Shown piece by piece: positions 1-64,000 of a stretch of 64,000 nucleotides of DNA. The position numbers and the translations under genes were made by a program. The notes under the pieces were generated by a model, which was given only the letters and a program-made list of their open reading frames with translations, was not told where the DNA came from and made no database searches. How positions within the stretch are numbered: position 1 is the first letter of the stretch; each line of letters opens with the position of its first letter. This stretch comes from Janthinobacterium sp. CG3 (GTDB lineage Bacteria > Pseudomonadota > Gammaproteobacteria > Burkholderiales > Burkholderiaceae_D): NCBI RefSeq assembly GCF_000344615.1, contig NZ_KB467824.1, positions 5,281,125-5,345,124 on the forward strand, written 5' to 3'.

Positions 1-256
1 CGCGCGCCTGGGCGAACGCCTGCTCAGACACCTTGCGCACCAATTGCGCACGTTGCTGCAGATGGGCGAAGAATACGTCGAGCTCGGCTTGGACGCTCAT
101 GCGCATACCGGTAAGCATCAACGCGACCAGCGCCGGCAACGGCAATTTTCGCTGGCGGGAAAATGCGGCGGGGGGTTCAATATGTCGGGCCGTCAGAAGG
201 AATTCGACGGACTGCAAATGCGCGGCAAGATCGTTGAACAGTGCGGCAAGGGACAT
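1..256 (-). CDS. IS4-family transposase, N-terminal part (runs off the window)
   Basis: This reading frame starts with ATG at 256 and stays open to the left edge, so only about 85 residues are visible. They include the stretch RKLPLPALVALML followed by SVQAELDVFF, which is typical of the N-terminal domain of IS4-type DDE transposases; the catalytic region would lie outside the window. Whether the gene is intact cannot be judged from here. I could not locate the terminal inverted repeat of the element with confidence in the bases after 256. Confidence 0.75.
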   Translation of the reverse strand, partial: MSLAALFNDLAAHLQSVEFLLTARHIEPPAAFSRQRKLPLPALVALMLTGMRMSVQAELDVFFAHLQQRAQLVRKVSEQAFAQAR

Positions 257-389
257 GGCGGCCAATGAGGTAAAAAATCTCACTGGCCGCGCCCTACCTC
301 ACTGGCATGTCAAGCTTTTTATTGTATTTCGCTCTACTTTTAAAGAAAAATTCTTAACTTGGGTGGATTGGGGTGTACGCTACTGCAAG

Positions 390-411
390 CGCACCTTGGT
401 GCGGGTTTTTT
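390..411 (+). terminator. Rho-independent terminator-like hairpin
   Basis: CGCACC and GGTGCG pair around a TT loop and are followed by GG and six T. It would act on the plus strand, but no plus-strand gene is visible upstream within the window; it could end transcription from the insertion sequence side. Confidence 0.5.
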
Positions 412-576
412 GCTGTGCGTAGTGGTAGGTATTGCTGTTTTACAAAAGAAATGATGATGCAAACTTGCCGCACGGATCGCCGCAGGGAGACGCCGAGCCT
501 CCGGAGTATTTCCTTCCGACAGTGCCCGACGGTGCAAGTATCGAGCAAATCGAATTTGGCGTTGACGTCGCGCGAC

Positions 577-604
577 CTTGGGGCTGGCCTGAACCGGCCC
601 CAAG
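577..604 (-). terminator. Hairpin downstream of ycgR, terminator candidate
   Basis: CTTGGGGC (577-584) and GCCCCAAG (597-604) form an 8-bp stem just past the ycgR stop. There is no T tract on the minus strand, so it is only a weak candidate for the end of the fliS-to-ycgR operon. Confidence 0.3.
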
Positions 605-619
605 CTTGTTTCCCGGCCG

Positions 620-1381
620 CTAGCCCAGGCCGGCGATGCGGGCGTTGCGCTCGCGTTCGAGGCGGGTGATGTAGCGCTGCACGTGGGCTAGCATCGGCCG
701 CGGGATGTCGACGAACTGGCAGCCGAGCCGCCGGTTGAGCTTGTTATTCAGCAGCGTCATGTCCAGCGAGTTGCGGATCTGCAGCGTGGTGGTGACGGTG
801 CCGACGTCCGGCAGCTCGATGCGGCAACCCGGGTATTCCTTGCCGATGGTGTCGCCCAGCATTAATTTGTTGTCCATGATGGCGATGCCGCCGCAACTGA
901 TGTCGGCCAGCGGGAACGGCGTGGCCGCGCCGCCCAGTTCCGCCGGCAGCGGGATGATGACGCGCACCGGGTTGCTGACCGGCGTGCCCATGCGGTAGTA
1001 CTCGCGCCGCTGCAAGCGGATCAGGGTCAAAGGCAGCGCGATTTTCAGCGCCGCGCCGTTTTCAAACGTGCATTCCTGCACCTGCTCGCTGGAGAACAGG
1101 ATGCGGATCTTGTCGAGCGTGGTCTCGAACGAGATGCCGTTGGCGACGACGATGCGGCGGTTTTGCTCCTGGTTGATGGAGCGGTCCAGGATCACCGTGT
1201 TTTGTTCCGCGTCGACTTCGAGGATCGAGGTGACGCAGACGTCCGACTCGCCGTGGATCAACATGCGGATTAGTTGTTTCTTTTCCGCTATGCCTCGCAG
1301 CAACGCAACGATTTCCTTGCGCGATTCGACTTCAAAGTCATGCCAGTTTTCGAGGCCGGAATCGATGTGGTGTGCTTGCAT
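620..1381 (-). CDS. ycgR: Flagellar brake protein YcgR (PilZ domain)
   Basis: The product is a 253-residue c-di-GMP receptor of the YcgR family, which slows flagellar rotation by contacting the motor when c-di-GMP rises. It has the usual two halves: an N-terminal YcgR domain and a C-terminal PilZ domain. The two c-di-GMP-binding motifs are visible: RRxxxR in LQRREYYRMG and DxSxxG in LADISCGG. The ATG at 1381 is used because the frame upstream of it overlaps the preceding gene and reads as low-complexity sequence. It is the last gene of the fliS-fliT-fliK-flhB-like operon, so the brake is made together with late flagellar proteins. The window also encodes at least two GGDEF proteins that could supply the ligand. 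Confidence 0.92.
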   Translation of the reverse strand: MQAHHIDSGLENWHDFEVESRKEIVALLRGIAEKKQLIRMLIHGESDVCVTSILEVDAEQNTVILDRSINQEQNRRIVVANGISFETTLDKIRILFSSEQVQECTFENGAALKIALPLTLIRLQRREYYRMGTPVSNPVRVIIPLPAELGGAATPFPLADISCGGIAIMDNKLMLGDTIGKEYPGCRIELPDVGTVTTTLQIRNSLDMTLLNNKLNRRLGCQFVDIPRPMLAHVQRYITRLERERNARIAGLG

Positions 1382-1394
1382 TGAGTGGTTCTGC

Positions 1395-1727
1395 CTATGG
1401 CTCGGTGAGTAGGGCGGCGGTGTCCGGCGCGGGCGGCGGCGCGGCGCCGCTGCTTTGTGCGCTTTCCACATGATATAACCAGGCCAGCAGTTCCGCAATC
1501 GCCCGGTACAGCGCCGGCGGAATTTGCCGGTCCAGGTCGATGTCCATCAGCAGCGCCACCAGCTCCTTCGATTCGTGCACGAACACGCCGTGCTCCTGCG
1601 CGCTGGCGATGATGTTGGCGGCGACCAGGCCGCTGCCCTTGGCGACGACGGTCGGCGCGCCGGCGTCGCGCTGGTAGGCCAGCGCGACGGCCGTCTGCAG
1701 GCCGCGCCGCGGCGCCTCATTGGGCAT
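1395..1727 (-). CDS. FlhB C-terminal-like small protein (FlhX type)
   Basis: This 110-residue protein matches only the cytoplasmic C-terminal domain of FlhB/YscU-type export switch proteins: AVALAYQRD near the start, the middle segment SAQEHGVFVHESKELV, and an IPPALYRAIAELLAWLY helix. The NPTH autocleavage motif of full FlhB is absent, and there are no membrane segments. Such stand-alone FlhB-C proteins occur in several bacteria and can partly substitute for the cleaved C-terminal part of FlhB. Its start at 1727 overlaps the 3-prime end of fliK by 11 bases, which suggests translational coupling; FliK is the hook-length ruler that acts on FlhB-C. The specific role is an inference from family and position. 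Confidence 0.8.
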   Translation of the reverse strand: MPNEAPRRGLQTAVALAYQRDAGAPTVVAKGSGLVAANIIASAQEHGVFVHESKELVALLMDIDLDRQIPPALYRAIAELLAWLYHVESAQSSGAAPPPAPDTAALLTEP

Positions 1728-2973
1728 GGCCGGCTCCGTCGTCGGCGCCGATGGTGAGCGAACTGAGCGGCGAGCCGGCCGCCGCCATCGATGTTTCCAG
1801 CGCGTCCGCGTGCAGGCGCAGCGCGGCGGCGCTGCCGGCCGAGCCGGTGCTGACCTGGATATGCACCTGGTCGCCGACCAGCACCACCGAGGCGTTGACG
1901 TCGCCCAGCAGCGGAAAGCGGAAACGCACGCCGCTGCGCCAGGTGCGGGCCGCTTCGTCGCCGTCGCGCTCGCCGCGGCCGTCGTCGGGCGCGTCCTTGT
2001 GTACTTCCCACTCCATGGGCTGGCCCGGCCAGGCTTCGCCCTGCCATAACACGCGCGCCTGTTCGTGGGTGTGCAATTGCAAATTGATGAGCTGGGCAGC
2101 GGCCAGGTCGGTGCCGCCGGCCGCGCGCTCGGCCTGGGCCGCCTGCGACAGCTGCGCCATTTGCGGCTCGCGCAGCAAGTCTTGCAGCGGGCGTTTGCCG
2201 GCCGCCCATTCGGCCACGTGGGATTCATAGAACAGGCCGCTGGAGCCGAGCGCGTTGCGCAGGCTGTGCGCCAGCGCGGCCGGCGGCGCGTCCGGCGCCG
2301 CCATCAGCGGGCTGCCGCCGACGATGCCGAGCGGCGCGCCGGGCCGGCTTTCGGCCCGTTGCAAGATGCCGCTGATGGCGCGCGCGGCGCCGCTGAGCGC
2401 CGGCGCCGGCGCGCTCGGATCGAAGCCCGGCAACTGGTTCGACGGCGTCAGCGGGGCTTTGCTGAGCAGCACCGCGGCCAGGCTGGCCGGACGCGCCTGC
2501 TGGGCGGCCTGGGCTTGGGCCGCGGTCGTTGTTGCCTGGGGCGTTTGCGCCGCGGCGCCCTGCTGGGCGGCGCCCTGCTGGGCGGCGCCGCTCTGCCCGT
2601 GCGGCAAGGTGGCGTCGGCGTCGGGCGCTTCCGGTCCGGGGTCGGCGTAGGTCAGGGTGACGTTGCTGCTGGCGTCGCGGCCGCGGCCGATCTGGAAGGT
2701 CGGCCGTGGATCGAGCGCCACCAGCGTCAGCGGCACCTCGGCGCCGACCGGAAAGCCCGGCGGCAGCGTCATGCGCACCGGGCCGCCGGCGACGTTGACC
2801 AGCGAGCTGCCGTCGCCCAGGCGCGCCAGCACGGCGCCCTGCATCGACTGGCCCAGCAGCGCTTGCAGCGAACGCTGCAGGGCCAACTGGCGCGGCTCGC
2901 CGATCGATTCGACGGCGAGCGCGGCCCGCACGGCCGTTGGCGCGGCGATGCCGCTGGCGTCGAGCCGCTGCAT
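1717..2973 (-). CDS. fliK: Flagellar hook-length control protein FliK
   Basis: This 418-residue protein has an Ala/Gln/Pro-rich middle (about residues 140-230) and a C-terminal Flg_hook-type domain whose core reads VVLVGDQVHIQVSTGS. FliK is exported as a molecular ruler and switches the export apparatus from rod/hook to filament substrates. The low-complexity middle and the position between fliT and the FlhB-C-like gene support the call; the sequence itself is weakly conserved, as is usual for the family. The ATG at 2973 was chosen because it opens the first conserved-looking segment (MQRLDASG) after the upstream gene. Confidence 0.8.
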   Translation of the reverse strand: MQRLDASGIAAPTAVRAALAVESIGEPRQLALQRSLQALLGQSMQGAVLARLGDGSSLVNVAGGPVRMTLPPGFPVGAEVPLTLVALDPRPTFQIGRGRDASSNVTLTYADPGPEAPDADATLPHGQSGAAQQGAAQQGAAAQTPQATTTAAQAQAAQQARPASLAAVLLSKAPLTPSNQLPGFDPSAPAPALSGAARAISGILQRAESRPGAPLGIVGGSPLMAAPDAPPAALAHSLRNALGSSGLFYESHVAEWAAGKRPLQDLLREPQMAQLSQAAQAERAAGGTDLAAAQLINLQLHTHEQARVLWQGEAWPGQPMEWEVHKDAPDDGRGERDGDEAARTWRSGVRFRFPLLGDVNASVVLVGDQVHIQVSTGSAGSAAALRLHADALETSMAAAGSPLSSLTIGADDGAGHAQ

Positions 2974-2990
2974 GTTGCTCCCCCCCCGGT

Positions 2991-3317
2991 TTAGGTGGCG
3001 CCGTAGACGTTGGCCAGGCGCCGCTCGGTGCCGGTGCTGTGGATCAGCGCCGACAACTGGGCCATCCACGGCATGGTCAGGTCGCGGATCTTGCGGTCGT
3101 CGTCGAGCATTTTTTTGATGCAGTCGACTTTCGTCTGCCGGCTCTGGCCCTTCAGCGCCGGCGGCTCCTCGCCGTCCTTGAGCAATCGCACCTGGGCCGC
3201 GCAGCGCTGCTCCAGCTCGCCCAGCAAGTCCCAGTCGGCGTCGCTGGCGGCCCGTACCATTTGCTCGGTCAGATCGACCATCGATTCATATATTGCTAAC
3301 ACTTCTTGGCTGGTCAT
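2991..3317 (-). CDS. fliT: Flagellar protein FliT (export chaperone)
   Basis: This 108-residue, mostly helical protein matches the small FliT-type chaperones that bind the filament cap FliD and, in enteric bacteria, also modulate the flagellar master regulator. It starts at the ATG at 3317, 4 bases after the fliS stop, and is followed 17 bases later by fliK. The identification rests on size, helical composition (EVLAIYESMVDLTEQMV) and the fliS-fliT order; sequence conservation in this family is low. Confidence 0.8.
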   Translation of the reverse strand: MTSQEVLAIYESMVDLTEQMVRAASDADWDLLGELEQRCAAQVRLLKDGEEPPALKGQSRQTKVDCIKKMLDDDRKIRDLTMPWMAQLSALIHSTGTERRLANVYGAT

Positions 3318-3321
3318 TGGC

Positions 3322-3771
3322 TCAGGCGCTCGCAAGGATGGACGCGTTGGCGGGCGCCAGCGCGGCCGGTTGCACGGCGGGCGCGTTGCCGATGGCGTTC
3401 CAGGCGTCGCGCAAATCGCTCAGCAACAATTGCACTTCCTCCAGCTTGTCGCTGCGGTTTTGCAGATTCGCCTCCAGCAGCAGCTTGCCCATGTAGTCGT
3501 ACAACGCGTCCAGGCTTTCGGCGATGTCGCCGCCGGCCTTCTTGTCCAGGCTGGCGCGCAGGCCGCTGCCGATGATCAGCATGGCCTTGGAAATGGCGGC
3601 GCCCTTTTCGGCGATGTTACCGGCCTTCATGTGCATCTGGGCGCTGACCACCGCCACCAGCGCGCCGTCGAACAGCATGACTACCAGCTTGTGCGGCGTG
3701 GCGGCAACGACTCCCGTCTCCAGTCCCACTTTGGCGTACGCGTCGACGCCGCGTTGCATGGTTCCAAACAT
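3322..3771 (-). CDS. fliS: Flagellar export chaperone FliS
   Basis: The 149-residue product has the FliS features: an N-terminal YAKVGLETGV segment, the PHKLVVMLFDGAL motif, and a helical bundle ending in an Ala/Pro-rich tail. FliS binds the C-terminal helix of flagellin and keeps it unpolymerised until export. Two consecutive ATG codons (3774 and 3771) follow an AGGAG site; 3771 gives the better spacing. A sigma-28-like promoter lies about 100 bases upstream. Its partner fliC lies divergently on the other side of the intergenic region. Confidence 0.92.
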   Translation of the reverse strand: MFGTMQRGVDAYAKVGLETGVVAATPHKLVVMLFDGALVAVVSAQMHMKAGNIAEKGAAISKAMLIIGSGLRASLDKKAGGDIAESLDALYDYMGKLLLEANLQNRSDKLEEVQLLLSDLRDAWNAIGNAPAVQPAALAPANASILASA

Positions 3772-3873
3772 CATCTTCTCCTGGTTGTTGCCTAAATAAT
3801 CAATGATTCCGCGATCGGGCGCCGGGGACCGCTTGCGCACGCTTGTTGCTCGCCAGGCCCCCAATATAAGTCA

Positions 3874-3900
3874 TTATCGGCAGAATCAATTAAGACTTGA
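3874..3900 (-). promoter_or_regulatory. Sigma-28 (FliA) promoter of the fliS operon
   Basis: On the minus strand the sequence reads TCAAGTCT, 11 bases, GCCGATAA. The enteric FliA consensus is TAAAGTTT, 11 bases, GCCGATAA: the -10 element is perfect and the -35 element matches 6 of 8. It points toward fliS. Confidence 0.75.
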
Positions 3901-4094
3901 GAGGGGCGATTAGGCTTCAGTTTCGCGCATCCGCCGCGGGCCGCCGCCCGGAGGGGGGGGGCTGGAGCCGCGCCGCCCCCGGCCGGGTGCCTGGCGCACC
4001 CGGCATATATATGGCGTCATGCATCGCGGGGCGTAGCGGCGTTCCCACGGCATCGGTAACTATTGCCTTGTACCATTTTATTTTTTAAAAAGCC

Positions 4095-4121
4095 TTCAGT
4101 TTTCGCGGGGTGTTCCGTTAA
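4095..4121 (+). promoter_or_regulatory. Sigma-28-like promoter of fliC
   Basis: TTCAGTTT (4095-4102), 11 bases, TCCGTTAA (4114-4121). Each element matches 6 of 8 positions of the FliA consensus with the correct spacing, leaving a 5-prime leader of roughly 75 bases before the fliC ATG. Confidence 0.6.
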
Positions 4122-4205
4122 TGAATTAACTGCGGTGAACAAGCGAACTGATTCACGAAGTCGCCGCCCTTACCGTATCATCCACAAGCCAACCGGAGAA
4201 ATACC

Positions 4206-5006
4206 ATGAGCATCATCAACACCAACATGGCGTCGCTGAACGCCCAACGCAATCTGAAATCGTCGGGCAATGACTTGAACTCGTCGCTGCAGCGCCTGTC
4301 TTCCGGTATGCGCGTCAACAGCGCCAAGGATGATGCCGCCGGCCTGTCGATTGCTTCCAAGATGGATTCGCAGATCCGCGGCATGAACCAGGCCATCCGC
4401 AACGCCAACGACGGCATTTCGCGGGTCCAGACCGCCGACGGCGCGCTGCAAAACACCACCGACGCGTTGCAGCGTATGCGTGAACTGGCGGTGCAGGGTG
4501 CGAATGAAACCAACGGCACGGCCGAGTGGGCCAATATCAACACGGAGATGCAGGCGCTGAACACCGAGGTGGCGCGTATCAAATCCGACACCAAGTTCAA
4601 CGGCACCGCCGTGCTCCTCGGGGACACCACCGACATCCAGGTCGGCGCCGATTCGGGCCAGAAGATCACCATCACCTCGAACGAAGTTGTCGATGTCGTC
4701 ATCGCCCCCATCACGGACGCGGCCTCGGCGCTGGCCGCGCTGGGCCAGATCGACATTACCTTGGCAGCGGTCAACACCGAGCGCGCCAACCTGGGTACGG
4801 TGCAAAACCGCATGGGTTACGCGATCAGCAACCTGCAAAGCTCGGTCGAGAACCAGTCGTCGGCGAAAAGCCGCATCATGGACACCGACTTCGCGGCGGA
4901 AACGGGCAAACTGACCCGCGCCCAGATCCTGCAACAGGCCGGCACGGCGATGCTGGCCCAGGCCAACACGGTGCCGAACGGCGTCATGGCCCTGCTGCGC
5001 GGCTAA
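4206..5006 (+). CDS. fliC: Flagellin FliC (short form)
   Basis: This 266-residue flagellin has both conserved terminal domains: N-terminal MSIINTNMASLNAQRNL with the LQRLSSGMRVNSAKDDAAGL core, and a C-terminal SRIMDTDFAAETGKLTRAQI ending in ALLRG. The central surface-exposed part (D2/D3) is almost absent, so this is a minimal flagellin compared with the roughly 500-residue enteric type. A GGAGAA site precedes the ATG at 4206. It is polymerised into the filament with FliS as chaperone and FliD as cap. FlaG and FliD follow on the same strand. Confidence 0.97.
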   Translation: MSIINTNMASLNAQRNLKSSGNDLNSSLQRLSSGMRVNSAKDDAAGLSIASKMDSQIRGMNQAIRNANDGISRVQTADGALQNTTDALQRMRELAVQGANETNGTAEWANINTEMQALNTEVARIKSDTKFNGTAVLLGDTTDIQVGADSGQKITITSNEVVDVVIAPITDAASALAALGQIDITLAAVNTERANLGTVQNRMGYAISNLQSSVENQSSAKSRIMDTDFAAETGKLTRAQILQQAGTAMLAQANTVPNGVMALLRG

Positions 5007-5157
5007 TCGCCCAAATGGCGCTTTCGTAAGCGAAGGCAGTGTTGTATTCTTGAGGGAGCGGATGAAAATGTTGGATTCGCGCGTTGGATCAAAAAAGCCC
5101 GGCGCGCGAAGACATCTTTTTATACCCACACAAGTGTGCATAACACTGCATTAGGTC

Positions 5158-5192
5158 CGCGGCGCGGGAGGCTTTGATCCTCCCGCGCCGCG
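5158..5192 (+). terminator. Perfect 14-bp hairpin between fliC and flaG
   Basis: CGCGGCGCGGGAGG (5158-5171) pairs fully with 5179-5192 around a 7-base loop. There is no T tract, and the flaG ribosome binding site follows closely, so it may be an attenuator, an mRNA-stabilising 3-prime end for fliC, or a structure controlling flaG rather than a simple terminator. Confidence 0.4.
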
Positions 5193-5213
5193 TCCGACTA
5201 AGGAGTATCCGTC

Positions 5214-5600
<387 letters not shown>

Positions 5601-5659
5601 GCGCGCGGGTACGCCGCCGCGGCCGCTTTGCCGGCCGGCCCGCCTCACAGGAGAATGAA

Positions 5660-6994
5660 ATGGGTATTTCCGTTACCGGGGTTGGTTCCAACCTCGACGT
5701 CAACAACATCGTCTCCCAGTTGATGGCGTCCGAGAACGCGCCGCTGAACCTGCTGAAAGCCAAGGAAACCACGTTCAACGCCAAGCTGTCGGCCTACGGC
5801 ACGATCCAGTCGGCGCTGTCGACCTTCCAGAGCGCGCTCAAGGCGCTCAGCACCGGCGCCCTGAACGCGCAAACGGCCACCAGCAGCAACTCCACCGTCC
5901 TCACCGCCAGCGCCGGCAGCACCGCAGTCGCCGGCACCTATTCGATCGAGGTCACCCAGTTGGCGCAGCGCCACAAGCTGTCGGCCGCCAACGGCCTGGC
6001 CAGCACCACCGCGGCGCTGGGCTCGGGCACGATGTCGATCCAGATCGGCTCCAAGCCGGCCGTCGTCATCCCGACCGCCGACTATTCGCTGCAGGGCTTG
6101 AGCAACGCGATCAACGCGGCCGGCGCCGGCGTCAGCGCGACCATCGTCAACGACGGCAGCACCAACCGCCTGGTCGTCACCGCCACCGACAGCGGCGCGG
6201 CCAACGCCATCACCATCACCACCGACGGCGGCCTGTCGCAGTTCGCCACGAGCGACCCGAACATGACGGTGCAGCAGGTGCCGCTGGACGCCACGCTGAA
6301 GATCGACAATATCCTCGTCACCAAGCCGTCGAACACGATCACCGACGCCGTCACCGGGCTGACGCTGAACCTGGTCGCGACGAATATCGGCAGCACCGTC
6401 AAGGTGGCCGTGGCGCGCGACCCGGCGGCGATGAAAACGGCGGTCACCGGTTTCGTCGAGGCCTACAACGCGCTCAGCGCCAGCGTCACCAAACTGACCG
6501 CCTTCGACGCCGCCGCCAAGAAGGGCGCGGTGCTGGTGGGCGACGCCGGCGCCAATTCGATCATGGTGGCCTTGCGCAAGGAGATGGGAACGGCCAGCAG
6601 CGGCGGCACGCTGACGCGCCTGTCGGACATCGGCGTCTCCTTTCAGCGCGACGGCAAACTGACGGTGGACGACAAGAAATTGACCACGGCCTTGAGCGGA
6701 AACGTCACCGACATGGTGCAGTTGTTCACCTCGACCAGCGGCTATGGCACCAGACTGAACGCTCTGGCCACGGAGATGCTGTCGAGCAGCGGGGTGATCA
6801 AGACGCGCCAGGAGGGGTTGAAGGAAACGATCAAAGGCATCACCGACGACCAGCTCGACATGCAGGACCATTTGGCGGCGGTGGAAAAACGCTACCGCAA
6901 GCAGTTTTCGACGCTCGACTCGACCATGAGCAGCCTGAACGGTACGCGCGACTTCCTGACGCAGCAACTGGCGGCGATCGCCAATAACTACTAG
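5660..6994 (+). CDS. fliD: Flagellar hook-associated protein 2 (filament cap) FliD
   Basis: The 444-residue protein has the N-terminal FliD signature (VGSNLDVNNIVSQLMASE, then LSAYGTIQSALSTFQ) and the C-terminal FliD domain, with a helical end containing LAAVEKRYRKQFSTLDSTMSSL. FliD forms the cap at the tip of the filament and directs flagellin assembly. Length fits the family. AGGAG precedes the ATG at 5660. It completes the fliC-flaG-fliD set and is convergent with the GGDEF gene downstream. Confidence 0.96.
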   Translation: MGISVTGVGSNLDVNNIVSQLMASENAPLNLLKAKETTFNAKLSAYGTIQSALSTFQSALKALSTGALNAQTATSSNSTVLTASAGSTAVAGTYSIEVTQLAQRHKLSAANGLASTTAALGSGTMSIQIGSKPAVVIPTADYSLQGLSNAINAAGAGVSATIVNDGSTNRLVVTATDSGAANAITITTDGGLSQFATSDPNMTVQQVPLDATLKIDNILVTKPSNTITDAVTGLTLNLVATNIGSTVKVAVARDPAAMKTAVTGFVEAYNALSASVTKLTAFDAAAKKGAVLVGDAGANSIMVALRKEMGTASSGGTLTRLSDIGVSFQRDGKLTVDDKKLTTALSGNVTDMVQLFTSTSGYGTRLNALATEMLSSSGVIKTRQEGLKETIKGITDDQLDMQDHLAAVEKRYRKQFSTLDSTMSSLNGTRDFLTQQLAAIANNY

Positions 6995-7019
6995 GCGCGA
7001 CCCAACCGGGGCCGCCGCC

Positions 7020-8645
<1,626 letters not shown>

Positions 8646-8779
8646 GGTGCGCACGGCCTCTATATGGGATTGCTGACTGCCTCTATGATATGCCAAGCGG
8701 CGGCGCGCCAATGGCAGAATTAGCGGCTGGAAGGCATCTTACTTTGCGGCATCAGTTTGCCCGCCGCCCGCCGGCGCGC

Positions 8780-9427
8780 CTACTCGACCAATTGGTTCTT
8801 GATCGCGTAATGGGTCAGCTCGGCGCTGTTTTTCAGCTTCATCTTCAGCAGCAGGCGGGCGCGGTATTCGCTGACGGTCTTCACCGACAGCGACAGTTCC
8901 TGGGCGATCGCGCCCACCGTCTTGCCCGAGGCGATCATCGTCAGCGTCTGGTATTCGCGGTCCGACAACGTGTCGTGCAGCGGCGTGGCGTGGTCCTCGC
9001 CGACGCTGTTGGCCAGTTCCTGCGCCAGCGCGGCGCTGATGTACTTCAAGCCGCCGGCGACCTGGCGGATCGCCGTGACCAGCTCGCGCGGCGCGCTCTG
9101 CTTGGTCAGGTAGCCGGCCGCGCCGGCCTTCAGCGAGCGGATCGCGTACTGGTCCTCGCGGTGCATCGACAGCATCAGCACGGCCATTTCCGGGCGCTCC
9201 TTCTTGATCTGCTTGAGCACGTCGATGCCGCTGCGGTCGGGCAGCGAGATGTCGAGCAGCACCACCTGGCAGTCGGCGGCGCGGAACAGCTTGACGGCGT
9301 CGAGGCCGTTTTCGGCCTCGCCGGCGACGACGATGTCGCCGGTCTCGGCGAGGATTTGCTTCAAGCCTTCGCGCACGATCGCGTGGTCGTCGGCGATGAA
9401 GACCTTGATGGTGGGCGTTTCTGTCAT
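8780..9427 (-). CDS. NarL/FixJ-type response regulator
   Basis: This 215-residue protein has an N-terminal receiver domain (acidic pocket IADDH, phosphoacceptor Asp59 in VVLLDISLPD, conserved Lys in YLTKQSAP) and a C-terminal LuxR-type helix-turn-helix (LSDREYQTLTMIASGKTV, then LSVKTVSEYRARLL). It is a DNA-binding transcription factor activated by phosphorylation. The gene lies 37 bases downstream of the histidine kinase on the same strand, so the two form a two-component pair. The signal and targets cannot be deduced. Confidence 0.95.
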   Translation of the reverse strand: MTETPTIKVFIADDHAIVREGLKQILAETGDIVVAGEAENGLDAVKLFRAADCQVVLLDISLPDRSGIDVLKQIKKERPEMAVLMLSMHREDQYAIRSLKAGAAGYLTKQSAPRELVTAIRQVAGGLKYISAALAQELANSVGEDHATPLHDTLSDREYQTLTMIASGKTVGAIAQELSLSVKTVSEYRARLLLKMKLKNSAELTHYAIKNQLVE

Positions 9428-9464
9428 GGGGTCGTCATTCTTGTTCGTATTGATACTATTACGG

Positions 9465-10991
9465 TTAAACCGGCGGCGCGCTGTTGCCGCTGGCCGGCGC
9501 GGCGGCGGCAGCCGCTATTATCGTCGCCCTTGGCGTGGCCAGCTTGATTTTGATGGCGACGACGGTGCCGCCGCCGGCCGCGTGGCTCAGCGTCAGCGTG
9601 CCGCCCAGCGCGTTGGCGCGTTCGGCCATGCCGCGGATGCCGAACGATTTCGGCTTGGCGCGGTCGGCCTGCCAGATGCCGCCGCCATTGTCGGTAATTT
9701 TCAGGCTGATGTGGTGGCGCAGCCGCGCCAGGCGCACCGTCACGCGGCTGGCGTTGGCGTGCTTGGCGATGTTGGTCAGCGCCTCCTGGAAGATGCGGAA
9801 CAAGGCGGTGGCCTGGTCGAGGTCGAGTTCGATCTCCTTCTGGTTCGAGGCGAAATGGCAGGGCAGCCCGGCCTGGGTTTCGAACTCCTTGCTTTGCCAT
9901 TCGAGCGCGGCGACGATGCCCAGGTCCAGCATCGACGGGCGCAGGTCGAGCGATATGCGGTGCACCGCGTCGATGCTGCGGTCGACCAGCTGGTCGAGGT
10001 AGGCCGCCTTGGCCGCCAGGTCGGGGTCGCCGGGCAGGCGCTTGGCCAGCATCGCCAGCGCCATCTTGATGGCCGTCAGGTTGCCGCCCAGGTCGTCGTG
10101 GATCTCGCGCGCGATGCGCGTGCGCTCCTGCTCCTTGACGCGGTCGGCGTGGGCGCTCAGCTCGGCCAGGCGGGCGCGCGAGCGCTGCACCTCGAGCTGT
10201 TCCAGGCGGCTCTCGGTGATGTTGGTCATGATGCCCTCCCACTGCACGGCGTCGGCGCCGGCGCGCGGACTCGAGCGCAGGTTGATCCATTTCACGTCCT
10301 TCCAGGCGTCGACCCAGATGCGGCCCTCCCAGTTCCAGCTCCACAGCGAGGCGCGCGACGCTTGCATCGAATCGAGGTAGGACTTGCGGTCGTCGACCAG
10401 GATCAGTTCGAGGAACAACTCGGGGCGCCGCTGCAGCTCGGCCGCGGTCAGGCCCAGCAGCGCCTGGCAGCCGTCGCTGAGGTAGGGGAAGGCGACGGCG
10501 CCGTCGGCGCCCAGGCGGAACTGGTAGACCAGGCCGGGCGTGTTCGAGACGATGGCGTTGAAATGCGACTGCACCTGTTCGAGCGCGGCGGCGCTGGCCC
10601 GCGGCGCGCTCATGTCCTCGCCGATGGCGATCAACAGGGCCTGGCCGTCGCGGTCGGCGCGCAGCAGGCGCAGTGTCAGCGGATACAGCGTGCCGTCGCG
10701 GCGGCGGTGCTCGGTGTGCAGGTTGACCTGGGCGCCGATGGCGTGGCCGAGGCCGGCCAGCAGCGCGCCGAACTGGACCCGCGTCAGTTGCGGCGCCAGC
10801 GTGAACGGCGTCATCGCCGCCAGCGCGGCCGCGTCGTATTGCAAGTTGGCGCGGGCGGCGGCGTTGACGTCGACGAACTGCAGCGTGGCCGCGTCGATCA
10901 GGTAAATCTCGGACGGCGAGCCCTGCATCACGGCGGCCAGGCAGGGCGTGTCGTGCGGGGCGGCGGCGCTGGGGCGCTTCGGTTTGCTCAT
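9465..10991 (-). CDS. Cytoplasmic PAS sensor histidine kinase (NarX/DegS type)
   Basis: The 508-residue kinase has no transmembrane segment. Two PAS-like sensor domains (about residues 15-130 and 140-265) precede a HisKA_3 dimerisation domain with the phosphoacceptor His298 in AREIHDDLGGN, and an HATPase domain with the N box (FQEALTNIAKHA) and a G box (ITDNGGGI). The second PAS includes a typical WEGRIWVDAWKD pattern. The ATG at 10991 is preferred; an in-frame TTG at 11009 is an alternative. It is the partner of the NarL-type regulator downstream. Soluble PAS kinases sense intracellular signals such as redox state or small ligands, but the ligand is unknown. Confidence 0.93.
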   Translation of the reverse strand: MSKPKRPSAAAPHDTPCLAAVMQGSPSEIYLIDAATLQFVDVNAAARANLQYDAAALAAMTPFTLAPQLTRVQFGALLAGLGHAIGAQVNLHTEHRRRDGTLYPLTLRLLRADRDGQALLIAIGEDMSAPRASAAALEQVQSHFNAIVSNTPGLVYQFRLGADGAVAFPYLSDGCQALLGLTAAELQRRPELFLELILVDDRKSYLDSMQASRASLWSWNWEGRIWVDAWKDVKWINLRSSPRAGADAVQWEGIMTNITESRLEQLEVQRSRARLAELSAHADRVKEQERTRIAREIHDDLGGNLTAIKMALAMLAKRLPGDPDLAAKAAYLDQLVDRSIDAVHRISLDLRPSMLDLGIVAALEWQSKEFETQAGLPCHFASNQKEIELDLDQATALFRIFQEALTNIAKHANASRVTVRLARLRHHISLKITDNGGGIWQADRAKPKSFGIRGMAERANALGGTLTLSHAAGGGTVVAIKIKLATPRATIIAAAAAAPASGNSAPPV

Positions 10992-11012
10992 GGGAAGGGG
11001 GGAAGTCAACGG

Positions 11013-11603
11013 TTAAGGGCGGCGGCGGGCGCGCCAGAAGGCGGCGAAGCGGCGCAGCACGCGCGCCGGCCGGGCGCTCAGGCGGCCGGCGCGGGCGCGG
11101 CGGGCGGCCCACCAGTTGCGCCGCGCCGCGCCCAGCAGGGCGGCCAGGCCGTCGACCCGGCGCCAGGCGCGGGTGGCGCGCAGGCGGCCGATCCAGTCGT
11201 TCTTGACGGCGATGAACTTGCCGTGCCAGCGCGCGAACCAGGGCAGCGACAGCAGCGCCGGCCGGGTCAGGCTGTACAGGCGCGCCACGGCGGCCGCGCC
11301 GGCCAGCTTGGCGACGACGATCACGCACACGCCCGAGAACGGATGGCCGCGGGCGATCGCCAGCAGCGCCAGCAGCTTGACCGGGAACAGCAGCACCGCC
11401 GGCAGCGCGAACACCGTCAGCGCCCAGTAGGGCGGCAGGCGGGCGATGCCGCTTTCAAGCGCGCGCAGCGGCGGGAACTGGGCGACCCAGCGCATCAGGC
11501 GCGCGCCGACGTCCCACAAGCACTCCTCGAATAGCAGGCAGAGCGCGGCCAGGTAAACCAGCGGCGCGAACAGCCAGCGGCGCCATGTGTAAAATCGTTT
11601 CAT
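11013..11603 (-). CDS. Conserved small membrane protein, function unknown
   Basis: The 196-residue product has two or three hydrophobic segments: LFAPLVYLAALCLLFEECLW, TVFALPAVLLFPVKLLALLA and CVIVVAKLAGAAAVARLY. Its C-terminal quarter is strongly basic (many Arg). I do not recognise a functional domain. It starts at the ATG at 11603 and ends 21 bases upstream of the histidine kinase start, so it may be cotranscribed with the two-component pair. It is divergent from greB. Confidence 0.75.
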   Translation of the reverse strand: MKRFYTWRRWLFAPLVYLAALCLLFEECLWDVGARLMRWVAQFPPLRALESGIARLPPYWALTVFALPAVLLFPVKLLALLAIARGHPFSGVCVIVVAKLAGAAAVARLYSLTRPALLSLPWFARWHGKFIAVKNDWIGRLRATRAWRRVDGLAALLGAARRNWWAARRARAGRLSARPARVLRRFAAFWRARRRP

Positions 11604-11722
11604 CGGTCTTCGGGTTAGGTGCCACGCGGCGTTGCGTGTTTCTCGGATGATACGTGAAAAAGTCGCCATGTTGCCGCAAACGCGTGCGCGCGCGCGGCGC
11701 CAGTGCCGCTACAATGGTCGGC

Positions 11723-12289
11723 ATGAACAAAGCATTTGTAAAAGAGTCGGACCACGACGATGACGACGAAGCCGCCGCGCTGGCGCTGGCGATCCCGCTT
11801 GGCGCGAAGAATTACATCACGCCGGCCGGCTACCAGCGCATCAAGGACGAACTGCTGCACCTGATCGACGTCGACCGGCCCGAAGTGGTGAAGATCGTGC
11901 ATTGGGCGGCGTCGAACGGCGACCGCTCGGAAAACGGCGACTACATCTACGGCAAGCGGCGCCTGCGCGAGATCGACCGGCGCATCCGCTTCCTGACCAA
12001 GCGCATGGACCTGGCGGCCATCGTCGACCCCAGCGTGCACCACGGCGGCGACCAGGCCTTCTTCGGCGCCACCGTCACCTACCGCAACGGCGCCGGCGAG
12101 ACGCACACCATCACGATTGTCGGCATCGACGAACTGGACCCGCTGAACGGCAAAATCAGCTGGGTCTCGCCGGTGGCGCGGGCCATCACCAAGGCGCGCG
12201 AGGGCGACCTGGTAACGTTGACCACGCCGCACGGCGCCGAAGAACTCGAATTGCTGGCGGTGCGCTACCCCGCGCCCGCGCCCGACTGA
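11723..12289 (+). CDS. greB: Transcription elongation factor GreB
   Basis: The 188-residue protein rescues backtracked RNA polymerase by stimulating cleavage of the transcript 3-prime end. It has the N-terminal coiled-coil domain (YITPAGYQRIKDELL) with the acidic tip GDRSENGDYIYGKR, and the FKBP-like C-terminal domain (GATVTYRNGAGETHTITIVG). The AA-rich acidic extension before residue 28 (SDHDDDDEAAAL) is longer than in enteric GreB. The ATG at 11723 is taken as start. The gene is followed by a palindromic repeat and the RAYT gene that separates it from spoT. Confidence 0.95.
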   Translation: MNKAFVKESDHDDDDEAAALALAIPLGAKNYITPAGYQRIKDELLHLIDVDRPEVVKIVHWAASNGDRSENGDYIYGKRRLREIDRRIRFLTKRMDLAAIVDPSVHHGGDQAFFGATVTYRNGAGETHTITIVGIDELDPLNGKISWVSPVARAITKAREGDLVTLTTPHGAEELELLAVRYPAPAPD

Positions 12290-12295
12290 GCGCAC

Positions 12296-12360
12296 AAACC
12301 GGGGACAGACCACGATTTCCGGGAAATACTTTCCCGGAAATCGTGGTCTGTCCCCGGTTT
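12296..12360. repeat. REP-type perfect palindrome, left copy beside RAYT
   Basis: Two 31-base arms (12296-12326 and 12330-12360) are perfect inverted copies around a TAC loop. The core contains GGGGACAGACCACGATTTCC. It sits between greB and the RAYT gene and can form a very stable hairpin; it may also end greB transcription, since four T follow. The other copies are at 13134-13188 and 24689-24741. Confidence 0.95.
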
Positions 12361-12443
12361 TAATGGCGCGCTCGTTGCGCCTTATCAGGTGAGGGGCGTG
12401 GACCTCTGTTAACTTGGAAATGTGTTCAAGTTGGAGGACTGCC

Positions 12444-13133
12444 ATGCCGCGCCGCGCCCGCCTCGTTTTGCCAAACGTTCCCTTGCATCTGATTCAACGT
12501 GGAAATAACAGGCAAGCGTGTTTTTTTGCCGATGCCGATTACCGCGTCTATCTGGCGTGGCTGGCCGAACACGCCGACGCGAACGGTTGTCGCGTACATG
12601 CCTATGTATTGATGAGTAATCACGTGCATTTGTTGATTTCCGTAGACGAGGCGGGATCGCCTGGTGCGCTGATGAAGGCCCTGGGTCAGCAATATGTGCA
12701 GTACGTCAACCGCCGCTACGGACGCAGCGGAACGCTGTGGGAAGGGCGTTTCCGCTCCTGCCTGATACAGCAGGAAATGTATCTATTGATATGCCAGCGC
12801 TATATTGAACTCAATCCCGTGCGCGCGGGTATGGTGCAGGAACCGGCCCAGTACCAATGGTCCAGCTATCGCGGCAACGCCGAAGGATGCGCCGACCCGA
12901 TTTTGCGTCCCCATCCCCTGTATAGCGGCATGGCTGAGGATGCCGGCGAAAGGCAGCGGGTCTATCGTTCACTGTTTGATGATGCGCTGGCGCCGGAGCG
13001 CGTCAATGCCTTGCGCAAGGCGACAAACGGCAACTTCGCGCTCGGCGACCTGGCATTCACCGAACAGGCCGCCGCGGCGCTGGGCAGAAGGGTGGTGCCG
13101 GATACGCCAGGGCGGCCGCCAAAAACAAAGTAA
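12444..13133 (+). CDS. RAYT (REP-associated tyrosine transposase, Y1/IS200-like)
   Basis: The 229-residue protein belongs to the TnpA_REP group of HUH single-strand transposases. The metal-binding HUH motif is H60-V-H62 in MSNHVHLLI, and the likely catalytic tyrosine is Y120 in RYIELNPVRAGM. RAYTs are normally single-copy, vertically kept genes that bind and cut REP hairpins. Here the gene is bracketed by two palindromes, and its TAA stop directly touches the right-hand one. GGAGGA precedes the ATG at 12444. It sits between greB and spoT, and its spacing suggests insertion into an ancestral greB-spoT neighbourhood. Confidence 0.95.
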   Translation: MPRRARLVLPNVPLHLIQRGNNRQACFFADADYRVYLAWLAEHADANGCRVHAYVLMSNHVHLLISVDEAGSPGALMKALGQQYVQYVNRRYGRSGTLWEGRFRSCLIQQEMYLLICQRYIELNPVRAGMVQEPAQYQWSSYRGNAEGCADPILRPHPLYSGMAEDAGERQRVYRSLFDDALAPERVNALRKATNGNFALGDLAFTEQAAAALGRRVVPDTPGRPPKTK

Positions 13134-13188
13134 GGGGACAGACCACGATTTCCGGGAAAGTATTTCCCGGAAATCGTGGTCTGTCCCC
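13134..13188. repeat. REP-type palindrome, right copy beside RAYT
   Basis: Two 26-base arms (13134-13159 and 13163-13188) are perfect inverted copies around a GTA loop. The loop is the reverse complement of the TAC loop in the left copy, so the two copies flanking the transposase gene are in opposite orientation, as in RAYT-REP (REPtron) units. Confidence 0.95.
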
Positions 13189-13197
13189 GGTGTGGCG

Positions 13198-15471
13198 CTA
13201 GCTGCGTTCGCGCAGGATGCGGTTGACGCCGCTGACGCGGCGCACGTTGCGCAGCAGTCCCGCCAGGTGCACGCGGTCCTTGACTTGCACCGTGAAGCGC
13301 AACTGGTGCAGCACGTGTTCCTTGTCCTCGTCCATGCCGACGTAGGTGATGTTGGCGTCGGATTCGCCGATTTCGGCCGCCACGCGCGCCAAAATGCCTT
13401 TTTCGTTGTTGATCAGCAGCTTGATGCGGCAGTCGAAGCGGCGGTTCAGTTCCAGGCCCCAGCGCACGGCGATCCAGCGGTCCGGCTCCTTGACGCGCTG
13501 GCGCTTGGCCAGGCTGCAGTCGCTGGTGTGCACCAGCAAGCCCTGGTCGCGCCGCAACTGGCCGATGATCTGGTCGCCCGGGATCGGCAGGCAACACGGC
13601 GCCAGTTGCACCGACACGCCCTCGCTGCCGCAAATGGTCACCGGGTCGAGTTCGGCCGCGCTGTTGTGGTCGATCGGCGCGCTGGCCGATTCGCCGCCCA
13701 TCAGGCCGAACAGGTGGCGCGCCACCAGCGCCGCCATGCGCTTGCCGATGCCGATGTCGGCGTGCAGCTCGTCGAGCGATTTGGCGCTCGATTCATTGAG
13801 CAGGCGCTCGACCAGCAGCGCCGGCAGCTCCGGATGGATGCTCAGGTTGAGCAGCGCCTGGGCCAGCAACTGTTGCCCCAGCACGATCGATTCGGGCAGG
13901 TTGATGGTGCGCAGGTGGTGGCGGATGGCCGAGCGGGCCTTGCCGGTGCGCACGAACGACAGCCAGGTCGGGCTGGGCCGCGACGACGCGTCGGTGACGA
14001 TCTCGACGATGTCGCCGTTGCGCAGTTCGGTGCGCAGCGGCGCCGTTTCGTTGTTGATCTTCACCGACACCGTATGGTCGCCGATGCCGGTATGGATCGA
14101 ATAGGCGAAGTCGACCGCCGTGGCGCCGCGCGGCAGCGCGATGATCTTCGACTTCGGCGTGAACACGTAGACCGAGTCGGGGAACAGGTCGACCTTGACG
14201 TGTTCCAGGAACTCGGCCGAGTCGCCGGTCTGCTGCTGGATGTCGAGCAGCGACTGCAGCCAGGCGTGGGTGCGCTGCTGCAGGTCCGACAGGTTCGAGT
14301 CGCCGTTCTTGTACAACCAGTGCGCCGCCACGCCGGACTCGGCGGTGCGGTGCATTTCCTGGGTGCGGATCTGGAATTCGACCGGCGTGCCATACGGGCC
14401 GATCAGCGTGGTGTGCAGCGACTGGTAGCCGTTGAGCTTGCGGATCGCGATGTAGTCCTTGAACTTGCCCGGCATCGGCTTGTACAGGCTGTGCAGCGTG
14501 CCCAGCGCAACATAGCAGTTCGGGAAGCTGTCGACGACGACGCGAAAGCCGTACACGTCGAGCACCTGGGAAAACGACAGGCGCTTGCTGCGCATTTTCT
14601 TGTAGATGCCGTACAGGGTCTTTTCGCGGCCGTACACCTCGGCTTCGATCTCGGCCATCGACAGCGTGTTCTTGACCGATTCGAGGATTTTCTTGACCAC
14701 TTCGCGGCGGTTGCCGCGCGCCGCCTTGACCGCCTTGGCCAGCGTGCGGTAGCGCAGCGGGTACAGGTGCGAGAACGACAGGTCCTGCAGCTCGCGGTAG
14801 ATGTTGTTGAGGCCGAGGCGGTGGGCGATCGGCACGTACACTTCCATCGTCTCGCTGGCGATGCGGCGCTTCTTGGCCGGCGCCATCACCTCGAGGGTGC
14901 GCATATTGTGCAGGCGGTCGGCCAGCTTGATCAGGATCACCCGCACGTCGCTGGCCATGGCCAGCAGCATCTTGCGGAAATTTTCCGCCTGGGCTTCGAT
15001 CTGGCTCTGGAACTCGATCTTTTCCAGCTTCGACAGGCCGTCGACGAGGCTGGCGACCGGGGCGCCGAAGCGCTCGACCAGCTCGTCCTTCTTGACGTCC
15101 TGGTCCTCCATCACGTCGTGCAGCAGCGCCGCCATGATGGCCTGGGCGTCGAGCTTCCAGTCGGCGCAGATTTCCGCCACCGCGATCGGGTGGGAAATAT
15201 ACGGTTCGCCCGAGCGGCGCACCTGGCCCAGGTGCATCTCGTCGGAGAAACGGTAGGCCTCCTTGACCTTCTTCAGCTCGGCCGGGCTGAGGTATTCGCC
15301 GAGCTTTTCGGCCAGGTGGCTGATAGAGGCGACCCCGGCCGGCAGCACCGGCGGCGCCGACGGCGCGGACGTGGCAATGCCGGACGCGTTGGCGCCCGGC
15401 ACTTTCGCCGCCGGGCGCGGGGCCAGGGCGGACGGTCCCGCTGAAGTCGTGTCGGCTGGAGTCGGGGTCAT
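13198..15471 (-). CDS. spoT: Bifunctional (p)ppGpp synthetase/hydrolase SpoT
   Basis: The 757-residue enzyme balances the stringent-response alarmone (p)ppGpp. Domains in order: an HD hydrolase (about 60-210) with the intact HD pair in LLHDVMEDQ and RSGEPYISHP; the synthetase domain (about 270-390) with FKDYIAIRKLNGYQSLHTT and the EFQIRT motif; TGS (about 440-500, VYVFTPKS); a helical region; and a C-terminal ACT domain (about 680-757). The intact HD residues mark it as hydrolase-competent, unlike RelA. The ATG at 15471 is used; the first 45 residues are Pro/Ala-rich. It lies downstream of gmk and rpoZ on the same strand, the order seen in many proteobacteria. Confidence 0.96.
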   Translation of the reverse strand: MTPTPADTTSAGPSALAPRPAAKVPGANASGIATSAPSAPPVLPAGVASISHLAEKLGEYLSPAELKKVKEAYRFSDEMHLGQVRRSGEPYISHPIAVAEICADWKLDAQAIMAALLHDVMEDQDVKKDELVERFGAPVASLVDGLSKLEKIEFQSQIEAQAENFRKMLLAMASDVRVILIKLADRLHNMRTLEVMAPAKKRRIASETMEVYVPIAHRLGLNNIYRELQDLSFSHLYPLRYRTLAKAVKAARGNRREVVKKILESVKNTLSMAEIEAEVYGREKTLYGIYKKMRSKRLSFSQVLDVYGFRVVVDSFPNCYVALGTLHSLYKPMPGKFKDYIAIRKLNGYQSLHTTLIGPYGTPVEFQIRTQEMHRTAESGVAAHWLYKNGDSNLSDLQQRTHAWLQSLLDIQQQTGDSAEFLEHVKVDLFPDSVYVFTPKSKIIALPRGATAVDFAYSIHTGIGDHTVSVKINNETAPLRTELRNGDIVEIVTDASSRPSPTWLSFVRTGKARSAIRHHLRTINLPESIVLGQQLLAQALLNLSIHPELPALLVERLLNESSAKSLDELHADIGIGKRMAALVARHLFGLMGGESASAPIDHNSAAELDPVTICGSEGVSVQLAPCCLPIPGDQIIGQLRRDQGLLVHTSDCSLAKRQRVKEPDRWIAVRWGLELNRRFDCRIKLLINNEKGILARVAAEIGESDANITYVGMDEDKEHVLHQLRFTVQVKDRVHLAGLLRNVRRVSGVNRILRERS

Positions 15472-15553
15472 AAAGCTGTGCGTTCCGTCGCAGGGTGAAG
15501 AAAAGGGTACTGGAAAACCTGAGTCAGCACGGTGCGGGTACGCCGGTCCCCAA

Positions 15554-15757
15554 TTACATCGGGACCTTCTTCAGCATTTCGATGCCAACCTTGCCGGCCG
15601 CGATTTCGCGCAGGGCGACCACGGTTGGCTTGTCTTTCGCGTCAACCTTCGGGGTGTGGCCTTGCAGCAATTGACGGGCGCGATAGGTCGCGGCCAGCGT
15701 CAGTTGAAAGCGGTTCGGGATATTCTTGAGGCAATCTTCAATTGTGATACGGGCCAT
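15554..15757 (-). CDS. rpoZ: RNA polymerase omega subunit
   Basis: The 67-residue protein begins [19 protein letters not shown], the standard omega N-terminus, followed by ATYRARQL and the [10 protein letters not shown] segment. Omega supports assembly of the beta-prime subunit and, in many proteobacteria, contributes to a ppGpp-binding site, which fits its place between gmk and spoT. An AGGAGTT site lies just before the ATG at 15757; the longer upstream frame is not used. Confidence 0.97.
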
Positions 15758-15806
15758 CTTAACTCCTAATAATGCGACTGGTGGCGGTGCTGTTGCGGTG
15801 CTAATG

Positions 15807-16445
15807 CTATTCCGCGTGGATGCCCAACTGGGCGAAGAGCGATGCGTTGCGCGCCGCTTGTTGCGCAAACCGGCAACGGGTTGCTCTCACGATCGCCGTC
15901 AATTCCGACAAGGCGACCGTAAACTCTTCATTGATAATAACATATTCGAACTCCGGAGCGTGGGCGATTTCGCCGCCGGCCGCCAGCAGGCGCCGCGCGA
16001 TGACGTGCTGGCTGTCCTGGCCGCGCTTGTTCAAGCGCTCTTCCAGCGCGTCGATCGACGGCGGCAAAATGAAGATGCCGGCGGTGCGCGGGAACTGTTT
16101 GCGCACCTGGCGCGCGCCCTGCCAGTCGATTTCCAGCAGGATGTCGGTGCCGGCCGCCATCTCTTTTTCGACCAGGATGCGCGAGGTGCCGTAGTAGTTG
16201 CCGTGCACTTCGGCCCATTCGAGGAACTCGCCGGCGCCGGCGCGCGCGACGAAATCCTCGGCGCTGGTGAAGTAATACTCGCGGCCGTGCTCCTCGCCCG
16301 GGCGGGGCGCGCGGGTGGTGGTCGAGATCGACAGCTGGATGGTCGGCTCTTGCTGGAGCAAGGCGTTGACCAGCGTCGATTTGCCGGCGCCGGACGGCGC
16401 GACGACCATGAACAGGCTGCCGGATAGGGCGGTGGATTGGCTCAT
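15807..16445 (-). CDS. gmk: Guanylate kinase
   Basis: The 212-residue enzyme phosphorylates GMP to GDP with ATP. The P-loop is APSGAGKST, and the GMP-binding region follows ([19 protein letters not shown], then [13 protein letters not shown]). Length fits the family. The ATG at 16445 gives [19 protein letters not shown]; the longer frame upstream reads as noncoding. It is the first gene of the gmk-rpoZ-spoT unit and supplies guanine nucleotides that SpoT uses. Confidence 0.96.
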
Positions 16446-16625
16446 GCTGATCTTCCTCGGACGATGTTGGCTGGGGCGGGCCGCGCGCACGCGTCGCCCA
16501 AAGGCGTATTTTACCAAGAGCAACGCCGTCCGGCGAGGGGCGGAATCAAAGCGCCGCCGGATCGGCCACAAACCGACGCCGGCGACGCGGCGCCCGAGCG
16601 CACCCGTATCACGCGTGCGGCGGAA

Positions 16626-16644
16626 GCAAATGAGACTTGTTTGC
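16626..16644 (+). promoter_or_regulatory. Possible Fur site upstream of the iron-binding protein gene
   Basis: GCAAATGAGACTTGTTTGC is an imperfect inverted repeat 58 bases before the substrate-binding protein gene. The left half resembles the TGAGAAT half-site of Fur boxes; the right half fits poorly. The assignment rests mainly on the iron-transport function of the gene. Confidence 0.35.
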
Positions 16645-16701
16645 AAGTATCCGCGCATTTTGTTAGCATCGGCATCCCATCCACCTTTGTAGGGCACGCC
16701 C

Positions 16702-17715
16702 ATGACGCCGTTTAAACTTGCCACGCTGGCCGCTGTTTGCCTTTCCGCCGCCGGCGCCGCCGGCGCCCAGGAGTTGAACCTGTACTCGGCGCGCCATTAC
16801 CAGACCGACCAGGCGCTGTACGCCAATTTCACCAAGCAGACCGGCATCAAGATCAACCGCATCGAGGCGGGCGAGAACGAGCTGCTCGAGCGCATCAAGA
16901 ACGAGGGCGCCAACAGCCCGGCCGACGTGTTGCTGACGGTCGACGCGGCGCGCCTGGCCAAGGCCGACGAGCTCAACCTGTTCCAGCGAATCGACTCGCC
17001 GCTGTTGAACGCGCGCATTCCCGCGCACCTGCGCAGTCCCGACTGGTACGCCTTTTCAACCCGCGCGCGCGTCATCGTCTACAACAAGAAGTCGGTCAAC
17101 GGCGCCGACGTGCAGAGCTATGAAAGCCTGGCCGACGCCAAGCTCAAGGGCAAGCTCTGCGTGCGCTCCGGCTCGCACCCGTACAACCTGTCGCTGGGCG
17201 CGGCGCTGCTGGAGCACCACGGCGAGCAAAAGACCCACGACTGGGCCAAGGGGCTGGTCGCCAATTTCGCCCGCTCGCCGAAGGGCGGCGATACCGACCA
17301 GATCAAGTCGGTCGCGGCCGGCGAGTGCGGCGTCGCGCTGGCCAACTCCTACTACGTGGCGCGCCTGATGCGCTCCGACAAGGCGGAAGACCGCAAGGTG
17401 ATGGAGGCGGTCACCGTGGTGTGGCCGAACCAGGCCGGCAGCGGGACCCACCTGAACATTTCCGGCGCCGGCGTGCTCAAGTTGGCGCCGAACAAGGCCA
17501 ACGCCGTCAAATTCCTGGAATACCTGGCCTCGGACCAGGCCCAGGTTTATTTCGCCGACGGCAACAACGAATGGCCGGTGGTGCAAAACGTCAAGGTCGG
17601 CAACCCGGCGCTGGACGCCCTGGGCCCGTTCAAGGCCGACACCTTGCACGTCGGCAAACTGGCGAAACACCAGGCGGCCGTACAGAAGATCTACGACCGC
17701 GCCGGTTGGCAATAA
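16702..17715 (+). CDS. fbpA: Ferric iron ABC transporter, periplasmic binding protein
   Basis: The 337-residue protein has an N-terminal signal peptide ending near AAGAAGA-Q (residue 22) and matches the FbpA/FutA class of Fe3+-binding proteins: [25 protein letters not shown] at the start of the mature part, and the tyrosine pair in [10 protein letters not shown] that coordinates iron in the family. It delivers Fe3+ to an inner-membrane permease. The permease and ATPase lie just downstream but in other transcription units: the permease is convergent on the minus strand. Confidence 0.93.
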
Positions 17716-17920
17716 AACGGGGCGGTAACGGCCCGGTACCGCGTTGCCCATGCGCGCAAGGCGCCAGCCTCGCCGCGCTGTGCGCGCTGTCCCGGGCCGG
17801 TCGCACCACATTGTGGGGCGTCGGCGCCTTCGCTAATAGCAAGGGCGCAACCCGGGGGGGCGGACCTCCGGGGTCCGACCCCGGCGTTCGGCGAATGGTT
17901 TTTTCACCGTTCCCGGCCAA

Positions 17921-19609
17921 CTAGCGGGGCTGCCTGCCGCGGCGTATCTGCCACGACAGCACGATCAGCGGCAGCACGCCGACGGCGACGATGGCCAGCG
18001 CCGCCGTCGACGCCTCGGCCAGCCGCTCGTCCGACGCCAGCGTGTAGGTTTGCGTGGCCAGCGTATCGAAATTGAAAGGCCGCATCACCAGGGTGGCCGG
18101 CAACTCCTTCATCACGTCGACAAACACCAGCAGCGCCGCCGTCAGCATGCCGCCGCCCAGCAGCGGCAGATGCACGCGCCGCAGCGTCGCCATCGGCCCG
18201 AGTCCGAGCGAGCGCGCGGCGTCGTCCATGTTGCCGGTGATTTTCGCCAGGCTGGTGTCGACGGTGCGCAGCGACACCGCCAGGAAGCGTACCAGGTAGG
18301 CGTAGATCAGCGCGCCCACGCCCCCGGTCAGCAGCAAGCCGGGGTTGTGGCCGCTCACGGCCAGCAGCGCCGTCGACAGCCAATTGTCGAGCTGCGACAC
18401 CGGGATCAGCACGCCGACGGCGATCACCGAGCCGGGCACCGCGTAGCCCAGGCCGACCGCGCGCCTGGCCAGGCGCAGCGGCCAGTGCCGCGACACGCGC
18501 CCGGCGTAGGCGATCAGCACGGCCAGCGCGACGGCGATGGCGGCCGTCAGCGCCGCCACCAGGAAGCTGTTGCGCGCCAGCTCGACGAAGCGTTCGCCGA
18601 ACTCGGCGTCGCCGCTGCGCAGCGCCATGTCCAGCAACATCCCCGCCGGCAGCAGGAAACCCAGCGCCAGCGGCAGCAGGCAGGCGGCGAAGGCGGCCAG
18701 CGCGCGCCAGCCGCGCAGGCGCCGGTTCGACTGCGGCCGGTTGCGCCCGGTGGTGTTGTGGAAGCGGGCGCGCCCGCGCGAGAGGCGCTCGGCCAGCAGC
18801 AGCAGCGCGACGAAGCCGAGCAGGGCCGCCGCCAGTTGCGCCGCGGCGACCCGGTCGCCGAGCGCGAACCAGGCCCGGTAGATGCCGGTGGTGAAGGTGG
18901 GCACGCCGAAGTAGGAGACGGCGCCGTAGTCGGCCAGGGTTTCCATCAGCGCCAGCGCGGCGCCGGTGGCGATGGCCGTGCGCGCCAGCGGCACCGAAAT
19001 GCGCCAGAAGCTTTGCCAGGCCCCCAGTCCGAGCGAGCGGCCCACTTCCAGCATGCCGCTGGCGCGCTCGAGGAAGGCGGCGCGCGCCAGCAGATACACG
19101 TAGGGGTAGAGCACGAAGACGAACACCAGCACCGCGCCGCCGGCGCTGCGCACGTCCGGGAACCAGTAGCCGCCGGCCTCCCAGCCGCCGGCCGCGCGCA
19201 GCCAGGTCTGCACCGGGCCGACGAACTGCAAGGCGTCGGTGTAGGTGTAGGCCATGACATAGGCCGGCACGGCCAGCGGCAGTACCAGCGCCCACTCGAA
19301 CACGGCGCGGCCGGGGAAGTCGTGGATGCTGACCAGCCAGGCGGTGGCGACGCCGACCACGACGACGCCCAGCGCGACGCCGGCGCACAGGATCAGCGTG
19401 TTGGCGATGTAGCCGCCCAGTACCGTCGAGGCCAGATGCCGCCAGGTGTCGCCGGCGCCGCCGCGCAGCACGTTGGCCAGCACGCTGAGGATGGGCACGG
19501 CCAGCAGCGCGGCGACGGCCAGCGCGCAGCCGGCCAGCGGGGACGGGCCGCGGCGGCGCGGCGCGGCGCGGATGACGCTTGACGCGGATGTCGGCACGGC
19601 ACTCCTCAT
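17921..19609 (-). CDS. fbpB: Ferric iron ABC transporter, fused permease
   Basis: The 562-residue inner-membrane protein is a tandem permease with two binding-protein-dependent transport modules, each with about six membrane segments, as in FbpB/SfuB. Each half carries an EAA-like loop: EVGRSLGLGAWQSFWRISVP in the first and DDAARSLGLGPMATLRRVHLP in the second; these contact the ATPase. The ATG at 19609 is used. It is convergent with fbpA and divergent from fbpC, with only 47 bases between the two starts, where a Fur-like site and TATAAT lie. Confidence 0.94.
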   Translation of the reverse strand: MRSAVPTSASSVIRAAPRRRGPSPLAGCALAVAALLAVPILSVLANVLRGGAGDTWRHLASTVLGGYIANTLILCAGVALGVVVVGVATAWLVSIHDFPGRAVFEWALVLPLAVPAYVMAYTYTDALQFVGPVQTWLRAAGGWEAGGYWFPDVRSAGGAVLVFVFVLYPYVYLLARAAFLERASGMLEVGRSLGLGAWQSFWRISVPLARTAIATGAALALMETLADYGAVSYFGVPTFTTGIYRAWFALGDRVAAAQLAAALLGFVALLLLAERLSRGRARFHNTTGRNRPQSNRRLRGWRALAAFAACLLPLALGFLLPAGMLLDMALRSGDAEFGERFVELARNSFLVAALTAAIAVALAVLIAYAGRVSRHWPLRLARRAVGLGYAVPGSVIAVGVLIPVSQLDNWLSTALLAVSGHNPGLLLTGGVGALIYAYLVRFLAVSLRTVDTSLAKITGNMDDAARSLGLGPMATLRRVHLPLLGGGMLTAALLVFVDVMKELPATLVMRPFNFDTLATQTYTLASDERLAEASTAALAIVAVGVLPLIVLSWQIRRGRQPR

Positions 19610-19610
19610 T

Positions 19611-19628
19611 GAAAATGGGAATTATAAT
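19611..19628. promoter_or_regulatory. Candidate Fur box between fbpB and fbpC
   Basis: Three adjacent hexamers, GAAAAT GGGAAT TATAAT, match the Fur repeat unit GATAAT at 5, 4 and 5 of 6 positions. The site lies in the 47-base gap between divergent permease and ATPase genes. An outer inverted repeat (GAAAATGG at 19611, CCATTTTC at 19638) surrounds the gap. Confidence 0.45.
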
Positions 19629-19656
19629 AGACGATTGCCATTTTCCCCGCCGCCCC

Positions 19657-20712
19657 ATGCCCTTACTCGATCTGCAGCAGGTTTCCTACGCCTTCGGGCG
19701 CCGGCAGGTGCTCGACAAGCTGTCGTTCCAGTTGCAGGCCGGCAGCATCGCCTGTCTGCTGGGGCCGTCTGGTTGCGGAAAAACCACGGTGCTGCGCTGC
19801 ATCGCCGGTTTCGAGGCCGTCAGCGCCGGCCGCATCGCGTTGAACGGCGCACTGGTCAGCAGCGCCGGGTTGCACCTGGCCGCCGAGCGGCGCCGCATCG
19901 GCATGGTGTTCCAGGACTATGCGCTGTTCCCGCATTTGACGGTGGCCGCCAACATCGGCTTCGGCCTGCACGGCGGCGCCGCCGCCGCCCGCGCCGCCCG
20001 CGTCGCCGAATTGCTGGCCACGGTAGGCCTGGCCGGCCTGGGCGGCCAGTTCCCGCACGAGTTGTCGGGCGGCCAGCAGCAACGGGTGGCGCTGGCGCGC
20101 GCGCTGGCGCCGCGGCCGCGCCTGTTGCTGCTCGACGAACCGTTTTCCAACCTGGACGTGGATTTGCGCGAGCGCCTGGCGCTGGAGGTGCGCGGCATCC
20201 TGCGCGCCGAGGGCGCCACCGCGGTCATGGTGACGCACGACCAGCACGAGGCGTTTGCGATGGCCGATGAAATCGGCGTGATGCACGAGGGCCGCATCCA
20301 GCAGTGGGACACGCCCTACAATGTGTACCACCGGCCGGACAACCGCTTCGTCGCCGATTTCGTCGGCCAGGGGGTGTTCCTGCCGGGCGCGGTGCTGGCC
20401 GGCGGGCGCATCCAGATCGAACTGGGGGTGTTGCCGTCGCACAGCCTGGGCGCGGGCGCGGCGCCGGCCGGGCGCCGGGTCTGCGTGTTGCTGCGGCCCG
20501 ACGACGTGGTGCACGACGACGCCAGCGCGCTGCGCGCCGAGGTGGTGGCGAAGGCCTTCCGCGGCGCCGAGTTCCTCTACACGCTCAAGCTGGCCAGCGG
20601 CGCGCAACTGCTGTCGCTGGTGCCGAGCCACCACAACCACGCCATCGGCGAGCGCATCGGCATCGTGCTCGGCGTCGACCACGTGGTCGCCTTCGAGCAG
20701 CTCGCGGGTTAA
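19657..20712 (+). CDS. fbpC: Ferric iron ABC transporter, ATP-binding protein
   Basis: The 351-residue ATPase has Walker [10 protein letters not shown], the Q-loop [11 protein letters not shown], the signature [15 protein letters not shown], Walker [13 protein letters not shown] and the switch His in [14 protein letters not shown]-terminal TOBE-like domain (about 240-351) follows, as in FbpC. It energises import through the fused permease encoded divergently. The ATG at 19657 gives [14 protein letters not shown]; the frame further upstream overlaps the permease start. Confidence 0.94.
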
Positions 20713-20982
20713 TTCATCCGCGGGGGGCGCCCCGAACCGGTCGGCACACTCGCCGACGCGTTTGGCGGGCGGGCGCCTGATGTTTTCCGATCGCTGCATA
20801 TGATAGCGCGATACGGCCTGATCGGGAGGGTCGGGCAAGGCCGTGTCGTCCAGCCGGAAGCGTTGGCCGAGCATGTTTTAGTCGCGTTCGCCCAAGGCGG
20901 CGATCCGGGCGCGGCCAGCGCATGCCATGCCGTCCGGTCCTCAGACATTTTTCTAACAGCAAGATCCCCGCCGCTTGCAACC

Positions 20983-21879
20983 TTACTCCAAATTCTGCAC
21001 CTGCTCGCGCATCTGTTCGATCAGCAGCTTCAGGTCCATCGACGCGTCGGCCAGCTCCTTGACCGAGGCCTTGGCGCCCAGCGTGTTCGCTTCCCGGTTC
21101 AGTTCCTGCATCATGAAGTCGAGCCGTTTGCCGACCTGGCCGCCTTTTTTCATGATGTGGCGGGTCTCGGCCAAGTGCGCCGACAGGCGCGCCAGCTCCT
21201 CGGCGACGTCGATGCGGATGCCGTACAGGATCACTTCCTGGCGGATGCGTTCCATCGCGTCCTGGCGCGAGTTGGCCGAATTCGAGGCCATGCCCAGCGC
21301 GTCCTGCATGCGTTCGATGGCTTTTTGCTGGAAGGCGGCGACCACCTGCGGCATCAGCGGCGTGATGCGCTTGACGATCGCCTCCATCGCGTCGATGCGC
21401 GACACCAGCACCGCCTCGAGCGCGGCGCCCTCGCGCCGGCGGCTCTCGACGAAGGCCGTCACGGTGCGCTTGCCGAGCGCGCCGACGTCGGCCTGCAGCG
21501 ACTCCTGGCCCACTTGCGCCTCTTCGATCACGCCGGGCCAGCGCAGCAGCTCGGCCACCGACATCACCGGCGCCGAGGCGAAGTGCTGGGCGATTTCGCC
21601 CTGCATGCGCGCCAGCTCGGCCAGCAGCGCGGTGTTCAGCGCCTGGGTGCCGGGGCTGGCGGCCTTGCGTCCAAAGCTCAGCCGCACCTCGACCTTGCCG
21701 CGGGTGACGGCGGCCATGACGGCCGTGCGCAGGTCCGGTTCGAGCGCGCGCAAATCGTCGTTGATGCGAAATTGCAAATCGAGAAAGCGCGAATTGACAC
21801 TCTTGATTTCAATTGTTAGTGTGCCCGCCGCGCTCTCGCTGGTGGCGACCGCGTAACCTGTCATGCTTGAAATGCTCAA
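20983..21879 (-). CDS. yicC: YicC family endoribonuclease-like protein
   Basis: The 298-residue protein has the YicC signature at both ends: SSMTGYAVATSE with IEIKSVNSRFLDLQFR near the N-terminus, and GKRLDFMMQELNREANTLGAKA with a C-terminal LLIEQMREQVQNLE. YicC has been linked to RNA turnover and stationary-phase survival. The family usually starts a few residues before SMTGYA, which favours the TTG at 21879 (MSISSMTGYA); the ATG at 21864 is the alternative. It is divergent from the kinase gene. Confidence 0.9.
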   Translation of the reverse strand: MSISSMTGYAVATSESAAGTLTIEIKSVNSRFLDLQFRINDDLRALEPDLRTAVMAAVTRGKVEVRLSFGRKAASPGTQALNTALLAELARMQGEIAQHFASAPVMSVAELLRWPGVIEEAQVGQESLQADVGALGKRTVTAFVESRRREGAALEAVLVSRIDAMEAIVKRITPLMPQVVAAFQQKAIERMQDALGMASNSANSRQDAMERIRQEVILYGIRIDVAEELARLSAHLAETRHIMKKGGQVGKRLDFMMQELNREANTLGAKASVKELADASMDLKLLIEQMREQVQNLE

Positions 21880-21952
21880 TGGAGTCCCCGGTTTTATCTT
21901 TACAATACAGTATTTTATACACACAATCGTGCAGGTTAATGCAAGGAAACCC

Positions 21953-22954
21953 ATGGCTGCACAAAACAACGCCGCGCTGCCGGATGGCCTGGAAATTGCT
22001 GGATACCGCATTGTAAAGAAAATTGCGTCCGGCGGGTTCAGTATTGTATATCTGGCCGAAGACGCCGAGGGCGGCGCGGTGGCGATCAAGGAGTACCTGC
22101 CGAGCGCGCTGGCGCTGCGCCAGCCGGGCCAGCTCGCGCCGAGCATTTCCAAGGCCCACCTGCCGGTGTTCCGCATCGGCCTGAAGTGCTTTTTCGAGGA
22201 GGGCCGGGCGCTGGCGCGCATCGCCCACCCGAACGTGGTGCGGGTGCTGAATTTTTTCCGCGCCAACGACACCGTCTACATGGTCATGGCCTACGAGTCC
22301 GGCTATTCGCTGCAGGAGCACATCGCGCGCCAGCGCAACAAGGGCAGCAAGCTCGGCGAGGCCTTCATCCGGCAGATCTTCATCCAGGTGCTGAACGGCC
22401 TGCGCGAGGTGCACGCCAGCCACCTGCTGCACCTGGACCTGAAGCCGGCCAACATCTACCTGCGCACCGACGGCACGCCGATCCTGCTGGACTTCGGCGC
22501 GGCGCGGCAAAGCTTCAACGCCGACCTGCCGGCGCTAACGCCGATGTACACGCCCGGCTTCGCCCCGCCCGAGCTGTACCAGAAGGGCGCCAGCCTGGGG
22601 CCGTGGTCGGACGTCTACAGCATCGGCGCGGCGATGTTCGCCTGCATGGTCGGCTCGCCGCCGCAGCCGGCCGACCAGCGCCGCGGCGACGACAAGATGG
22701 CCGAGCATTTCGCCCGCCTCGACGGCGCCTATTCGGCCGAGCTGGTGCAACTGGTGCGCGCCTGCCTGATGAGCGAGGTGCTGGCGCGCCCGCAAAGCTT
22801 GTTCGCGCTGCAGAAGGTGCTGCTGGCGGCGCCGGCGGCGCGGCCGGCCGCCGGCGCGCTGGCGCGCTGGTCGGCGCGCCTGCGCGCGCTGGCCGGGCGC
22901 CTGGGCCGGCCCGGGGCGGGCGGCGGCGCCGCGCCGAACACCCGGCAATCCTGA
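21953..22954 (+). CDS. Serine/threonine protein kinase (Hanks type)
   Basis: The 333-residue soluble kinase has a full set of catalytic motifs: the glycine loop IASGGFSIVYLA, Lys46 in AVAIKEYL, the catalytic loop HLDLKPANIYL (Asp162, Asn167), DFG at 180-182, and APPEL in the activation segment. The usual HRD reads HLD, so it is a non-RD-type kinase. No membrane segment follows the domain; the last 50 residues are Ala/Arg-rich. AAGGA precedes the ATG at 21953. The PP2C phosphatase gene begins 26 bases after its stop, so the two form a kinase-phosphatase pair. Confidence 0.94.
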   Translation: MAAQNNAALPDGLEIAGYRIVKKIASGGFSIVYLAEDAEGGAVAIKEYLPSALALRQPGQLAPSISKAHLPVFRIGLKCFFEEGRALARIAHPNVVRVLNFFRANDTVYMVMAYESGYSLQEHIARQRNKGSKLGEAFIRQIFIQVLNGLREVHASHLLHLDLKPANIYLRTDGTPILLDFGAARQSFNADLPALTPMYTPGFAPPELYQKGASLGPWSDVYSIGAAMFACMVGSPPQPADQRRGDDKMAEHFARLDGAYSAELVQLVRACLMSEVLARPQSLFALQKVLLAAPAARPAAGALARWSARLRALAGRLGRPGAGGGAAPNTRQS

Positions 22955-22980
22955 CGCACCCCATTTTCAAGAGGCAACGT

Positions 22981-23925
22981 ATGCAATTCTCCGTCTACCA
23001 GGAAAGCCATCTCGGCGGCCGCAAGGTCAACCAGGACCGCATGGGCTACAGTTTCACCCGCGACGCGCTGCTGTTGGTGCTGGCCGACGGCATGGGCGGC
23101 CACCTGCACGGCGAAATCGCCGCCCAACTGACCTTGCAAGTGATCTCGCAGCGCTTCCAGCAGCACGCCACGCCCTACGTCAAGGGGCCCGAGCGCTTCC
23201 TCGAGGAGAGCCTGCTGGCGGCGCACCAGGAAATCCACCGCTACCGCCTGGCCCACAACCTGGCCGAGGCGCCGCGCACCACCGTGGTGGCCTGCCTGAT
23301 CCAGTTCAACTCGGCCACCTGGGCCCACTGCGGCGACTCGCGCCTGTATTGGATGCGCGGCGGGCAGATCCTGGCGCGCACGCGCGACCACTCGCACGTC
23401 GAGTCGCTGATCGCCAAGGGCCTGGCGGCGCCGTCCGAGCGCGCCACCCACCCCGACCGCAACAAGCTCTACAACTGCCTGGGCGCGACCGCGCTGCCGA
23501 AGATCGACTTGTCCGGCCGCGCCAGCCTGCTGCCGGGCGACCAGATGTTATTATGCTCGGATGGATTGTGGGCGATGCTGCCGGACCAGGACCTGGCCGA
23601 ACGCATGCACGCGCAAACGGTGGTGCGCGCGGTGCCCGACATGCTCAGCGCGGCGTTGGCGCTGGCCGGGCGCCACGCCGACAACGCGACCGCGCTGGCG
23701 ATCATGTGGCAGGGTAGTAGCGTGGTCGACAGCGCCAACAGCGTCGCCGCCGGCGACGCCAGCGTGATCTCGACCGAGGCGCTGCCGCAGGACCTGGTCG
23801 GCTCGACCATCCAGGGCATGCCGGCGCCGCCGGCCGCGGCCGACGCCTTCGACGACGACGAGATCGAGCGCGCCATCGCCGAAATCCGCGGCGCCATAGA
23901 AAAATCATCCCAAGTACTTAAATAA
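22981..23925 (+). CDS. PP2C-type protein phosphatase
   Basis: The 314-residue protein has the metal-binding motifs of bacterial PP2C enzymes: NQDRMGY, VLADGMGGH, HCGDSRLYW, LLCSDGLW and ADNATALAI. The catalytic domain covers about residues 1-245; a 65-residue acidic tail follows (AFDDDEIERAIAEIRGAI) whose role is unknown. It most likely removes phosphates placed by the neighbouring kinase. RNase PH follows 18 bases later on the same strand. Confidence 0.94.
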   Translation: MQFSVYQESHLGGRKVNQDRMGYSFTRDALLLVLADGMGGHLHGEIAAQLTLQVISQRFQQHATPYVKGPERFLEESLLAAHQEIHRYRLAHNLAEAPRTTVVACLIQFNSATWAHCGDSRLYWMRGGQILARTRDHSHVESLIAKGLAAPSERATHPDRNKLYNCLGATALPKIDLSGRASLLPGDQMLLCSDGLWAMLPDQDLAERMHAQTVVRAVPDMLSAALALAGRHADNATALAIMWQGSSVVDSANSVAAGDASVISTEALPQDLVGSTIQGMPAPPAAADAFDDDEIERAIAEIRGAIEKSSQVLK

Positions 23926-23943
23926 CAAACCAGGAAGCCAACC

Positions 23944-24678
23944 ATGTCATTTGAAACACGTCCCAGCGGCCGCGCCGTCGATGCGCTGCGCGCCATCCGC
24001 CTGAGCCGCCACTACACCAAGCACGCCGAGGGGTCGGTGCTGATCGAATGCGGCGACACCAAGGTCATTTGCACCGCCAGCATCGAGGACAAGGTGCCGG
24101 GCTTTTTGCGCGGCAAGGGGCAGGGCTGGCTGACGGCCGAATACGGCATGCTGCCGCGCTCGACGCACACGCGCATGGACCGCGAGGCCGCGCGCGGCAA
24201 GCAGTCCGGCCGGACCCAGGAGATCCAGCGCCTGATCGGCCGCTCGCTGCGCGCCGCCTTCGACCTGCAGGCCTTCGGCGAGCGCACGCTGCACCTGGAC
24301 TGCGACGTGATCCAGGCCGACGGCGGCACCCGCACCGCCTCGATCACCGGCGCCATGGTGGCCGCGCACGACGCCTTCGCGCAACTGGTGGCGCGCGGCG
24401 CGATCGACGCGCTGCCGTTGAAAAGCTTCGTCGCGGCGATCTCGGTGGGCGTCTACCAGGGCATGCCGGTGCTCGACCTCGACTACGTCGAGGATGCCGG
24501 CTGCGACACCGACATGAACGTCGTCATGACCGAGGCCGGCCACTTCATCGAAGTGCAGGGCACCGCCGAGGGCGTCGCCTTCGACCGCGCCGGCATGAAC
24601 CGGCTGCTGGACCTGGCGCAGGGCGGCATCGCCGACCTGATCCGCATGCAAAAACAGGCGCTCGGCCTGGGCGTATAA
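23944..24678 (+). CDS. rph: Ribonuclease PH
   Basis: The 244-residue phosphorolytic exoribonuclease trims the 3-prime ends of tRNA precursors. Characteristic segments are [51 protein letters not shown] and the phosphate/metal-binding [19 protein letters not shown]. Length is full. It follows the phosphatase gene closely and is separated from rdgB by a degenerate REP-type palindrome. Confidence 0.97.
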
Positions 24679-24688
24679 AAAACAGCAA

Positions 24689-24741
24689 GGGGACAGGCCA
24701 CGCTCCAGGAAAATCTTTCTTGGAAATCGTGGTCTGTCCCC
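24689..24741. repeat. REP-type palindrome, degenerate solo copy
   Basis: This is an imperfect version of the palindrome that flanks the RAYT gene. The right arm keeps GGAAATCGTGGTCTGTCCCC intact, while the left arm has several changes (GGACAGGCCACGCTCC). It lies between rph and rdgB, 11 kb from the transposase gene. Confidence 0.9.
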
Positions 24742-24768
24742 GGTTTGCACTCCTACATCGACATTTTC

Positions 24769-25353
24769 ATGACACAACAACTGATCCTCGCTTCCAACAA
24801 CGCCGGCAAACTCAAGGAATTCAACGAGCTGCTCGCCACCGTCGGCTTCGCCGCGCGCGCGCAGGGCGAATTCGACGTGCCGGAGGCCGACGAGCCCTTC
24901 GCCACCTTCGTCGAAAACGCGCTGCACAAGGCGCGCCACGCGGCGCGCCTGACCGGCCTGCCGGCGCTGGCCGACGACTCCGGCGTGTGCGCCAACGCGC
25001 TCGGCGGCGCCCCCGGCGTGTATTCGGCGCGCTACGCCGGCGAGCCGAAGTCGGACGCCCGCAACAGCGCCAAACTGGTCGCCGACCTGGCGCCGCACGC
25101 CGACAAGTCGGCGTATTATTACTGCGTGCTGGTGTTCGTGCGCCACGCCGACGACCCGCAGCCGGTGATCGCCGACGGCCGCTGGCACGGCCGGATCGTC
25201 GCCGCGCCGCGCGGCGCCGGCGGCTTCGGCTACGACCCGCATTTCTGGCTGCCGGAGCTGGACAAGTGCGCCGCCGAACTCACGGCCGACGCGAAAAACG
25301 CGCTGTCGCACCGCGGCCAGGCGCTGCGCGAATTAATCGAGAAACTGCGATGA
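24769..25353 (+). CDS. rdgB: XTP/dITP diphosphatase (RdgB/HAM1)
   Basis: The 194-residue house-cleaning enzyme hydrolyses non-canonical purine nucleoside triphosphates to monophosphates. Motifs: LILASNNAGKLKEF at the N-terminus, VENALHKARHAA, LADDSGVCANALGGAPGVYSAR and GFGYDPHFWLP. The ATG at 24769 gives MTQQLILASNN; the frame upstream enters the palindromic repeat. Its stop overlaps the hemW start (ATGA). Confidence 0.96.
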   Translation: MTQQLILASNNAGKLKEFNELLATVGFAARAQGEFDVPEADEPFATFVENALHKARHAARLTGLPALADDSGVCANALGGAPGVYSARYAGEPKSDARNSAKLVADLAPHADKSAYYYCVLVFVRHADDPQPVIADGRWHGRIVAAPRGAGGFGYDPHFWLPELDKCAAELTADAKNALSHRGQALRELIEKLR

Positions 25354-26588
25354 TTCCTATCAAACTGCACGGCGCCGCCAGCAAGCCCGGTCCGTCCAGC
25401 GCCGCCGCCGGCGCGCTGAAGTACCTGCAGCCGGGCGCGCTGAACCTGGCGGCGCTGCCGCCGCTGTCGCTGTACATCCATTTTCCGTGGTGCGTCAAAA
25501 AGTGCCCGTACTGCGACTTCAATTCGCACGAGGTGCGCGGCGGCTTCCCCGAGCGGGAGTACCTGGACGCGCTGCGGCTGGACTTGGAGATGGCGCTGCC
25601 GCTGATCTGGGGCCGCAAGATCTACACCATCTTCATCGGCGGCGGCACGCCCAGCCTGATGTCGGCGGCCGGCCTGGACCGGCTGATGTCGGACGTGCGC
25701 ACGCTGCTGCCGCTGGACGGCGCGGTCGAGGTGACGATGGAGGCCAACCCCGGCACCTTCGAAGCTGAAAAGTTCAAGTCCTACCGCGCCAGCGGCGTCA
25801 ACCGCCTGTCGATCGGCATCCAAAGCTTCAACGGCCGCCATTTGCAGGCGCTGGGGCGGATCCACGACGACCACGAGGCGCGCCGCGCGGTCGAGATCGC
25901 GCAGGCCAACTTCGACAATTTCAACCTCGACCTGATGTACGCGCTGCCGTCGCAAACGCTGGCCGAGGCCAGGCTGGACCTGGAGACGGCGCTGTCGTTC
26001 GCGCCGCCGCACCTGTCGCTGTACCACCTGACGCTGGAGCCGAACACGCTGTTCGCCAAGTACCCGCCGGTGGTGCCGGACGACGACGCCAGCGCCGACA
26101 TGCAGGACATGATCGCCGAGATCAGCAAGGCGGCCGGCTTCGGCCAGTACGAGGTGTCGGCCTACGCCCAGCCGGGCCGGCGCGCGCGCCACAACCTGAA
26201 CTACTGGGAGTTCGGCGACTACCTCGGCATCGGCGCCGGCGCCCACTCGAAGATCTCGTTCCCGCACCGGGTGCTGCGCCAGGCCCGCTACAAGCAGCCG
26301 AAGGCCTACCTGGAGGCGGTGAAAAACGGCAATCCGGTGCAGGACGAGGCCGAGATCGGCCGCGACGACATGGGTTTCGAGTTCATGCTCAACACCTTGC
26401 GCCTGACCGGCGGCTTCCAGCCCCAGCTGTTCAGCGAGCGCACCGGCCTGTCGCTCAACGCCATCGAGCAGACCATGAACCAGGCCGAGGCCAAGGGCTT
26501 GCTGTACCGCGACCACCGGGTCATCCGTCCGACCGAGCTGGGCCAGCGCTTCCTCAACGACCTGCAGCAAATGTTCCTCGGCGCTTGA
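25350..26588 (+). CDS. hemW: Radical SAM protein HemW (heme chaperone)
   Basis: The 412-residue protein has the radical SAM cluster motif CVKKCPYCDF (CX3CX2C), the SAM-binding GGGTPS, and the HemW signature YLGIGAGAHS, with a C-terminal HemN-like domain. HemW proteins lack coproporphyrinogen dehydrogenase activity and are thought to insert heme into respiratory enzymes; older annotations call them HemN-like. The start overlaps rdgB by 4 bases, indicating cotranslation. About 35 N-terminal residues before the conserved LSLYIHFPWC are an Ala/Gly-rich extension. Confidence 0.93.
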   Translation: MIPIKLHGAASKPGPSSAAAGALKYLQPGALNLAALPPLSLYIHFPWCVKKCPYCDFNSHEVRGGFPEREYLDALRLDLEMALPLIWGRKIYTIFIGGGTPSLMSAAGLDRLMSDVRTLLPLDGAVEVTMEANPGTFEAEKFKSYRASGVNRLSIGIQSFNGRHLQALGRIHDDHEARRAVEIAQANFDNFNLDLMYALPSQTLAEARLDLETALSFAPPHLSLYHLTLEPNTLFAKYPPVVPDDDASADMQDMIAEISKAAGFGQYEVSAYAQPGRRARHNLNYWEFGDYLGIGAGAHSKISFPHRVLRQARYKQPKAYLEAVKNGNPVQDEAEIGRDDMGFEFMLNTLRLTGGFQPQLFSERTGLSLNAIEQTMNQAEAKGLLYRDHRVIRPTELGQRFLNDLQQMFLGA

Positions 26589-26605
26589 GGGGGGGCGGCG
26601 CGCCG

Positions 26606-27742
26606 TCAGTGCGGCCGCAGCGCGCGCAGGCGCGCCAGCTTGCCGGCGTAGAGCTGCTGGTCGCGGCGCGTGGTGCTGGCGTCGAACGCCAGGTCGAGCT
26701 GCCGTTCGGCGCGCTCGGCCTGGCCCAGGCCGGCGTAGGCTTGCGCCAGCCAGAAATGGAACTCGTGGTAATCGGGATCGCGTTCCAGCTCCTTCAAGAA
26801 CAAGGCCGCCGCGCCCTCGAAGTCGCCGCGGCGCAGCGCCGTGCGCCCCTCGTTGAAATAGGCGAACGGCGGATGCGGCAGCAGTTGCGCCAACTGGCGC
26901 CGCAGCGCCTGCGCCTCGTCGGCGCGGCCCAGCGCCGCCAGCGTCTGCGCCAGGTTGTCCATCACGCGGATGTCGGCCGGCGCGCGCGCCAGCGCCAGCG
27001 CGAAGGCGCGCCTGGCCTGCTCCAGGTCGCCGTGGCGGCGGAACGCCACGCCCAGCGTGTTGTAGGCGGCGCCGAAGCCGGGTTGCCGGCGCACCGCCGC
27101 CGCCGCCCACCAGTAGGCGTCGTCGACGCGCTCCTGCGCCAGCGCCTCGGCGGCGCGGTTGTTCATGTACATCGCCGCCACGGTGGCCTCGTCGATGGCG
27201 ACGGTGCGGTAGCCGCGCGTCTGTTGCGGCGGCAGGAAGTCGATGGTCATGTTGGCGCCGGTGTCGTAGCCGATTGACTGATCGAGCTTGCCCGTTCCCA
27301 GCACCAGGTTGACGTGGCCGCTGACGAAATACAGTTCGCCGTTGCGGCTCCAGTTCTCGTCGGCCAGCACGCTCTGGTACTGCACCCGCAGCCCCATTTC
27401 ACCGGCCAAGGCGGCCGTCATCAGCACCAGCGACAGGCAGTTGCCGGCGCGCGCCTCGAAGGTCTGGGCGGCGTCGTATTCGAGCTTGAGCTGGCCTTTG
27501 CTGTAGAGCGCGTCGAACAGCACCTGGCGCGGATTCCTGCCGCGCGTCCTGGGCACGATATGCTGGCGCAGGTACTGCCGCATCGGTTCGCTCACGGCGA
27601 AGATGGCGGCGGCGTCGATCGCTTCGGACGGCGCGCGGAACCGCGCGTCGGCGAACAGCCCCGGCGGGGGCGGCGCCGGCGGCGCCGTCGCGCAGGCGGC
27701 GAGCAGGGCGCACAGCAACGCCAACGCGGCCCGGATTCTCAT
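26606..27742 (-). CDS. Lipoprotein with transglutaminase-like and TPR domains
   Basis: The 378-residue protein begins with a lipoprotein signal (ALLCALLAACAT, lipidated Cys17). The middle part has a transglutaminase-like core with Cys in ARAGNCLSLVLMTAALAGEMG and His in SGHVNLVLG. Four or so tetratricopeptide repeats follow (for example GFGAAYNTLGVAFRRHGDLE and AEALAQERVDDAYWW). Such proteins may process or bind peptides at the outer membrane, but substrate and partners are unknown. It is convergent with hemW. Confidence 0.85.
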   Translation of the reverse strand: MRIRAALALLCALLAACATAPPAPPPPGLFADARFRAPSEAIDAAAIFAVSEPMRQYLRQHIVPRTRGRNPRQVLFDALYSKGQLKLEYDAAQTFEARAGNCLSLVLMTAALAGEMGLRVQYQSVLADENWSRNGELYFVSGHVNLVLGTGKLDQSIGYDTGANMTIDFLPPQQTRGYRTVAIDEATVAAMYMNNRAAEALAQERVDDAYWWAAAAVRRQPGFGAAYNTLGVAFRRHGDLEQARRAFALALARAPADIRVMDNLAQTLAALGRADEAQALRRQLAQLLPHPPFAYFNEGRTALRRGDFEGAAALFLKELERDPDYHEFHFWLAQAYAGLGQAERAERQLDLAFDASTTRRDQQLYAGKLARLRALRPH

Positions 27743-27862
27743 GCGGCGTCTCCTTCGGCGCGGACGAGAACGAAGGCGGTGCGCCGTGCGTCCAGTATCC
27801 GCGCCTGCGAGTCGCCTGTCAAACAAGCTCGGCACAGACCAGCCACCGCGAGCGAGGCAAGC

Positions 27863-27937
27863 AACCGCGGGGCCAGGTCTCAGCATAACGGTTTGCTTGC
27901 CTTAAAAACCGCCATATCGAAACCTGGCCCCGGGGTT
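27863..27937. repeat. Palindromic repeat element next to chemoreceptor remnant
   Basis: Arms of 16 bases (27863-27878 and 27922-27937) match with one mismatch; the core is GGGGCCAGGT / ACCTGGCCCC. An inner inverted pair (CGGTTT and AAACCG) adds to the hairpin. It is unrelated in sequence to the RAYT-linked palindromes. Confidence 0.75.
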
Positions 27938-27942
27938 GTGGC

Positions 27943-28132
27943 GTGCCGGCCCGGGCGGCGGCCGAGCGCTGCGCCAGGTTGCGCACCTCGGTGGCGACGA
28001 CGGCGAAGCCGCGGCCCTGTTCGCCGGCCCGCGCCGCTTCGACGGCGGCGTTCAGCGCCAGGATGTTGGTCTGGAAGGCTCCATCGAGGCGGCGGTTTCC
28101 TCCAGCGAGCTGGCTTGCTGCTCGGTGCGCGG
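27943..28132 (-). pseudogene. Methyl-accepting chemotaxis protein remnant
   Basis: Two separated pieces of the MCP signalling domain are readable on the minus strand: [17 protein letters not shown], and then, directly joined, [20 protein letters not shown] continuing to [18 protein letters not shown]. In intact receptors about 60 residues lie between these segments, so there is an internal deletion, and both ends of the gene are gone. The right end runs into a palindromic repeat. It cannot encode a working receptor. Confidence 0.85.
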
Positions 28133-28265
28133 TTCGCACTGGCGCGCGCGCTGGCCGAGGCGGATACGAATGGGTGGCGACATCGACTAGTCCCGGGAAA
28201 GCGCGATTCGGAAGGCGGATAGGGCATTCTAGCCAGCCGCGCCGGCCCGGGCCGCGGATTGGCGC

Positions 28266-29705
28266 CTATTCCACGCCGCCGCCGAGGGCCCGGTACAGGT
28301 CGATCGCTGTGGTGGTGCGCAGCAGCCGCGCCTGCACCAGCGACTGCTCGGCGCTGAACAGTTCGCGCTGGGCGTCGAGCACGTCGAGGGCGCTGGCGAC
28401 GCCGTTGTCGAAGCGCAGTTGCAGCAGCGCCAGGCGTTCGCCCTGGGCTTCGCGCACGGCGCGCTGCGCCGCCACCTGCTCGCCCAGGTAGGCGCGCGCG
28501 GCCAGCGCGTCGGCCACTTCGCGAAACGCCACCTGGATGGTTTTTTCGTAGTCGGCCACGGCGATGTTCTTGCGCGTGTCGGCGAGGCTCAGGTTGGCGC
28601 GGTTGCGGCCGCCGTCGAAGATCGGCAGCAGCAGTTGCGGCGCGAACGACCAGTTGCCCGAGCCGCTGTCGAACAGGCCGGAAAAGGCCGGGCTGGCGCT
28701 ACCCAGCGCCGCCGTCAGGCTCAGGCGCGGGAAGAAGGCGGCGCGCGCGGCGCCGATGTTGGCGTTGGCCGCCTTCAGGCGCAGCTCGGCGGCACGGATG
28801 TCGGGCCGGCGCGCCAGCAGCTCGGACGGCAGGCCGGCCGGCAGCGCGTTCATGGCGTCGAGCGCGGCGTCGTCCGGCGCGGCGCCAGCCGGGACCGTCG
28901 TCGGCGTCGCCGCGGGCGCCTGGCCGACCAGCAGCGTCAGCGCGTTTTCCGCCTGCGCGCGCTGGCGCGCCAGCGTCAGCGCCGTCGCGCGCGCGCCCTG
29001 GTACAGCGTTTCGTTCTGGCGCAGGTCGAGCCGCGACGCGGCGCCGGCTTCGAGCCGGCGCCGGGTCAGCTCGAAGGTGCGCTCGCGCCCGGCCAGGGTC
29101 TGCGCCGCCAGCGCGTACTGTTCGGCCAGCGCGCGTTCGGTGAAGTAGGCTTTCGCGGTTTCCGCCACCACGGCGAGGTGCGCGGCCTGGCGCGCCTCCT
29201 CCGTGGCCAGGTACAGCGACAGCGCGGCCTGGCCCAGGCTGCGCACCCGGCCCAGGTAGTCGAGTTCGAACGTGGGCATGCTCAGGCCGGCGTCGAAGCG
29301 CTCGCCGACGCCGGCCCGGCCGTTCTGGCCGAGCGCGGCGGGCGCGCGCGCGCGCGTGGCGCCCAGGGCCGCGTTCAGCGTGGGCAGGCGCTCGGCCGAG
29401 GCCAGGCCGTATTGCGCGCGCGCCTCCTCGATGCGCAGCGCCGCCGTGCGCAGGTCGCGGTTGTGCTCCAGCGCCGCGGCGATCAACTGCCGCAGGCGCG
29501 GGTCGCTGAAGAAGCCGCGCCAGCCGATGTCGGCGGCGCTGGCGCCGGCGCCGGCCAGCTCCGGGCCGGCCGCCGGGTAGGCCGGCGCCACCGGCGCGTC
29601 CGGGCGCTGGTAGGGCGGCGCCAGCGCGCAGCCGGCCAGCAGGGCCAGCGCGCCGATGGCGCCGAGGCGCCGCGGGGAGGGGAGGGCGGGGCCGCGCTTA
29701 ATCAT
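28266..29705 (-). CDS. RND efflux outer-membrane lipoprotein (NodT/OprM family)
   Basis: The 479-residue protein starts with a lipoprotein signal (LALLAGCAL, Cys26) and has the two outer-membrane-efflux repeats of TolC-type channels. Family landmarks include LTLLVGQAP, GLPSELLARRPDIRAAELRL and LAQARLLRTTTAIDLYRALGGG-like helices near the end. It forms the outer channel of the tripartite pump encoded by the two genes upstream; its start overlaps the pump gene stop by 8 bases. Confidence 0.93.
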   Translation of the reverse strand: MIKRGPALPSPRRLGAIGALALLAGCALAPPYQRPDAPVAPAYPAAGPELAGAGASAADIGWRGFFSDPRLRQLIAAALEHNRDLRTAALRIEEARAQYGLASAERLPTLNAALGATRARAPAALGQNGRAGVGERFDAGLSMPTFELDYLGRVRSLGQAALSLYLATEEARQAAHLAVVAETAKAYFTERALAEQYALAAQTLAGRERTFELTRRRLEAGAASRLDLRQNETLYQGARATALTLARQRAQAENALTLLVGQAPAATPTTVPAGAAPDDAALDAMNALPAGLPSELLARRPDIRAAELRLKAANANIGAARAAFFPRLSLTAALGSASPAFSGLFDSGSGNWSFAPQLLLPIFDGGRNRANLSLADTRKNIAVADYEKTIQVAFREVADALAARAYLGEQVAAQRAVREAQGERLALLQLRFDNGVASALDVLDAQRELFSAEQSLVQARLLRTTTAIDLYRALGGGVE

Positions 29706-32700
29706 GTGCTTTCTCCGCTGGCGTCTCCAGCTTGTCGAGTTCGTGGGCGGCGAGGCGGCGCTGGCGCTCGCTGCCTTTGAACGTTTTGCGTATCACGACG
29801 AAAAACACCGGCACCAGGAACACCGCCAGCACGGTGGCGGTGATCATGCCGCCCATGACGCCGGTGCCGATGGCGCGCTGGCTGGCCGAACCGGCGCCGC
29901 TGGCCACTACCAGCGGCAGCACGCCGAGGATGAAGGCCAGCGAGGTCATGATAATCGGGCGGAAGCGCAGGTGCACCGCCTCCAGCGTCGCCTCGACCAG
30001 GCCCATGCCCTGGGCCTGCAGGTCCTTGGCGAACTCGATGATCAGGATCGCGTTTTTGGCCGACAGGCCGATGATGGCGATCAGGCCAACCTTGAAGTAG
30101 ACGTCGTTGGGCAGGCCGCGGATGGTGGCGCCGAGCAGCGCGCCGAGTATACCCAGCGGCACCACCAGCAGCACCGCGACCGGTATCGATTCGCTCTCGT
30201 ACAGCGCGGCCAGCACCAGGAAGGCCGCCAGCAGCGACAGCGCGAACAGCGCCGGCGCCTGCGAGCCCGAGGTCTTCTCTTCGAGCGACTGGCCGGTCCA
30301 TTCGATGCCGAAGCCGGCCGGCAGTTGCGCCGCCAGCCGCTCCAGCTCGTCCATCGCCTCGCCGGTGCTGCGCCCCGGCGAGGCGTCGCCCGACAGCTTG
30401 ATGGCCGGGTAGCCGTTGTAGCGCACCAGTTGCACCGGGCCGACGCTCCAGCGGGTGCGCGCGAAGGAGGCGAACGGCACCATGTTGCCGGCGCCGCTGC
30501 GCACGTGCAGTTTCAGGATGTCCTCCGGCTGCAGCCGGGTCGGCGCGTCGGCTTGGATGACGACGCGCTGCTGCCGCCCGCCGCTGGCGAAGTCGTTGAC
30601 GTAGGACGAGCCGAGCGCGTTCGACAGCATGCTGTTGATGTCGGCGAAGGACACGCCCAGCGCGTTGGCCTTGTCGCGGTCGACCTCCAGGCGCAGCAGC
30701 GGCGCGTCCTCCAGCCCCTCCGGGCGCAGGCCGCGCAAAACCGCGCTCTTGCCGGCCATGCCGAGCAGTTCGTTGCGCGCGGCCAGCAGCGCCTCGTGGC
30801 CCAGGCCGGCGCGGTCTTGCAGGCGCGCGGTGATGCCGGTGGCGTTGCCCAGCTCGCGGATCGGCGGCGGGCTGAGCGGATAGACGATGGCGTCGGCGAT
30901 GCCCGACAGCGCGCCGAACGCGCGCCCGGCGATGGCCGTGGCCGACTGCTCCGGCGTGCGCTCGCCCCAGTCCTTCAGCGGCACGAACACCAGGCCGGCG
31001 TTCTGGCCGTTGCCGGAAAAGCTGAAGCCGGCCACGCTGATGGTGCGCGCCACCCCCGGCTGCTTTTTGAAATAGGCTTCGACCTGGTCGAGCGCCGCCA
31101 GCGTGCGGCTGGTCGAGGCGCCGGCCGGCAGCTGCACGTTGGTCACCAGGTAGCCCTGGTCCTCGTTGGGCAGGAAGGACGAGGGCAGGCGCTGGTACAG
31201 CCAGGCCACGCAGACCAGGATCAGCGCGAAGATCGCCAGGTAGCGCCCGCTGCGCGTGAGGACGCCCGCGACCATGCCCTGGTAGCCCGTGGCGGTGCGC
31301 TGGAAGCCGCGGTTGAACCAGCCGAAGAAGCCCTTTTTGGCGTGCTGGCCGGGCGCCACCGGTTTCAGGATGGTGGCGCACAGCGCCGGCGTCAGGGTCA
31401 GCGCCATCAGCGCCGAGAAGACCATCGCCGACACCATCGCCAGCGAGAACTGGCGGTAGATCGCGCCGACCGCGCCGCCGAAGAAGGCCATCGGGATGAA
31501 CACCGCGATCAGCACCAGCGTGATGCCGATGATGGCGCCGGTGATCTGCGACATCGCCTTGCGGGTCGCCTCGCGCGGGCCCAGCCCCTCCTCGGTCATG
31601 ATGCGTTCGACGTTTTCGACGACGACGATGGCGTCGTCGACCAGGATGCCGATCGCCAGCACCATGCCGAACATGGTCAGCACGTTGATCGAGAAGCCGA
31701 ACATCTGCATCGCCGCGAAGGTGCCCATCAGCGCCACCGGCACGACGATGGTCGGGATCAGCGTGTAGCGGAAGTTTTGCAGGAACAGGTACATCACCAG
31801 GAACACCAGCAGCACCGCCTCGAACAGGGTCTTGACCACCTCTTCGATGGAGATGCGCACGAAGGTCGAGGTGTCGTAGGGGATGGTGTATTTGACGCCG
31901 GGCGGGAAATATTTGGCCAACTGCTCCATCTTGGCCTTGACCGCGTCGGCGGTGGCCAGCGCGTTGCCGGTCAGCGACAGCTGCACCGCGACGGCGGCGA
32001 AGGGCTGGCCGTTCAGGCGCGCGCTGGTGCCGTAGTTCTGCCCGCCCAGCTCGATGCGCGCGACGTCGGCCAGGCGCGCCGTCGAGCCGTCCGGGTTGGC
32101 GCGCAACACCACCTTGCCGAACTCCTCGGGCGAGGACAACTGGCCGCTGACCACCACCGGCGCCGAATAGGTTTGCGTGGACGGGCTGGGCAGGTCGCCC
32201 AGCGTACCCGAGGTCACCTGCGCGTTCTGCGCGCGGATCGCCGCGGCGACGTCGGCCATCGTCAGCTTCAGGCCGACCAGCTTGGCCGGGTCGATCCACA
32301 CGCGCATGGCGCGCTCGGTGCCGAACAACTGGGCCTGGCCGACGCCGGGCAGGCGCTTGATCTCGTTGACGACGTTGCGCGCCATGTAGTCGCCCAGCGC
32401 GGTCGGGTCGAGTTTGCCGTCGCTGGACGACAGGCCGACGAACATCAGGATATTGCTGCGCGCCTTGTTCACCTGCACGCCCTGCTGCGCCACCGCCTGC
32501 GGCAGGCGCGCCTCGATGCGCTTGATGCGGTTTTGCACGTCGACCGCCGCCAGGTCCGGGTTGACGTTCGGCTGGAAGGTGATGGTGATCGTCACCTGGC
32601 CGTTGGCCTCGCTTTGCGACTCGACGTATTGCAAGCCGTCGGCGCCGTTCATCTCCTGCTCGATGACGCTGGTGACGGCGTCGTCGAGCACCTGCGCGGT

Positions 32701-32856
32701 GGCGCCCGGATAGGCGGCCGTGACGACGATGGACGGCGGCGCGATGGTCGGGTACTGCGCCACCGGCAGCTTGGTGATGGAGAGCGCGCCGCCGAGTAGG
32801 ATGAACAGCGCGATGACCCAGGCGAAGACGGGGCGGTCGATGAAGAACTTGGCCAT
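29698..32856 (-). CDS. RND multidrug efflux pump, inner-membrane transporter (HAE1)
   Basis: The 1052-residue protein is a proton-driven drug exporter of the AcrB/MexB type: N-terminal MAKFFIDRPVFAWVIALFI, the two adjacent aspartates of the proton relay in GILVDDAIVVVENVERIM, and the conserved lysine in GLSAKNAILIIEFAKD. Twelve membrane helices and two large periplasmic loops are expected from its length. It is the middle gene of an adaptor-pump-channel operon. No regulator gene of the TetR or MarR type lies next to it. Confidence 0.96.
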   Translation of the reverse strand: MAKFFIDRPVFAWVIALFILLGGALSITKLPVAQYPTIAPPSIVVTAAYPGATAQVLDDAVTSVIEQEMNGADGLQYVESQSEANGQVTITITFQPNVNPDLAAVDVQNRIKRIEARLPQAVAQQGVQVNKARSNILMFVGLSSSDGKLDPTALGDYMARNVVNEIKRLPGVGQAQLFGTERAMRVWIDPAKLVGLKLTMADVAAAIRAQNAQVTSGTLGDLPSPSTQTYSAPVVVSGQLSSPEEFGKVVLRANPDGSTARLADVARIELGGQNYGTSARLNGQPFAAVAVQLSLTGNALATADAVKAKMEQLAKYFPPGVKYTIPYDTSTFVRISIEEVVKTLFEAVLLVFLVMYLFLQNFRYTLIPTIVVPVALMGTFAAMQMFGFSINVLTMFGMVLAIGILVDDAIVVVENVERIMTEEGLGPREATRKAMSQITGAIIGITLVLIAVFIPMAFFGGAVGAIYRQFSLAMVSAMVFSALMALTLTPALCATILKPVAPGQHAKKGFFGWFNRGFQRTATGYQGMVAGVLTRSGRYLAIFALILVCVAWLYQRLPSSFLPNEDQGYLVTNVQLPAGASTSRTLAALDQVEAYFKKQPGVARTISVAGFSFSGNGQNAGLVFVPLKDWGERTPEQSATAIAGRAFGALSGIADAIVYPLSPPPIRELGNATGITARLQDRAGLGHEALLAARNELLGMAGKSAVLRGLRPEGLEDAPLLRLEVDRDKANALGVSFADINSMLSNALGSSYVNDFASGGRQQRVVIQADAPTRLQPEDILKLHVRSGAGNMVPFASFARTRWSVGPVQLVRYNGYPAIKLSGDASPGRSTGEAMDELERLAAQLPAGFGIEWTGQSLEEKTSGSQAPALFALSLLAAFLVLAALYESESIPVAVLLVVPLGILGALLGATIRGLPNDVYFKVGLIAIIGLSAKNAILIIEFAKDLQAQGMGLVEATLEAVHLRFRPIIMTSLAFILGVLPLVVASGAGSASQRAIGTGVMGGMITATVLAVFLVPVFFVVIRKTFKGSERQRRLAAHELDKLETPAEKAHD

Positions 32857-32870
32857 CTGGTCTCCCGGGC

Positions 32871-34058
32871 TTATGGCTTGGCGGCGGCGGGCGGCGCCGG
32901 CTGCCACGGCACCGGCTTGACGACGGCGCCCGGCTTGGCCTTCTGGAAGCCCTCGACGATGATGCGCTCGCCGCCCTTCAGGCCGGCGCTGACGACCCAC
33001 AGATTGCCCTGGGCGACGTCGGCCGTGACCGGGCGCGGCGTCACCTTGTTGTCGGCGCCGACCAGCATCACGCTGGCGCCCTCGGGGTTGCGCACCACGG
33101 CCTGCTGCGGCACCGTGATGGCGGCCTCCTGGACGGCCTGTTCGAGCCGGGCGCGCACGTACATACCGGGCAGCAGGGTGCGCTGCGGGTTGGGGAATTC
33201 GGCCCGCATCGCCACCGCGCCCGAGCTTTCGTCGACGGCGACGTCGGCGAACAGCAGCTTGCCGGTGTGCGGATAGGCTTGGCCGTCCTCGGTAAACAGG
33301 GTCACTTTGGCCTGGCCGGAGCCGGCGCTTTTCAGCTGGCCGCCGGCCAGCGCGCGTTGCAGGCGCAGCAATTCGGTGGACGACTGCGTCACCGTCACGT
33401 ACACCGGGTCGAGCTGCTGGATGGTGGCCATCGGCGTCGCCTCGCCCTGGCCGACCAGCGCGCCCTCTGTCACCAGCGCGCGCCCGACCCGCCCGGCGAT
33501 GGGCGCCGTGACGGTGGCGTAGCCGAGCGTGATGCCGGCGTTCTGCCGCGCCGCGGTGGCCGTGGCCAGGTCGGCGGCGGCCTGCTTCTGCGCGGTGACG
33601 GCGTCGTCGTGCTCCTGCGCGCTGACGGCGCCGGCGGCCAGCAGCGGCTTGTAGCGTTTGGCTTTCAGATCGGCCTGCGCCAGGTTGGCCTGGGCCTTCA
33701 GCACGGCCGCCTGGGCGCTGTCGTAGCTGGCCTGGTAGCTGGCCGGGTCGATGCGGAACAGCACCTCGCCGGCCTTGACCTCGCCGCCCTCCTTGAACAC
33801 CCGCCGCAGCACGATGCCGGGGGTGCGCGCGCGCACCTGGGCCACGCGCGACGCCTCGACCCGGCCCGGCAGCTCGGTGCTCAGGGTCAGCGCGGCGGCG
33901 GCGACACTGACCACGGCGACGGTCGGCGGCGGCGGCGCGCCGCCGGCGCCCGGCCCCGGGCCCGGACCGGCGTTCTTTTCGCCGCAGCCGGCCAGCAGGG
34001 ACAAGGCGAGGGTGAGGGCGGCGGCGCAAACGGACGTGGAACGCGGAACAGAGCTCAT
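32871..34058 (-). CDS. RND efflux periplasmic adaptor (membrane fusion protein)
   Basis: The 395-residue lipoprotein (signal ending LLAGCGEK, Cys25) has the adaptor order of lipoyl half, coiled-coil hairpin (about 100-170, QASYDSAQAAVLKAQANLAQADL), second lipoyl half with TVTAPIAGRVGRAL, and beta-barrel. A Gly/Pro-rich linker follows the lipidated Cys. It joins the pump to the outer channel. The ATG at 34058 is used; it is the first gene of the operon, 14 bases before the pump gene. Confidence 0.94.
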   Translation of the reverse strand: MSSVPRSTSVCAAALTLALSLLAGCGEKNAGPGPGPGAGGAPPPPTVAVVSVAAAALTLSTELPGRVEASRVAQVRARTPGIVLRRVFKEGGEVKAGEVLFRIDPASYQASYDSAQAAVLKAQANLAQADLKAKRYKPLLAAGAVSAQEHDDAVTAQKQAAADLATATAARQNAGITLGYATVTAPIAGRVGRALVTEGALVGQGEATPMATIQQLDPVYVTVTQSSTELLRLQRALAGGQLKSAGSGQAKVTLFTEDGQAYPHTGKLLFADVAVDESSGAVAMRAEFPNPQRTLLPGMYVRARLEQAVQEAAITVPQQAVVRNPEGASVMLVGADNKVTPRPVTADVAQGNLWVVSAGLKGGERIIVEGFQKAKPGAVVKPVPWQPAPPAAAKP

Positions 34059-34250
34059 GGATGTCTCGTATAAGGTAGGCGTTGGTAAGCGCGCACCGCC
34101 CTGTATCGCGTGCAAGGCAGAAGCTGAAACGATATTAATACAATGGCAAAATTCCTAGTTTTCGATTGTTTATTTGTCGTGGCGGCCACGCGATTGCCGG
34201 CGCCACGCGTGGGCACGAGGGCGTACCCACCCTACGTCGGCATACGCGGC

Positions 34251-34298
34251 AAAAAAAAGCGGCAGCGACAACGGGATGCCGTCGTCGCTGCCGCTTTT
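34251..34298 (-). terminator. Rho-independent terminator of tal
   Basis: A 12-bp stem (AGCGGCAGCGAC at 34258-34269 with 34284-34295) is followed on the minus strand by eight T. It lies 17 bases past the transaldolase stop; a short T run on the other side may allow weak action in both directions. Confidence 0.85.
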
Positions 34299-34314
34299 CC
34301 AGGGCGCGAACGAC

Positions 34315-35253
34315 TTAGCGCAGCGCAGCGATCATTTGCTTCAGCTTGCCCGAATCGGCGCAGAACGCGCGGATACCCTCGGCCAGCTTTTCGGTTGCCA
34401 TCTGGTCTTCGTTGAGCATGAAACGGAAGGTCTTCTCGTCCAGGGTCATCTTCACCATGCCGGCGCCGCTGGCGGTGTCGGAACCCAGCTTGCGCACCAC
34501 GAACGGCGCGTCGGTGTCGGCCAGCTTTTGCAGCAGGTCCGGGCTGATGGTGAGCAGGTCGCAGCCGGCCAGTTCCAGGATTTGCGAGGTGTTGCGGAAG
34601 CTCGCGCCCATCACCTCGGTCTTGTAGCCGAACTTGCGGTAGTAGTTGTAGATGCGCTTGACCGACTGCACGCCCGGATCTTCGGCGCCGAGGTAGTCGA
34701 TGCCGGTGGACTTCTTGTGCCAGTCGTAGATGCGGCCGACGAAGGGCGAGATCAGTTGCGCGCCGGCTTCGGCGCAGGCGATCGCCTGGCCCAGCGAGAA
34801 CAGCAAGGTCATGTTGCAGCGGATGCCGTCGCGTTCCAGGATTTCGGCGGCGCGGATGCCTTCCCAGGTGGCGGCCATCTTGATGAGCACGCGCTCGCGG
34901 GCGATGCCGGCTTTTTCGTACAGCGCGATCAGCTCGCGGCCCTTGGCCACGGTGCCGTCGGTGTCGAACGACAGGCGGGCGTCGACTTCGGTCGAGACGC
35001 GCCCCGGGATGATTTTCAGGATTTCGACGCCGAAGGCGATCAGCAGATGGTCGATGATCTCGCCGGTGGACGCCTGCGGGCGCTCGCGCACGGCTTTTTC
35101 CAGCAGCGGCTGGTATTCGGGTTTTTGCACCGCCTTGAGGATCAGCGACGGGTTGGTCGTCGCGTCGCGCGGCGTGTACGCCTTGATCGATTGGAAGTCG
35201 CCGGTGTCGGCCACCACTGTAGTAAGTTGCTTGAGCTGTTCGAGTTGGTTCAT
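34315..35253 (-). CDS. tal: Transaldolase
   Basis: The 312-residue enzyme moves a three-carbon unit between sugar phosphates in the pentose phosphate pathway. The start [20 protein letters not shown], the [12 protein letters not shown] motif, the Schiff-base lysine in [12 protein letters not shown] and [13 protein letters not shown] are typical of TalB. It is monocistronic, with a strong terminator downstream. It belongs functionally with rpiA, zwf and pgi in this window. Confidence 0.97.
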
Positions 35254-35492
35254 GGCTACGCTAATAAAAGGGTGACGGGACCTGCCGGAGTATTGTACCC
35301 AATCCGGCGCGACAGCGATGTATTAATGCCAAGCAAGTGTGGCGCGCCGGCCCGGACGCCGCGTTCGCGCTTTCCCGACGCCAATTTGACGCTTTCCGAA
35401 AGCTAACGTGCGCCTGCGCCGCGGCGCCAACGTATATATTGGCCGCTGGCCCGACGAGCGGGCGGCCGCGGCAACGACGAAGGAGAGAGCAC

Positions 35493-35873
35493 ATGCCTAC
35501 AGACGACAAAATGAAACCGGCCGGAGCAAGCGCCAAACCGGACAAATCGGCGGGCGAGGGCGCGCCGGCGGACCCGGTCCGCTCGGAGGCCCTGCTGCCG
35601 GTTGATCGCGATCAAGCCGACGACGACCGTTTCGCGGTGGCGGAGGAGGTCAATATGGACCAGCAATCGGACGACGCGCGCAAGGTCGGCCAGATGCCCG
35701 ACGCCGTTCCGGGCAAGGCGAAGCCGGCGGCGCCGGACACCCTGGCCGAGGCGCTCGACAACGAAGGCCGTCCCGCGGGCGAGGGCGGCGCCGGCGCCCG
35801 GCCGCCGCAGCCAGGCAAGGAGGAACTGCGCCTGATGGCGGACACGATGCCGGGCGCCGGACCCGGCGATTGA
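35493..35873 (+). CDS. Small acidic hydrophilic protein, function unknown
   Basis: The 126-residue product has a good AAGGAGAGA site before the ATG at 35493. It is rich in Asp, Glu, Pro, Gly and Ala, has no Cys, no signal peptide and no hydrophobic segment, and looks largely disordered (DDKMKPAGASAKPDKSAGE, then DTLAEALDNEGRPAGEGG). I recognise no family. It stands alone between tal and the IS1182 element; the ribosome binding site and in-frame codon use make it likely to be real. Confidence 0.6.
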   Translation: MPTDDKMKPAGASAKPDKSAGEGAPADPVRSEALLPVDRDQADDDRFAVAEEVNMDQQSDDARKVGQMPDAVPGKAKPAAPDTLAEALDNEGRPAGEGGAGARPPQPGKEELRLMADTMPGAGPGD

Positions 35874-36028
35874 AATTGACGACGCCTTGCGCGCCGTGCT
35901 TTGCAGCCAAGTTCGACATGCCTACAATGGCCGATAGCCAGCGCGACTGGGAGGCGGCGACGAGGCGTTGGGCGGCTACAAGGGACTGATGAACGTTGAG
36001 GATGGCCAGCAGTTTGGTTCCGGGCTAG

Positions 36029-37554
36029 GAGTCTGCGCGGCAGACAATTCTTGCGCTGACCATGTGACGCGCTTCTTTGCCTGCGTCGATGGCGATTCAC
36101 TTTCGCACTCGAAAGTGGAATGAAATAGGAGCCTGAGAGTGGGGATTGGACGGACTTTCGCCCTTTCAGGTCTTACGCGGACAGCATTTTCGCCATGCGC
36201 CGCAGGTTCAGCGCGGTGCAGACGAGTTTCCACTCGGCCTGAGCCTTCGCCAGTCCTCGCATGCTAAATTGCCGGAACCCGAGTACGCTTTTCACCCAAG
36301 CGTTGGGCGGTTCCGAGATCCACTTGCGTTTTCGGTAAGCCGCCTGGATCGTCGCGGATCTGAACTTGTCTGCCATGGCGGCACACAAAGGCCGCTTTTT
36401 CGGATCGATTACCGCTTCCTGCTTGCCGATGCGTCCGAGTGCCACAATCAGTTCGGACGGGTGAGCGCGTAGTTGCTCGAACATGGCTTCCGAGCGATAG
36501 CCTGCATCGGCGAGCACCAGCTCGGCATCGTCACCGACGTTGCGCTTTACCGCTGCGAGCACCGACGCCAGTTGCCCACTGTCAGCCGCACTATTGACGA
36601 GTTTGGCCGCCACGATGATGTGGGCGCTCTCGTCGACTGCAGCTTGGGCGTTGTACGCATAGTCGAAGCCGCCGCCGGCGCGCTTCATGATACGGCTTTC
36701 CGGATCGGTAAAATTCTCTTGGGCGTCGGGCTTGGGTTCGCCGAACTTGTATTTAAAACGCGACTTCTTCTTTGGCTTGCCAGAGTCCTCGGGCGGCACA
36801 TCTTCGTCATCGCTACGGCCGCGCGCGATATCGGCCTGGCGTTGGCGATCTTCAAGACGCGCACGGGCAGCGCGGATGACGGCAAGGCGGTCCTCGCGCC
36901 TTGCGATCTCCGCCGGGATATCGAGTTCCGGCTCGTTTTTTTCGGCGGCATCCGCCGCTCTGGCCCTGGCCAGCAACGCGTCGATTTGATCCTTGAGCTC
37001 ACGCTCGGCCTTTTGCATCCGGTCGTAGCTCATCGCTTTGTGGCGCGATGCGTTGGCCTTGATCTTGGTGCCATCGACACCGATCGTGCCAAGCTTGACC
37101 AAGCCGCACTCTTTCGCCATCTTCACTACCTGTACGAACAGGTCCGACAGTTCCTTCAAGTGGATCGCGCGGAAATCGCAAATTGTTCGGTGCGCCGGAT
37201 AGTTGTCAGCGGCGAGCATACGCAACGCCACGTCCTCGTACAGCTTTCGGGCCAGCTTGCGTGATGAGAACACACCGGTTGCATACCCGTACACAAGTAT
37301 TTTGACCATCATCGCCGGATTAAATGGCTGGTTGCGGGACCCGCCCCCTGCATACCGCGCGTGAAAGGCGGACAGGTCGAGCGAGTCGACAGTGTCGCTA
37401 ACGAAGTAGGCCAGGTGCCCCTCAGGGAGCCAATCTTGCAAAGCATGGGGAAGCAGCATCTGTTGATGCTGATTGTAGGGCAGGTAGCTCGTCGTCATTC
37501 GACAAGTTTACCTCGTCCCCATTCCGATTGCATCAGTTTCTGCCGCGCAGACTC
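36029..37554 (-). mobile_element. IS1182-family insertion sequence with CTAG target duplication
   Basis: The ends are inverted copies starting GAGTCTGCGCGGCAGA (left from 36029, right ending at 37554). Both are flanked by CTAG (36025-36028 and 37555-37558), read as a 4-base palindromic target duplication. The only gene inside is a 441-residue transposase on the minus strand. The right-hand CTAG contains the TAG stop codon of hexR, so insertion restored that stop. Confidence 0.88.
36173..37498 (-). CDS. IS1182-family transposase
   Basis: The 441-residue DDE transposase looks complete. It opens with YLPYNQHQQMLLPHALQDWL, has the DUF772-type N-terminal region (FNPAMMVKILVYGYATGVFSS), the first catalytic Asp in TIGVDGTKIKANAS and the second in LVLADAGYRSEAMF, with a C-terminal VKSVLGFRQFSMRG segment. 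A charged linker (about 165-235, Arg/Glu/Asp-rich) separates the two catalytic halves. Its intact frame and matched inverted repeats suggest recent insertion. Confidence 0.95.
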   Translation of the reverse strand: MTTSYLPYNQHQQMLLPHALQDWLPEGHLAYFVSDTVDSLDLSAFHARYAGGGSRNQPFNPAMMVKILVYGYATGVFSSRKLARKLYEDVALRMLAADNYPAHRTICDFRAIHLKELSDLFVQVVKMAKECGLVKLGTIGVDGTKIKANASRHKAMSYDRMQKAERELKDQIDALLARARAADAAEKNEPELDIPAEIARREDRLAVIRAARARLEDRQRQADIARGRSDDEDVPPEDSGKPKKKSRFKYKFGEPKPDAQENFTDPESRIMKRAGGGFDYAYNAQAAVDESAHIIVAAKLVNSAADSGQLASVLAAVKRNVGDDAELVLADAGYRSEAMFEQLRAHPSELIVALGRIGKQEAVIDPKKRPLCAAMADKFRSATIQAAYRKRKWISEPPNAWVKSVLGFRQFSMRGLAKAQAEWKLVCTALNLRRMAKMLSA

Positions 37555-38409
37555 CTAGCCGATGAAGGAGTCGAACTGCATGTCGAATTCTTGCAGCGCC
37601 TTTTGCGCGTTCTGCATCTTTTTGCGGAACTCGGGGCCGCGCTGCAGGGCCAGGCCGACCGCCAGTACGTCGATGACGACCAGGTAGGCCAGCCGCGCCG
37701 AGATCGGCGTGTACGGGTCGATGTTGAAGACCAGGTCGATCGGGATCAACACCGTGGCCAGGTCGGCCAGCGGCGTGCCCGACGGCGCCAGCACGATGAC
37801 GTCGGCGCCGCCGCGGCGGGCCAGCTTGACCGAGCGCACCAGCGCCGGGCTGTTGCCGCGCTGCGAGATGGCGACCACCGCGTCGCCGCTGCGCAGCAGC
37901 GCCGCGGCGATGCTGTGGATGTTCGGGTCGGCGTAGGCCACCGTCGGCACGCCGGAGCGGAAGAATTTGTGCTGGGCGTCGGCGGCGACGATGCCCGACG
38001 TGCCCTGGCCGTAGAACTCGATCTTGCTGGCGCGCGACAGGATGTCGAGCGCGCGCTGGATCGCCTCCGGGTTCAGGTTGTTGCGCAGGTCGAGCAGGGT
38101 GTTGATCGAGCGGCTGCAAATCTTGTTGACGAGGTCGGCCGCCAGGTCGTCCTGGGCCGGTTGCTCGTTGGCGCCCGGCATGGCCAGCGCCAGGCCCTGC
38201 GCCAGCTTCAGCTTGAATTCGTGCCAGCCGTCGTAGCCCAGGGTGCGGCAAAAGCGCACCACCGTCGGCTCCGACACGCCGGCGCTCTTGGCCAGCGCCG
38301 TGATGTTCTGGCTCACGGTCTGGGTCGGCTGCTCCAGCACCGCCAGCGCGACTTTTTTCTCCGACTTCGAGAGCGAATCGAGCTGGGTGCGGATCGAGTC
38401 GAGTAGCAT
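37555..38409 (-). CDS. hexR: HexR-type regulator (RpiR family, HTH plus SIS)
   Basis: The 284-residue protein has an N-terminal HTH_6 domain (VALAVLEQPTQTV, then SEPTVVRFCRTLGYDG) and a C-terminal sugar-isomerase (SIS) domain (IEFYGQGTSGIVAADAQHKF, GDAVVAISQRGNSP). HexR represses glucose catabolism genes and is released by KDPG, the Entner-Doudoroff intermediate. Its start overlaps the zwf stop by 1 base, the edd and eda genes lie nearby, and matching 15-bp operators precede zwf, pgi and edd. The stop codon lies in the CTAG duplicated by the IS1182 element. Confidence 0.92.
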   Translation of the reverse strand: MLLDSIRTQLDSLSKSEKKVALAVLEQPTQTVSQNITALAKSAGVSEPTVVRFCRTLGYDGWHEFKLKLAQGLALAMPGANEQPAQDDLAADLVNKICSRSINTLLDLRNNLNPEAIQRALDILSRASKIEFYGQGTSGIVAADAQHKFFRSGVPTVAYADPNIHSIAAALLRSGDAVVAISQRGNSPALVRSVKLARRGGADVIVLAPSGTPLADLATVLIPIDLVFNIDPYTPISARLAYLVVIDVLAVGLALQRGPEFRKKMQNAQKALQEFDMQFDSFIG

Positions 38410-39881
38410 CAGTCTTCCGGCAGCGCTTCTTCGCGCCATTGCAAGCCGTCGCGCCCGATCAGGGCGCTGGCCGCGGCCGGGCCCCAGGTGCCGGCGGTGT
38501 ACGGAATCGGCGCGTTGTCGCTGTCTTCCCAATGGTCGAGGATCGGTTCGACCCATTCCCACGCCGCCTCCAGCTCGTCGCCGCGCATGAACAGCGTCAG
38601 CTGGCCGCGCAGCACGTCGAGCAGCAGGCGCTCGTAGGCGTCCATGCGCGGCGTCTTGAACGATTCGCGGAAGTCCAGTTCCAGCTCGGCCGGTTTCAGG
38701 CGCATGCCGTCGCCCGGCGTCTTGGCCATCAGGTTCATGCGCAGGCCCTCGTCCGGCTGCAGGCGGATCACCAGGCAGTTCGGCTGGAAGCTCGAGGTCG
38801 GCTGGGCGAAGATCGAGTGCGGGATCGGCTTGAAGCGCACGACGATCTCGGCCAGGCTGTCGGCCATGCGCTTGCCGGTGCGCAGGTAGAACGGCACGCC
38901 GGCCCAGCGCCAGGTGTCGATTTCAGCCTTCAGCGCGACGAAGGTCTCGGTGTGCGAGTGCTCGGGCGCGTCCGGCTCGTCGCGGTAGCTCGGCACGGCC
39001 TTGCCGTCGACGTGGCCGGCGCGGTACTGGCCGCGCACGATGTTTTGCGCCAGCGTGGTCGGGGTGAATTTTTTCAGCGAGCGCAGCACCTGCAGCTTGG
39101 AGTCGCGCACCGCGTCCGACGAGATCGACGTCGGCGGTTCCATCGCCACGATACACAGCAGTTGCAGCAGATGGTTTTGCAGCATGTCGCGCAGCGCGCC
39201 GGAGGTGTCGTAGTAACCCATGCGGTTGCCGACGCCGAGCTTCTCGGCGATGGTGATCTGCACGTCGGAAATCCATTCGCGGCGCCACAGCGGCTCGAAC
39301 AGGATGTTGCCGAAGCGCAGGGCCATCAGGTTCTGTACGGTTTCCTTGCCCAGGTAGTGGTCGATGCGGTAGATCTGCGTTTCGGCGAAGACCTGGCCGA
39401 CTTCGGCGTTGATCTGCTTGGCGCTGGCGAGGTCGCGCCCGAGCGGCTTTTCCAGCACCACGCGCGAGTTCGGCGTGACCAGCGAGTTGGCGGCCAGGTT
39501 GTCACAGATTTGCGCGAACAGGTGCGGCGGCGTGGCCAGGTAGTAGACCCGGGTCAGGGCCGGCTCCGGGCGCAACGCCGCCACCAGCGGCGCGTAGCTG
39601 TCGGCGTCGGTGGCGTTGAGCGAGACGTAGACGATGCGCTGGCAGAACTTGGTCCAGGCCGGCGCCGTCAGCGTGGTGGCCTTGATGTGCGGCTTCGAGT
39701 TCGCTTCGACGGTCTTCAGGAACTCGTCCTGGCCGCAATCCTGGCGGCCGACGCAAATGATGCGTGAGCTCGCCGGCAAGTCGTTGGCGACGTCGCGCGC
39801 GTACATCGCCGGCAGCAACTTGCGCATGGATAAGTCGCCGCTGCCGCCAAACAGAACCAGGTCAAAATCGGAAAGAGCCAT
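38409..39881 (-). CDS. zwf: Glucose-6-phosphate 1-dehydrogenase
   Basis: The 490-residue enzyme oxidises glucose 6-phosphate to 6-phosphogluconolactone with NAD(P)+. Motifs: the nucleotide-binding LFGGSGDLSMRKLLPA, VVLEKPLGRD, the active-site RIDHYLGKETVQNL, and the C-terminal ALIGRDGLQWREE. The ATG at 39881 gives MALSDFDLVLFGG. It is the first gene of a zwf-hexR unit, with two candidate HexR boxes 90-137 bases upstream, so the regulator should control its own operon. Confidence 0.97.
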   Translation of the reverse strand: MALSDFDLVLFGGSGDLSMRKLLPAMYARDVANDLPASSRIICVGRQDCGQDEFLKTVEANSKPHIKATTLTAPAWTKFCQRIVYVSLNATDADSYAPLVAALRPEPALTRVYYLATPPHLFAQICDNLAANSLVTPNSRVVLEKPLGRDLASAKQINAEVGQVFAETQIYRIDHYLGKETVQNLMALRFGNILFEPLWRREWISDVQITIAEKLGVGNRMGYYDTSGALRDMLQNHLLQLLCIVAMEPPTSISSDAVRDSKLQVLRSLKKFTPTTLAQNIVRGQYRAGHVDGKAVPSYRDEPDAPEHSHTETFVALKAEIDTWRWAGVPFYLRTGKRMADSLAEIVVRFKPIPHSIFAQPTSSFQPNCLVIRLQPDEGLRMNLMAKTPGDGMRLKPAELELDFRESFKTPRMDAYERLLLDVLRGQLTLFMRGDELEAAWEWVEPILDHWEDSDNAPIPYTAGTWGPAAASALIGRDGLQWREEALPED

Positions 39882-39971
39882 AATATGAGAGTCGTCGCAA
39901 AAGTAAAGGGGCCGGAGGAGGTGCGCAGGGTGTCGCGCTGCCGGCAGTCTGGAACCCGACGCGGGCATTTA

Positions 39972-39986
39972 TGTAAATTTACTACG
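39972..39986. promoter_or_regulatory. HexR-like operator A (zwf)
   Basis: TGTAAATTTACTACG; its reverse complement CGTAGTAAATTTACA fits the local consensus TGTAGTAAAATTAC with two or three differences. It lies about 90 bases before the zwf ATG. Confidence 0.65.
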
Positions 39987-40003
39987 TAGATGTGACGAAT
40001 GCA

Positions 40004-40018
40004 AGTAATTTTACTACA
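40004..40018. promoter_or_regulatory. HexR-like operator B (zwf)
   Basis: AGTAATTTTACTACA; the reverse complement is TGTAGTAAAATTACT, which resembles the published HexR palindrome TGTAATTAAATTACA. Its centre is 32 bases, about three helical turns, from that of operator A. Confidence 0.72.
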
Positions 40019-40385
40019 TTGCAGCCATGTTCGGCCATCGGGGGCGCTGCCGCGCGCACCCGGACGGCCCATTATATGCCGATCCGCCGGCGCCGGGCGG
40101 GCGCTTGCGGCGCCGGGCTTGGCCGCCGCAAGCGCGGCGCCGGCCGCTTTGGCGCCGCTGCAACATGCGGACATAAAAGTGTGAGGCGGGACAGTGGAAC
40201 GGCAAATATATTATTGCCCGCGAACAAATTTCCGTATAATCAAATCGACCGATTACCCCGTTTGGGCGTGCCCTTGCGTGCCTTCCGATGCGCCTGGGGC
40301 GATGCCCCGGGGCCGCCGCAACAGACCGGTGCGCACTACAAGCCGGCGCCCACACCACATTCGCACCTTTACAACAGGGGACACC

Positions 40386-41342
40386 ATGAGTTCAATGCAG
40401 CAAGACGTCGATGAACGCACCAGCCTGACTGGCAACAACAAGTTCGAATTGTTCCTGTTCCGCCTGGGCACCAGCGAGAATTCGACCCAGCGCGAGCTGT
40501 TCGGCATCAACGTGTTCAAGGTGCGCGAGATCATGGAAATGCCGCAGGTGACCGCGGTGGCCGGCTCGCATCCGCACATGCTGGGGGTGGTCAACATCCG
40601 CGGCCAGATCGTGCCGGTGATCGACTTGCCGATGGCCGTCGGCTGCACCGCCAGCAACGGCCTGCGCATCCTGATGGTGACCGAATTCGCCCGCTCGACC
40701 CAGGCCTTCGCGGTCGAGGAAGTCGACGAGATCGTGCGCCTGGAGTGGAACCAGGTGCTGTCGGCCGAGCAGACCGTCGGCGGCGGCCTGATCACCAGCA
40801 TCGCCCGCCTCGACGGCGACACCGACAAGACCCGCCTGGCCCAGGTGCTCGACGTCGAGCAGATCCTGCGCAACGTATTGCCGTCCGGCGACCCGGACGT
40901 CGACAAGAGCAGCATCGGCCCGCAAGTGCGCCTGCCGGTCGGCGCGGTCATTTTGGCGGCCGACGACTCGTCGCTGGCGCGCTCGCTGATCGAACAGGGC
41001 CTGACGGCGATGGGCACGCCGTACATCATGACCAAGACCGGCAAGGAAGCGTGGGAGAAATTGCAGGCCATGTCGGACCAGGCCATCACCGAGGGCAAGA
41101 CCGTCAAGGACAAGGTCGCGCTGGTGCTGACCGACCTGGAGATGCCGGAGATGGACGGGTTCACGCTGACGCGCAACATCAAGACCGACACGCGCTTCGC
41201 CGGCATCCCGGTGGTGATCCACTCGTCGCTGACGGGCTCGACCAACGAAGACCACGTCAAGGGCGTCGGCGCCGACGCCTACGTCGCCAAGTTCGTCGCG
41301 GCGGAACTGGCCGCGACCATCCGCAAGGTGCTGGCCAAGTAA
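40386..41342 (+). CDS. cheV: Chemotaxis protein CheV (CheW-receiver fusion)
   Basis: The 318-residue protein joins an N-terminal CheW-like coupling domain (FELFLFRLG, FKVREIMEMP, VVNIRGQIVPVIDL) to a C-terminal receiver domain (phosphoacceptor Asp in LVLTDLEMPEMDGF). CheV links chemoreceptors to the CheA kinase, and its receiver tunes adaptation. A short GGGGA precedes the ATG at 40386. It sits as a single gene inside the sugar-catabolism block, apart from the other chemotaxis genes. Confidence 0.95.
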   Translation: MSSMQQDVDERTSLTGNNKFELFLFRLGTSENSTQRELFGINVFKVREIMEMPQVTAVAGSHPHMLGVVNIRGQIVPVIDLPMAVGCTASNGLRILMVTEFARSTQAFAVEEVDEIVRLEWNQVLSAEQTVGGGLITSIARLDGDTDKTRLAQVLDVEQILRNVLPSGDPDVDKSSIGPQVRLPVGAVILAADDSSLARSLIEQGLTAMGTPYIMTKTGKEAWEKLQAMSDQAITEGKTVKDKVALVLTDLEMPEMDGFTLTRNIKTDTRFAGIPVVIHSSLTGSTNEDHVKGVGADAYVAKFVAAELAATIRKVLAK

Positions 41343-41357
41343 GGTTGCCCAGGTTTT

Positions 41358-41395
41358 GTCGGTCGGCTTACGCCCCCTGGGCTAACCCGACCGAC
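41358..41395. repeat. Intergenic palindrome, GTCGG family
   Basis: GTCGGTCGG (41358-41366) pairs with CCGACCGAC (41387-41395); the loop carries GGCTTACGCC...GGGCTAACCC, shared with the repeat at 56365-56467. No T tract follows on either strand, so it is listed as a repeat rather than a terminator of the convergent genes. Confidence 0.7.
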
Positions 41396-41414
41396 GAAAA
41401 TCCGCCCGTCGATA

Positions 41415-42317
41415 TTAAGGGATATATGCCGGTTCGGCGCGTCCCGCCACGTCCACCCGCAGCGACAGCACGCAGCCCGACAGCGGATGCGCCGCCAATT
41501 CTTCGGCCGAGCGCTTGTAGCTGGCGCTGGTGATATACAGCGTGCGCAAGTCGGCGCCGCCGAACGCCACCATGGTCGGGCAGCGCACCGGCAGCGCCAC
41601 TTCGCGCAGCAGCGTGCCGTCCGGCGCGATGCACAACACCCGCCCGCCCTCGAACATCGCGCACCAGTAGTTGCCTTCGCTGTCGACGGCCGCGCCGTCC
41701 GGCCGGCCGCCGTAGTGGTTGGCCTTGTCGGTCGAAAAACGCTGGAATTCGACCGCGTCGGCCACCGTGCCCGCTTGCAGGTCGAAGCTGTAGCGGTCGA
41801 TGCGGTGGGTGGTGGTGTCGGCGTGGTACAGGCTGCGCTGGTCCGGGCTGAAACCGAGGCCGTTCGAGACCGTCATGCCGCCCGACCAGACCAGCCGGGT
41901 CTTGCCCCGTTCCAGGCAAAACATCTGCGCCGCCTGCCGGTCGCGCGGCTCGTAGATGGTGCCGACCCAGAAGCGCCCGGCGGCGTCGGCGCGGCCGTCG
42001 TTGAAGCGGGTGGTGGCGGTGTCGTACGGCGCCGGCGCGATCTGCGTGACGGCGCCGCTGTCGGTGTCGAGGTGGGCGAAGCCGCTGCGCAGCGCCACCA
42101 GCAGTCCGCCGCCGGCGTGGCGCGCCAGCGCCGACGGCTCGCACTCCATGCGCCAGGTGCGCCGCGCGCCGCTGGCCGGGTCGAGCCGGTGCACGCTGAA
42201 ACCTTCGATGTCGACCCAGTACAGGGCCGCCTCTTCGGCGTGCCACAGCGGGCATTCGCCCACTTGCATGGCGCCGTCGCAGGCCGCTTCGATGGCGGCC
42301 GCGGTGTGATTCGTCAT
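41415..42317 (-). CDS. SMP-30/gluconolactonase family protein
   Basis: The 300-residue six-bladed propeller protein has the metal-binding and active-site pieces of the SMP-30/regucalcin lactonase family: GECPLWHAEEAALYWVDIEG, RFNDGRADAAGRFWVGT (Asn and Asp ligands), and MTVSNGLGFSPDQRSLYHAD. It likely opens sugar lactones. It lies just downstream of pgi on the same strand and near zwf and edd. No 6-phosphogluconolactonase gene is seen in the window, so a lactonase role in the Entner-Doudoroff route is possible but unproven. Confidence 0.88.
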   Translation of the reverse strand: MTNHTAAAIEAACDGAMQVGECPLWHAEEAALYWVDIEGFSVHRLDPASGARRTWRMECEPSALARHAGGGLLVALRSGFAHLDTDSGAVTQIAPAPYDTATTRFNDGRADAAGRFWVGTIYEPRDRQAAQMFCLERGKTRLVWSGGMTVSNGLGFSPDQRSLYHADTTTHRIDRYSFDLQAGTVADAVEFQRFSTDKANHYGGRPDGAAVDSEGNYWCAMFEGGRVLCIAPDGTLLREVALPVRCPTMVAFGGADLRTLYITSASYKRSAEELAAHPLSGCVLSLRVDVAGRAEPAYIP

Positions 42318-42333
42318 AGTCGTGTCCTTGCGA

Positions 42334-43998
42334 TTAGTATGCCGACCTGGCCGCCCTGGCCAGTTCGATCAAGCCGTTGGTCGAGCTGTCGTGGCGCTGC
42401 GGGCAGGCCTCGCCCTGCAGTTCGGCCTGGATGTTGCGGGCCAGTACCTTGCCCAGTTCGACGCCCCACTGGTCGAAGCTGTTGACGTCCCACAGCACGC
42501 CCTGCACGAAGGTCTTGTGTTCGTACAGCGCGATCAGCGCGCCCAGCGCGGCCGGGGTCAGCTGGTCCATCAAAATGGTGTTGCTCGGACGGTTGCCGGG
42601 GAAGGTCTTGTGCGGCGCCAGCGCGTCGATCTGTTCGGCGGCCAAGCCCTGCGCCTGCAGGTCGGCGCGCACCTCGGCGTCGGTCTTGCCGGTCATGAAG
42701 GCTTCCGACTGGGCGAAGCAGTTCGCCAGCAGCGCGTCGTGGTGGCCGGGCAGGTCGTGGGTCGGGCGCAGCGCGGCGATGAAGTCGATCGGCGTGACGT
42801 CGCTGCCCTGGTGCAGCAATTGGAAGTAGGCGTGCTGGGCGTTGGTGCCGCACTCGCCCCAGACCACCGGACAGGTCGGCGTGTCGACCGCCGCGCCGCC
42901 CTTGGTGACGCGCTTGCCGTTGCTTTCCATGTCGAGTTGCTGCAGGTAGGCGGGGAAGCGGCTCAAGTCCTGGTGGTAGGGCGCGATCGACAGCGAGGCG
43001 CAGTCGAGGAACTGGCGGTTCCAGAAGCCGACCAGGGCCAGTAGCACCGGCATGTTGCGCTCCAGCGGCGTGCGGCGGAAGTGCTGGTCCATCGCGTGCG
43101 CCCCGGCCAGGAAGTCGCTGAAGTAGTCGAAGCCCACCGACAGCGCCAGCGCCAGGCCGATCGAGGACCAGACCGAGTAGCGTCCGCCGACCCAGTCCCA
43201 GAACGGAAACATGTTCTCCGGGTCGATGCCGAAGGCCTTGATCGCCTCGGTATTGGTCGACACGGCAACGAAGTGCCGCGCCAGGTCGGCCGCCTCGCCC
43301 TCGAGCAGGAACCAGGCGCGCGCGGTATTGGCGTTGAGCATGGTCTCGGCGGTCACGAAGGTTTTCGAGGCAACGATGAACAGCGTCGTCTCCGGGTCGA
43401 CCTTGGAGAGGATCGCCTCCATGTCGTGGCCGTCGACGTTCGAGACGAAGTGCATTTCCAGGCCCGGGTTGGCGTAGGAGCGCAGCGCCAGGCAGGCCAT
43501 TTTCGGGCCCAGGTCGGAGCCGCCGATGCCGATGTTGACGACGTCGCAGATCGGCTTGCCGGTGTAGCCGAGCCAGCCGCCGTTGCGCACCCGCGCGGTG
43601 AAGTCCTTGACGCGATCCAGTACGGCGTGGACGTCGGCGTTGACGTCCTGGCCGTCGACCACCAGCGCGCCGCCGCGCGGCGCGCGCAGCGCCGTGTGCA
43701 GCACCGCCCGGTCTTCGGTCGGGTTGACTTTTTCGCCGGCGAACATGGCCTCGCGCCGGGCTTCGACGCCGCGCTCGCGCGCCAGGTCGGTCAGCAGGCC
43801 GAGCGTGGTGGCGTCCAGGCGGTTCTTGGAAAAGTCCAGCAGCAGGCCGGCGGCCTCGACCGTCAGTTGGCGGAAGCGCTGCGGATTGTCCGCGAACAAC
43901 TGGCGCATCTGCCATTGGCTGGCGGCGGTGGCGTGCGATTGCAGGGCCTGGAAACTGGCGGTGGCGGTGAGCATCGGGGTAGGGGCGGTCTGGCGCAT
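42334..43998 (-). CDS. pgi: Glucose-6-phosphate isomerase
   Basis: The roughly 554-residue enzyme interconverts glucose 6-phosphate and fructose 6-phosphate. Motifs: NIGIGGSDLGPKMA, the catalytic Glu in VVWGECGTNAQHAYFQLLHQG, and the C-terminal YEHKTFVQGVLWDVNSFDQW. The start is uncertain: ATG codons at 44073, 43998 and 43974 are in frame and none has a clear ribosome binding site. The 25 residues before 43998 read as Arg/Pro-rich noncoding sequence, and 43974 aligns best with the enteric N-terminus. A HexR-like box precedes the gene. Confidence 0.95.
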   Translation of the reverse strand: MRQTAPTPMLTATASFQALQSHATAASQWQMRQLFADNPQRFRQLTVEAAGLLLDFSKNRLDATTLGLLTDLARERGVEARREAMFAGEKVNPTEDRAVLHTALRAPRGGALVVDGQDVNADVHAVLDRVKDFTARVRNGGWLGYTGKPICDVVNIGIGGSDLGPKMACLALRSYANPGLEMHFVSNVDGHDMEAILSKVDPETTLFIVASKTFVTAETMLNANTARAWFLLEGEAADLARHFVAVSTNTEAIKAFGIDPENMFPFWDWVGGRYSVWSSIGLALALSVGFDYFSDFLAGAHAMDQHFRRTPLERNMPVLLALVGFWNRQFLDCASLSIAPYHQDLSRFPAYLQQLDMESNGKRVTKGGAAVDTPTCPVVWGECGTNAQHAYFQLLHQGSDVTPIDFIAALRPTHDLPGHHDALLANCFAQSEAFMTGKTDAEVRADLQAQGLAAEQIDALAPHKTFPGNRPSNTILMDQLTPAALGALIALYEHKTFVQGVLWDVNSFDQWGVELGKVLARNIQAELQGEACPQRHDSSTNGLIELARAARSAY

Positions 43999-44098
43999 GA
44001 TGGGTCGGCGTCGTAGAGTGGCTGTGGCGGGTTGAGGGGGCGGGCGGCGCGGAAAAGGCCGGCCCGGCGTCATATTATTTAACTATACATGAAAAACC

Positions 44099-44113
44099 GG
44101 TAATTTCACTACA
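44099..44113. promoter_or_regulatory. HexR-like operator C (pgi)
   Basis: GGTAATTTCACTACA; reverse complement TGTAGTGAAATTACC. It lies in the 330-base gap between divergent pgi and edd, on the pgi side. Confidence 0.7.
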
Positions 44114-44290
44114 GTTTGATCGGCGGCGGCGCCCCGCGCCGGCCGCTTTGGCGGCGCCCGCTTGGCGTTCGCGCCCGCCCCGCAATCCGCCCGGCGCGCG
44201 GCGGCGGCCCGGCGCGCAGCCGTGCGGCGCTTGCGTTTTGGCGGAAAATATAGCAAGCTGGCTCACAAAAGGGTGGTCGTATTCCAATTT

Positions 44291-44305
44291 TGTAGTAAAA
44301 TTTCA
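44291..44305. promoter_or_regulatory. HexR-like operator D (edd-eda)
   Basis: TGTAGTAAAATTTCA lies 26 bases before the edd ATG, where bound repressor would block initiation. Confidence 0.72.
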
Positions 44306-44331
44306 CGAAATACATTTATAAGGAACCGATC

Positions 44332-46248
<1,917 letters not shown>

Positions 46249-46249
46249 T

Positions 46250-46879
46250 ATGACTATGACTCTGCTGGAAATGATGCGCACCTCGGCCGTGATCCCCGTG
46301 ATTGCGATTGACGACCCCGAGCACGCCGTACCGCTGGCGCGCGCGCTGGTGGCGGGCGGCATCCGCGTGCTGGAAGTGACGCTGCGCACCAAACACGGCC
46401 TGGCGGCGATCCGCGCCATGGCCGAAGTGCCGGGCGCCATCGTCGGCGTCGGCACGCTGACGCAGCCGGAACAATTCGCCGCCGCGCGCGACGCCGGCGC
46501 CGTGTTCGGCGTCTCGCCGGGCCTGACGGCGGCGCTGATCGCCGCCGCGAAAAGCAGCGGCCTGCCGCTGCTGCCGGGCGTGATGACGCCGTCCGAAGTG
46601 ATGGCCGCGCGCGAGCAGGGCTTCCAGCAACTGAAACTGTTCCCGGCGGTGCCGGCGGGCGGCGTCGGCATGCTCAACGCGATCTACGGCCCGCTGCCGG
46701 ACATCACCTTCTGCCCGACCGGCGGCATCTCGCAGGAAACCGCGTCGCAGTTCCTGGCGTGCAAAAACGTCGCCTGCGTCGGCGGCTCGTGGCTGACGCC
46801 GAAAGACGCCATCCTGGCCGGCAACTGGGACCGCATCACCGACCTGGCCAAAGCCGCCAGCGGCCTGCGCTCCGCCTAA
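46250..46879 (+). CDS. eda: KDPG aldolase (2-dehydro-3-deoxy-phosphogluconate aldolase)
   Basis: The 209-residue aldolase splits KDPG into pyruvate and glyceraldehyde 3-phosphate. It has the motifs [35 protein letters not shown], and the Schiff-base lysine in [11 protein letters not shown]. Two ATG codons (46250, 46256) could start it. It follows edd by 1 base and should share its transcript, so the KDPG signal for HexR is both made and removed by this operon. Confidence 0.97.
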
Positions 46880-47042
46880 GCCCCCTCCCGCGCCTGCCGT
46901 CCCGGCATGCGTGGCGCCGGCGCCGTTAAAACCAGCGGCGCCGGGCCGGGGTCGGCCCCCGAGGGGCCGCCCCCCCCCATGCGGTGAAGCCGGATTCACG
47001 CTTTTTGTGTTAACTAGTTCAACGCCGAAGCGCGCTTGAATC

Positions 47043-48064
<1,022 letters not shown>

Positions 48065-48068
<4 letters not shown>

Positions 48069-48685
48069 GCCGTCCCCATCACTTTGACCAGGTACTGGTT
48101 GACCAGGTCCTTCAGGTCGTGCAGCGAGGTGACGTCGAGCACGAAGGCGACGTAGCCGTGGATTTGGTGTTTTTCCAGGATGAAGTCGATGTGCAGCATC
48201 AGCACCACGGTGTCGGCCTGGCCGCCCGAGGAGGCCATGATTTCCTCGCTGGTGCCGACGTGGTAGACCGGCAGCGAGCCGTGCAGCTCGCGCCCGAAGA
48301 TGTTGGCCAGCGTGCCGACGCAGGAATTGAGGATGATGTTGCCGATCTCGCTCATCGCCTCCTGTTCCATCTCCGTCAGTTCCTGCAGCGGGATCGATTC
48401 GCCCACCATCAGGCGCACGATTTCCAGGCTTTTATCCTCGGGGAACATGAGCATCGCCTCGGTCTGGAACGCGCCCTCGTAGTGCTGGCTGACGCCGCAG
48501 ATGCGTTCGCCGTCGCGCTTGCCCAGCAACTGGGCCGCCTCGGCGCGGCTCAGGAAGCTGATCGAGGGCACCGACATCGTCACCTCCTCGTTGACGATTT
48601 CGCTCATCGCGGCGGCCGCGTGGCCGACCCCGATGTTAAAAATCTCCACCAGGGCATCGTGTTCGAGTTCGGTGAGGGAGAGCAT
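48065..48685 (-). CDS. cheC: CheC-type phosphatase
   Basis: The 206-residue protein has two copies of the CheC active-site helix: ALVEIFNIGVGHAAAAMSE near residue 9 and EAMSEIGNIILNSCVGTLAN near residue 108, each with the ExxN pair needed to dephosphorylate a receiver domain. The gene lies 2 bases after the stand-alone receiver gene, so that receiver is its likely target. It is followed by a coupled GGDEF gene. CheC in a betaproteobacterium outside a che cluster is uncommon. Confidence 0.9.
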
Positions 48686-48687
48686 GC

Positions 48688-49056
48688 TCAGCTCTCTAGC
48701 GCGTTGAGCAATTGGTGGATGCGGCCTTCGGTGATGGGTTTTTCCATGAAACCGATGCCCAGTTCGGTGGCCCGGTTGCGCGTGGCGTTTTGCACGTTGG
48801 CCGTCACCAGCGAGATGTGGCTGTGCGGACACAGCGCGCGCAGCTGTTCGGCCGCCGCCATGCCGCCCATGCCGGGCATGTTGACGTCCATCAGGATGAG
48901 GACCGGTTGCAGCGCCGGCGCCTTCGCCAGCGCTTCCTCGCCGGTGGCCGCCTCGACGACGGTCCAATCGGGTTTCTTGCTCAGAACAAATTGATGCGCC
49001 ATCAGCCGGGAAACCCGGCTGTCGTCGACAATAAGGACCGTTTTACTTTGGTTCAT
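48688..49056 (-). CDS. Stand-alone receiver domain protein (CheY-like)
   Basis: The 122-residue single-domain response regulator has the acidic pocket LIVDDSRVSR, phosphoacceptor Asp57 in LILMDVNMPG, a conserved Thr in SLVTANVQ and Lys in GFMEKPITE. No output domain is present, so it acts by protein contact. AGGAAG precedes the ATG at 49056. It is the first gene of the operon with cheC and the GGDEF gene; the upstream kinase is not in the window. Confidence 0.93.
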   Translation of the reverse strand: MNQSKTVLIVDDSRVSRLMAHQFVLSKKPDWTVVEAATGEEALAKAPALQPVLILMDVNMPGMGGMAAAEQLRALCPHSHISLVTANVQNATRNRATELGIGFMEKPITEGRIHQLLNALES

Positions 49057-49283
49057 GGGTTCTTCCTGAAACTTTGTATGCTGGCGACAACGCATTTTCG
49101 CACATTTTGCGCGCCCGCTCCCGCGTATATTAGGCGCGTGCGTACGGTGTCGGGGCGTGGGCGCTGCCGGCGCGGCGGACCGGCCGGCGCCATTTGCCGC
49201 GCAAAGCGGCTGGGCAGGCCGGCAATCCGCTAAAATACCGCCATTGCCGTTTATTTCCACCCTTTTTACAGAGCACCACTGCC

Positions 49284-49961
49284 ATGACCCAAGACGAATT
49301 GAAACAAGCTGTTGCCCGCGCCGCCATCGAGTATGTAGTGGACGGTGAGATTATAGGTGTGGGCACGGGTTCGACCGCCAATTTTTTCATCGATGAATTG
49401 GCCAAGATCAAGCACCGCATCAAGGGCGCCGTGGCCTCGTCGGAAGCGACCGCGGCGCGCCTGCGCGGCCATGGCATCGAGGTGTTCGACCTCAACGACG
49501 TGGCGTCGATCGCCGTCTACGTCGACGGCGCCGACGAAATCACCGCCGCCGGCGCGATGATCAAGGGCGGCGGCGCGGCGCTGACGCGCGAGAAAATCGT
49601 CGCCTCGGTGTCGGGCCAGTTCGTCTGCATCGCCGACGGCTCCAAGCTGGTCGAGACGCTGGGCCAGTTCCCGCTGCCGGTCGAGGTGCTGCCGATGGCG
49701 CGCGCGGCCGTCTCGCGCCGCCTCGGCGCGCTCGGCGGCCAGCCGCGTCTGCGCCTGAAGGCGGGCAGCGACGAAGCCTTCGTCACCGACAACGGCGCCG
49801 TCATCGTCGACGTGCTGGGCCTGGCGATCGCCGACCCGGTGGCGTTGGAGCGCGAGATCAACCAGATCGTCGGCGTGATCGCGGTCGGGCTGTTCGCCGG
49901 TCGCGGCGCCGACGTTTGCCTGCTGGGTACCGCGGACGGCGTGCGCACGCTGACGTTTTAA
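49284..49961 (+). CDS. rpiA: Ribose-5-phosphate isomerase A
   Basis: The 225-residue enzyme interconverts ribose 5-phosphate and ribulose 5-phosphate. Motifs: the phosphate loop [46 protein letters not shown], and the C-terminal [11 protein letters not shown]. The ATG at 49284 is chosen by homology ([14 protein letters not shown]); no strong ribosome binding site is seen. It completes the non-oxidative pentose phosphate genes in this window together with tal. Confidence 0.96.
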
Positions 49962-50000
49962 ACCACGGCGCCCCGGCGCCACTGCTGACCGGACCTGAGC

Positions 50001-50390
50001 ATGAAGCGATTGACCGTATTGTTGTCGTCCGCGCTGTTGTTGAGCGCCTGCGCCGGCTTGCCGTTTGGCGTGCCGTTGATGAAAACCGAGGCGCAGGCGC
50101 GCGAGGAGGTGGCGCGCGCCGCCGCCAGCCGGCGCGTACCGCCGCCGGCCCTGGCGGCGGACGGCACCGCGCGCGTCGCCATCGACGGCGTGGAGATTGA
50201 GAAGGTCGAGTTTCGCGCCGGCGTGTCCTCGGCGACGGTGGAGCGCCTGGCGCGGCAGCGCAACTGCAGCGGCGGCCTGGGCGCCGGCCTGGTGAGCCAG
50301 CCCGGCCCGGTCGAGGTGTACCGCATGGCGTGCGACAACGGCAGCGTCTTCCTCGCCAAGTGCGAACTGCGCCAGTGCAAACCGATGTAG
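50001..50390 (+). CDS. Putative lipoprotein, function unknown
   Basis: The 129-residue protein starts with a clear lipoprotein signal (LTVLLSSALLLSACAG, Cys17). The mature part has three further Cys in the C-terminal third (RNCSGG, MACDNG, KCELRQCKPM), which may form disulfides in the periplasm. I do not recognise a family. It follows rpiA by 39 bases on the same strand. Confidence 0.7.
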   Translation: MKRLTVLLSSALLLSACAGLPFGVPLMKTEAQAREEVARAAASRRVPPPALAADGTARVAIDGVEIEKVEFRAGVSSATVERLARQRNCSGGLGAGLVSQPGPVEVYRMACDNGSVFLAKCELRQCKPM

Positions 50391-50432
50391 GCCAAGGCGC
50401 CGCGGACCCTGCTGGCGTTCAGTTGCCGTGTC

Positions 50433-50480
50433 GTAGGTCGGATGCGCGGGCCGCCGAGGCGTCGGCGTAATCCGACCTAC
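50433..50480. repeat. Intergenic palindrome, GTAGGTCGGA family
   Basis: GTAGGTCGGA (50433-50442) pairs with TCCGACCTAC (50471-50480), followed by AAAACCTG. The same outer sequence, CTACAAAACCTG, is found directly to the right of the IS1111 element near 58183, which helps to place that insertion. Confidence 0.8.
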
Positions 50481-50495
50481 AAAACCTGCGGGCGT

Positions 50496-50538
50496 AAAAA
50501 AACCACGCGTTCCGGAAGTGTCCCTGAAAGCGTGGCTT
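50496..50538 (-). terminator. Terminator of the argA-yggX unit
   Basis: On the minus strand AGCCACGC and GCGTGGTT pair (one G-T) across a 21-base loop and are followed by a run of T. It lies about 27 bases past the yggX stop. Confidence 0.65.
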
Positions 50539-50565
50539 GTCGCCGGGCGGGCCGGCCGCCGCGGC

Positions 50566-50838
50566 TTAGTCGGCCGGTGGCACGTAACCCATGGCGGCGT
50601 CGGCGCCGTCGCCGAAGAAGTGCTTTTCCATCTGCGTGGCCAGGTATTTGCGGGCGCGCGCGTCGGCCAGGTTCAGGCGGTTCTCGTTGACCAGCATGGT
50701 CTGGTGCTTGAGCCAGGCCGCCCACGCTTCCTTCGATACCGATTCGTAGATCTTCTTGCCCAGTTCGCCCGGGTACGGCGCGAAATCGAGGCCTTCAGCG
50801 TCTTTGTTTAACTTGATACAGTGAATTGTGCGGGCCAT
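50566..50838 (-). CDS. yggX: YggX family Fe(2+)-trafficking protein
   Basis: The 90-residue protein matches YggX end to end: [19 protein letters not shown] with the conserved Cys7, [19 protein letters not shown], and [21 protein letters not shown]. YggX protects iron-sulfur proteins from oxidative damage and may carry iron. AGGAG precedes the ATG at 50838. It lies 33 bases downstream of argA on the same strand and is likely cotranscribed. Confidence 0.95.
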
Positions 50839-50871
50839 CTGTGCTCCTAAAGCGGTCAATGTAAAGCGTGA

Positions 50872-52182
50872 TTATAAAGTCTTAATGAGGACCTGGGATT
50901 TGCGCTGCCAGTTGTACATGTGCTGGCGGTCTTTCGGCAGGTCGTCGACGTTGGCCGGCACGAAGCCGCGTTTTTTGAACCAATGCGCGGTGCGCGTGGT
51001 CAAAACAAACATTTTGTTGAAGCCGGCGGCGCGGGCGCGGTTTTCCATGTGTTTCAAAATACGCTCGCCGTCGCCCTGCGCCTGCACTTCCGGATTAACC
51101 GTCAGGCAAGCCATTTCGGCCATTTTTTGCGCCGGGAACGGGTACAGGGCGGCGCAGCCGAAAATGACGCCGTCATGCTCGATGACGGAGAAATATTCGA
51201 TTTCGCGTTCGATCAGCTCGCGTCCCCGCTTGACCAGGGTGCCGTCGGCCTCCAGCGGCTCGATCAGTTTGATGATGCCGCCGACGTCCTCGATGCTGGC
51301 CTGGCGCAGGCTTTCCAGGTTCTCGTGGCTGATCATGGTGCCCACGCCGTCATGGGTGAACAGCTCCAGCAGCGCCGAGCCGTCGGTGGTGAACGGCACG
51401 ATGTGGGCGCGCGGTACGCCGCTGTTGCACGATTTGATGGCGTGCTGCAGGTAGAAGGCGGTGTCGTGCGGCAGGAAACCGGCTTGCAGCACGGCCTCGG
51501 CCTGGTGCGAGGACAGTTCGCGGATTTCGGTGCCGGCGGCGTCGAGCATCATCGGCGTTTCGCTGATGAAGATCAATTTGTCGGCGTGCAGCGCGATCGC
51601 CGCCGAGACGGCGACGTCTTCCATCGTCAGGTTGAACGCCTCGCCGGTCGGCGAGAAGCCCAGCGGCGAGAGCAACACCAGCGCGTCGGCGGCCAGGATC
51701 GGGTGGATGGTTTCGGAGGCGATCTTGCGCACCACGCCGGTCAGTTCCAGGTCGACGCCGTCGATGACGCCGAGCGGGCGGGCGGTGACGAAGTTGCCGG
51801 AAATGATGCGGATGGCGGCGTGCGCCATCGGCGTGTTCGGCAAACCCTGGCTGAAGGCGGCCTCGATGTCGAGGCGCAATTCGCCGGCGGCCTCTTTCGC
51901 GCACTCGAGCGCGGCGATGTCGGTGATGCGGATGCCGTTGGTAAAACGGCCTTCGACGTTGCGCAACGCCAGTTGTTCGGCTACCTGTGGTCGCGAACCG
52001 TGGACGATGACGACTTTGATGCCGAGCGCGTGCAACAGCGACAGATCCTGCGCCAACACCGGCAACGCGCCGGCGGTGACGAGTTCACCTGGGAAGGCGA
52101 CCACGAAGGTCTTGCCACGGAATGCGTGGATGTAAGGTGCGACCGAGCGCAGCCATTGGACGAATTGGGTAGGGTTTTCCAT
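50872..52182 (-). CDS. argA: N-acetylglutamate synthase ArgA
   Basis: The 436-residue enzyme makes N-acetylglutamate from glutamate and acetyl-CoA, the first step of arginine synthesis. It has an N-terminal amino-acid-kinase-like domain (FRGKTFVVAFPGELV, VVIVHGSRPQVAEQLA) that usually binds arginine as a feedback inhibitor, and a C-terminal GNAT domain (CLTVNPEVQAQGDGERIL). ATG codons at 52191 and 52182 are both possible; 52182 fits the family start. It is divergent from hrpA. Confidence 0.95.
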   Translation of the reverse strand: MENPTQFVQWLRSVAPYIHAFRGKTFVVAFPGELVTAGALPVLAQDLSLLHALGIKVVIVHGSRPQVAEQLALRNVEGRFTNGIRITDIAALECAKEAAGELRLDIEAAFSQGLPNTPMAHAAIRIISGNFVTARPLGVIDGVDLELTGVVRKIASETIHPILAADALVLLSPLGFSPTGEAFNLTMEDVAVSAAIALHADKLIFISETPMMLDAAGTEIRELSSHQAEAVLQAGFLPHDTAFYLQHAIKSCNSGVPRAHIVPFTTDGSALLELFTHDGVGTMISHENLESLRQASIEDVGGIIKLIEPLEADGTLVKRGRELIEREIEYFSVIEHDGVIFGCAALYPFPAQKMAEMACLTVNPEVQAQGDGERILKHMENRARAAGFNKMFVLTTRTAHWFKKRGFVPANVDDLPKDRQHMYNWQRKSQVLIKTL

Positions 52183-52237
52183 TAAGCGCATTATAATTCG
52201 CTGCGCGATGTCCGCGCCCAAATACCTGTAAAAAACA

Positions 52238-55200
52238 ATGTCCCAAACCAGCAATAAGCCTTCGACTACTTTCCCACGCCCGAATTCGGCCTCCGACCAG
52301 AGTGGAACGACCGCGTCCGCGGCGCCAAACGCGCCCGCGCGGCCGGCGGAGCAGCCGCGCGCGCCGCGGCCGGAGGGGCAGCAGGCGCAACGGCCGCCGC
52401 GCGCGCCGCGGCCGGAAGGCCAGGGCGGGCCCAGCGAGCCGCGCACGCCGCGCGAGCCGCGCGTTGCCGAAGCGCCGTTCCGCAATCCGCTGCCGCCGAT
52501 CACCTATCCGGAAGACTTGCCGGTGTCGGGCCGGCGCGGCGAAATCGCCGAGGCCTTGCAGGCGAACCAGGTCATCATCGTCTGCGGCGAGACCGGTTCG
52601 GGCAAGACCACGCAGTTGCCGAAGATTTGCCTGGAGCTGGGGCGCGGCCGGAAGGGCCTGATTGGCCACACCCAGCCGCGGCGCATCGCCGCCTCGTCGA
52701 CCGCCAAGCGCATCGCCCAGGAGATGGGCACGCCGCTGGGCGAAACCGTCGGCTTCAAGGTGCGCTTCGCCGACACGCTGACGCGCGGCGCCTCGGTCAA
52801 GCTGATGACGGACGGTATCTTGCTGGCCGAGACGCAAACCGATCCGCTGTTGAAAAATTACGACACGATCATCATCGATGAGGCGCACGAACGCAGCCTG
52901 AACATCGACTTCCTGCTCGGCTATCTAAAACAGTTGCTGCCGCGCCGGCCGGATTTGAAGATCATCATCACCTCGGCGACCATCGACGCCGACCGCTTCG
53001 CGCGCCATTTCGGCACGCCCGAGAAGCCGGCGCCGGTGATCGAGGTGTCGGGCCGGCTGTACCAGGTCGAGGTGCGCTACCGTCCGGTCGAACGCGACGG
53101 CGTGCCGATGGGTAACGCCGACGCCGCCAAGCCGGCGCCCAAGGCCGCCGCCGCGCGCGAGAAGCGCGACCTGATGGACGCCGTCGTCGACGGCGTCGAG
53201 GAACTGTGCCGCATCGGTTCGGGCGACGTGCTGGTGTTCCTGCCGGGCGAGCGCGAAATCCGCGACTGCGCCGAGGCGCTGCGCAAGCACCATCCGCCGC
53301 ATGTCGAAATCCTGCCGCTGTTCGCCCGCCTGTCGGCCGAGGAGCAGGAACGCGTCTTCAAAGTGAGCAACGCGCGCCGCATCGTGCTCGCCACCAACGT
53401 CGCCGAGACCTCGCTGACGGTGCCGGGCATCCGCTACGTGGTCGACGCCGGCTTGGCGCGCGTAAAACGCTACAGCTACCGCAACAAGGTCGAACAGTTG
53501 CAGATCGAGCCGATCGCCCAGTCGGCGGCGAACCAGCGCGCCGGCCGTTGCGGCCGCGTCGCCGACGGCGTCTGCATCCGTCTGTACGAGGAGCAGGACT
53601 TCCTGCTGCGGCCGAAGTTCACCGAGCCGGAGATTCTGCGCTCGTCGCTGGCCTCGGTCATCTTGCGCATGAAGTCGCTGCACCTGACCGACGTCGAAAC
53701 CTTCCCCTTCATCGAGCCGCCGCTGGCGCGCGCCATCGCCGACGGCTACCAGTTGTTGCAGGAACTGGGCGCGGTCGACGAGGTCAACCGCCTGACCGCG
53801 CTGGGCAACAAGCTGGCCAAGCTGCCGCTGGACCCGCGCGTGGGCCGGATGATTTTGGCCGCGCTCGACAACGTTTGCCTGACGGAAGTGCTGATCATCG
53901 CCTCGGCGCTGTCGGTGCAAGACCCGCGCGACCGGCCGATGGAACACCAGCAGGCGGCCGACGAGGCGCACAAGAAGTTCGCCGACGAGAAGTCGGAGTT
54001 CCTCAGCTACATCAAGATCTGGAGATGGTTCGAAGGCGCCATCGAGCACAAGAAAACCAACCGGCAGTTGCAGGACAACTGCCGCGCCAATTTCCTGTCG
54101 CAACTGCGCCTGCGCGAGTGGCGCGACGTCCATTCGCAGCTCTTGACGATTGTCAAGGAGCAGGGCTGGCGCATGAACGACGCGCCCGCCACTTATGAAA
54201 ACCTGCACACGGCGCTGCTGACCGGCCTGCTGGGCAACATCGGCTTCAAGGCCGAGGACGAGCCGGGCGCCGGCTTCCTGGGCGCGCGCGGCATCAAGTT
54301 CCACGTCTGGCCCGGTTCCTCGCTGCTGAAGAAACCCGGCAAGTGGATCATGGCGGCCGAGCTGGTCGACACCACGCGCCTGTACGCGCGCTGCATCGCG
54401 CAGATCCAGCCGGAGTGGCTGGAAAAGGTCGGCGGCCATCTGTTGAAGAAGTCCTGGGGCGAGCCGCGCTGGGAAAAGCGCTCGGCGCAGGTCAGCGCGT
54501 CCGAACGCGCCACGCTGTACGGGCTGGTGGTGTACGCGCAGCGGCGCATCAACTACGGCCAGTTCAACCTGCCCGAGGCGCGCGAAATCTTCATCCGCGA
54601 CGCGCTGGTAGGCGGCGAGTTCGACACGCGCGCGCCGTTCTTCGCGCACAACCACAAGCTGATCAAGGAAATCGAGAACCTCGAGCACAAGTCGCGCCGC
54701 CTCGACGTGCTGGTCGACGATGAATTGATCGCCGCGTTCTACGACAAGCTGCTGCCGGCCGACGTGTGCAACGGCGCCGGCTTCGAGAAGTGGCACAAGG
54801 ACGCCACGGCCAAGGAAGCAAAGCTGCTGTTCCTCAACCGCGACGAGCTGATGCGCCACGAGGCGGCCGGCGTGACCACCGAGCTGTTCCCGAAAATGAT
54901 GGCGGTGACGGGGCTGGAAATGCAGCTGACCTACCATTTCGAGCCGGGCAGCCTGCGCGACGGCGTCACCTTGTCGGTGCCGCTGTTCGCGCTCAACCAG
55001 TTGCCGCGCGAACGCTGCGAATGGCTGGTGCCGGGCATGCTGAAGGAGAAGGTGCATCTGCTGCTCAAATCGCTGCCGCAAAAGCTGCGCCGCCACTGCG
55101 TGCCGCTGCCCGACTACGCGGCCAAGTTCTGCGAACGGGTGCACGAAGCGGGCGTGTTCGGCCGCGGCGACCTGGTCGACGCCATCATCGCCGACGTGCG

Positions 55201-56353
55201 CGCCCAGACCAGCCTGAGCGTGCTGACCACCGACTTCAAACCGGAGACCTTGCCGGCGCATCACTTCATGAACTTCAAGGTGGTCGACGAGCACGGCCGC
55301 CAGTTGGACATGGGGCGCAACCTGGCCACCTTGCAGGCCGAGTTCGGCGGGCAGGCGCGCCAGGAGTTCCAAAAGATGGCCGAGGTGAAGACCGCGCCGC
55401 CGACCGGCGCGGTGTACGTGCCGGCCGCCGCCAAGGGCTTCGGCGCCGGCGGCAACATGGCGGCGGCCAAGGCGGGCGGCGCTGCGGCGAACACCGTCAC
55501 GCAGCACATGGGCCTGACCGGCTGGACCTTCGGCGAACTGCCGGAGCTGCTGGAAATCGTCCAGGGGAAAGTGACCCTGATCGGCTTCCCGGCGCTGGTC
55601 GACAAGCTCACGCATTGCGACCTGGAAGTGTTCGACGATCCGACCGTTGCCGCGCGCACGCACCGGGTCGGCCTGCGCCGCCTGTTCGCGTTGCAGATGA
55701 AGGACCAACTCAAATACGTCGAGAAAAGCATCCCCGGCCTGCAACAGATGGGCATGCAATTCATGGCGCTGGGTTCGCAGGAAGAGTTGCGCGAACAAAT
55801 CATCCAAAAGGCGCTCGACATCGCCTGCCTGCAAGATCCGCTGCCGCTCGACGCCGCCGCTTTCGCCAAGCGCAAGGACGAGGGCAAGTCGCGCCTGGTA
55901 TTGCTGGTCAATGAAATCGCGCGCCTGCTGGCGCAGGTGCTCACCGAGTTCCACGGTTTGCCGAAGCGCTTGCAGGGCATACCGGGGCCGGCCGCCGCCG
56001 ACATGCAAAGCCAGTTGCAAGGGCTGGTCAACAAACGCTTCCTGCTTGACAACGATTACGGCCAGATCGCGCACTTCCCGCGCTACCTGAAGGCGATGAA
56101 CGTGCGCCTGGAAAAGCTGCGCATCGACCCCGCCCGCGACGCCAAGCTGATGGCCGAGTGGCAACAGGCTGCGACCTTGTACCAGCGCTGCGCCAAGGAC
56201 CGCCAGGCCGGCAAGAACACCGATCCGAAGCTGACGGAGTTCCGTTGGATGCTGGAAGAGCTGCGCGTGTCGCTGTACGCGCAGGAGTTGCGCACGCCAA
56301 TGCCGGTGTCGGCGAAACGCCTGCAAAAAGTGTGGGAATCGATGCAGCGTTAA
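52238..56353 (+). CDS. hrpA: ATP-dependent RNA helicase HrpA (DEAH box)
   Basis: The 1371-residue helicase has motif I GETGSGKTTQ, motif II DEAH in IIIDEAHERSL, motif III TSATID, and motif VI QRAGRCGR, followed by HA2, OB-fold and the long HrpA-specific C-terminal region. HrpA acts on ribosome-bound mRNA; in E. coli it helps rescue stalled ribosomes. The first 80 residues are a Pro/Arg/Gln-rich disordered extension not seen in the enteric protein. The ATG at 52238 is the first in frame. Confidence 0.96.
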   Translation: MSQTSNKPSTTFPRPNSASDQSGTTASAAPNAPARPAEQPRAPRPEGQQAQRPPRAPRPEGQGGPSEPRTPREPRVAEAPFRNPLPPITYPEDLPVSGRRGEIAEALQANQVIIVCGETGSGKTTQLPKICLELGRGRKGLIGHTQPRRIAASSTAKRIAQEMGTPLGETVGFKVRFADTLTRGASVKLMTDGILLAETQTDPLLKNYDTIIIDEAHERSLNIDFLLGYLKQLLPRRPDLKIIITSATIDADRFARHFGTPEKPAPVIEVSGRLYQVEVRYRPVERDGVPMGNADAAKPAPKAAAAREKRDLMDAVVDGVEELCRIGSGDVLVFLPGEREIRDCAEALRKHHPPHVEILPLFARLSAEEQERVFKVSNARRIVLATNVAETSLTVPGIRYVVDAGLARVKRYSYRNKVEQLQIEPIAQSAANQRAGRCGRVADGVCIRLYEEQDFLLRPKFTEPEILRSSLASVILRMKSLHLTDVETFPFIEPPLARAIADGYQLLQELGAVDEVNRLTALGNKLAKLPLDPRVGRMILAALDNVCLTEVLIIASALSVQDPRDRPMEHQQAADEAHKKFADEKSEFLSYIKIWRWFEGAIEHKKTNRQLQDNCRANFLSQLRLREWRDVHSQLLTIVKEQGWRMNDAPATYENLHTALLTGLLGNIGFKAEDEPGAGFLGARGIKFHVWPGSSLLKKPGKWIMAAELVDTTRLYARCIAQIQPEWLEKVGGHLLKKSWGEPRWEKRSAQVSASERATLYGLVVYAQRRINYGQFNLPEAREIFIRDALVGGEFDTRAPFFAHNHKLIKEIENLEHKSRRLDVLVDDELIAAFYDKLLPADVCNGAGFEKWHKDATAKEAKLLFLNRDELMRHEAAGVTTELFPKMMAVTGLEMQLTYHFEPGSLRDGVTLSVPLFALNQLPRERCEWLVPGMLKEKVHLLLKSLPQKLRRHCVPLPDYAAKFCERVHEAGVFGRGDLVDAIIADVRAQTSLSVLTTDFKPETLPAHHFMNFKVVDEHGRQLDMGRNLATLQAEFGGQARQEFQKMAEVKTAPPTGAVYVPAAAKGFGAGGNMAAAKAGGAAANTVTQHMGLTGWTFGELPELLEIVQGKVTLIGFPALVDKLTHCDLEVFDDPTVAARTHRVGLRRLFALQMKDQLKYVEKSIPGLQQMGMQFMALGSQEELREQIIQKALDIACLQDPLPLDAAAFAKRKDEGKSRLVLLVNEIARLLAQVLTEFHGLPKRLQGIPGPAAADMQSQLQGLVNKRFLLDNDYGQIAHFPRYLKAMNVRLEKLRIDPARDAKLMAEWQQAATLYQRCAKDRQAGKNTDPKLTEFRWMLEELRVSLYAQELRTPMPVSAKRLQKVWESMQR

Positions 56354-56364
56354 GTTAGCGTCTC

Positions 56365-56467
56365 GTAGGTCGGGTTGGCGGAGCGTAGTGCGGCAGTGTT
56401 GGCCAAAGCGGAACGCGCCGCTCCAGGCCAACGTTGTCGGCTTACGCCCGATGGGCTAACCCGACCT
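56365..56467. repeat. Intergenic palindrome interrupted by the IS1111 element
   Basis: AGGTCGGGTT (56367-56376) pairs with AACCCGACCT (56458-56467). The right arm stops exactly where the insertion element is inferred to begin, and the expected next bases (ACAAAACCTG, as in the copy at 50433) are found after the element near 58185. Confidence 0.7.
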
Positions 56468-56520
56468 TCTATGATGAATTCCAAGTCAACTGGTTTTTCG
56501 CAAATTTATCCTATCCCTTG

Positions 56521-56591
56521 TTTCGGTATCGGCGGGGTCAAGGGCGGGCGAAGCCCGGCGAAGCGAACCCTTGACGCCGCCGATACCGAAA
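56521..56591. repeat. Long palindrome within the noncoding end of the IS1111 element
   Basis: Arms of 24 bases (56521-56544 and 56568-56591) match with one mismatch, and the centre holds a second small hairpin (CGGGCGAAGCCCG). It lies just inside the left subterminal repeat. It may be part of the element or an older REP-like repeat captured by it. Confidence 0.8.
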
Positions 56592-56947
56592 TATGCTGGT
56601 CCATGGCGCCATGACGCATATTGCGGCTTGGCGCCATGCCGACCTGTTTCGTTTTGGCCTTCGTTCATTGCCAGCGCTTTGCTTTCGTCGTTCGTACAGC
56701 CCAGTTCGAAGCTCTCGGTCATCATTGCGTGAGACTTCACGTCCCACCACCTTCTATCCGCTGGTTTTGCTACCCCAGCCTAATTCTGCATGCGCGTTGC
56801 GCTTAGTGACCTTGATGCGTGCAAGCCCCATCTACTAGGGTCGGTTGCCATGGGCAACCAGGTCGGGTTACGGGCCTGCCTACTCCTTGCTGCTGCGTAG
56901 TTCAACGTAATGCCAACTGCTGGTACTGAACGTGCCGCCTTACTCCC
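56592..56947 (-). ncRNA. Candidate guide (bridge/seek) RNA region of the IS1111 element
   Basis: This is the noncoding stretch downstream of the transposase stop and inside the element. In the IS1111 group the guide RNA that pairs with target and donor DNA is encoded on this side. A clear hairpin GGTTGCCCATGGCAACC is present near 56847-56863, and no reading frame is convincing. Exact RNA ends and guide loops cannot be set by eye. Confidence 0.4.
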
Positions 56948-58100
56948 TTATGCCGCTCGTTTCAACTGCGCCCCTTCGGGGACGATCCCATGCTCCAGGT
57001 AGCGCCACAGGGCGACCACCAGCTTGCGCGCCACCGCGACGATGGCGATGCGCTTGCCGCGCTTGTTCTGGCCTCCCTGCGTGCGCCGGGCGAACCATTT
57101 CGTCATCACGCTGTCGGGTTGGTAGCGCAGCCAGAACCAAGACATCTCGATCAACAGCGCGCGCACGCGCCGGTTGCCCTGCTTGCTGATGCCCTGGTCA
57201 ACCCGGCTCTCGCCGCTGTCGTAGGGCTGCGGCACCAAACCGACGCAGGCGCCCACCTGCCTGCGGTTCTCGAATTTGCGCCAGAACAGCTCCAGCACCA
57301 ACCTCGTCGCGCCCACCGGCCCCACCGCCTTCAACCGTTCCAGGTCGGCAATGCGCTGGCGCACCTCCGGCGGCAATTGCTCCGCCATCCCTTTTTCCAG
57401 CGCGGCCAGTTGTTGCTGCGCCAACTCCAAACGTTTGCACTCCTGTTCCAGCCGCTGCTGCAGCTGCGCCGACAGCGGATCGCCGTCGTAGCAACACAAT
57501 TCCCGCTTGTTCAGCCGCGCGCCCCACATCGCCGCCGACGCCATCCCAGCAGCCGACGGTGCGCAGCAGCTTGCGGATCCGGTCGCGGTGCTGCTGCGTT
57601 TCCTTTTGCAACTCGCCGCGGTCCCGTACCACGTGCCGCTGCGCCTCGGCCTCCACCGTCGGAACACGGATCACGTGCATCCGGTCGTACTCGCCACGCA
57701 ACCAGCCCCGCAATGTCAGCACCAGCTTGATCGCGTCGAGCCGGTCGGTCTTGGCCCGCCGTTTGTGCCGCTCGACGGGAATGCTGGCAGGGTCGCAGAT
57801 CACCACCTCGTAGCCCAGCTTCGAGAGGGCGCGTTCAATCCAGAAGCCATCCTGACCAGCCTCGTACAGCACGACGGTGCGTACCTCGGCGGCCAGGCCC
57901 CACTTTGCCTTGAACTTCTCAATCTCCTGCACCGTTTCGTTGAGGCGCCCCGCCGCTGTCTCGCCGGAAACCGTCTGAATCGCCGGCTTCTCTCTCTTTC
58001 CGTCGTGCAAGGCAATTTTCCAGCTCTTGCTCGACAACTCTAATGCCACTGCAAAAACTTCGACTTCAGGCGTAAAATCGTTGGCGCGGGTCGGTTGCAT
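56948..58100 (-). pseudogene. IS1111/IS110-family transposase, frameshifted
   Basis: The N-terminal half (from the ATG at 58100) carries the DEDD-type RuvC-like domain: FAVALELSSKSWKIAL, then VLYEAGQDGFWIERAL and KTDRLDAIKL. The C-terminal half (to 56948, in another frame) carries the Transposase_20-like domain with LKAVGPVGATRLVLELFW and GNRRVRALLIEMSW, which includes the likely catalytic serine region. The two frames join near 57530-57545, after GCWDGVGGD. Together they give the normal length of about 384 codons, so a one- or two-base indel has broken the gene, unless a programmed frameshift or a sequence error is involved. Confidence 0.88.
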
Positions 58101-58197
58101 GATTTTCTCCTAAGTTGATTCTTCGAACCTTCACTTTAGGATTAATTTGCGTCTTTTGCCGACCCGCCTTCATTCATAGTATCTACAAAACCTGGCG

Positions 58198-58668
58198 CTA
58201 GCCTGCAATCCCGCCCGAGCTACCGGCCCCGGAAGTCGACCGGCCGCTGTGTGCCGCGCCGCTGCGCGATCCGGTGCCATAGAACGTCCTGATTTGCTGG
58301 GCCCAGTCTTCGCTGGTCATGTCGGGCCAGTGGTCCTTGTCGAAACCGGGTGCGGTTTTAAGCTGGTCCTTGTCGATGTCGAGCAGGAAGCGCTTGTTGA
58401 CGGTGTCGAGCGTCAGGCTTTCCCAAGGCACGGCAAACAGTTTTTCGCCCATGCCGAGAATGCCGCCGAACGACAGCACGGCATACGCCACTTCACCGGT
58501 GCGCATGTCGAGCATGATTTCCTTGATGTCGCCCAGGTCTTGCTCTTTGTGGTTGTAAACATCTTCGCCCACCAGCGTACCGGAACCCATTAATTCCGGG
58601 CCGGGGCCGCCGCTGCTGCTGCTTCTACCTTTGTACATGCCAAGGGTGTCACGGTCCATATAAGTCAT
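58198..58668 (-). CDS. PRC-barrel domain protein
   Basis: The 156-residue protein has a PRC-barrel domain (about 30-105): LVGEDVYNHKEQDLGDIKEIMLDMRTGEVAYAVLSFGG followed by FAVPWESL. The C-terminal tail is rich in Ser and Gly. Such stand-alone PRC-barrel proteins are often induced by stress, and their ligands are unknown. AAGGAGG precedes the ATG at 58668. The IS1111 element lies directly downstream. Confidence 0.88.
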   Translation of the reverse strand: MTYMDRDTLGMYKGRSSSSGGPGPELMGSGTLVGEDVYNHKEQDLGDIKEIMLDMRTGEVAYAVLSFGGILGMGEKLFAVPWESLTLDTVNKRFLLDIDKDQLKTAPGFDKDHWPDMTSEDWAQQIRTFYGTGSRSGAAHSGRSTSGAGSSGGIAG

Positions 58669-58957
58669 GTCAGCCTCCTTTGTATTGATTCGCCCGGAAA
58701 CGCCGGGAGTCGCTGATGAATGGGGTTCTGCAAAAGTCAGAATAAGCATTCGTACCCCGCGGCGTTTGATCTGCCTCAATCGTGTTGGCCCGCTCCTTGT
58801 GAGCGCTAGCGTACCGAGCGCGGCGCTGTTTCGCGTTATTGTGGTGTTTGTGCATGCCGGCGAAACAGTGCGGTTCTAACGCGGGATAGAGGATTGCGAT
58901 GACATTTTTTACCGGCAGGATGGATTCCCATTGTCCAGGCAATGTGGTGAGACGACG
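58669..58957. other. Intergenic region, nothing recognised
   Basis: The gap between the divergent PRC-barrel and esterase genes shows no supported gene, repeat or clear promoter. Confidence 0.5.
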
Positions 58958-60187
58958 ATGGTGAAGGCCTCGACGCAATGGCTACGCGGCTTGGTGCGCG
59001 TTGGCAAGGCGCAGCAGCGCAGCGCCACCAAGCTGGCCCAAAGCCTGTTCGGCACACCCGCGCCCAAGCCGCGCGCCAAGGCCAAACCTAAACCCAAACC
59101 CACGCTGGCGCTGGCGCCGAAGCCAACGCTGGCGCCGTCGCCGAAGCCACGGGCGGCGCCGAGGGCAAAGGCGGCGCCAAAGCCCGCTGCCGCCGCGTCG
59201 CGGGCCAAGCCGGCGGCCGCGCCGCGCGCCCGTGTCGCGCAACCGGCGCTGCCCGGAAAGTGGCTGGCCAGCTATTATTCGCCGACGCCCGAAGCCGGGC
59301 ACATGCCCGGCAAGCGCATGATGTATTACCTGTATTTGCCCGACAAAGCGCCGTCCGCGACAATGCTGCGCAAGGGCATGCCGCTGGTCGTGATGCTGCA
59401 CGGCTGCGACCAGACCGCGCCGCAGTTCGCGCAAGGCACGCGGATGAACCGGCTGGCGGAGAAAAAGGGTTACGCCGTGCTGTATCCGCAGCAGTCGCTC
59501 AGCTCGCATGCCCACCGCTGCTGGAAATGGTACGACAAGGCCACGCAAGAGGGCGGCGGCGACGTCCGCACGATCGTCGGCATCATTGAGCAAGTGGCCC
59601 AGCGCTATGGCATCGACCGCTCGCGCGTCTACATTGCCGGCATGTCGGCCGGCGCCGGCATGGCCGACATCGTCGCGCTGACGCATCCCGAACTGATCGC
59701 CGCGGTGGGCCTGCATTCCGGGCCGGTGTATGGCGCCGGCCACGGCGTGATCGGCGCGCTGAAGGTGATGCAACACGGCGCCAGCCAGCACGTCGACGAC
59801 GCCATCGGCGACGTGCTGGCGCGCCGCCCGGCGTTTCCGGCGCTGCCGGCGATCCTGATCCAGGGCGAGGCCGACAAGGTGGTGCGTCCGGTCAACCAAG
59901 CCCAGCTGACACGCCAAAGCCTGCTGCTGAACCGCATGCCGGCGCAGACGGCGGTGTCGGTCGAGGCGAAGCCGGCGGGGCGGGCCGGCAGCCGCAACCC
60001 GGCCAACGCGCACCAGATCCGCGACTTCCACGTCGGCAGCAAACTGCTGCTGCGGGTGGCCAGGATCGAGCGCCTGGAGCACGCCTGGAGCGGCGGCGAC
60101 CCCAGCCTGACCTACAACGACAAGGCCGGGCCGGACGCCAGCAAAATGATGCTCGACTTCTTCGCCAAGCACCGCCGCGTTCGCTGA
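58958..60187 (+). CDS. PHB depolymerase-family esterase with basic N-terminal linker
   Basis: The 409-residue alpha/beta hydrolase matches the esterase_phb family: the oxyanion segment PLVVMLHGCDQTAPQFA, the nucleophile Ser230 in IAGMSAGAGMA, an Asp in IQGEADKVVRP and a His in LEHAWSGGD. Residues 35-100 form a Lys/Pro/Ala-rich, strongly basic linker. No export signal is evident, so it may be an intracellular depolymerase or esterase; the substrate is not certain. The ATG at 58958 is used (GTG and TTG codons lie just upstream). Confidence 0.88.
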   Translation: MVKASTQWLRGLVRVGKAQQRSATKLAQSLFGTPAPKPRAKAKPKPKPTLALAPKPTLAPSPKPRAAPRAKAAPKPAAAASRAKPAAAPRARVAQPALPGKWLASYYSPTPEAGHMPGKRMMYYLYLPDKAPSATMLRKGMPLVVMLHGCDQTAPQFAQGTRMNRLAEKKGYAVLYPQQSLSSHAHRCWKWYDKATQEGGGDVRTIVGIIEQVAQRYGIDRSRVYIAGMSAGAGMADIVALTHPELIAAVGLHSGPVYGAGHGVIGALKVMQHGASQHVDDAIGDVLARRPAFPALPAILIQGEADKVVRPVNQAQLTRQSLLLNRMPAQTAVSVEAKPAGRAGSRNPANAHQIRDFHVGSKLLLRVARIERLEHAWSGGDPSLTYNDKAGPDASKMMLDFFAKHRRVR

Positions 60188-60208
60188 GGCCCGGGTTCGC
60201 CTGCGGCC

Positions 60209-63130
60209 TTAATGCAGCACGGTGGCCGATCCGCGCTGCAAGACGTAAGTTCCGCCCGTTGACGCGACGAAATATACAGTTCCCTCGTCAGGCTGGACTT
60301 CATACTGGACCGTGGCACTGTCGCCAGCTTTTCCGACCGTCCATATACCAGGCGTCAAGTCGGTCACCAACACTTTCATGCCGCCGGGCGAAGGCGGCAG
60401 CACGAAGCTGGCCGTATCGGTGATGTCGGCGCCGTCCTTGGCGAACAACACCGCCCGGTCTTTCAGCGTCACGCCGCTCATCTGCTCCGACACAATGGCC
60501 GCCGTGGCAAATGGAGGGGGGCCTTCGCCAACGACCGTGCCGTTCATATTGAGCACCTTGGCATCCATCACCTGCATGACATTCAAGAAGGTATCGGCGC
60601 CGGCTTTCGTTTTTGGCGAAACTTCGACACGCCAAGATCCCGCTTCCTCGGTGTTTAGTTGATGGTTCGGAAAGATGGCGTAGTTCGTGTCGCCGACCAG
60701 ATATTCGCGGCCCGGGCCGCCAACCTTGACGATGGCGGTGTTGTCTGCGGCGGGCAGCAAGGTCCGGTTGACCAGCTTGCCGTTGTAGCCGTTGCCGGTG
60801 CGCAGGACCGTGACGGTATCGCCTGTGATCTGCGGTTCGGCTTGGGTGTGCAGCAACCAGGTTTTGGTGAAGGCGCTGTTGCTGGAGGTTAGCTTGTCGA
60901 ACACGATTAGGGCGGCGGGATGGTCGGGGTCGTTCAAATTCAAGAATACGAAGGAACGTTTGACCTCGCTGACCTTGGACGTGTAGGCGTTGGTGAGGTC
61001 GCCTTTCAGATAGCTGAACTCCGGTTTGACGGCGTCCGGGCCGAACTGGTGCCTGAGCACGCTGGCCACTACCGAGCTGTTGTCCACGCGCTGGTCGCTG
61101 TTGTACTGGGTATCCGGATGCGGCAGGTTGAGCAATTCCGGCAGCGAGAATGGTTCGTATTTCGAGACCCAGCGCTGGCCGCCGTCGTTGGCGGAACCCA
61201 GGAACTCTTCGCTCGGATCAAGCACCAATAGCGCATTGTGGGCGATCGTGCGCTTGTAGTAGTTTTTGTCGTGGGTGCTGCCGTATTCCAAACTTGTAGT
61301 GCCGTCGGCGCTACCGGGGACGCCGTTGGCGGTGCTCTTGCCCGAGTAGATGCCCGATGCGCTGGCCAGGCTGCCTTTGTAGTAGAACTGGAACTGGCCG
61401 GCATCGAGGTGCTGGTGGTTCCTGTATTGCACGTTGCCGATTTTCATGCTCGCGATGGCCGTGCCGGAATCCAGCTTGACGCCGTTTTCCCAGCCCGTGC
61501 GCGCCACCATGATGCCTGCCGGGTCGGGGAAATACTTTGTGAGAGGCAGGTTTTTCGGACTGGTTTGCGGGATCAATTGCGTGTTGCCAAACAAAAGGTA
61601 CCAGATATCGTCCTCGACACTAAAACCAGTGGTTTGTTCGACCACACTGAGTTGCTGCGCAAGCTCTTGTTTCAGTACCGGGTCGTTGTAATAGCTTGCG
61701 GGCAAAAGATAAGCGATCGGTTCCGACCAGTACTGGCCATAGCGCATGTAAGCGGATTGATAGATGTCGCCGTCACGCATCATCTGTCCATCGGGCCTGC
61801 GCATATAGAGCCAGTGATAGGGTGTCATTTGCTGCAGTGGATCGAATACGTCGCCGGCGCCCATGCGACGGAAGATCCAGGCCGCATACAGGTCGGCCAT
61901 GTAGCGGACCGGCCCGTAAGAAAGGCCTTGATGGTGGCTTTGGGCTTGATAGCTGAAATGACGGGCTTCGATGAATTCCGCGAAGAAGCGGCCGGCGACG
62001 ATCTGGTAAATGGTCGGATCTTCGTCGTAGAAAGCCACGCCGGCGCTTAACTGGTCGCGCATCAGTTGCGCCTCGCTGCCATGGCCAACCAACGAACCCT
62101 GTTTGATTGGCGGGTAGCCGATTTCCATGGTTGGCGCAATCGTCTTGAAGCGTTCGATGAAGTACGTCCGCTGCGCGGCGGTCATCAGCGGGTAACACCA
62201 GTCGTAGACCATGGCGCTGGTCAAGATGGTGTCGCCTTTTTCGCGGGTATCCGCAGTGAATCGGACGGTCTTTAGGTTGTTTTCCATCAGGGTGACGGCC
62301 AACGCTCCGTTCATCTGGTTGCCGTACAGCAGATAATCCAGGGCTCGGCGTTTAATGGCGACCAGCAACTCCTTTTTGTAATTTGACTTGCCGGCCTCCG
62401 CAAGCGGGAGATTGCCCTCGGGATAGACCTTGATTGCGTCGCCGGCAATTTTTTCCATGCGCTCCCACGCCGGCTTGATTTCCGGATGCGCCATTTGGCT
62501 GCGCAACCGGTCCAGATCGGAATTCCTGGCGAACAGGCGAGGGTGGCCGGCCGGTGGCACGATAGCGGGGATGCCGGGGCTGGTGCCCATGCCGCTGGCA
62601 ACAAAGGCGGGCAAGGAGCTTACCATCAGTCGGTCAATGCCTGCTCCGCCCATGTGGCGGTCGAGCTTGATAGTGTTCACGCCAGCTTTGAGTACGCGCT
62701 CTACATAGAACCACTTCCAGTCGCCGTCCACTTTGGGCGGTCTGGTCGCGCTGAACGCGCTGGATCCCATGTCATCCTCTACCGCCAGAAAGAGGGAATT
62801 CGACGTAGCGCTTGTTGCCAGCATGCGCAGCCAGATTTTGTAAGTGCCGGCGGCAGGAATCAGCACTTGATAAGACAGTTCACCGGGAGTACCGGCCTCT
62901 TGCGCCCCCTTGTACTCGGGCGGCGCTTGCATGAACCGTTGATTCGATGCGCCGGCGCCAGTTTTCTCGAGCCATCCAGAGCTCGCGCTTTTCGTGCCGT
63001 CTTCGGCCTCGATCATGAACTCGGTTTGGAATGGGATCGATGCGCCCAGGGCCGCGTGGCTGGCCAGTCCCGCGGATATAAGCAACGGCAATAATTTGGC
63101 CCGTGCACCACAACGCGTGCGAATACTCAT
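60209..63130 (-). CDS. Secreted heparinase II/III-like protein, putative polysaccharide lyase
   Basis: The 973-residue protein has a signal peptide (LLPLLISAGLASHAALGA), then a carbohydrate-binding-module-like beta domain (about 30-160; MIEAEDGTKSASSGW), an alpha-toroid part, and a heparinase II/III-like beta region with the HxHxDxG motif HQHLDAGQFQFYYKG (His572, His574, Asp576). These folds belong to lyases that split uronate-containing polysaccharides. The exact substrate (alginate, glycosaminoglycan or other) cannot be told. GGGAGAG precedes the ATG at 63130. The gene is more AT-rich than its neighbours, which suggests later acquisition. Confidence 0.8.
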   Translation of the reverse strand: MSIRTRCGARAKLLPLLISAGLASHAALGASIPFQTEFMIEAEDGTKSASSGWLEKTGAGASNQRFMQAPPEYKGAQEAGTPGELSYQVLIPAAGTYKIWLRMLATSATSNSLFLAVEDDMGSSAFSATRPPKVDGDWKWFYVERVLKAGVNTIKLDRHMGGAGIDRLMVSSLPAFVASGMGTSPGIPAIVPPAGHPRLFARNSDLDRLRSQMAHPEIKPAWERMEKIAGDAIKVYPEGNLPLAEAGKSNYKKELLVAIKRRALDYLLYGNQMNGALAVTLMENNLKTVRFTADTREKGDTILTSAMVYDWCYPLMTAAQRTYFIERFKTIAPTMEIGYPPIKQGSLVGHGSEAQLMRDQLSAGVAFYDEDPTIYQIVAGRFFAEFIEARHFSYQAQSHHQGLSYGPVRYMADLYAAWIFRRMGAGDVFDPLQQMTPYHWLYMRRPDGQMMRDGDIYQSAYMRYGQYWSEPIAYLLPASYYNDPVLKQELAQQLSVVEQTTGFSVEDDIWYLLFGNTQLIPQTSPKNLPLTKYFPDPAGIMVARTGWENGVKLDSGTAIASMKIGNVQYRNHQHLDAGQFQFYYKGSLASASGIYSGKSTANGVPGSADGTTSLEYGSTHDKNYYKRTIAHNALLVLDPSEEFLGSANDGGQRWVSKYEPFSLPELLNLPHPDTQYNSDQRVDNSSVVASVLRHQFGPDAVKPEFSYLKGDLTNAYTSKVSEVKRSFVFLNLNDPDHPAALIVFDKLTSSNSAFTKTWLLHTQAEPQITGDTVTVLRTGNGYNGKLVNRTLLPAADNTAIVKVGGPGREYLVGDTNYAIFPNHQLNTEEAGSWRVEVSPKTKAGADTFLNVMQVMDAKVLNMNGTVVGEGPPPFATAAIVSEQMSGVTLKDRAVLFAKDGADITDTASFVLPPSPGGMKVLVTDLTPGIWTVGKAGDSATVQYEVQPDEGTVYFVASTGGTYVLQRGSATVLH

Positions 63131-63325
63131 CTCATACTCTCCCATGCAATATTATATCAATGATAATTTCATAAATAGTAACATGTGGCGCCTGGCCCGT
63201 GCGGGTTACCGGACGTTTTTCGCCTACTGTGTGGCAACGTACGTATCGCCCCTGGAAAGGTGTAAAGCCGACCAATGTGGTATTAGTTTGGCATTTAAAA
63301 TAGGCAAAAACATTGCTTAAAAGGT

Positions 63326-63349
63326 AAATTGGTATACAATTGGTATATG
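63326..63349. promoter_or_regulatory. Tandem GntR-type operator candidate
   Basis: Two head-to-tail units, AATTGGTATAC and AATTGGTATAT, with an 11-base period. They resemble TTGGTATACCAA operators of hexuronate regulators in the GntR family (UxuR/ExuR). The site lies between the lyase-like gene and the efflux gene; no GntR gene is in the window. Confidence 0.45.
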
Positions 63350-63397
63350 CTGACAGCGGCTGGCCGCGCTGGATACTACCCATTTACGGATCAAGCA

Positions 63398-64000
63398 ATG
63401 TATATAAAGTCCAAACAACTGCTCTGGTTTTTTGCGTTTTTCGTCGTTTATGAACTCAATATCTATCTGTCGAATGACATGATCATGCCGGCGATGCTGA
63501 TCATTATCGATGAGTTCAGGGCGCAGCAAAAATTCATACCCTTGTCCCTGAGCCTGTATCTGCTGGGCGGCAGTTCCATGCAGATTTTCCTCGGCCCTTT
63601 AGCCGATTACATCGGTAAGCGCAAACTCATCTTGATAGGCAATTCGTTGTTTCTGCTGGCAACGCTGATGGTGCCGTTTTCCACGTCCATCGAGCAGTTT
63701 CTGCTCACGCGCTTTTTCCAGGGGATGGGCTGCTGTTTCGTGTTCGTCGGCTACGCCATGATTCACGAGTTGTTCGACGATATTGAAGCGGTCAAGCTCA
63801 GCAGCATCCTGTCCAGCACCACTATATTGGCGCCGCTGGCCGGACCCATTATCGGCAGCGCGATCATCAGCAAGTTGGATTGGAAATACGTGTTTTTCAT
63901 GTCCGGCGCGCTGGGACTGATTTCATTGGTCGGCTTGTTCAAATTCATGCCGAAAAAAGAGGTGACGCAGCCATTCCTGGACTACGCCGCCATCCGCCGA
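63398..64000 (+). CDS. MdfA-like multidrug efflux transporter (MFS), 5-prime part
   Basis: Only the first 201 residues are inside the window. The sequence aligns with MdfA-type drug/proton antiporters: FVVYELNIYLSNDMIMPAML keeps the membrane-embedded Glu and Asp of TM1, LGPLADYIGKRKLI is the MFS motif A loop, and RFFQGMGCCFVFVGYAMIHELFDD follows. About six membrane segments are visible. An in-frame ATG at 63347 is an alternative start, but it lies in the operator-like repeat. GC content is lower than in the rest of the window. Confidence 0.88.
   Translation, partial: MYIKSKQLLWFFAFFVVYELNIYLSNDMIMPAMLIIIDEFRAQQKFIPLSLSLYLLGGSSMQIFLGPLADYIGKRKLILIGNSLFLLATLMVPFSTSIEQFLLTRFFQGMGCCFVFVGYAMIHELFDDIEAVKLSSILSSTTILAPLAGPIIGSAIISKLDWKYVFFMSGALGLISLVGLFKFMPKKEVTQPFLDYAAIRR

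What the first reader, a model, noticed from the sequence alone, without database searches (positions are those of the whole stretch)
56592..56947. Noncoding end of the IS1111 element as a candidate guide RNA
About 430 bases after the transposase stop carry no plausible gene but have hairpins, including GGTTGCCCATGGCAACC. IS110-family elements make a bridge RNA, and the IS1111 group encodes its RNA downstream of the transposase. Loops complementary to the GTAGGTCGG-type repeat would make this a repeat-homing guide RNA.
Basis: inference. Interest (0 to 1): 0.6.

Follow-up and report, generated by a model that had tools for sequence, protein, structure and literature searches.

The report
Guide RNA of a repeat-targeting insertion sequence
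The stretch after this jumping gene's enzyme appears to encode a small folded guide RNA whose loops spell out where the element inserts (a short palindromic repeat scattered through the genome), because related elements with different guide letters sit in matching, different places.

Summary
The element (56468-58182, minus strand) is an IS110-superfamily insertion sequence with IS1111-type layout. Its downstream noncoding end is 481 nt (56467-56947), longer than the range given. A conserved RNA lies at 56717-56884 (minus): a target loop, then a donor loop. The target loop has an 11-nt guide (56860-56870) complementary to the right half of its insertion site and a 4-nt left guide (56832-56835). 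In this genome 13 of 13 left ends follow GTAG and 11 of 11 right ends precede AGGTCGGGTTAG: the GTAG foot of a REP. A covariance model finds the RNA beside relatives' transposases; guides and flanks change together (0 of 100,000 permutations reach the observed match, right or left guide); the structure covaries. Transcription, binding and transposition are inferred from published seekRNA/bridge-RNA work; nothing here is experimental. The kind is known, but this clade differs: glutamate replaces the first catalytic aspartate in 28 of 28 transposases aligned, and long variable hairpins often lie between RNA and right end. The window copy's transposase is frameshifted; copies with an open frame exist.

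The parts
56468..58182 (-). insertion sequence, without its core dinucleotide
   Evidence: ends by comparison of own-genome copies
56948..58100 (-). IS110-type transposase, frameshifted in this copy (two overlapping frames)
   Evidence: PF01548 37.2 bits, cut-off 29; PF02371 56.6 bits, cut-off 21.3; open frame of 383 codons in L002-L008
56717..56884 (-). predicted guide (bridge/seek) RNA, part covered by model R1
   Evidence: (162.5 bits for the window; the window is one of the 8 sequences the model was built from), covariation
56860..56870 (-). right-target guide UAACCCGACCU, complementary to AGGTCGGGTTA
   Evidence: co-variation with right flank in relatives
56832..56835 (-). left-target guide GUAG, same letters as the left flank
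56821..56879 (-). target loop with its closing stem (56872-56879 with 56821-56828)
   Evidence: stem with two-sided changes in 6 of 8 pairs, helix 3
56783..56787 (-). right-donor guide AGAAU facing the left end ATACT (one mismatch here)
56751..56757 (-). left-donor guide AUAGAAG, same letters as the right end plus core
   Evidence: alignment
56466..56467 (-). core AG at the right junction
58183..58184 (-). core AG at the left junction (end of GTAG, 58183-58186)
56456..56465 (-). right half of the target REP, GTCGGGTTAG
56365..56376 (+). foot of the inverted partner REP, not occupied
56521..56591 (-). long hairpin between RNA and right end
56602..56638 (-). second hairpin between RNA and right end

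Best explanation
The noncoding 3' end encodes a guide RNA of the bridge/seekRNA type that homes the element to REPs. Shown here from sequence: element ends, shared AG core, REP target, a conserved covarying RNA, and target guides that change together with the flanks. Inferred by analogy with ISEc11, ISPa11 and IS621: the excised element forms a circle whose joined ends make a promoter; transcription runs through the transposase gene into the RNA; the RNA binds the transposase; its target loop pairs with both strands of the GTAG foot and 5' arm of a REP (right guide about 8+2 nt, left guide about 2+2 nt counting the core); its donor loop pairs with the joined ends; strand exchange at AG inserts the element in one orientation.
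For: Own genome: 13 of 13 left ends after GTAG, 11 of 11 right ends before AGGTCGGGTTAG. 71 exact repeats split 33 GGG and 38 GGA (counted, recounted), yet 11 of 11 occupied ones are GGG, as the guide asks (0.0002 by chance). Relatives: 20 of 28 distinct guide-flank pairs share 7 or more contiguous bases beyond the core; 0 of 100,000 permutations reach the sum, also with one row per distinct guide (n 24). The best match of a flank in its own RNA lies in the right-guide loop in 24 of 28, against 77 of 748 for other elements' flanks. Left guide: 2 or more bases next to the core agree in 24 of 28 distinct pairs; 0 of 100,000 permutations. Structure: 91.7% of cells paired, 24 of 32 pairs changed on both sides, at most 40.7% paired in slid controls. 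Guide order as published for IS1111 (PMC11187229). Transposase named RNA-guided IS110 family by NCBIfam NF033542, 192.3 bits, cut-off 140.
Against: No transcript, binding or transposition data. 8 of 28 pairs have fewer than 7 contiguous matches (L029, L031, L033, L078, L081, L070 first copy, L071, L075); for the first L070 copy the right flank does not fit at all. Left guide and left flank agree in 0 bases beyond the core in L051 and L058 and in 1 in L073 and the second L021 element. The right-donor guide is mismatched in this element, in L021 and in L080, and exactly so in all 12 own copies that hold the RNA. Permutations do not remove relatedness among elements. The pair counts were made on an alignment fitted to the model.
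Confidence: 0.93

Rival explanations
1. The 11-nt match is a leftover of REP sequence captured by the element, and the transposase protein itself recognises REP hairpins.
For: REPs are common here (200 sites at up to one mismatch), and REP targeting by transposases without a known RNA has been described for other families (PMC1525189, passages).
Against: The same loop matches quite different, also non-REP-like, flanks in relatives, at a fixed place of a covarying structure.
Confidence: 0.03
2. The RNA is mainly a regulator of transposase expression, as proposed for the small RNAs of ISPpu9.
For: ISPpu9 is a REP-inserting IS110-type element whose two small RNAs were shown to affect transposase expression (PMC8450116, passages).
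Against: Does not explain why the loop letters follow the insertion sites. A second, regulatory role is not excluded.
Confidence: 0.03
3. Two guides and target are real, but there is no donor loop: the sub-terminal repeats are bound by protein and the second stem-loop only folds or binds the transposase.
For: The right-donor guide is mismatched in this element in all 12 own copies with the RNA; the short seekRNA of ISEc11 without the rest was sufficient for transposition (PMC11187229, Discussion).
Against: The variable base of the right-donor guide is complementary to the left end in 18 of 21 lineages (hand-made table; 1 of 100,000 permutations as good); the left-donor guide equals the right end and both hardly vary.
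Confidence: 0.2

Closest known systems
IS1111-group seekRNAs (ISEc11, ISPa11, ISKpn4, ISPst6; PMC11187229)
   Same: Noncoding end downstream of the transposase; top-strand complement 5' of bottom-strand match; ISPa11 also sits in a REP; natural change of guide with target (abstract, introduction, Results parts 1-2, sections 13-14).
   Different: Transposase 383 codons against 330-350 aa given there; Glu instead of the first Asp; sub-terminal repeats imperfect; extra long hairpins before the right end; right guide about 10 nt.
IS621 bridge RNA (PMC11208160, PMC11208158)
   Same: Target loop and donor loop, both containing the core dinucleotide; REP target (IS621 in E. coli REPs, cited in PMC1525189). 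Passages only.
   Different: IS621 RNA lies upstream, with a nine-base left guide and a four-base right guide. Here the RNA is downstream and the long guide is the right one; in both cases the long guide is the 5' one.
ISPpu9, ISPpu10 and other IS110-type elements in REPs (PMC1525189, PMC8450116)
   Same: All copies at one position of a REP; for ISPpu9 an AG on both sides (passages).
   Different: Other host and repeat; the ISPpu9 RNAs were described as regulators of transposase expression.

Membership tests
IS110 superfamily (RNA-guided transposases) | Curated family model of the transposase | tested here: met
   NF033542 192.3 bits, cut-off 140, for the intact copy L002; Pfam PF01548 and PF02371 over cut-off for the window's two fragments
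IS110 superfamily (RNA-guided transposases) | DEDD tetrad in the RuvC-like domain | tested here: not met
   Three of four acids kept in 28 of 28 aligned; the first is Glu in 28 of 28. Equivalence with IS621 D11 rests on alignment and on a low-confidence model
IS110 superfamily (RNA-guided transposases) | Serine of the SG motif in the C-terminal domain | tested here: met
   GL-P----SG in L002; Ser in 27 of 28, Ala in 1; aligned with SG of IS621 and ISCro4
IS1111 group | Long noncoding region downstream of the transposase | tested here: met
   481 nt downstream, 82 nt upstream of the start codon
IS1111 group | Sub-terminal inverted repeats, usually 11-13 bp, near perfect | tested here: inconclusive
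   CTATGAATGAA against CTATGATGAA: needs a one-base gap; by eye
IS1111 group | Transposase of 330-350 aa | tested here: not met
   383 codons in L002-L008
IS1111-type seekRNA | Top-strand complement 5' of bottom-strand match, both overlapping at the core | tested here: met
IS1111-type seekRNA | RNA made, bound by the transposase and needed for movement | not testable with these tools
   needs RNA sequencing and transposition assays
bridge RNA | Donor loop pairing with both element ends | tested here: inconclusive
   left-donor guide fits; right-donor base fits in 18 of 21 lineages but not in this element
REP (GTAG-tagged palindromic repeat) as target | High-copy palindromic unit with GTAG at one end | tested here: met
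   200 sites at up to one mismatch, control 0; occupied units read GTAG, GTCGGGTTA and mostly its inverted complement further on; GTAG tag as in PMC3733652 (passages)

The most novel reading that the evidence does not exclude
This element belongs to a separate lineage of RNA-guided recombinases, spread over Alpha-, Beta- and Gammaproteobacteria, in which the first catalytic aspartate is a glutamate (E-E-D-D), the 5' guide is long (about 10 nt) whichever half of the target it serves, and a fast-changing hairpin module sits between guide RNA and right end, perhaps setting the RNA's 3' end or shielding it from read-through.
Probability: 0.35. Interest if true: 0.6.

Novelty: new variant of a known kind. 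Interest (0 to 1): 0.42.

Why it matters
It offers a set of naturally different guide-target pairs (24 distinct right guides among the 33 matches scored), from which pairing rules can be read without experiments, and shows how an element can multiply by homing to a repeat. If the glutamate variant is active, it tests how strict the composite active site is, since changing D11 abolished IS621 recombination (PMC11208158, passages).

Tried and rejected
Rfam: no family at gathering score in the window; at E up to 1 over 56440-56960 only three microRNA models on the palindrome near 56521-56591, far below their cut-offs; rejected as palindrome matches.

Spread: own genus 1 of 40 genomes, the own one only (DNA search); family 8 of 392; order 1 of 399, own only. 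Relatives in Cupriavidus exist, so the order scan, with its stricter filters and sampled genomes, is no measure of spread.

Is the long hairpin private to this element? A pattern for its core hits 8 of 294 family genomes. Of nine loci from it tested with R1 only L095 (G306) holds the RNA. L091 and L097 (G075) are contig ends carrying a related right end; L088, L090, L092, L093, L094 and L098 are other contexts. In one plasmid it stands beside an ISL3 transposase gene. Function left open. A plain terminator seems unlikely: no T-run follows on the sense strand (by eye).

Structure: AlphaFold model of the L023 relative (six rows) has pLDDT 60.0 and pTM 0.34, too weak for a fold claim. ISCro4 (Z 8.2) and IS621 (Z 7.9) appear among unrelated rows of equal Z; only the residue offset at the first strand is used, as weak support. 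PDB sequence and profile searches match only the C-terminal domain of these two at significance.

Papers: searches for hairpins in IS1111 elements and for a glutamate variant listed no paper whose title or shown abstract describes either; bodies were read only as cited, and most subscription papers are not held, so I do not claim that neither is in print.

Rows dropped before counts: 8 of 41 model matches (L030, L032, L074 and the second L080 match have no exact CATAGAA downstream; L054, L055, L059 and the chance L031 match have no target loop). L030 and L032 have a right end with one change and flanks AGGGTAGAAAGG and, after two extra bases, AGGGTGG. The fixed-register score is low for several rows whose alignment register is off by one; the register-free score is quoted. 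In one search the right-donor pattern took a wrong stretch for the second L021 element and none for L076; both were entered by hand. Proteins of 300 or fewer residues (L022, L050, L072 pieces) were left out. Pattern search was mistyped and tells nothing.

Full report
What is there. The IS110-type transposase lies on the minus strand, 58100 to 56948, in two overlapping frames. A search of the own genome with the region lists 29 matches, nine of them nearly full length (L001-L009). Lining up the copies gives 13 left ends, all reading GTAG|ATACTATG, and 11 right ends, all reading CATAGA|AGGTCGGGTTAG; L008 and L010 have no such right end. The uninterrupted repeat reads CGTAGGTCGG(G/A)TTAGC, so the two junctions share an AG and the element is 56468-58182. 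The noncoding 3' end is 481 nt, against 356 in the given range.

The target. The repeat occurs 200 times at up to one mismatch; the reversed control gives 0. The unit, GTAG then GTCGGGTTA and, in most, its inverted complement, looks like a REP of the GTAG-tagged kind (tag from PMC3733652, passages), usually with an inverted partner further on. The genome has four Y1 transposase (PF01797) matches over the cut-off, candidates for REP-associated transposases, one of them in this window. The element splits the REP at its GTAG foot. The 71 exact repeats divide into 33 GGG and 38 GGA (listed, counted by hand, recounted); 11 of 11 occupied ones are GGG, as the guide's C asks (0.0002 by chance). The two kinds of REP may differ in other ways, so this only supports.

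The RNA. On the minus strand the 11 bases 56870-56860 are the exact complement of AGGTCGGGTTA; 1 of 5,000 dinucleotide shuffles of the end reaches 11. Further on a second stem-loop carries AGAAU and AUAGAAG, facing the element's own ends. This is the anatomy of a bridge RNA (PMC11208160, passages) with the target guides in IS1111 order (PMC11187229).

Relatives. One scan of named genomes gave 14 loci, in Cupriavidus and Massilia cavernae. A model made from the window and seven of these sequences found the RNA in 8 of 392 family genomes. With 16 plasmid regions fetched, out of 260 matching records, it gives 41 matches at E up to 1 in 38 sources. On that alignment (32 distinct rows) 91.7% of cells pair, 24 of 32 pairs change on both sides, and slid versions reach at most 40.7%. 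The alignment was fitted to the model, which leans the counts towards it; the slid controls answer that only in part. Of six more distant plasmid relatives (about 39-40% identical) four have a match at E up to 0.01 downstream of the transposase and two (L104, L105) have none.

Guides follow targets. In 28 distinct guide-flank pairs, 20 share at least seven contiguous bases beyond the core, for example C. necator GCAGCCTGCT with AGCAGGCTGC and C. lacunae GCACACCACT with AGTGGTGTGC. No permutation of 100,000 reaches the observed sum, also with one row per distinct guide. A flank's best match in its own RNA lies in the guide loop in 24 of 28, against 77 of 748 for foreign flanks. The left guide agrees with the left flank in two or more bases next to the core in 24 of 28 distinct pairs; no permutation of 100,000 does as well. 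The eight weak right-guide pairs include three M. cavernae copies, which sit in variant REPs where a G-T wobble could restore one pair, and the first L070 copy, whose flank does not fit.

Donor side. The left-donor guide is nearly fixed, as is the right end. The variable base of the right-donor guide is complementary to the left end in 18 of 21 lineages (tabulated by hand), but not in this element, L021 or L080. The mismatch is the same in all 12 own copies that hold the RNA, so that base cannot be strictly needed, or the pairing is read wrongly.

Expression. The joined ends would read TTGACT, 17 nt, GATACT, and in M. cavernae TTGACA, 17 nt, GATACT (by eye). A promoter at the junction is described for ISEc11. 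Not tested here.

What differs. In 28 transposases aligned (this one and 27 relatives, about 38 to 77% identical) the residue at the place of IS621 D11 is Glu; the other three acids are kept in 28 of 28 and the serine in 27 of 28. Another IS110 transposase of the same genome (L107) has the usual Asp, in GLDWA. The structure comparison starts with model residue 14 on IS621 and ISCro4 residue 4, which would put Glu21 on residue 11 if no gap lies between; an HIV integrase row (14 on 57) and the Aquifex Argonaute rows (11 on 492) would put it on the catalytic Asp as I recall them (D64, D502), while RSV integrase and Marinitoga Argonaute rows come out one residue off. The model is poor, so this is weak. 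The seekRNA study used only proteins with the DEDD motif for its tree (passage), so such a clade may be missing there; I could not check its tables.

Hairpins. Of 27 distinct RNA-to-right-end stretches, 15 are longer than 190 nt and 14 of these hold at least one stem scored 12 or more; 0 of the 12 shorter ones do. Their outer arms differ in sequence between elements yet stay complementary within each. A similar hairpin core stands in other contexts. Function unknown; my guess is processing or shielding of the RNA.

Verdict. A guide RNA that homes the element to REPs is by far the best reading, and the mechanism is of a known kind. The transposase variant and the hairpin module are what a specialist might follow up.

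Noticed in passing
L002:1597-2745 residue 21 and 27 relatives: Glutamate at the place of the first catalytic aspartate in 28 of 28 transposases aligned, from Alpha-, Beta- and Gammaproteobacteria.
   Followed up: partly
window 56521-56591 and 56602-56638; relatives: Long hairpins between RNA and right end; arms differ between elements but stay complementary within each. Present in 14 of 15 long and 0 of 12 short right ends.
   Followed up: partly
L088, L090, L092, L093, L094, L098; L100:2501-2540: A similar hairpin core (GTCAAGGG...CCCTTGAC) outside these elements, in L100 beside an ISL3 transposase gene.
   Followed up: partly
window 12477-12809 (+): Y1 transposase domain (PF01797, 54 bits), a candidate REP-associated transposase; one of four matches in the genome.
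   Followed up: no
L027:3640-3930: Copy in Cupriavidus sp. IDO that lacks most of the RNA but keeps the transposase frame and right end: it would depend on an RNA from elsewhere.
   Followed up: no
L009 (G000:C1:4920869-4922653): Own-genome copy 96% identical with many scattered single-base insertions, unlike the other nearly identical copies; decay or assembly error.
   Followed up: no
L008 right end (G000:C1 near 4784615): Right end lacks CATAGA and instead carries a piece resembling the reverse complement of the target loop; next to it a short 89% match to the RNA on the other strand.
   Followed up: no
L021, L023-L026, L028 right flanks: Cupriavidus relatives sit at CTAG-CAGGCTGCTG; the sequence beyond looks to me like the end of another insertion sequence (inference, no annotation checked).
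   Followed up: no
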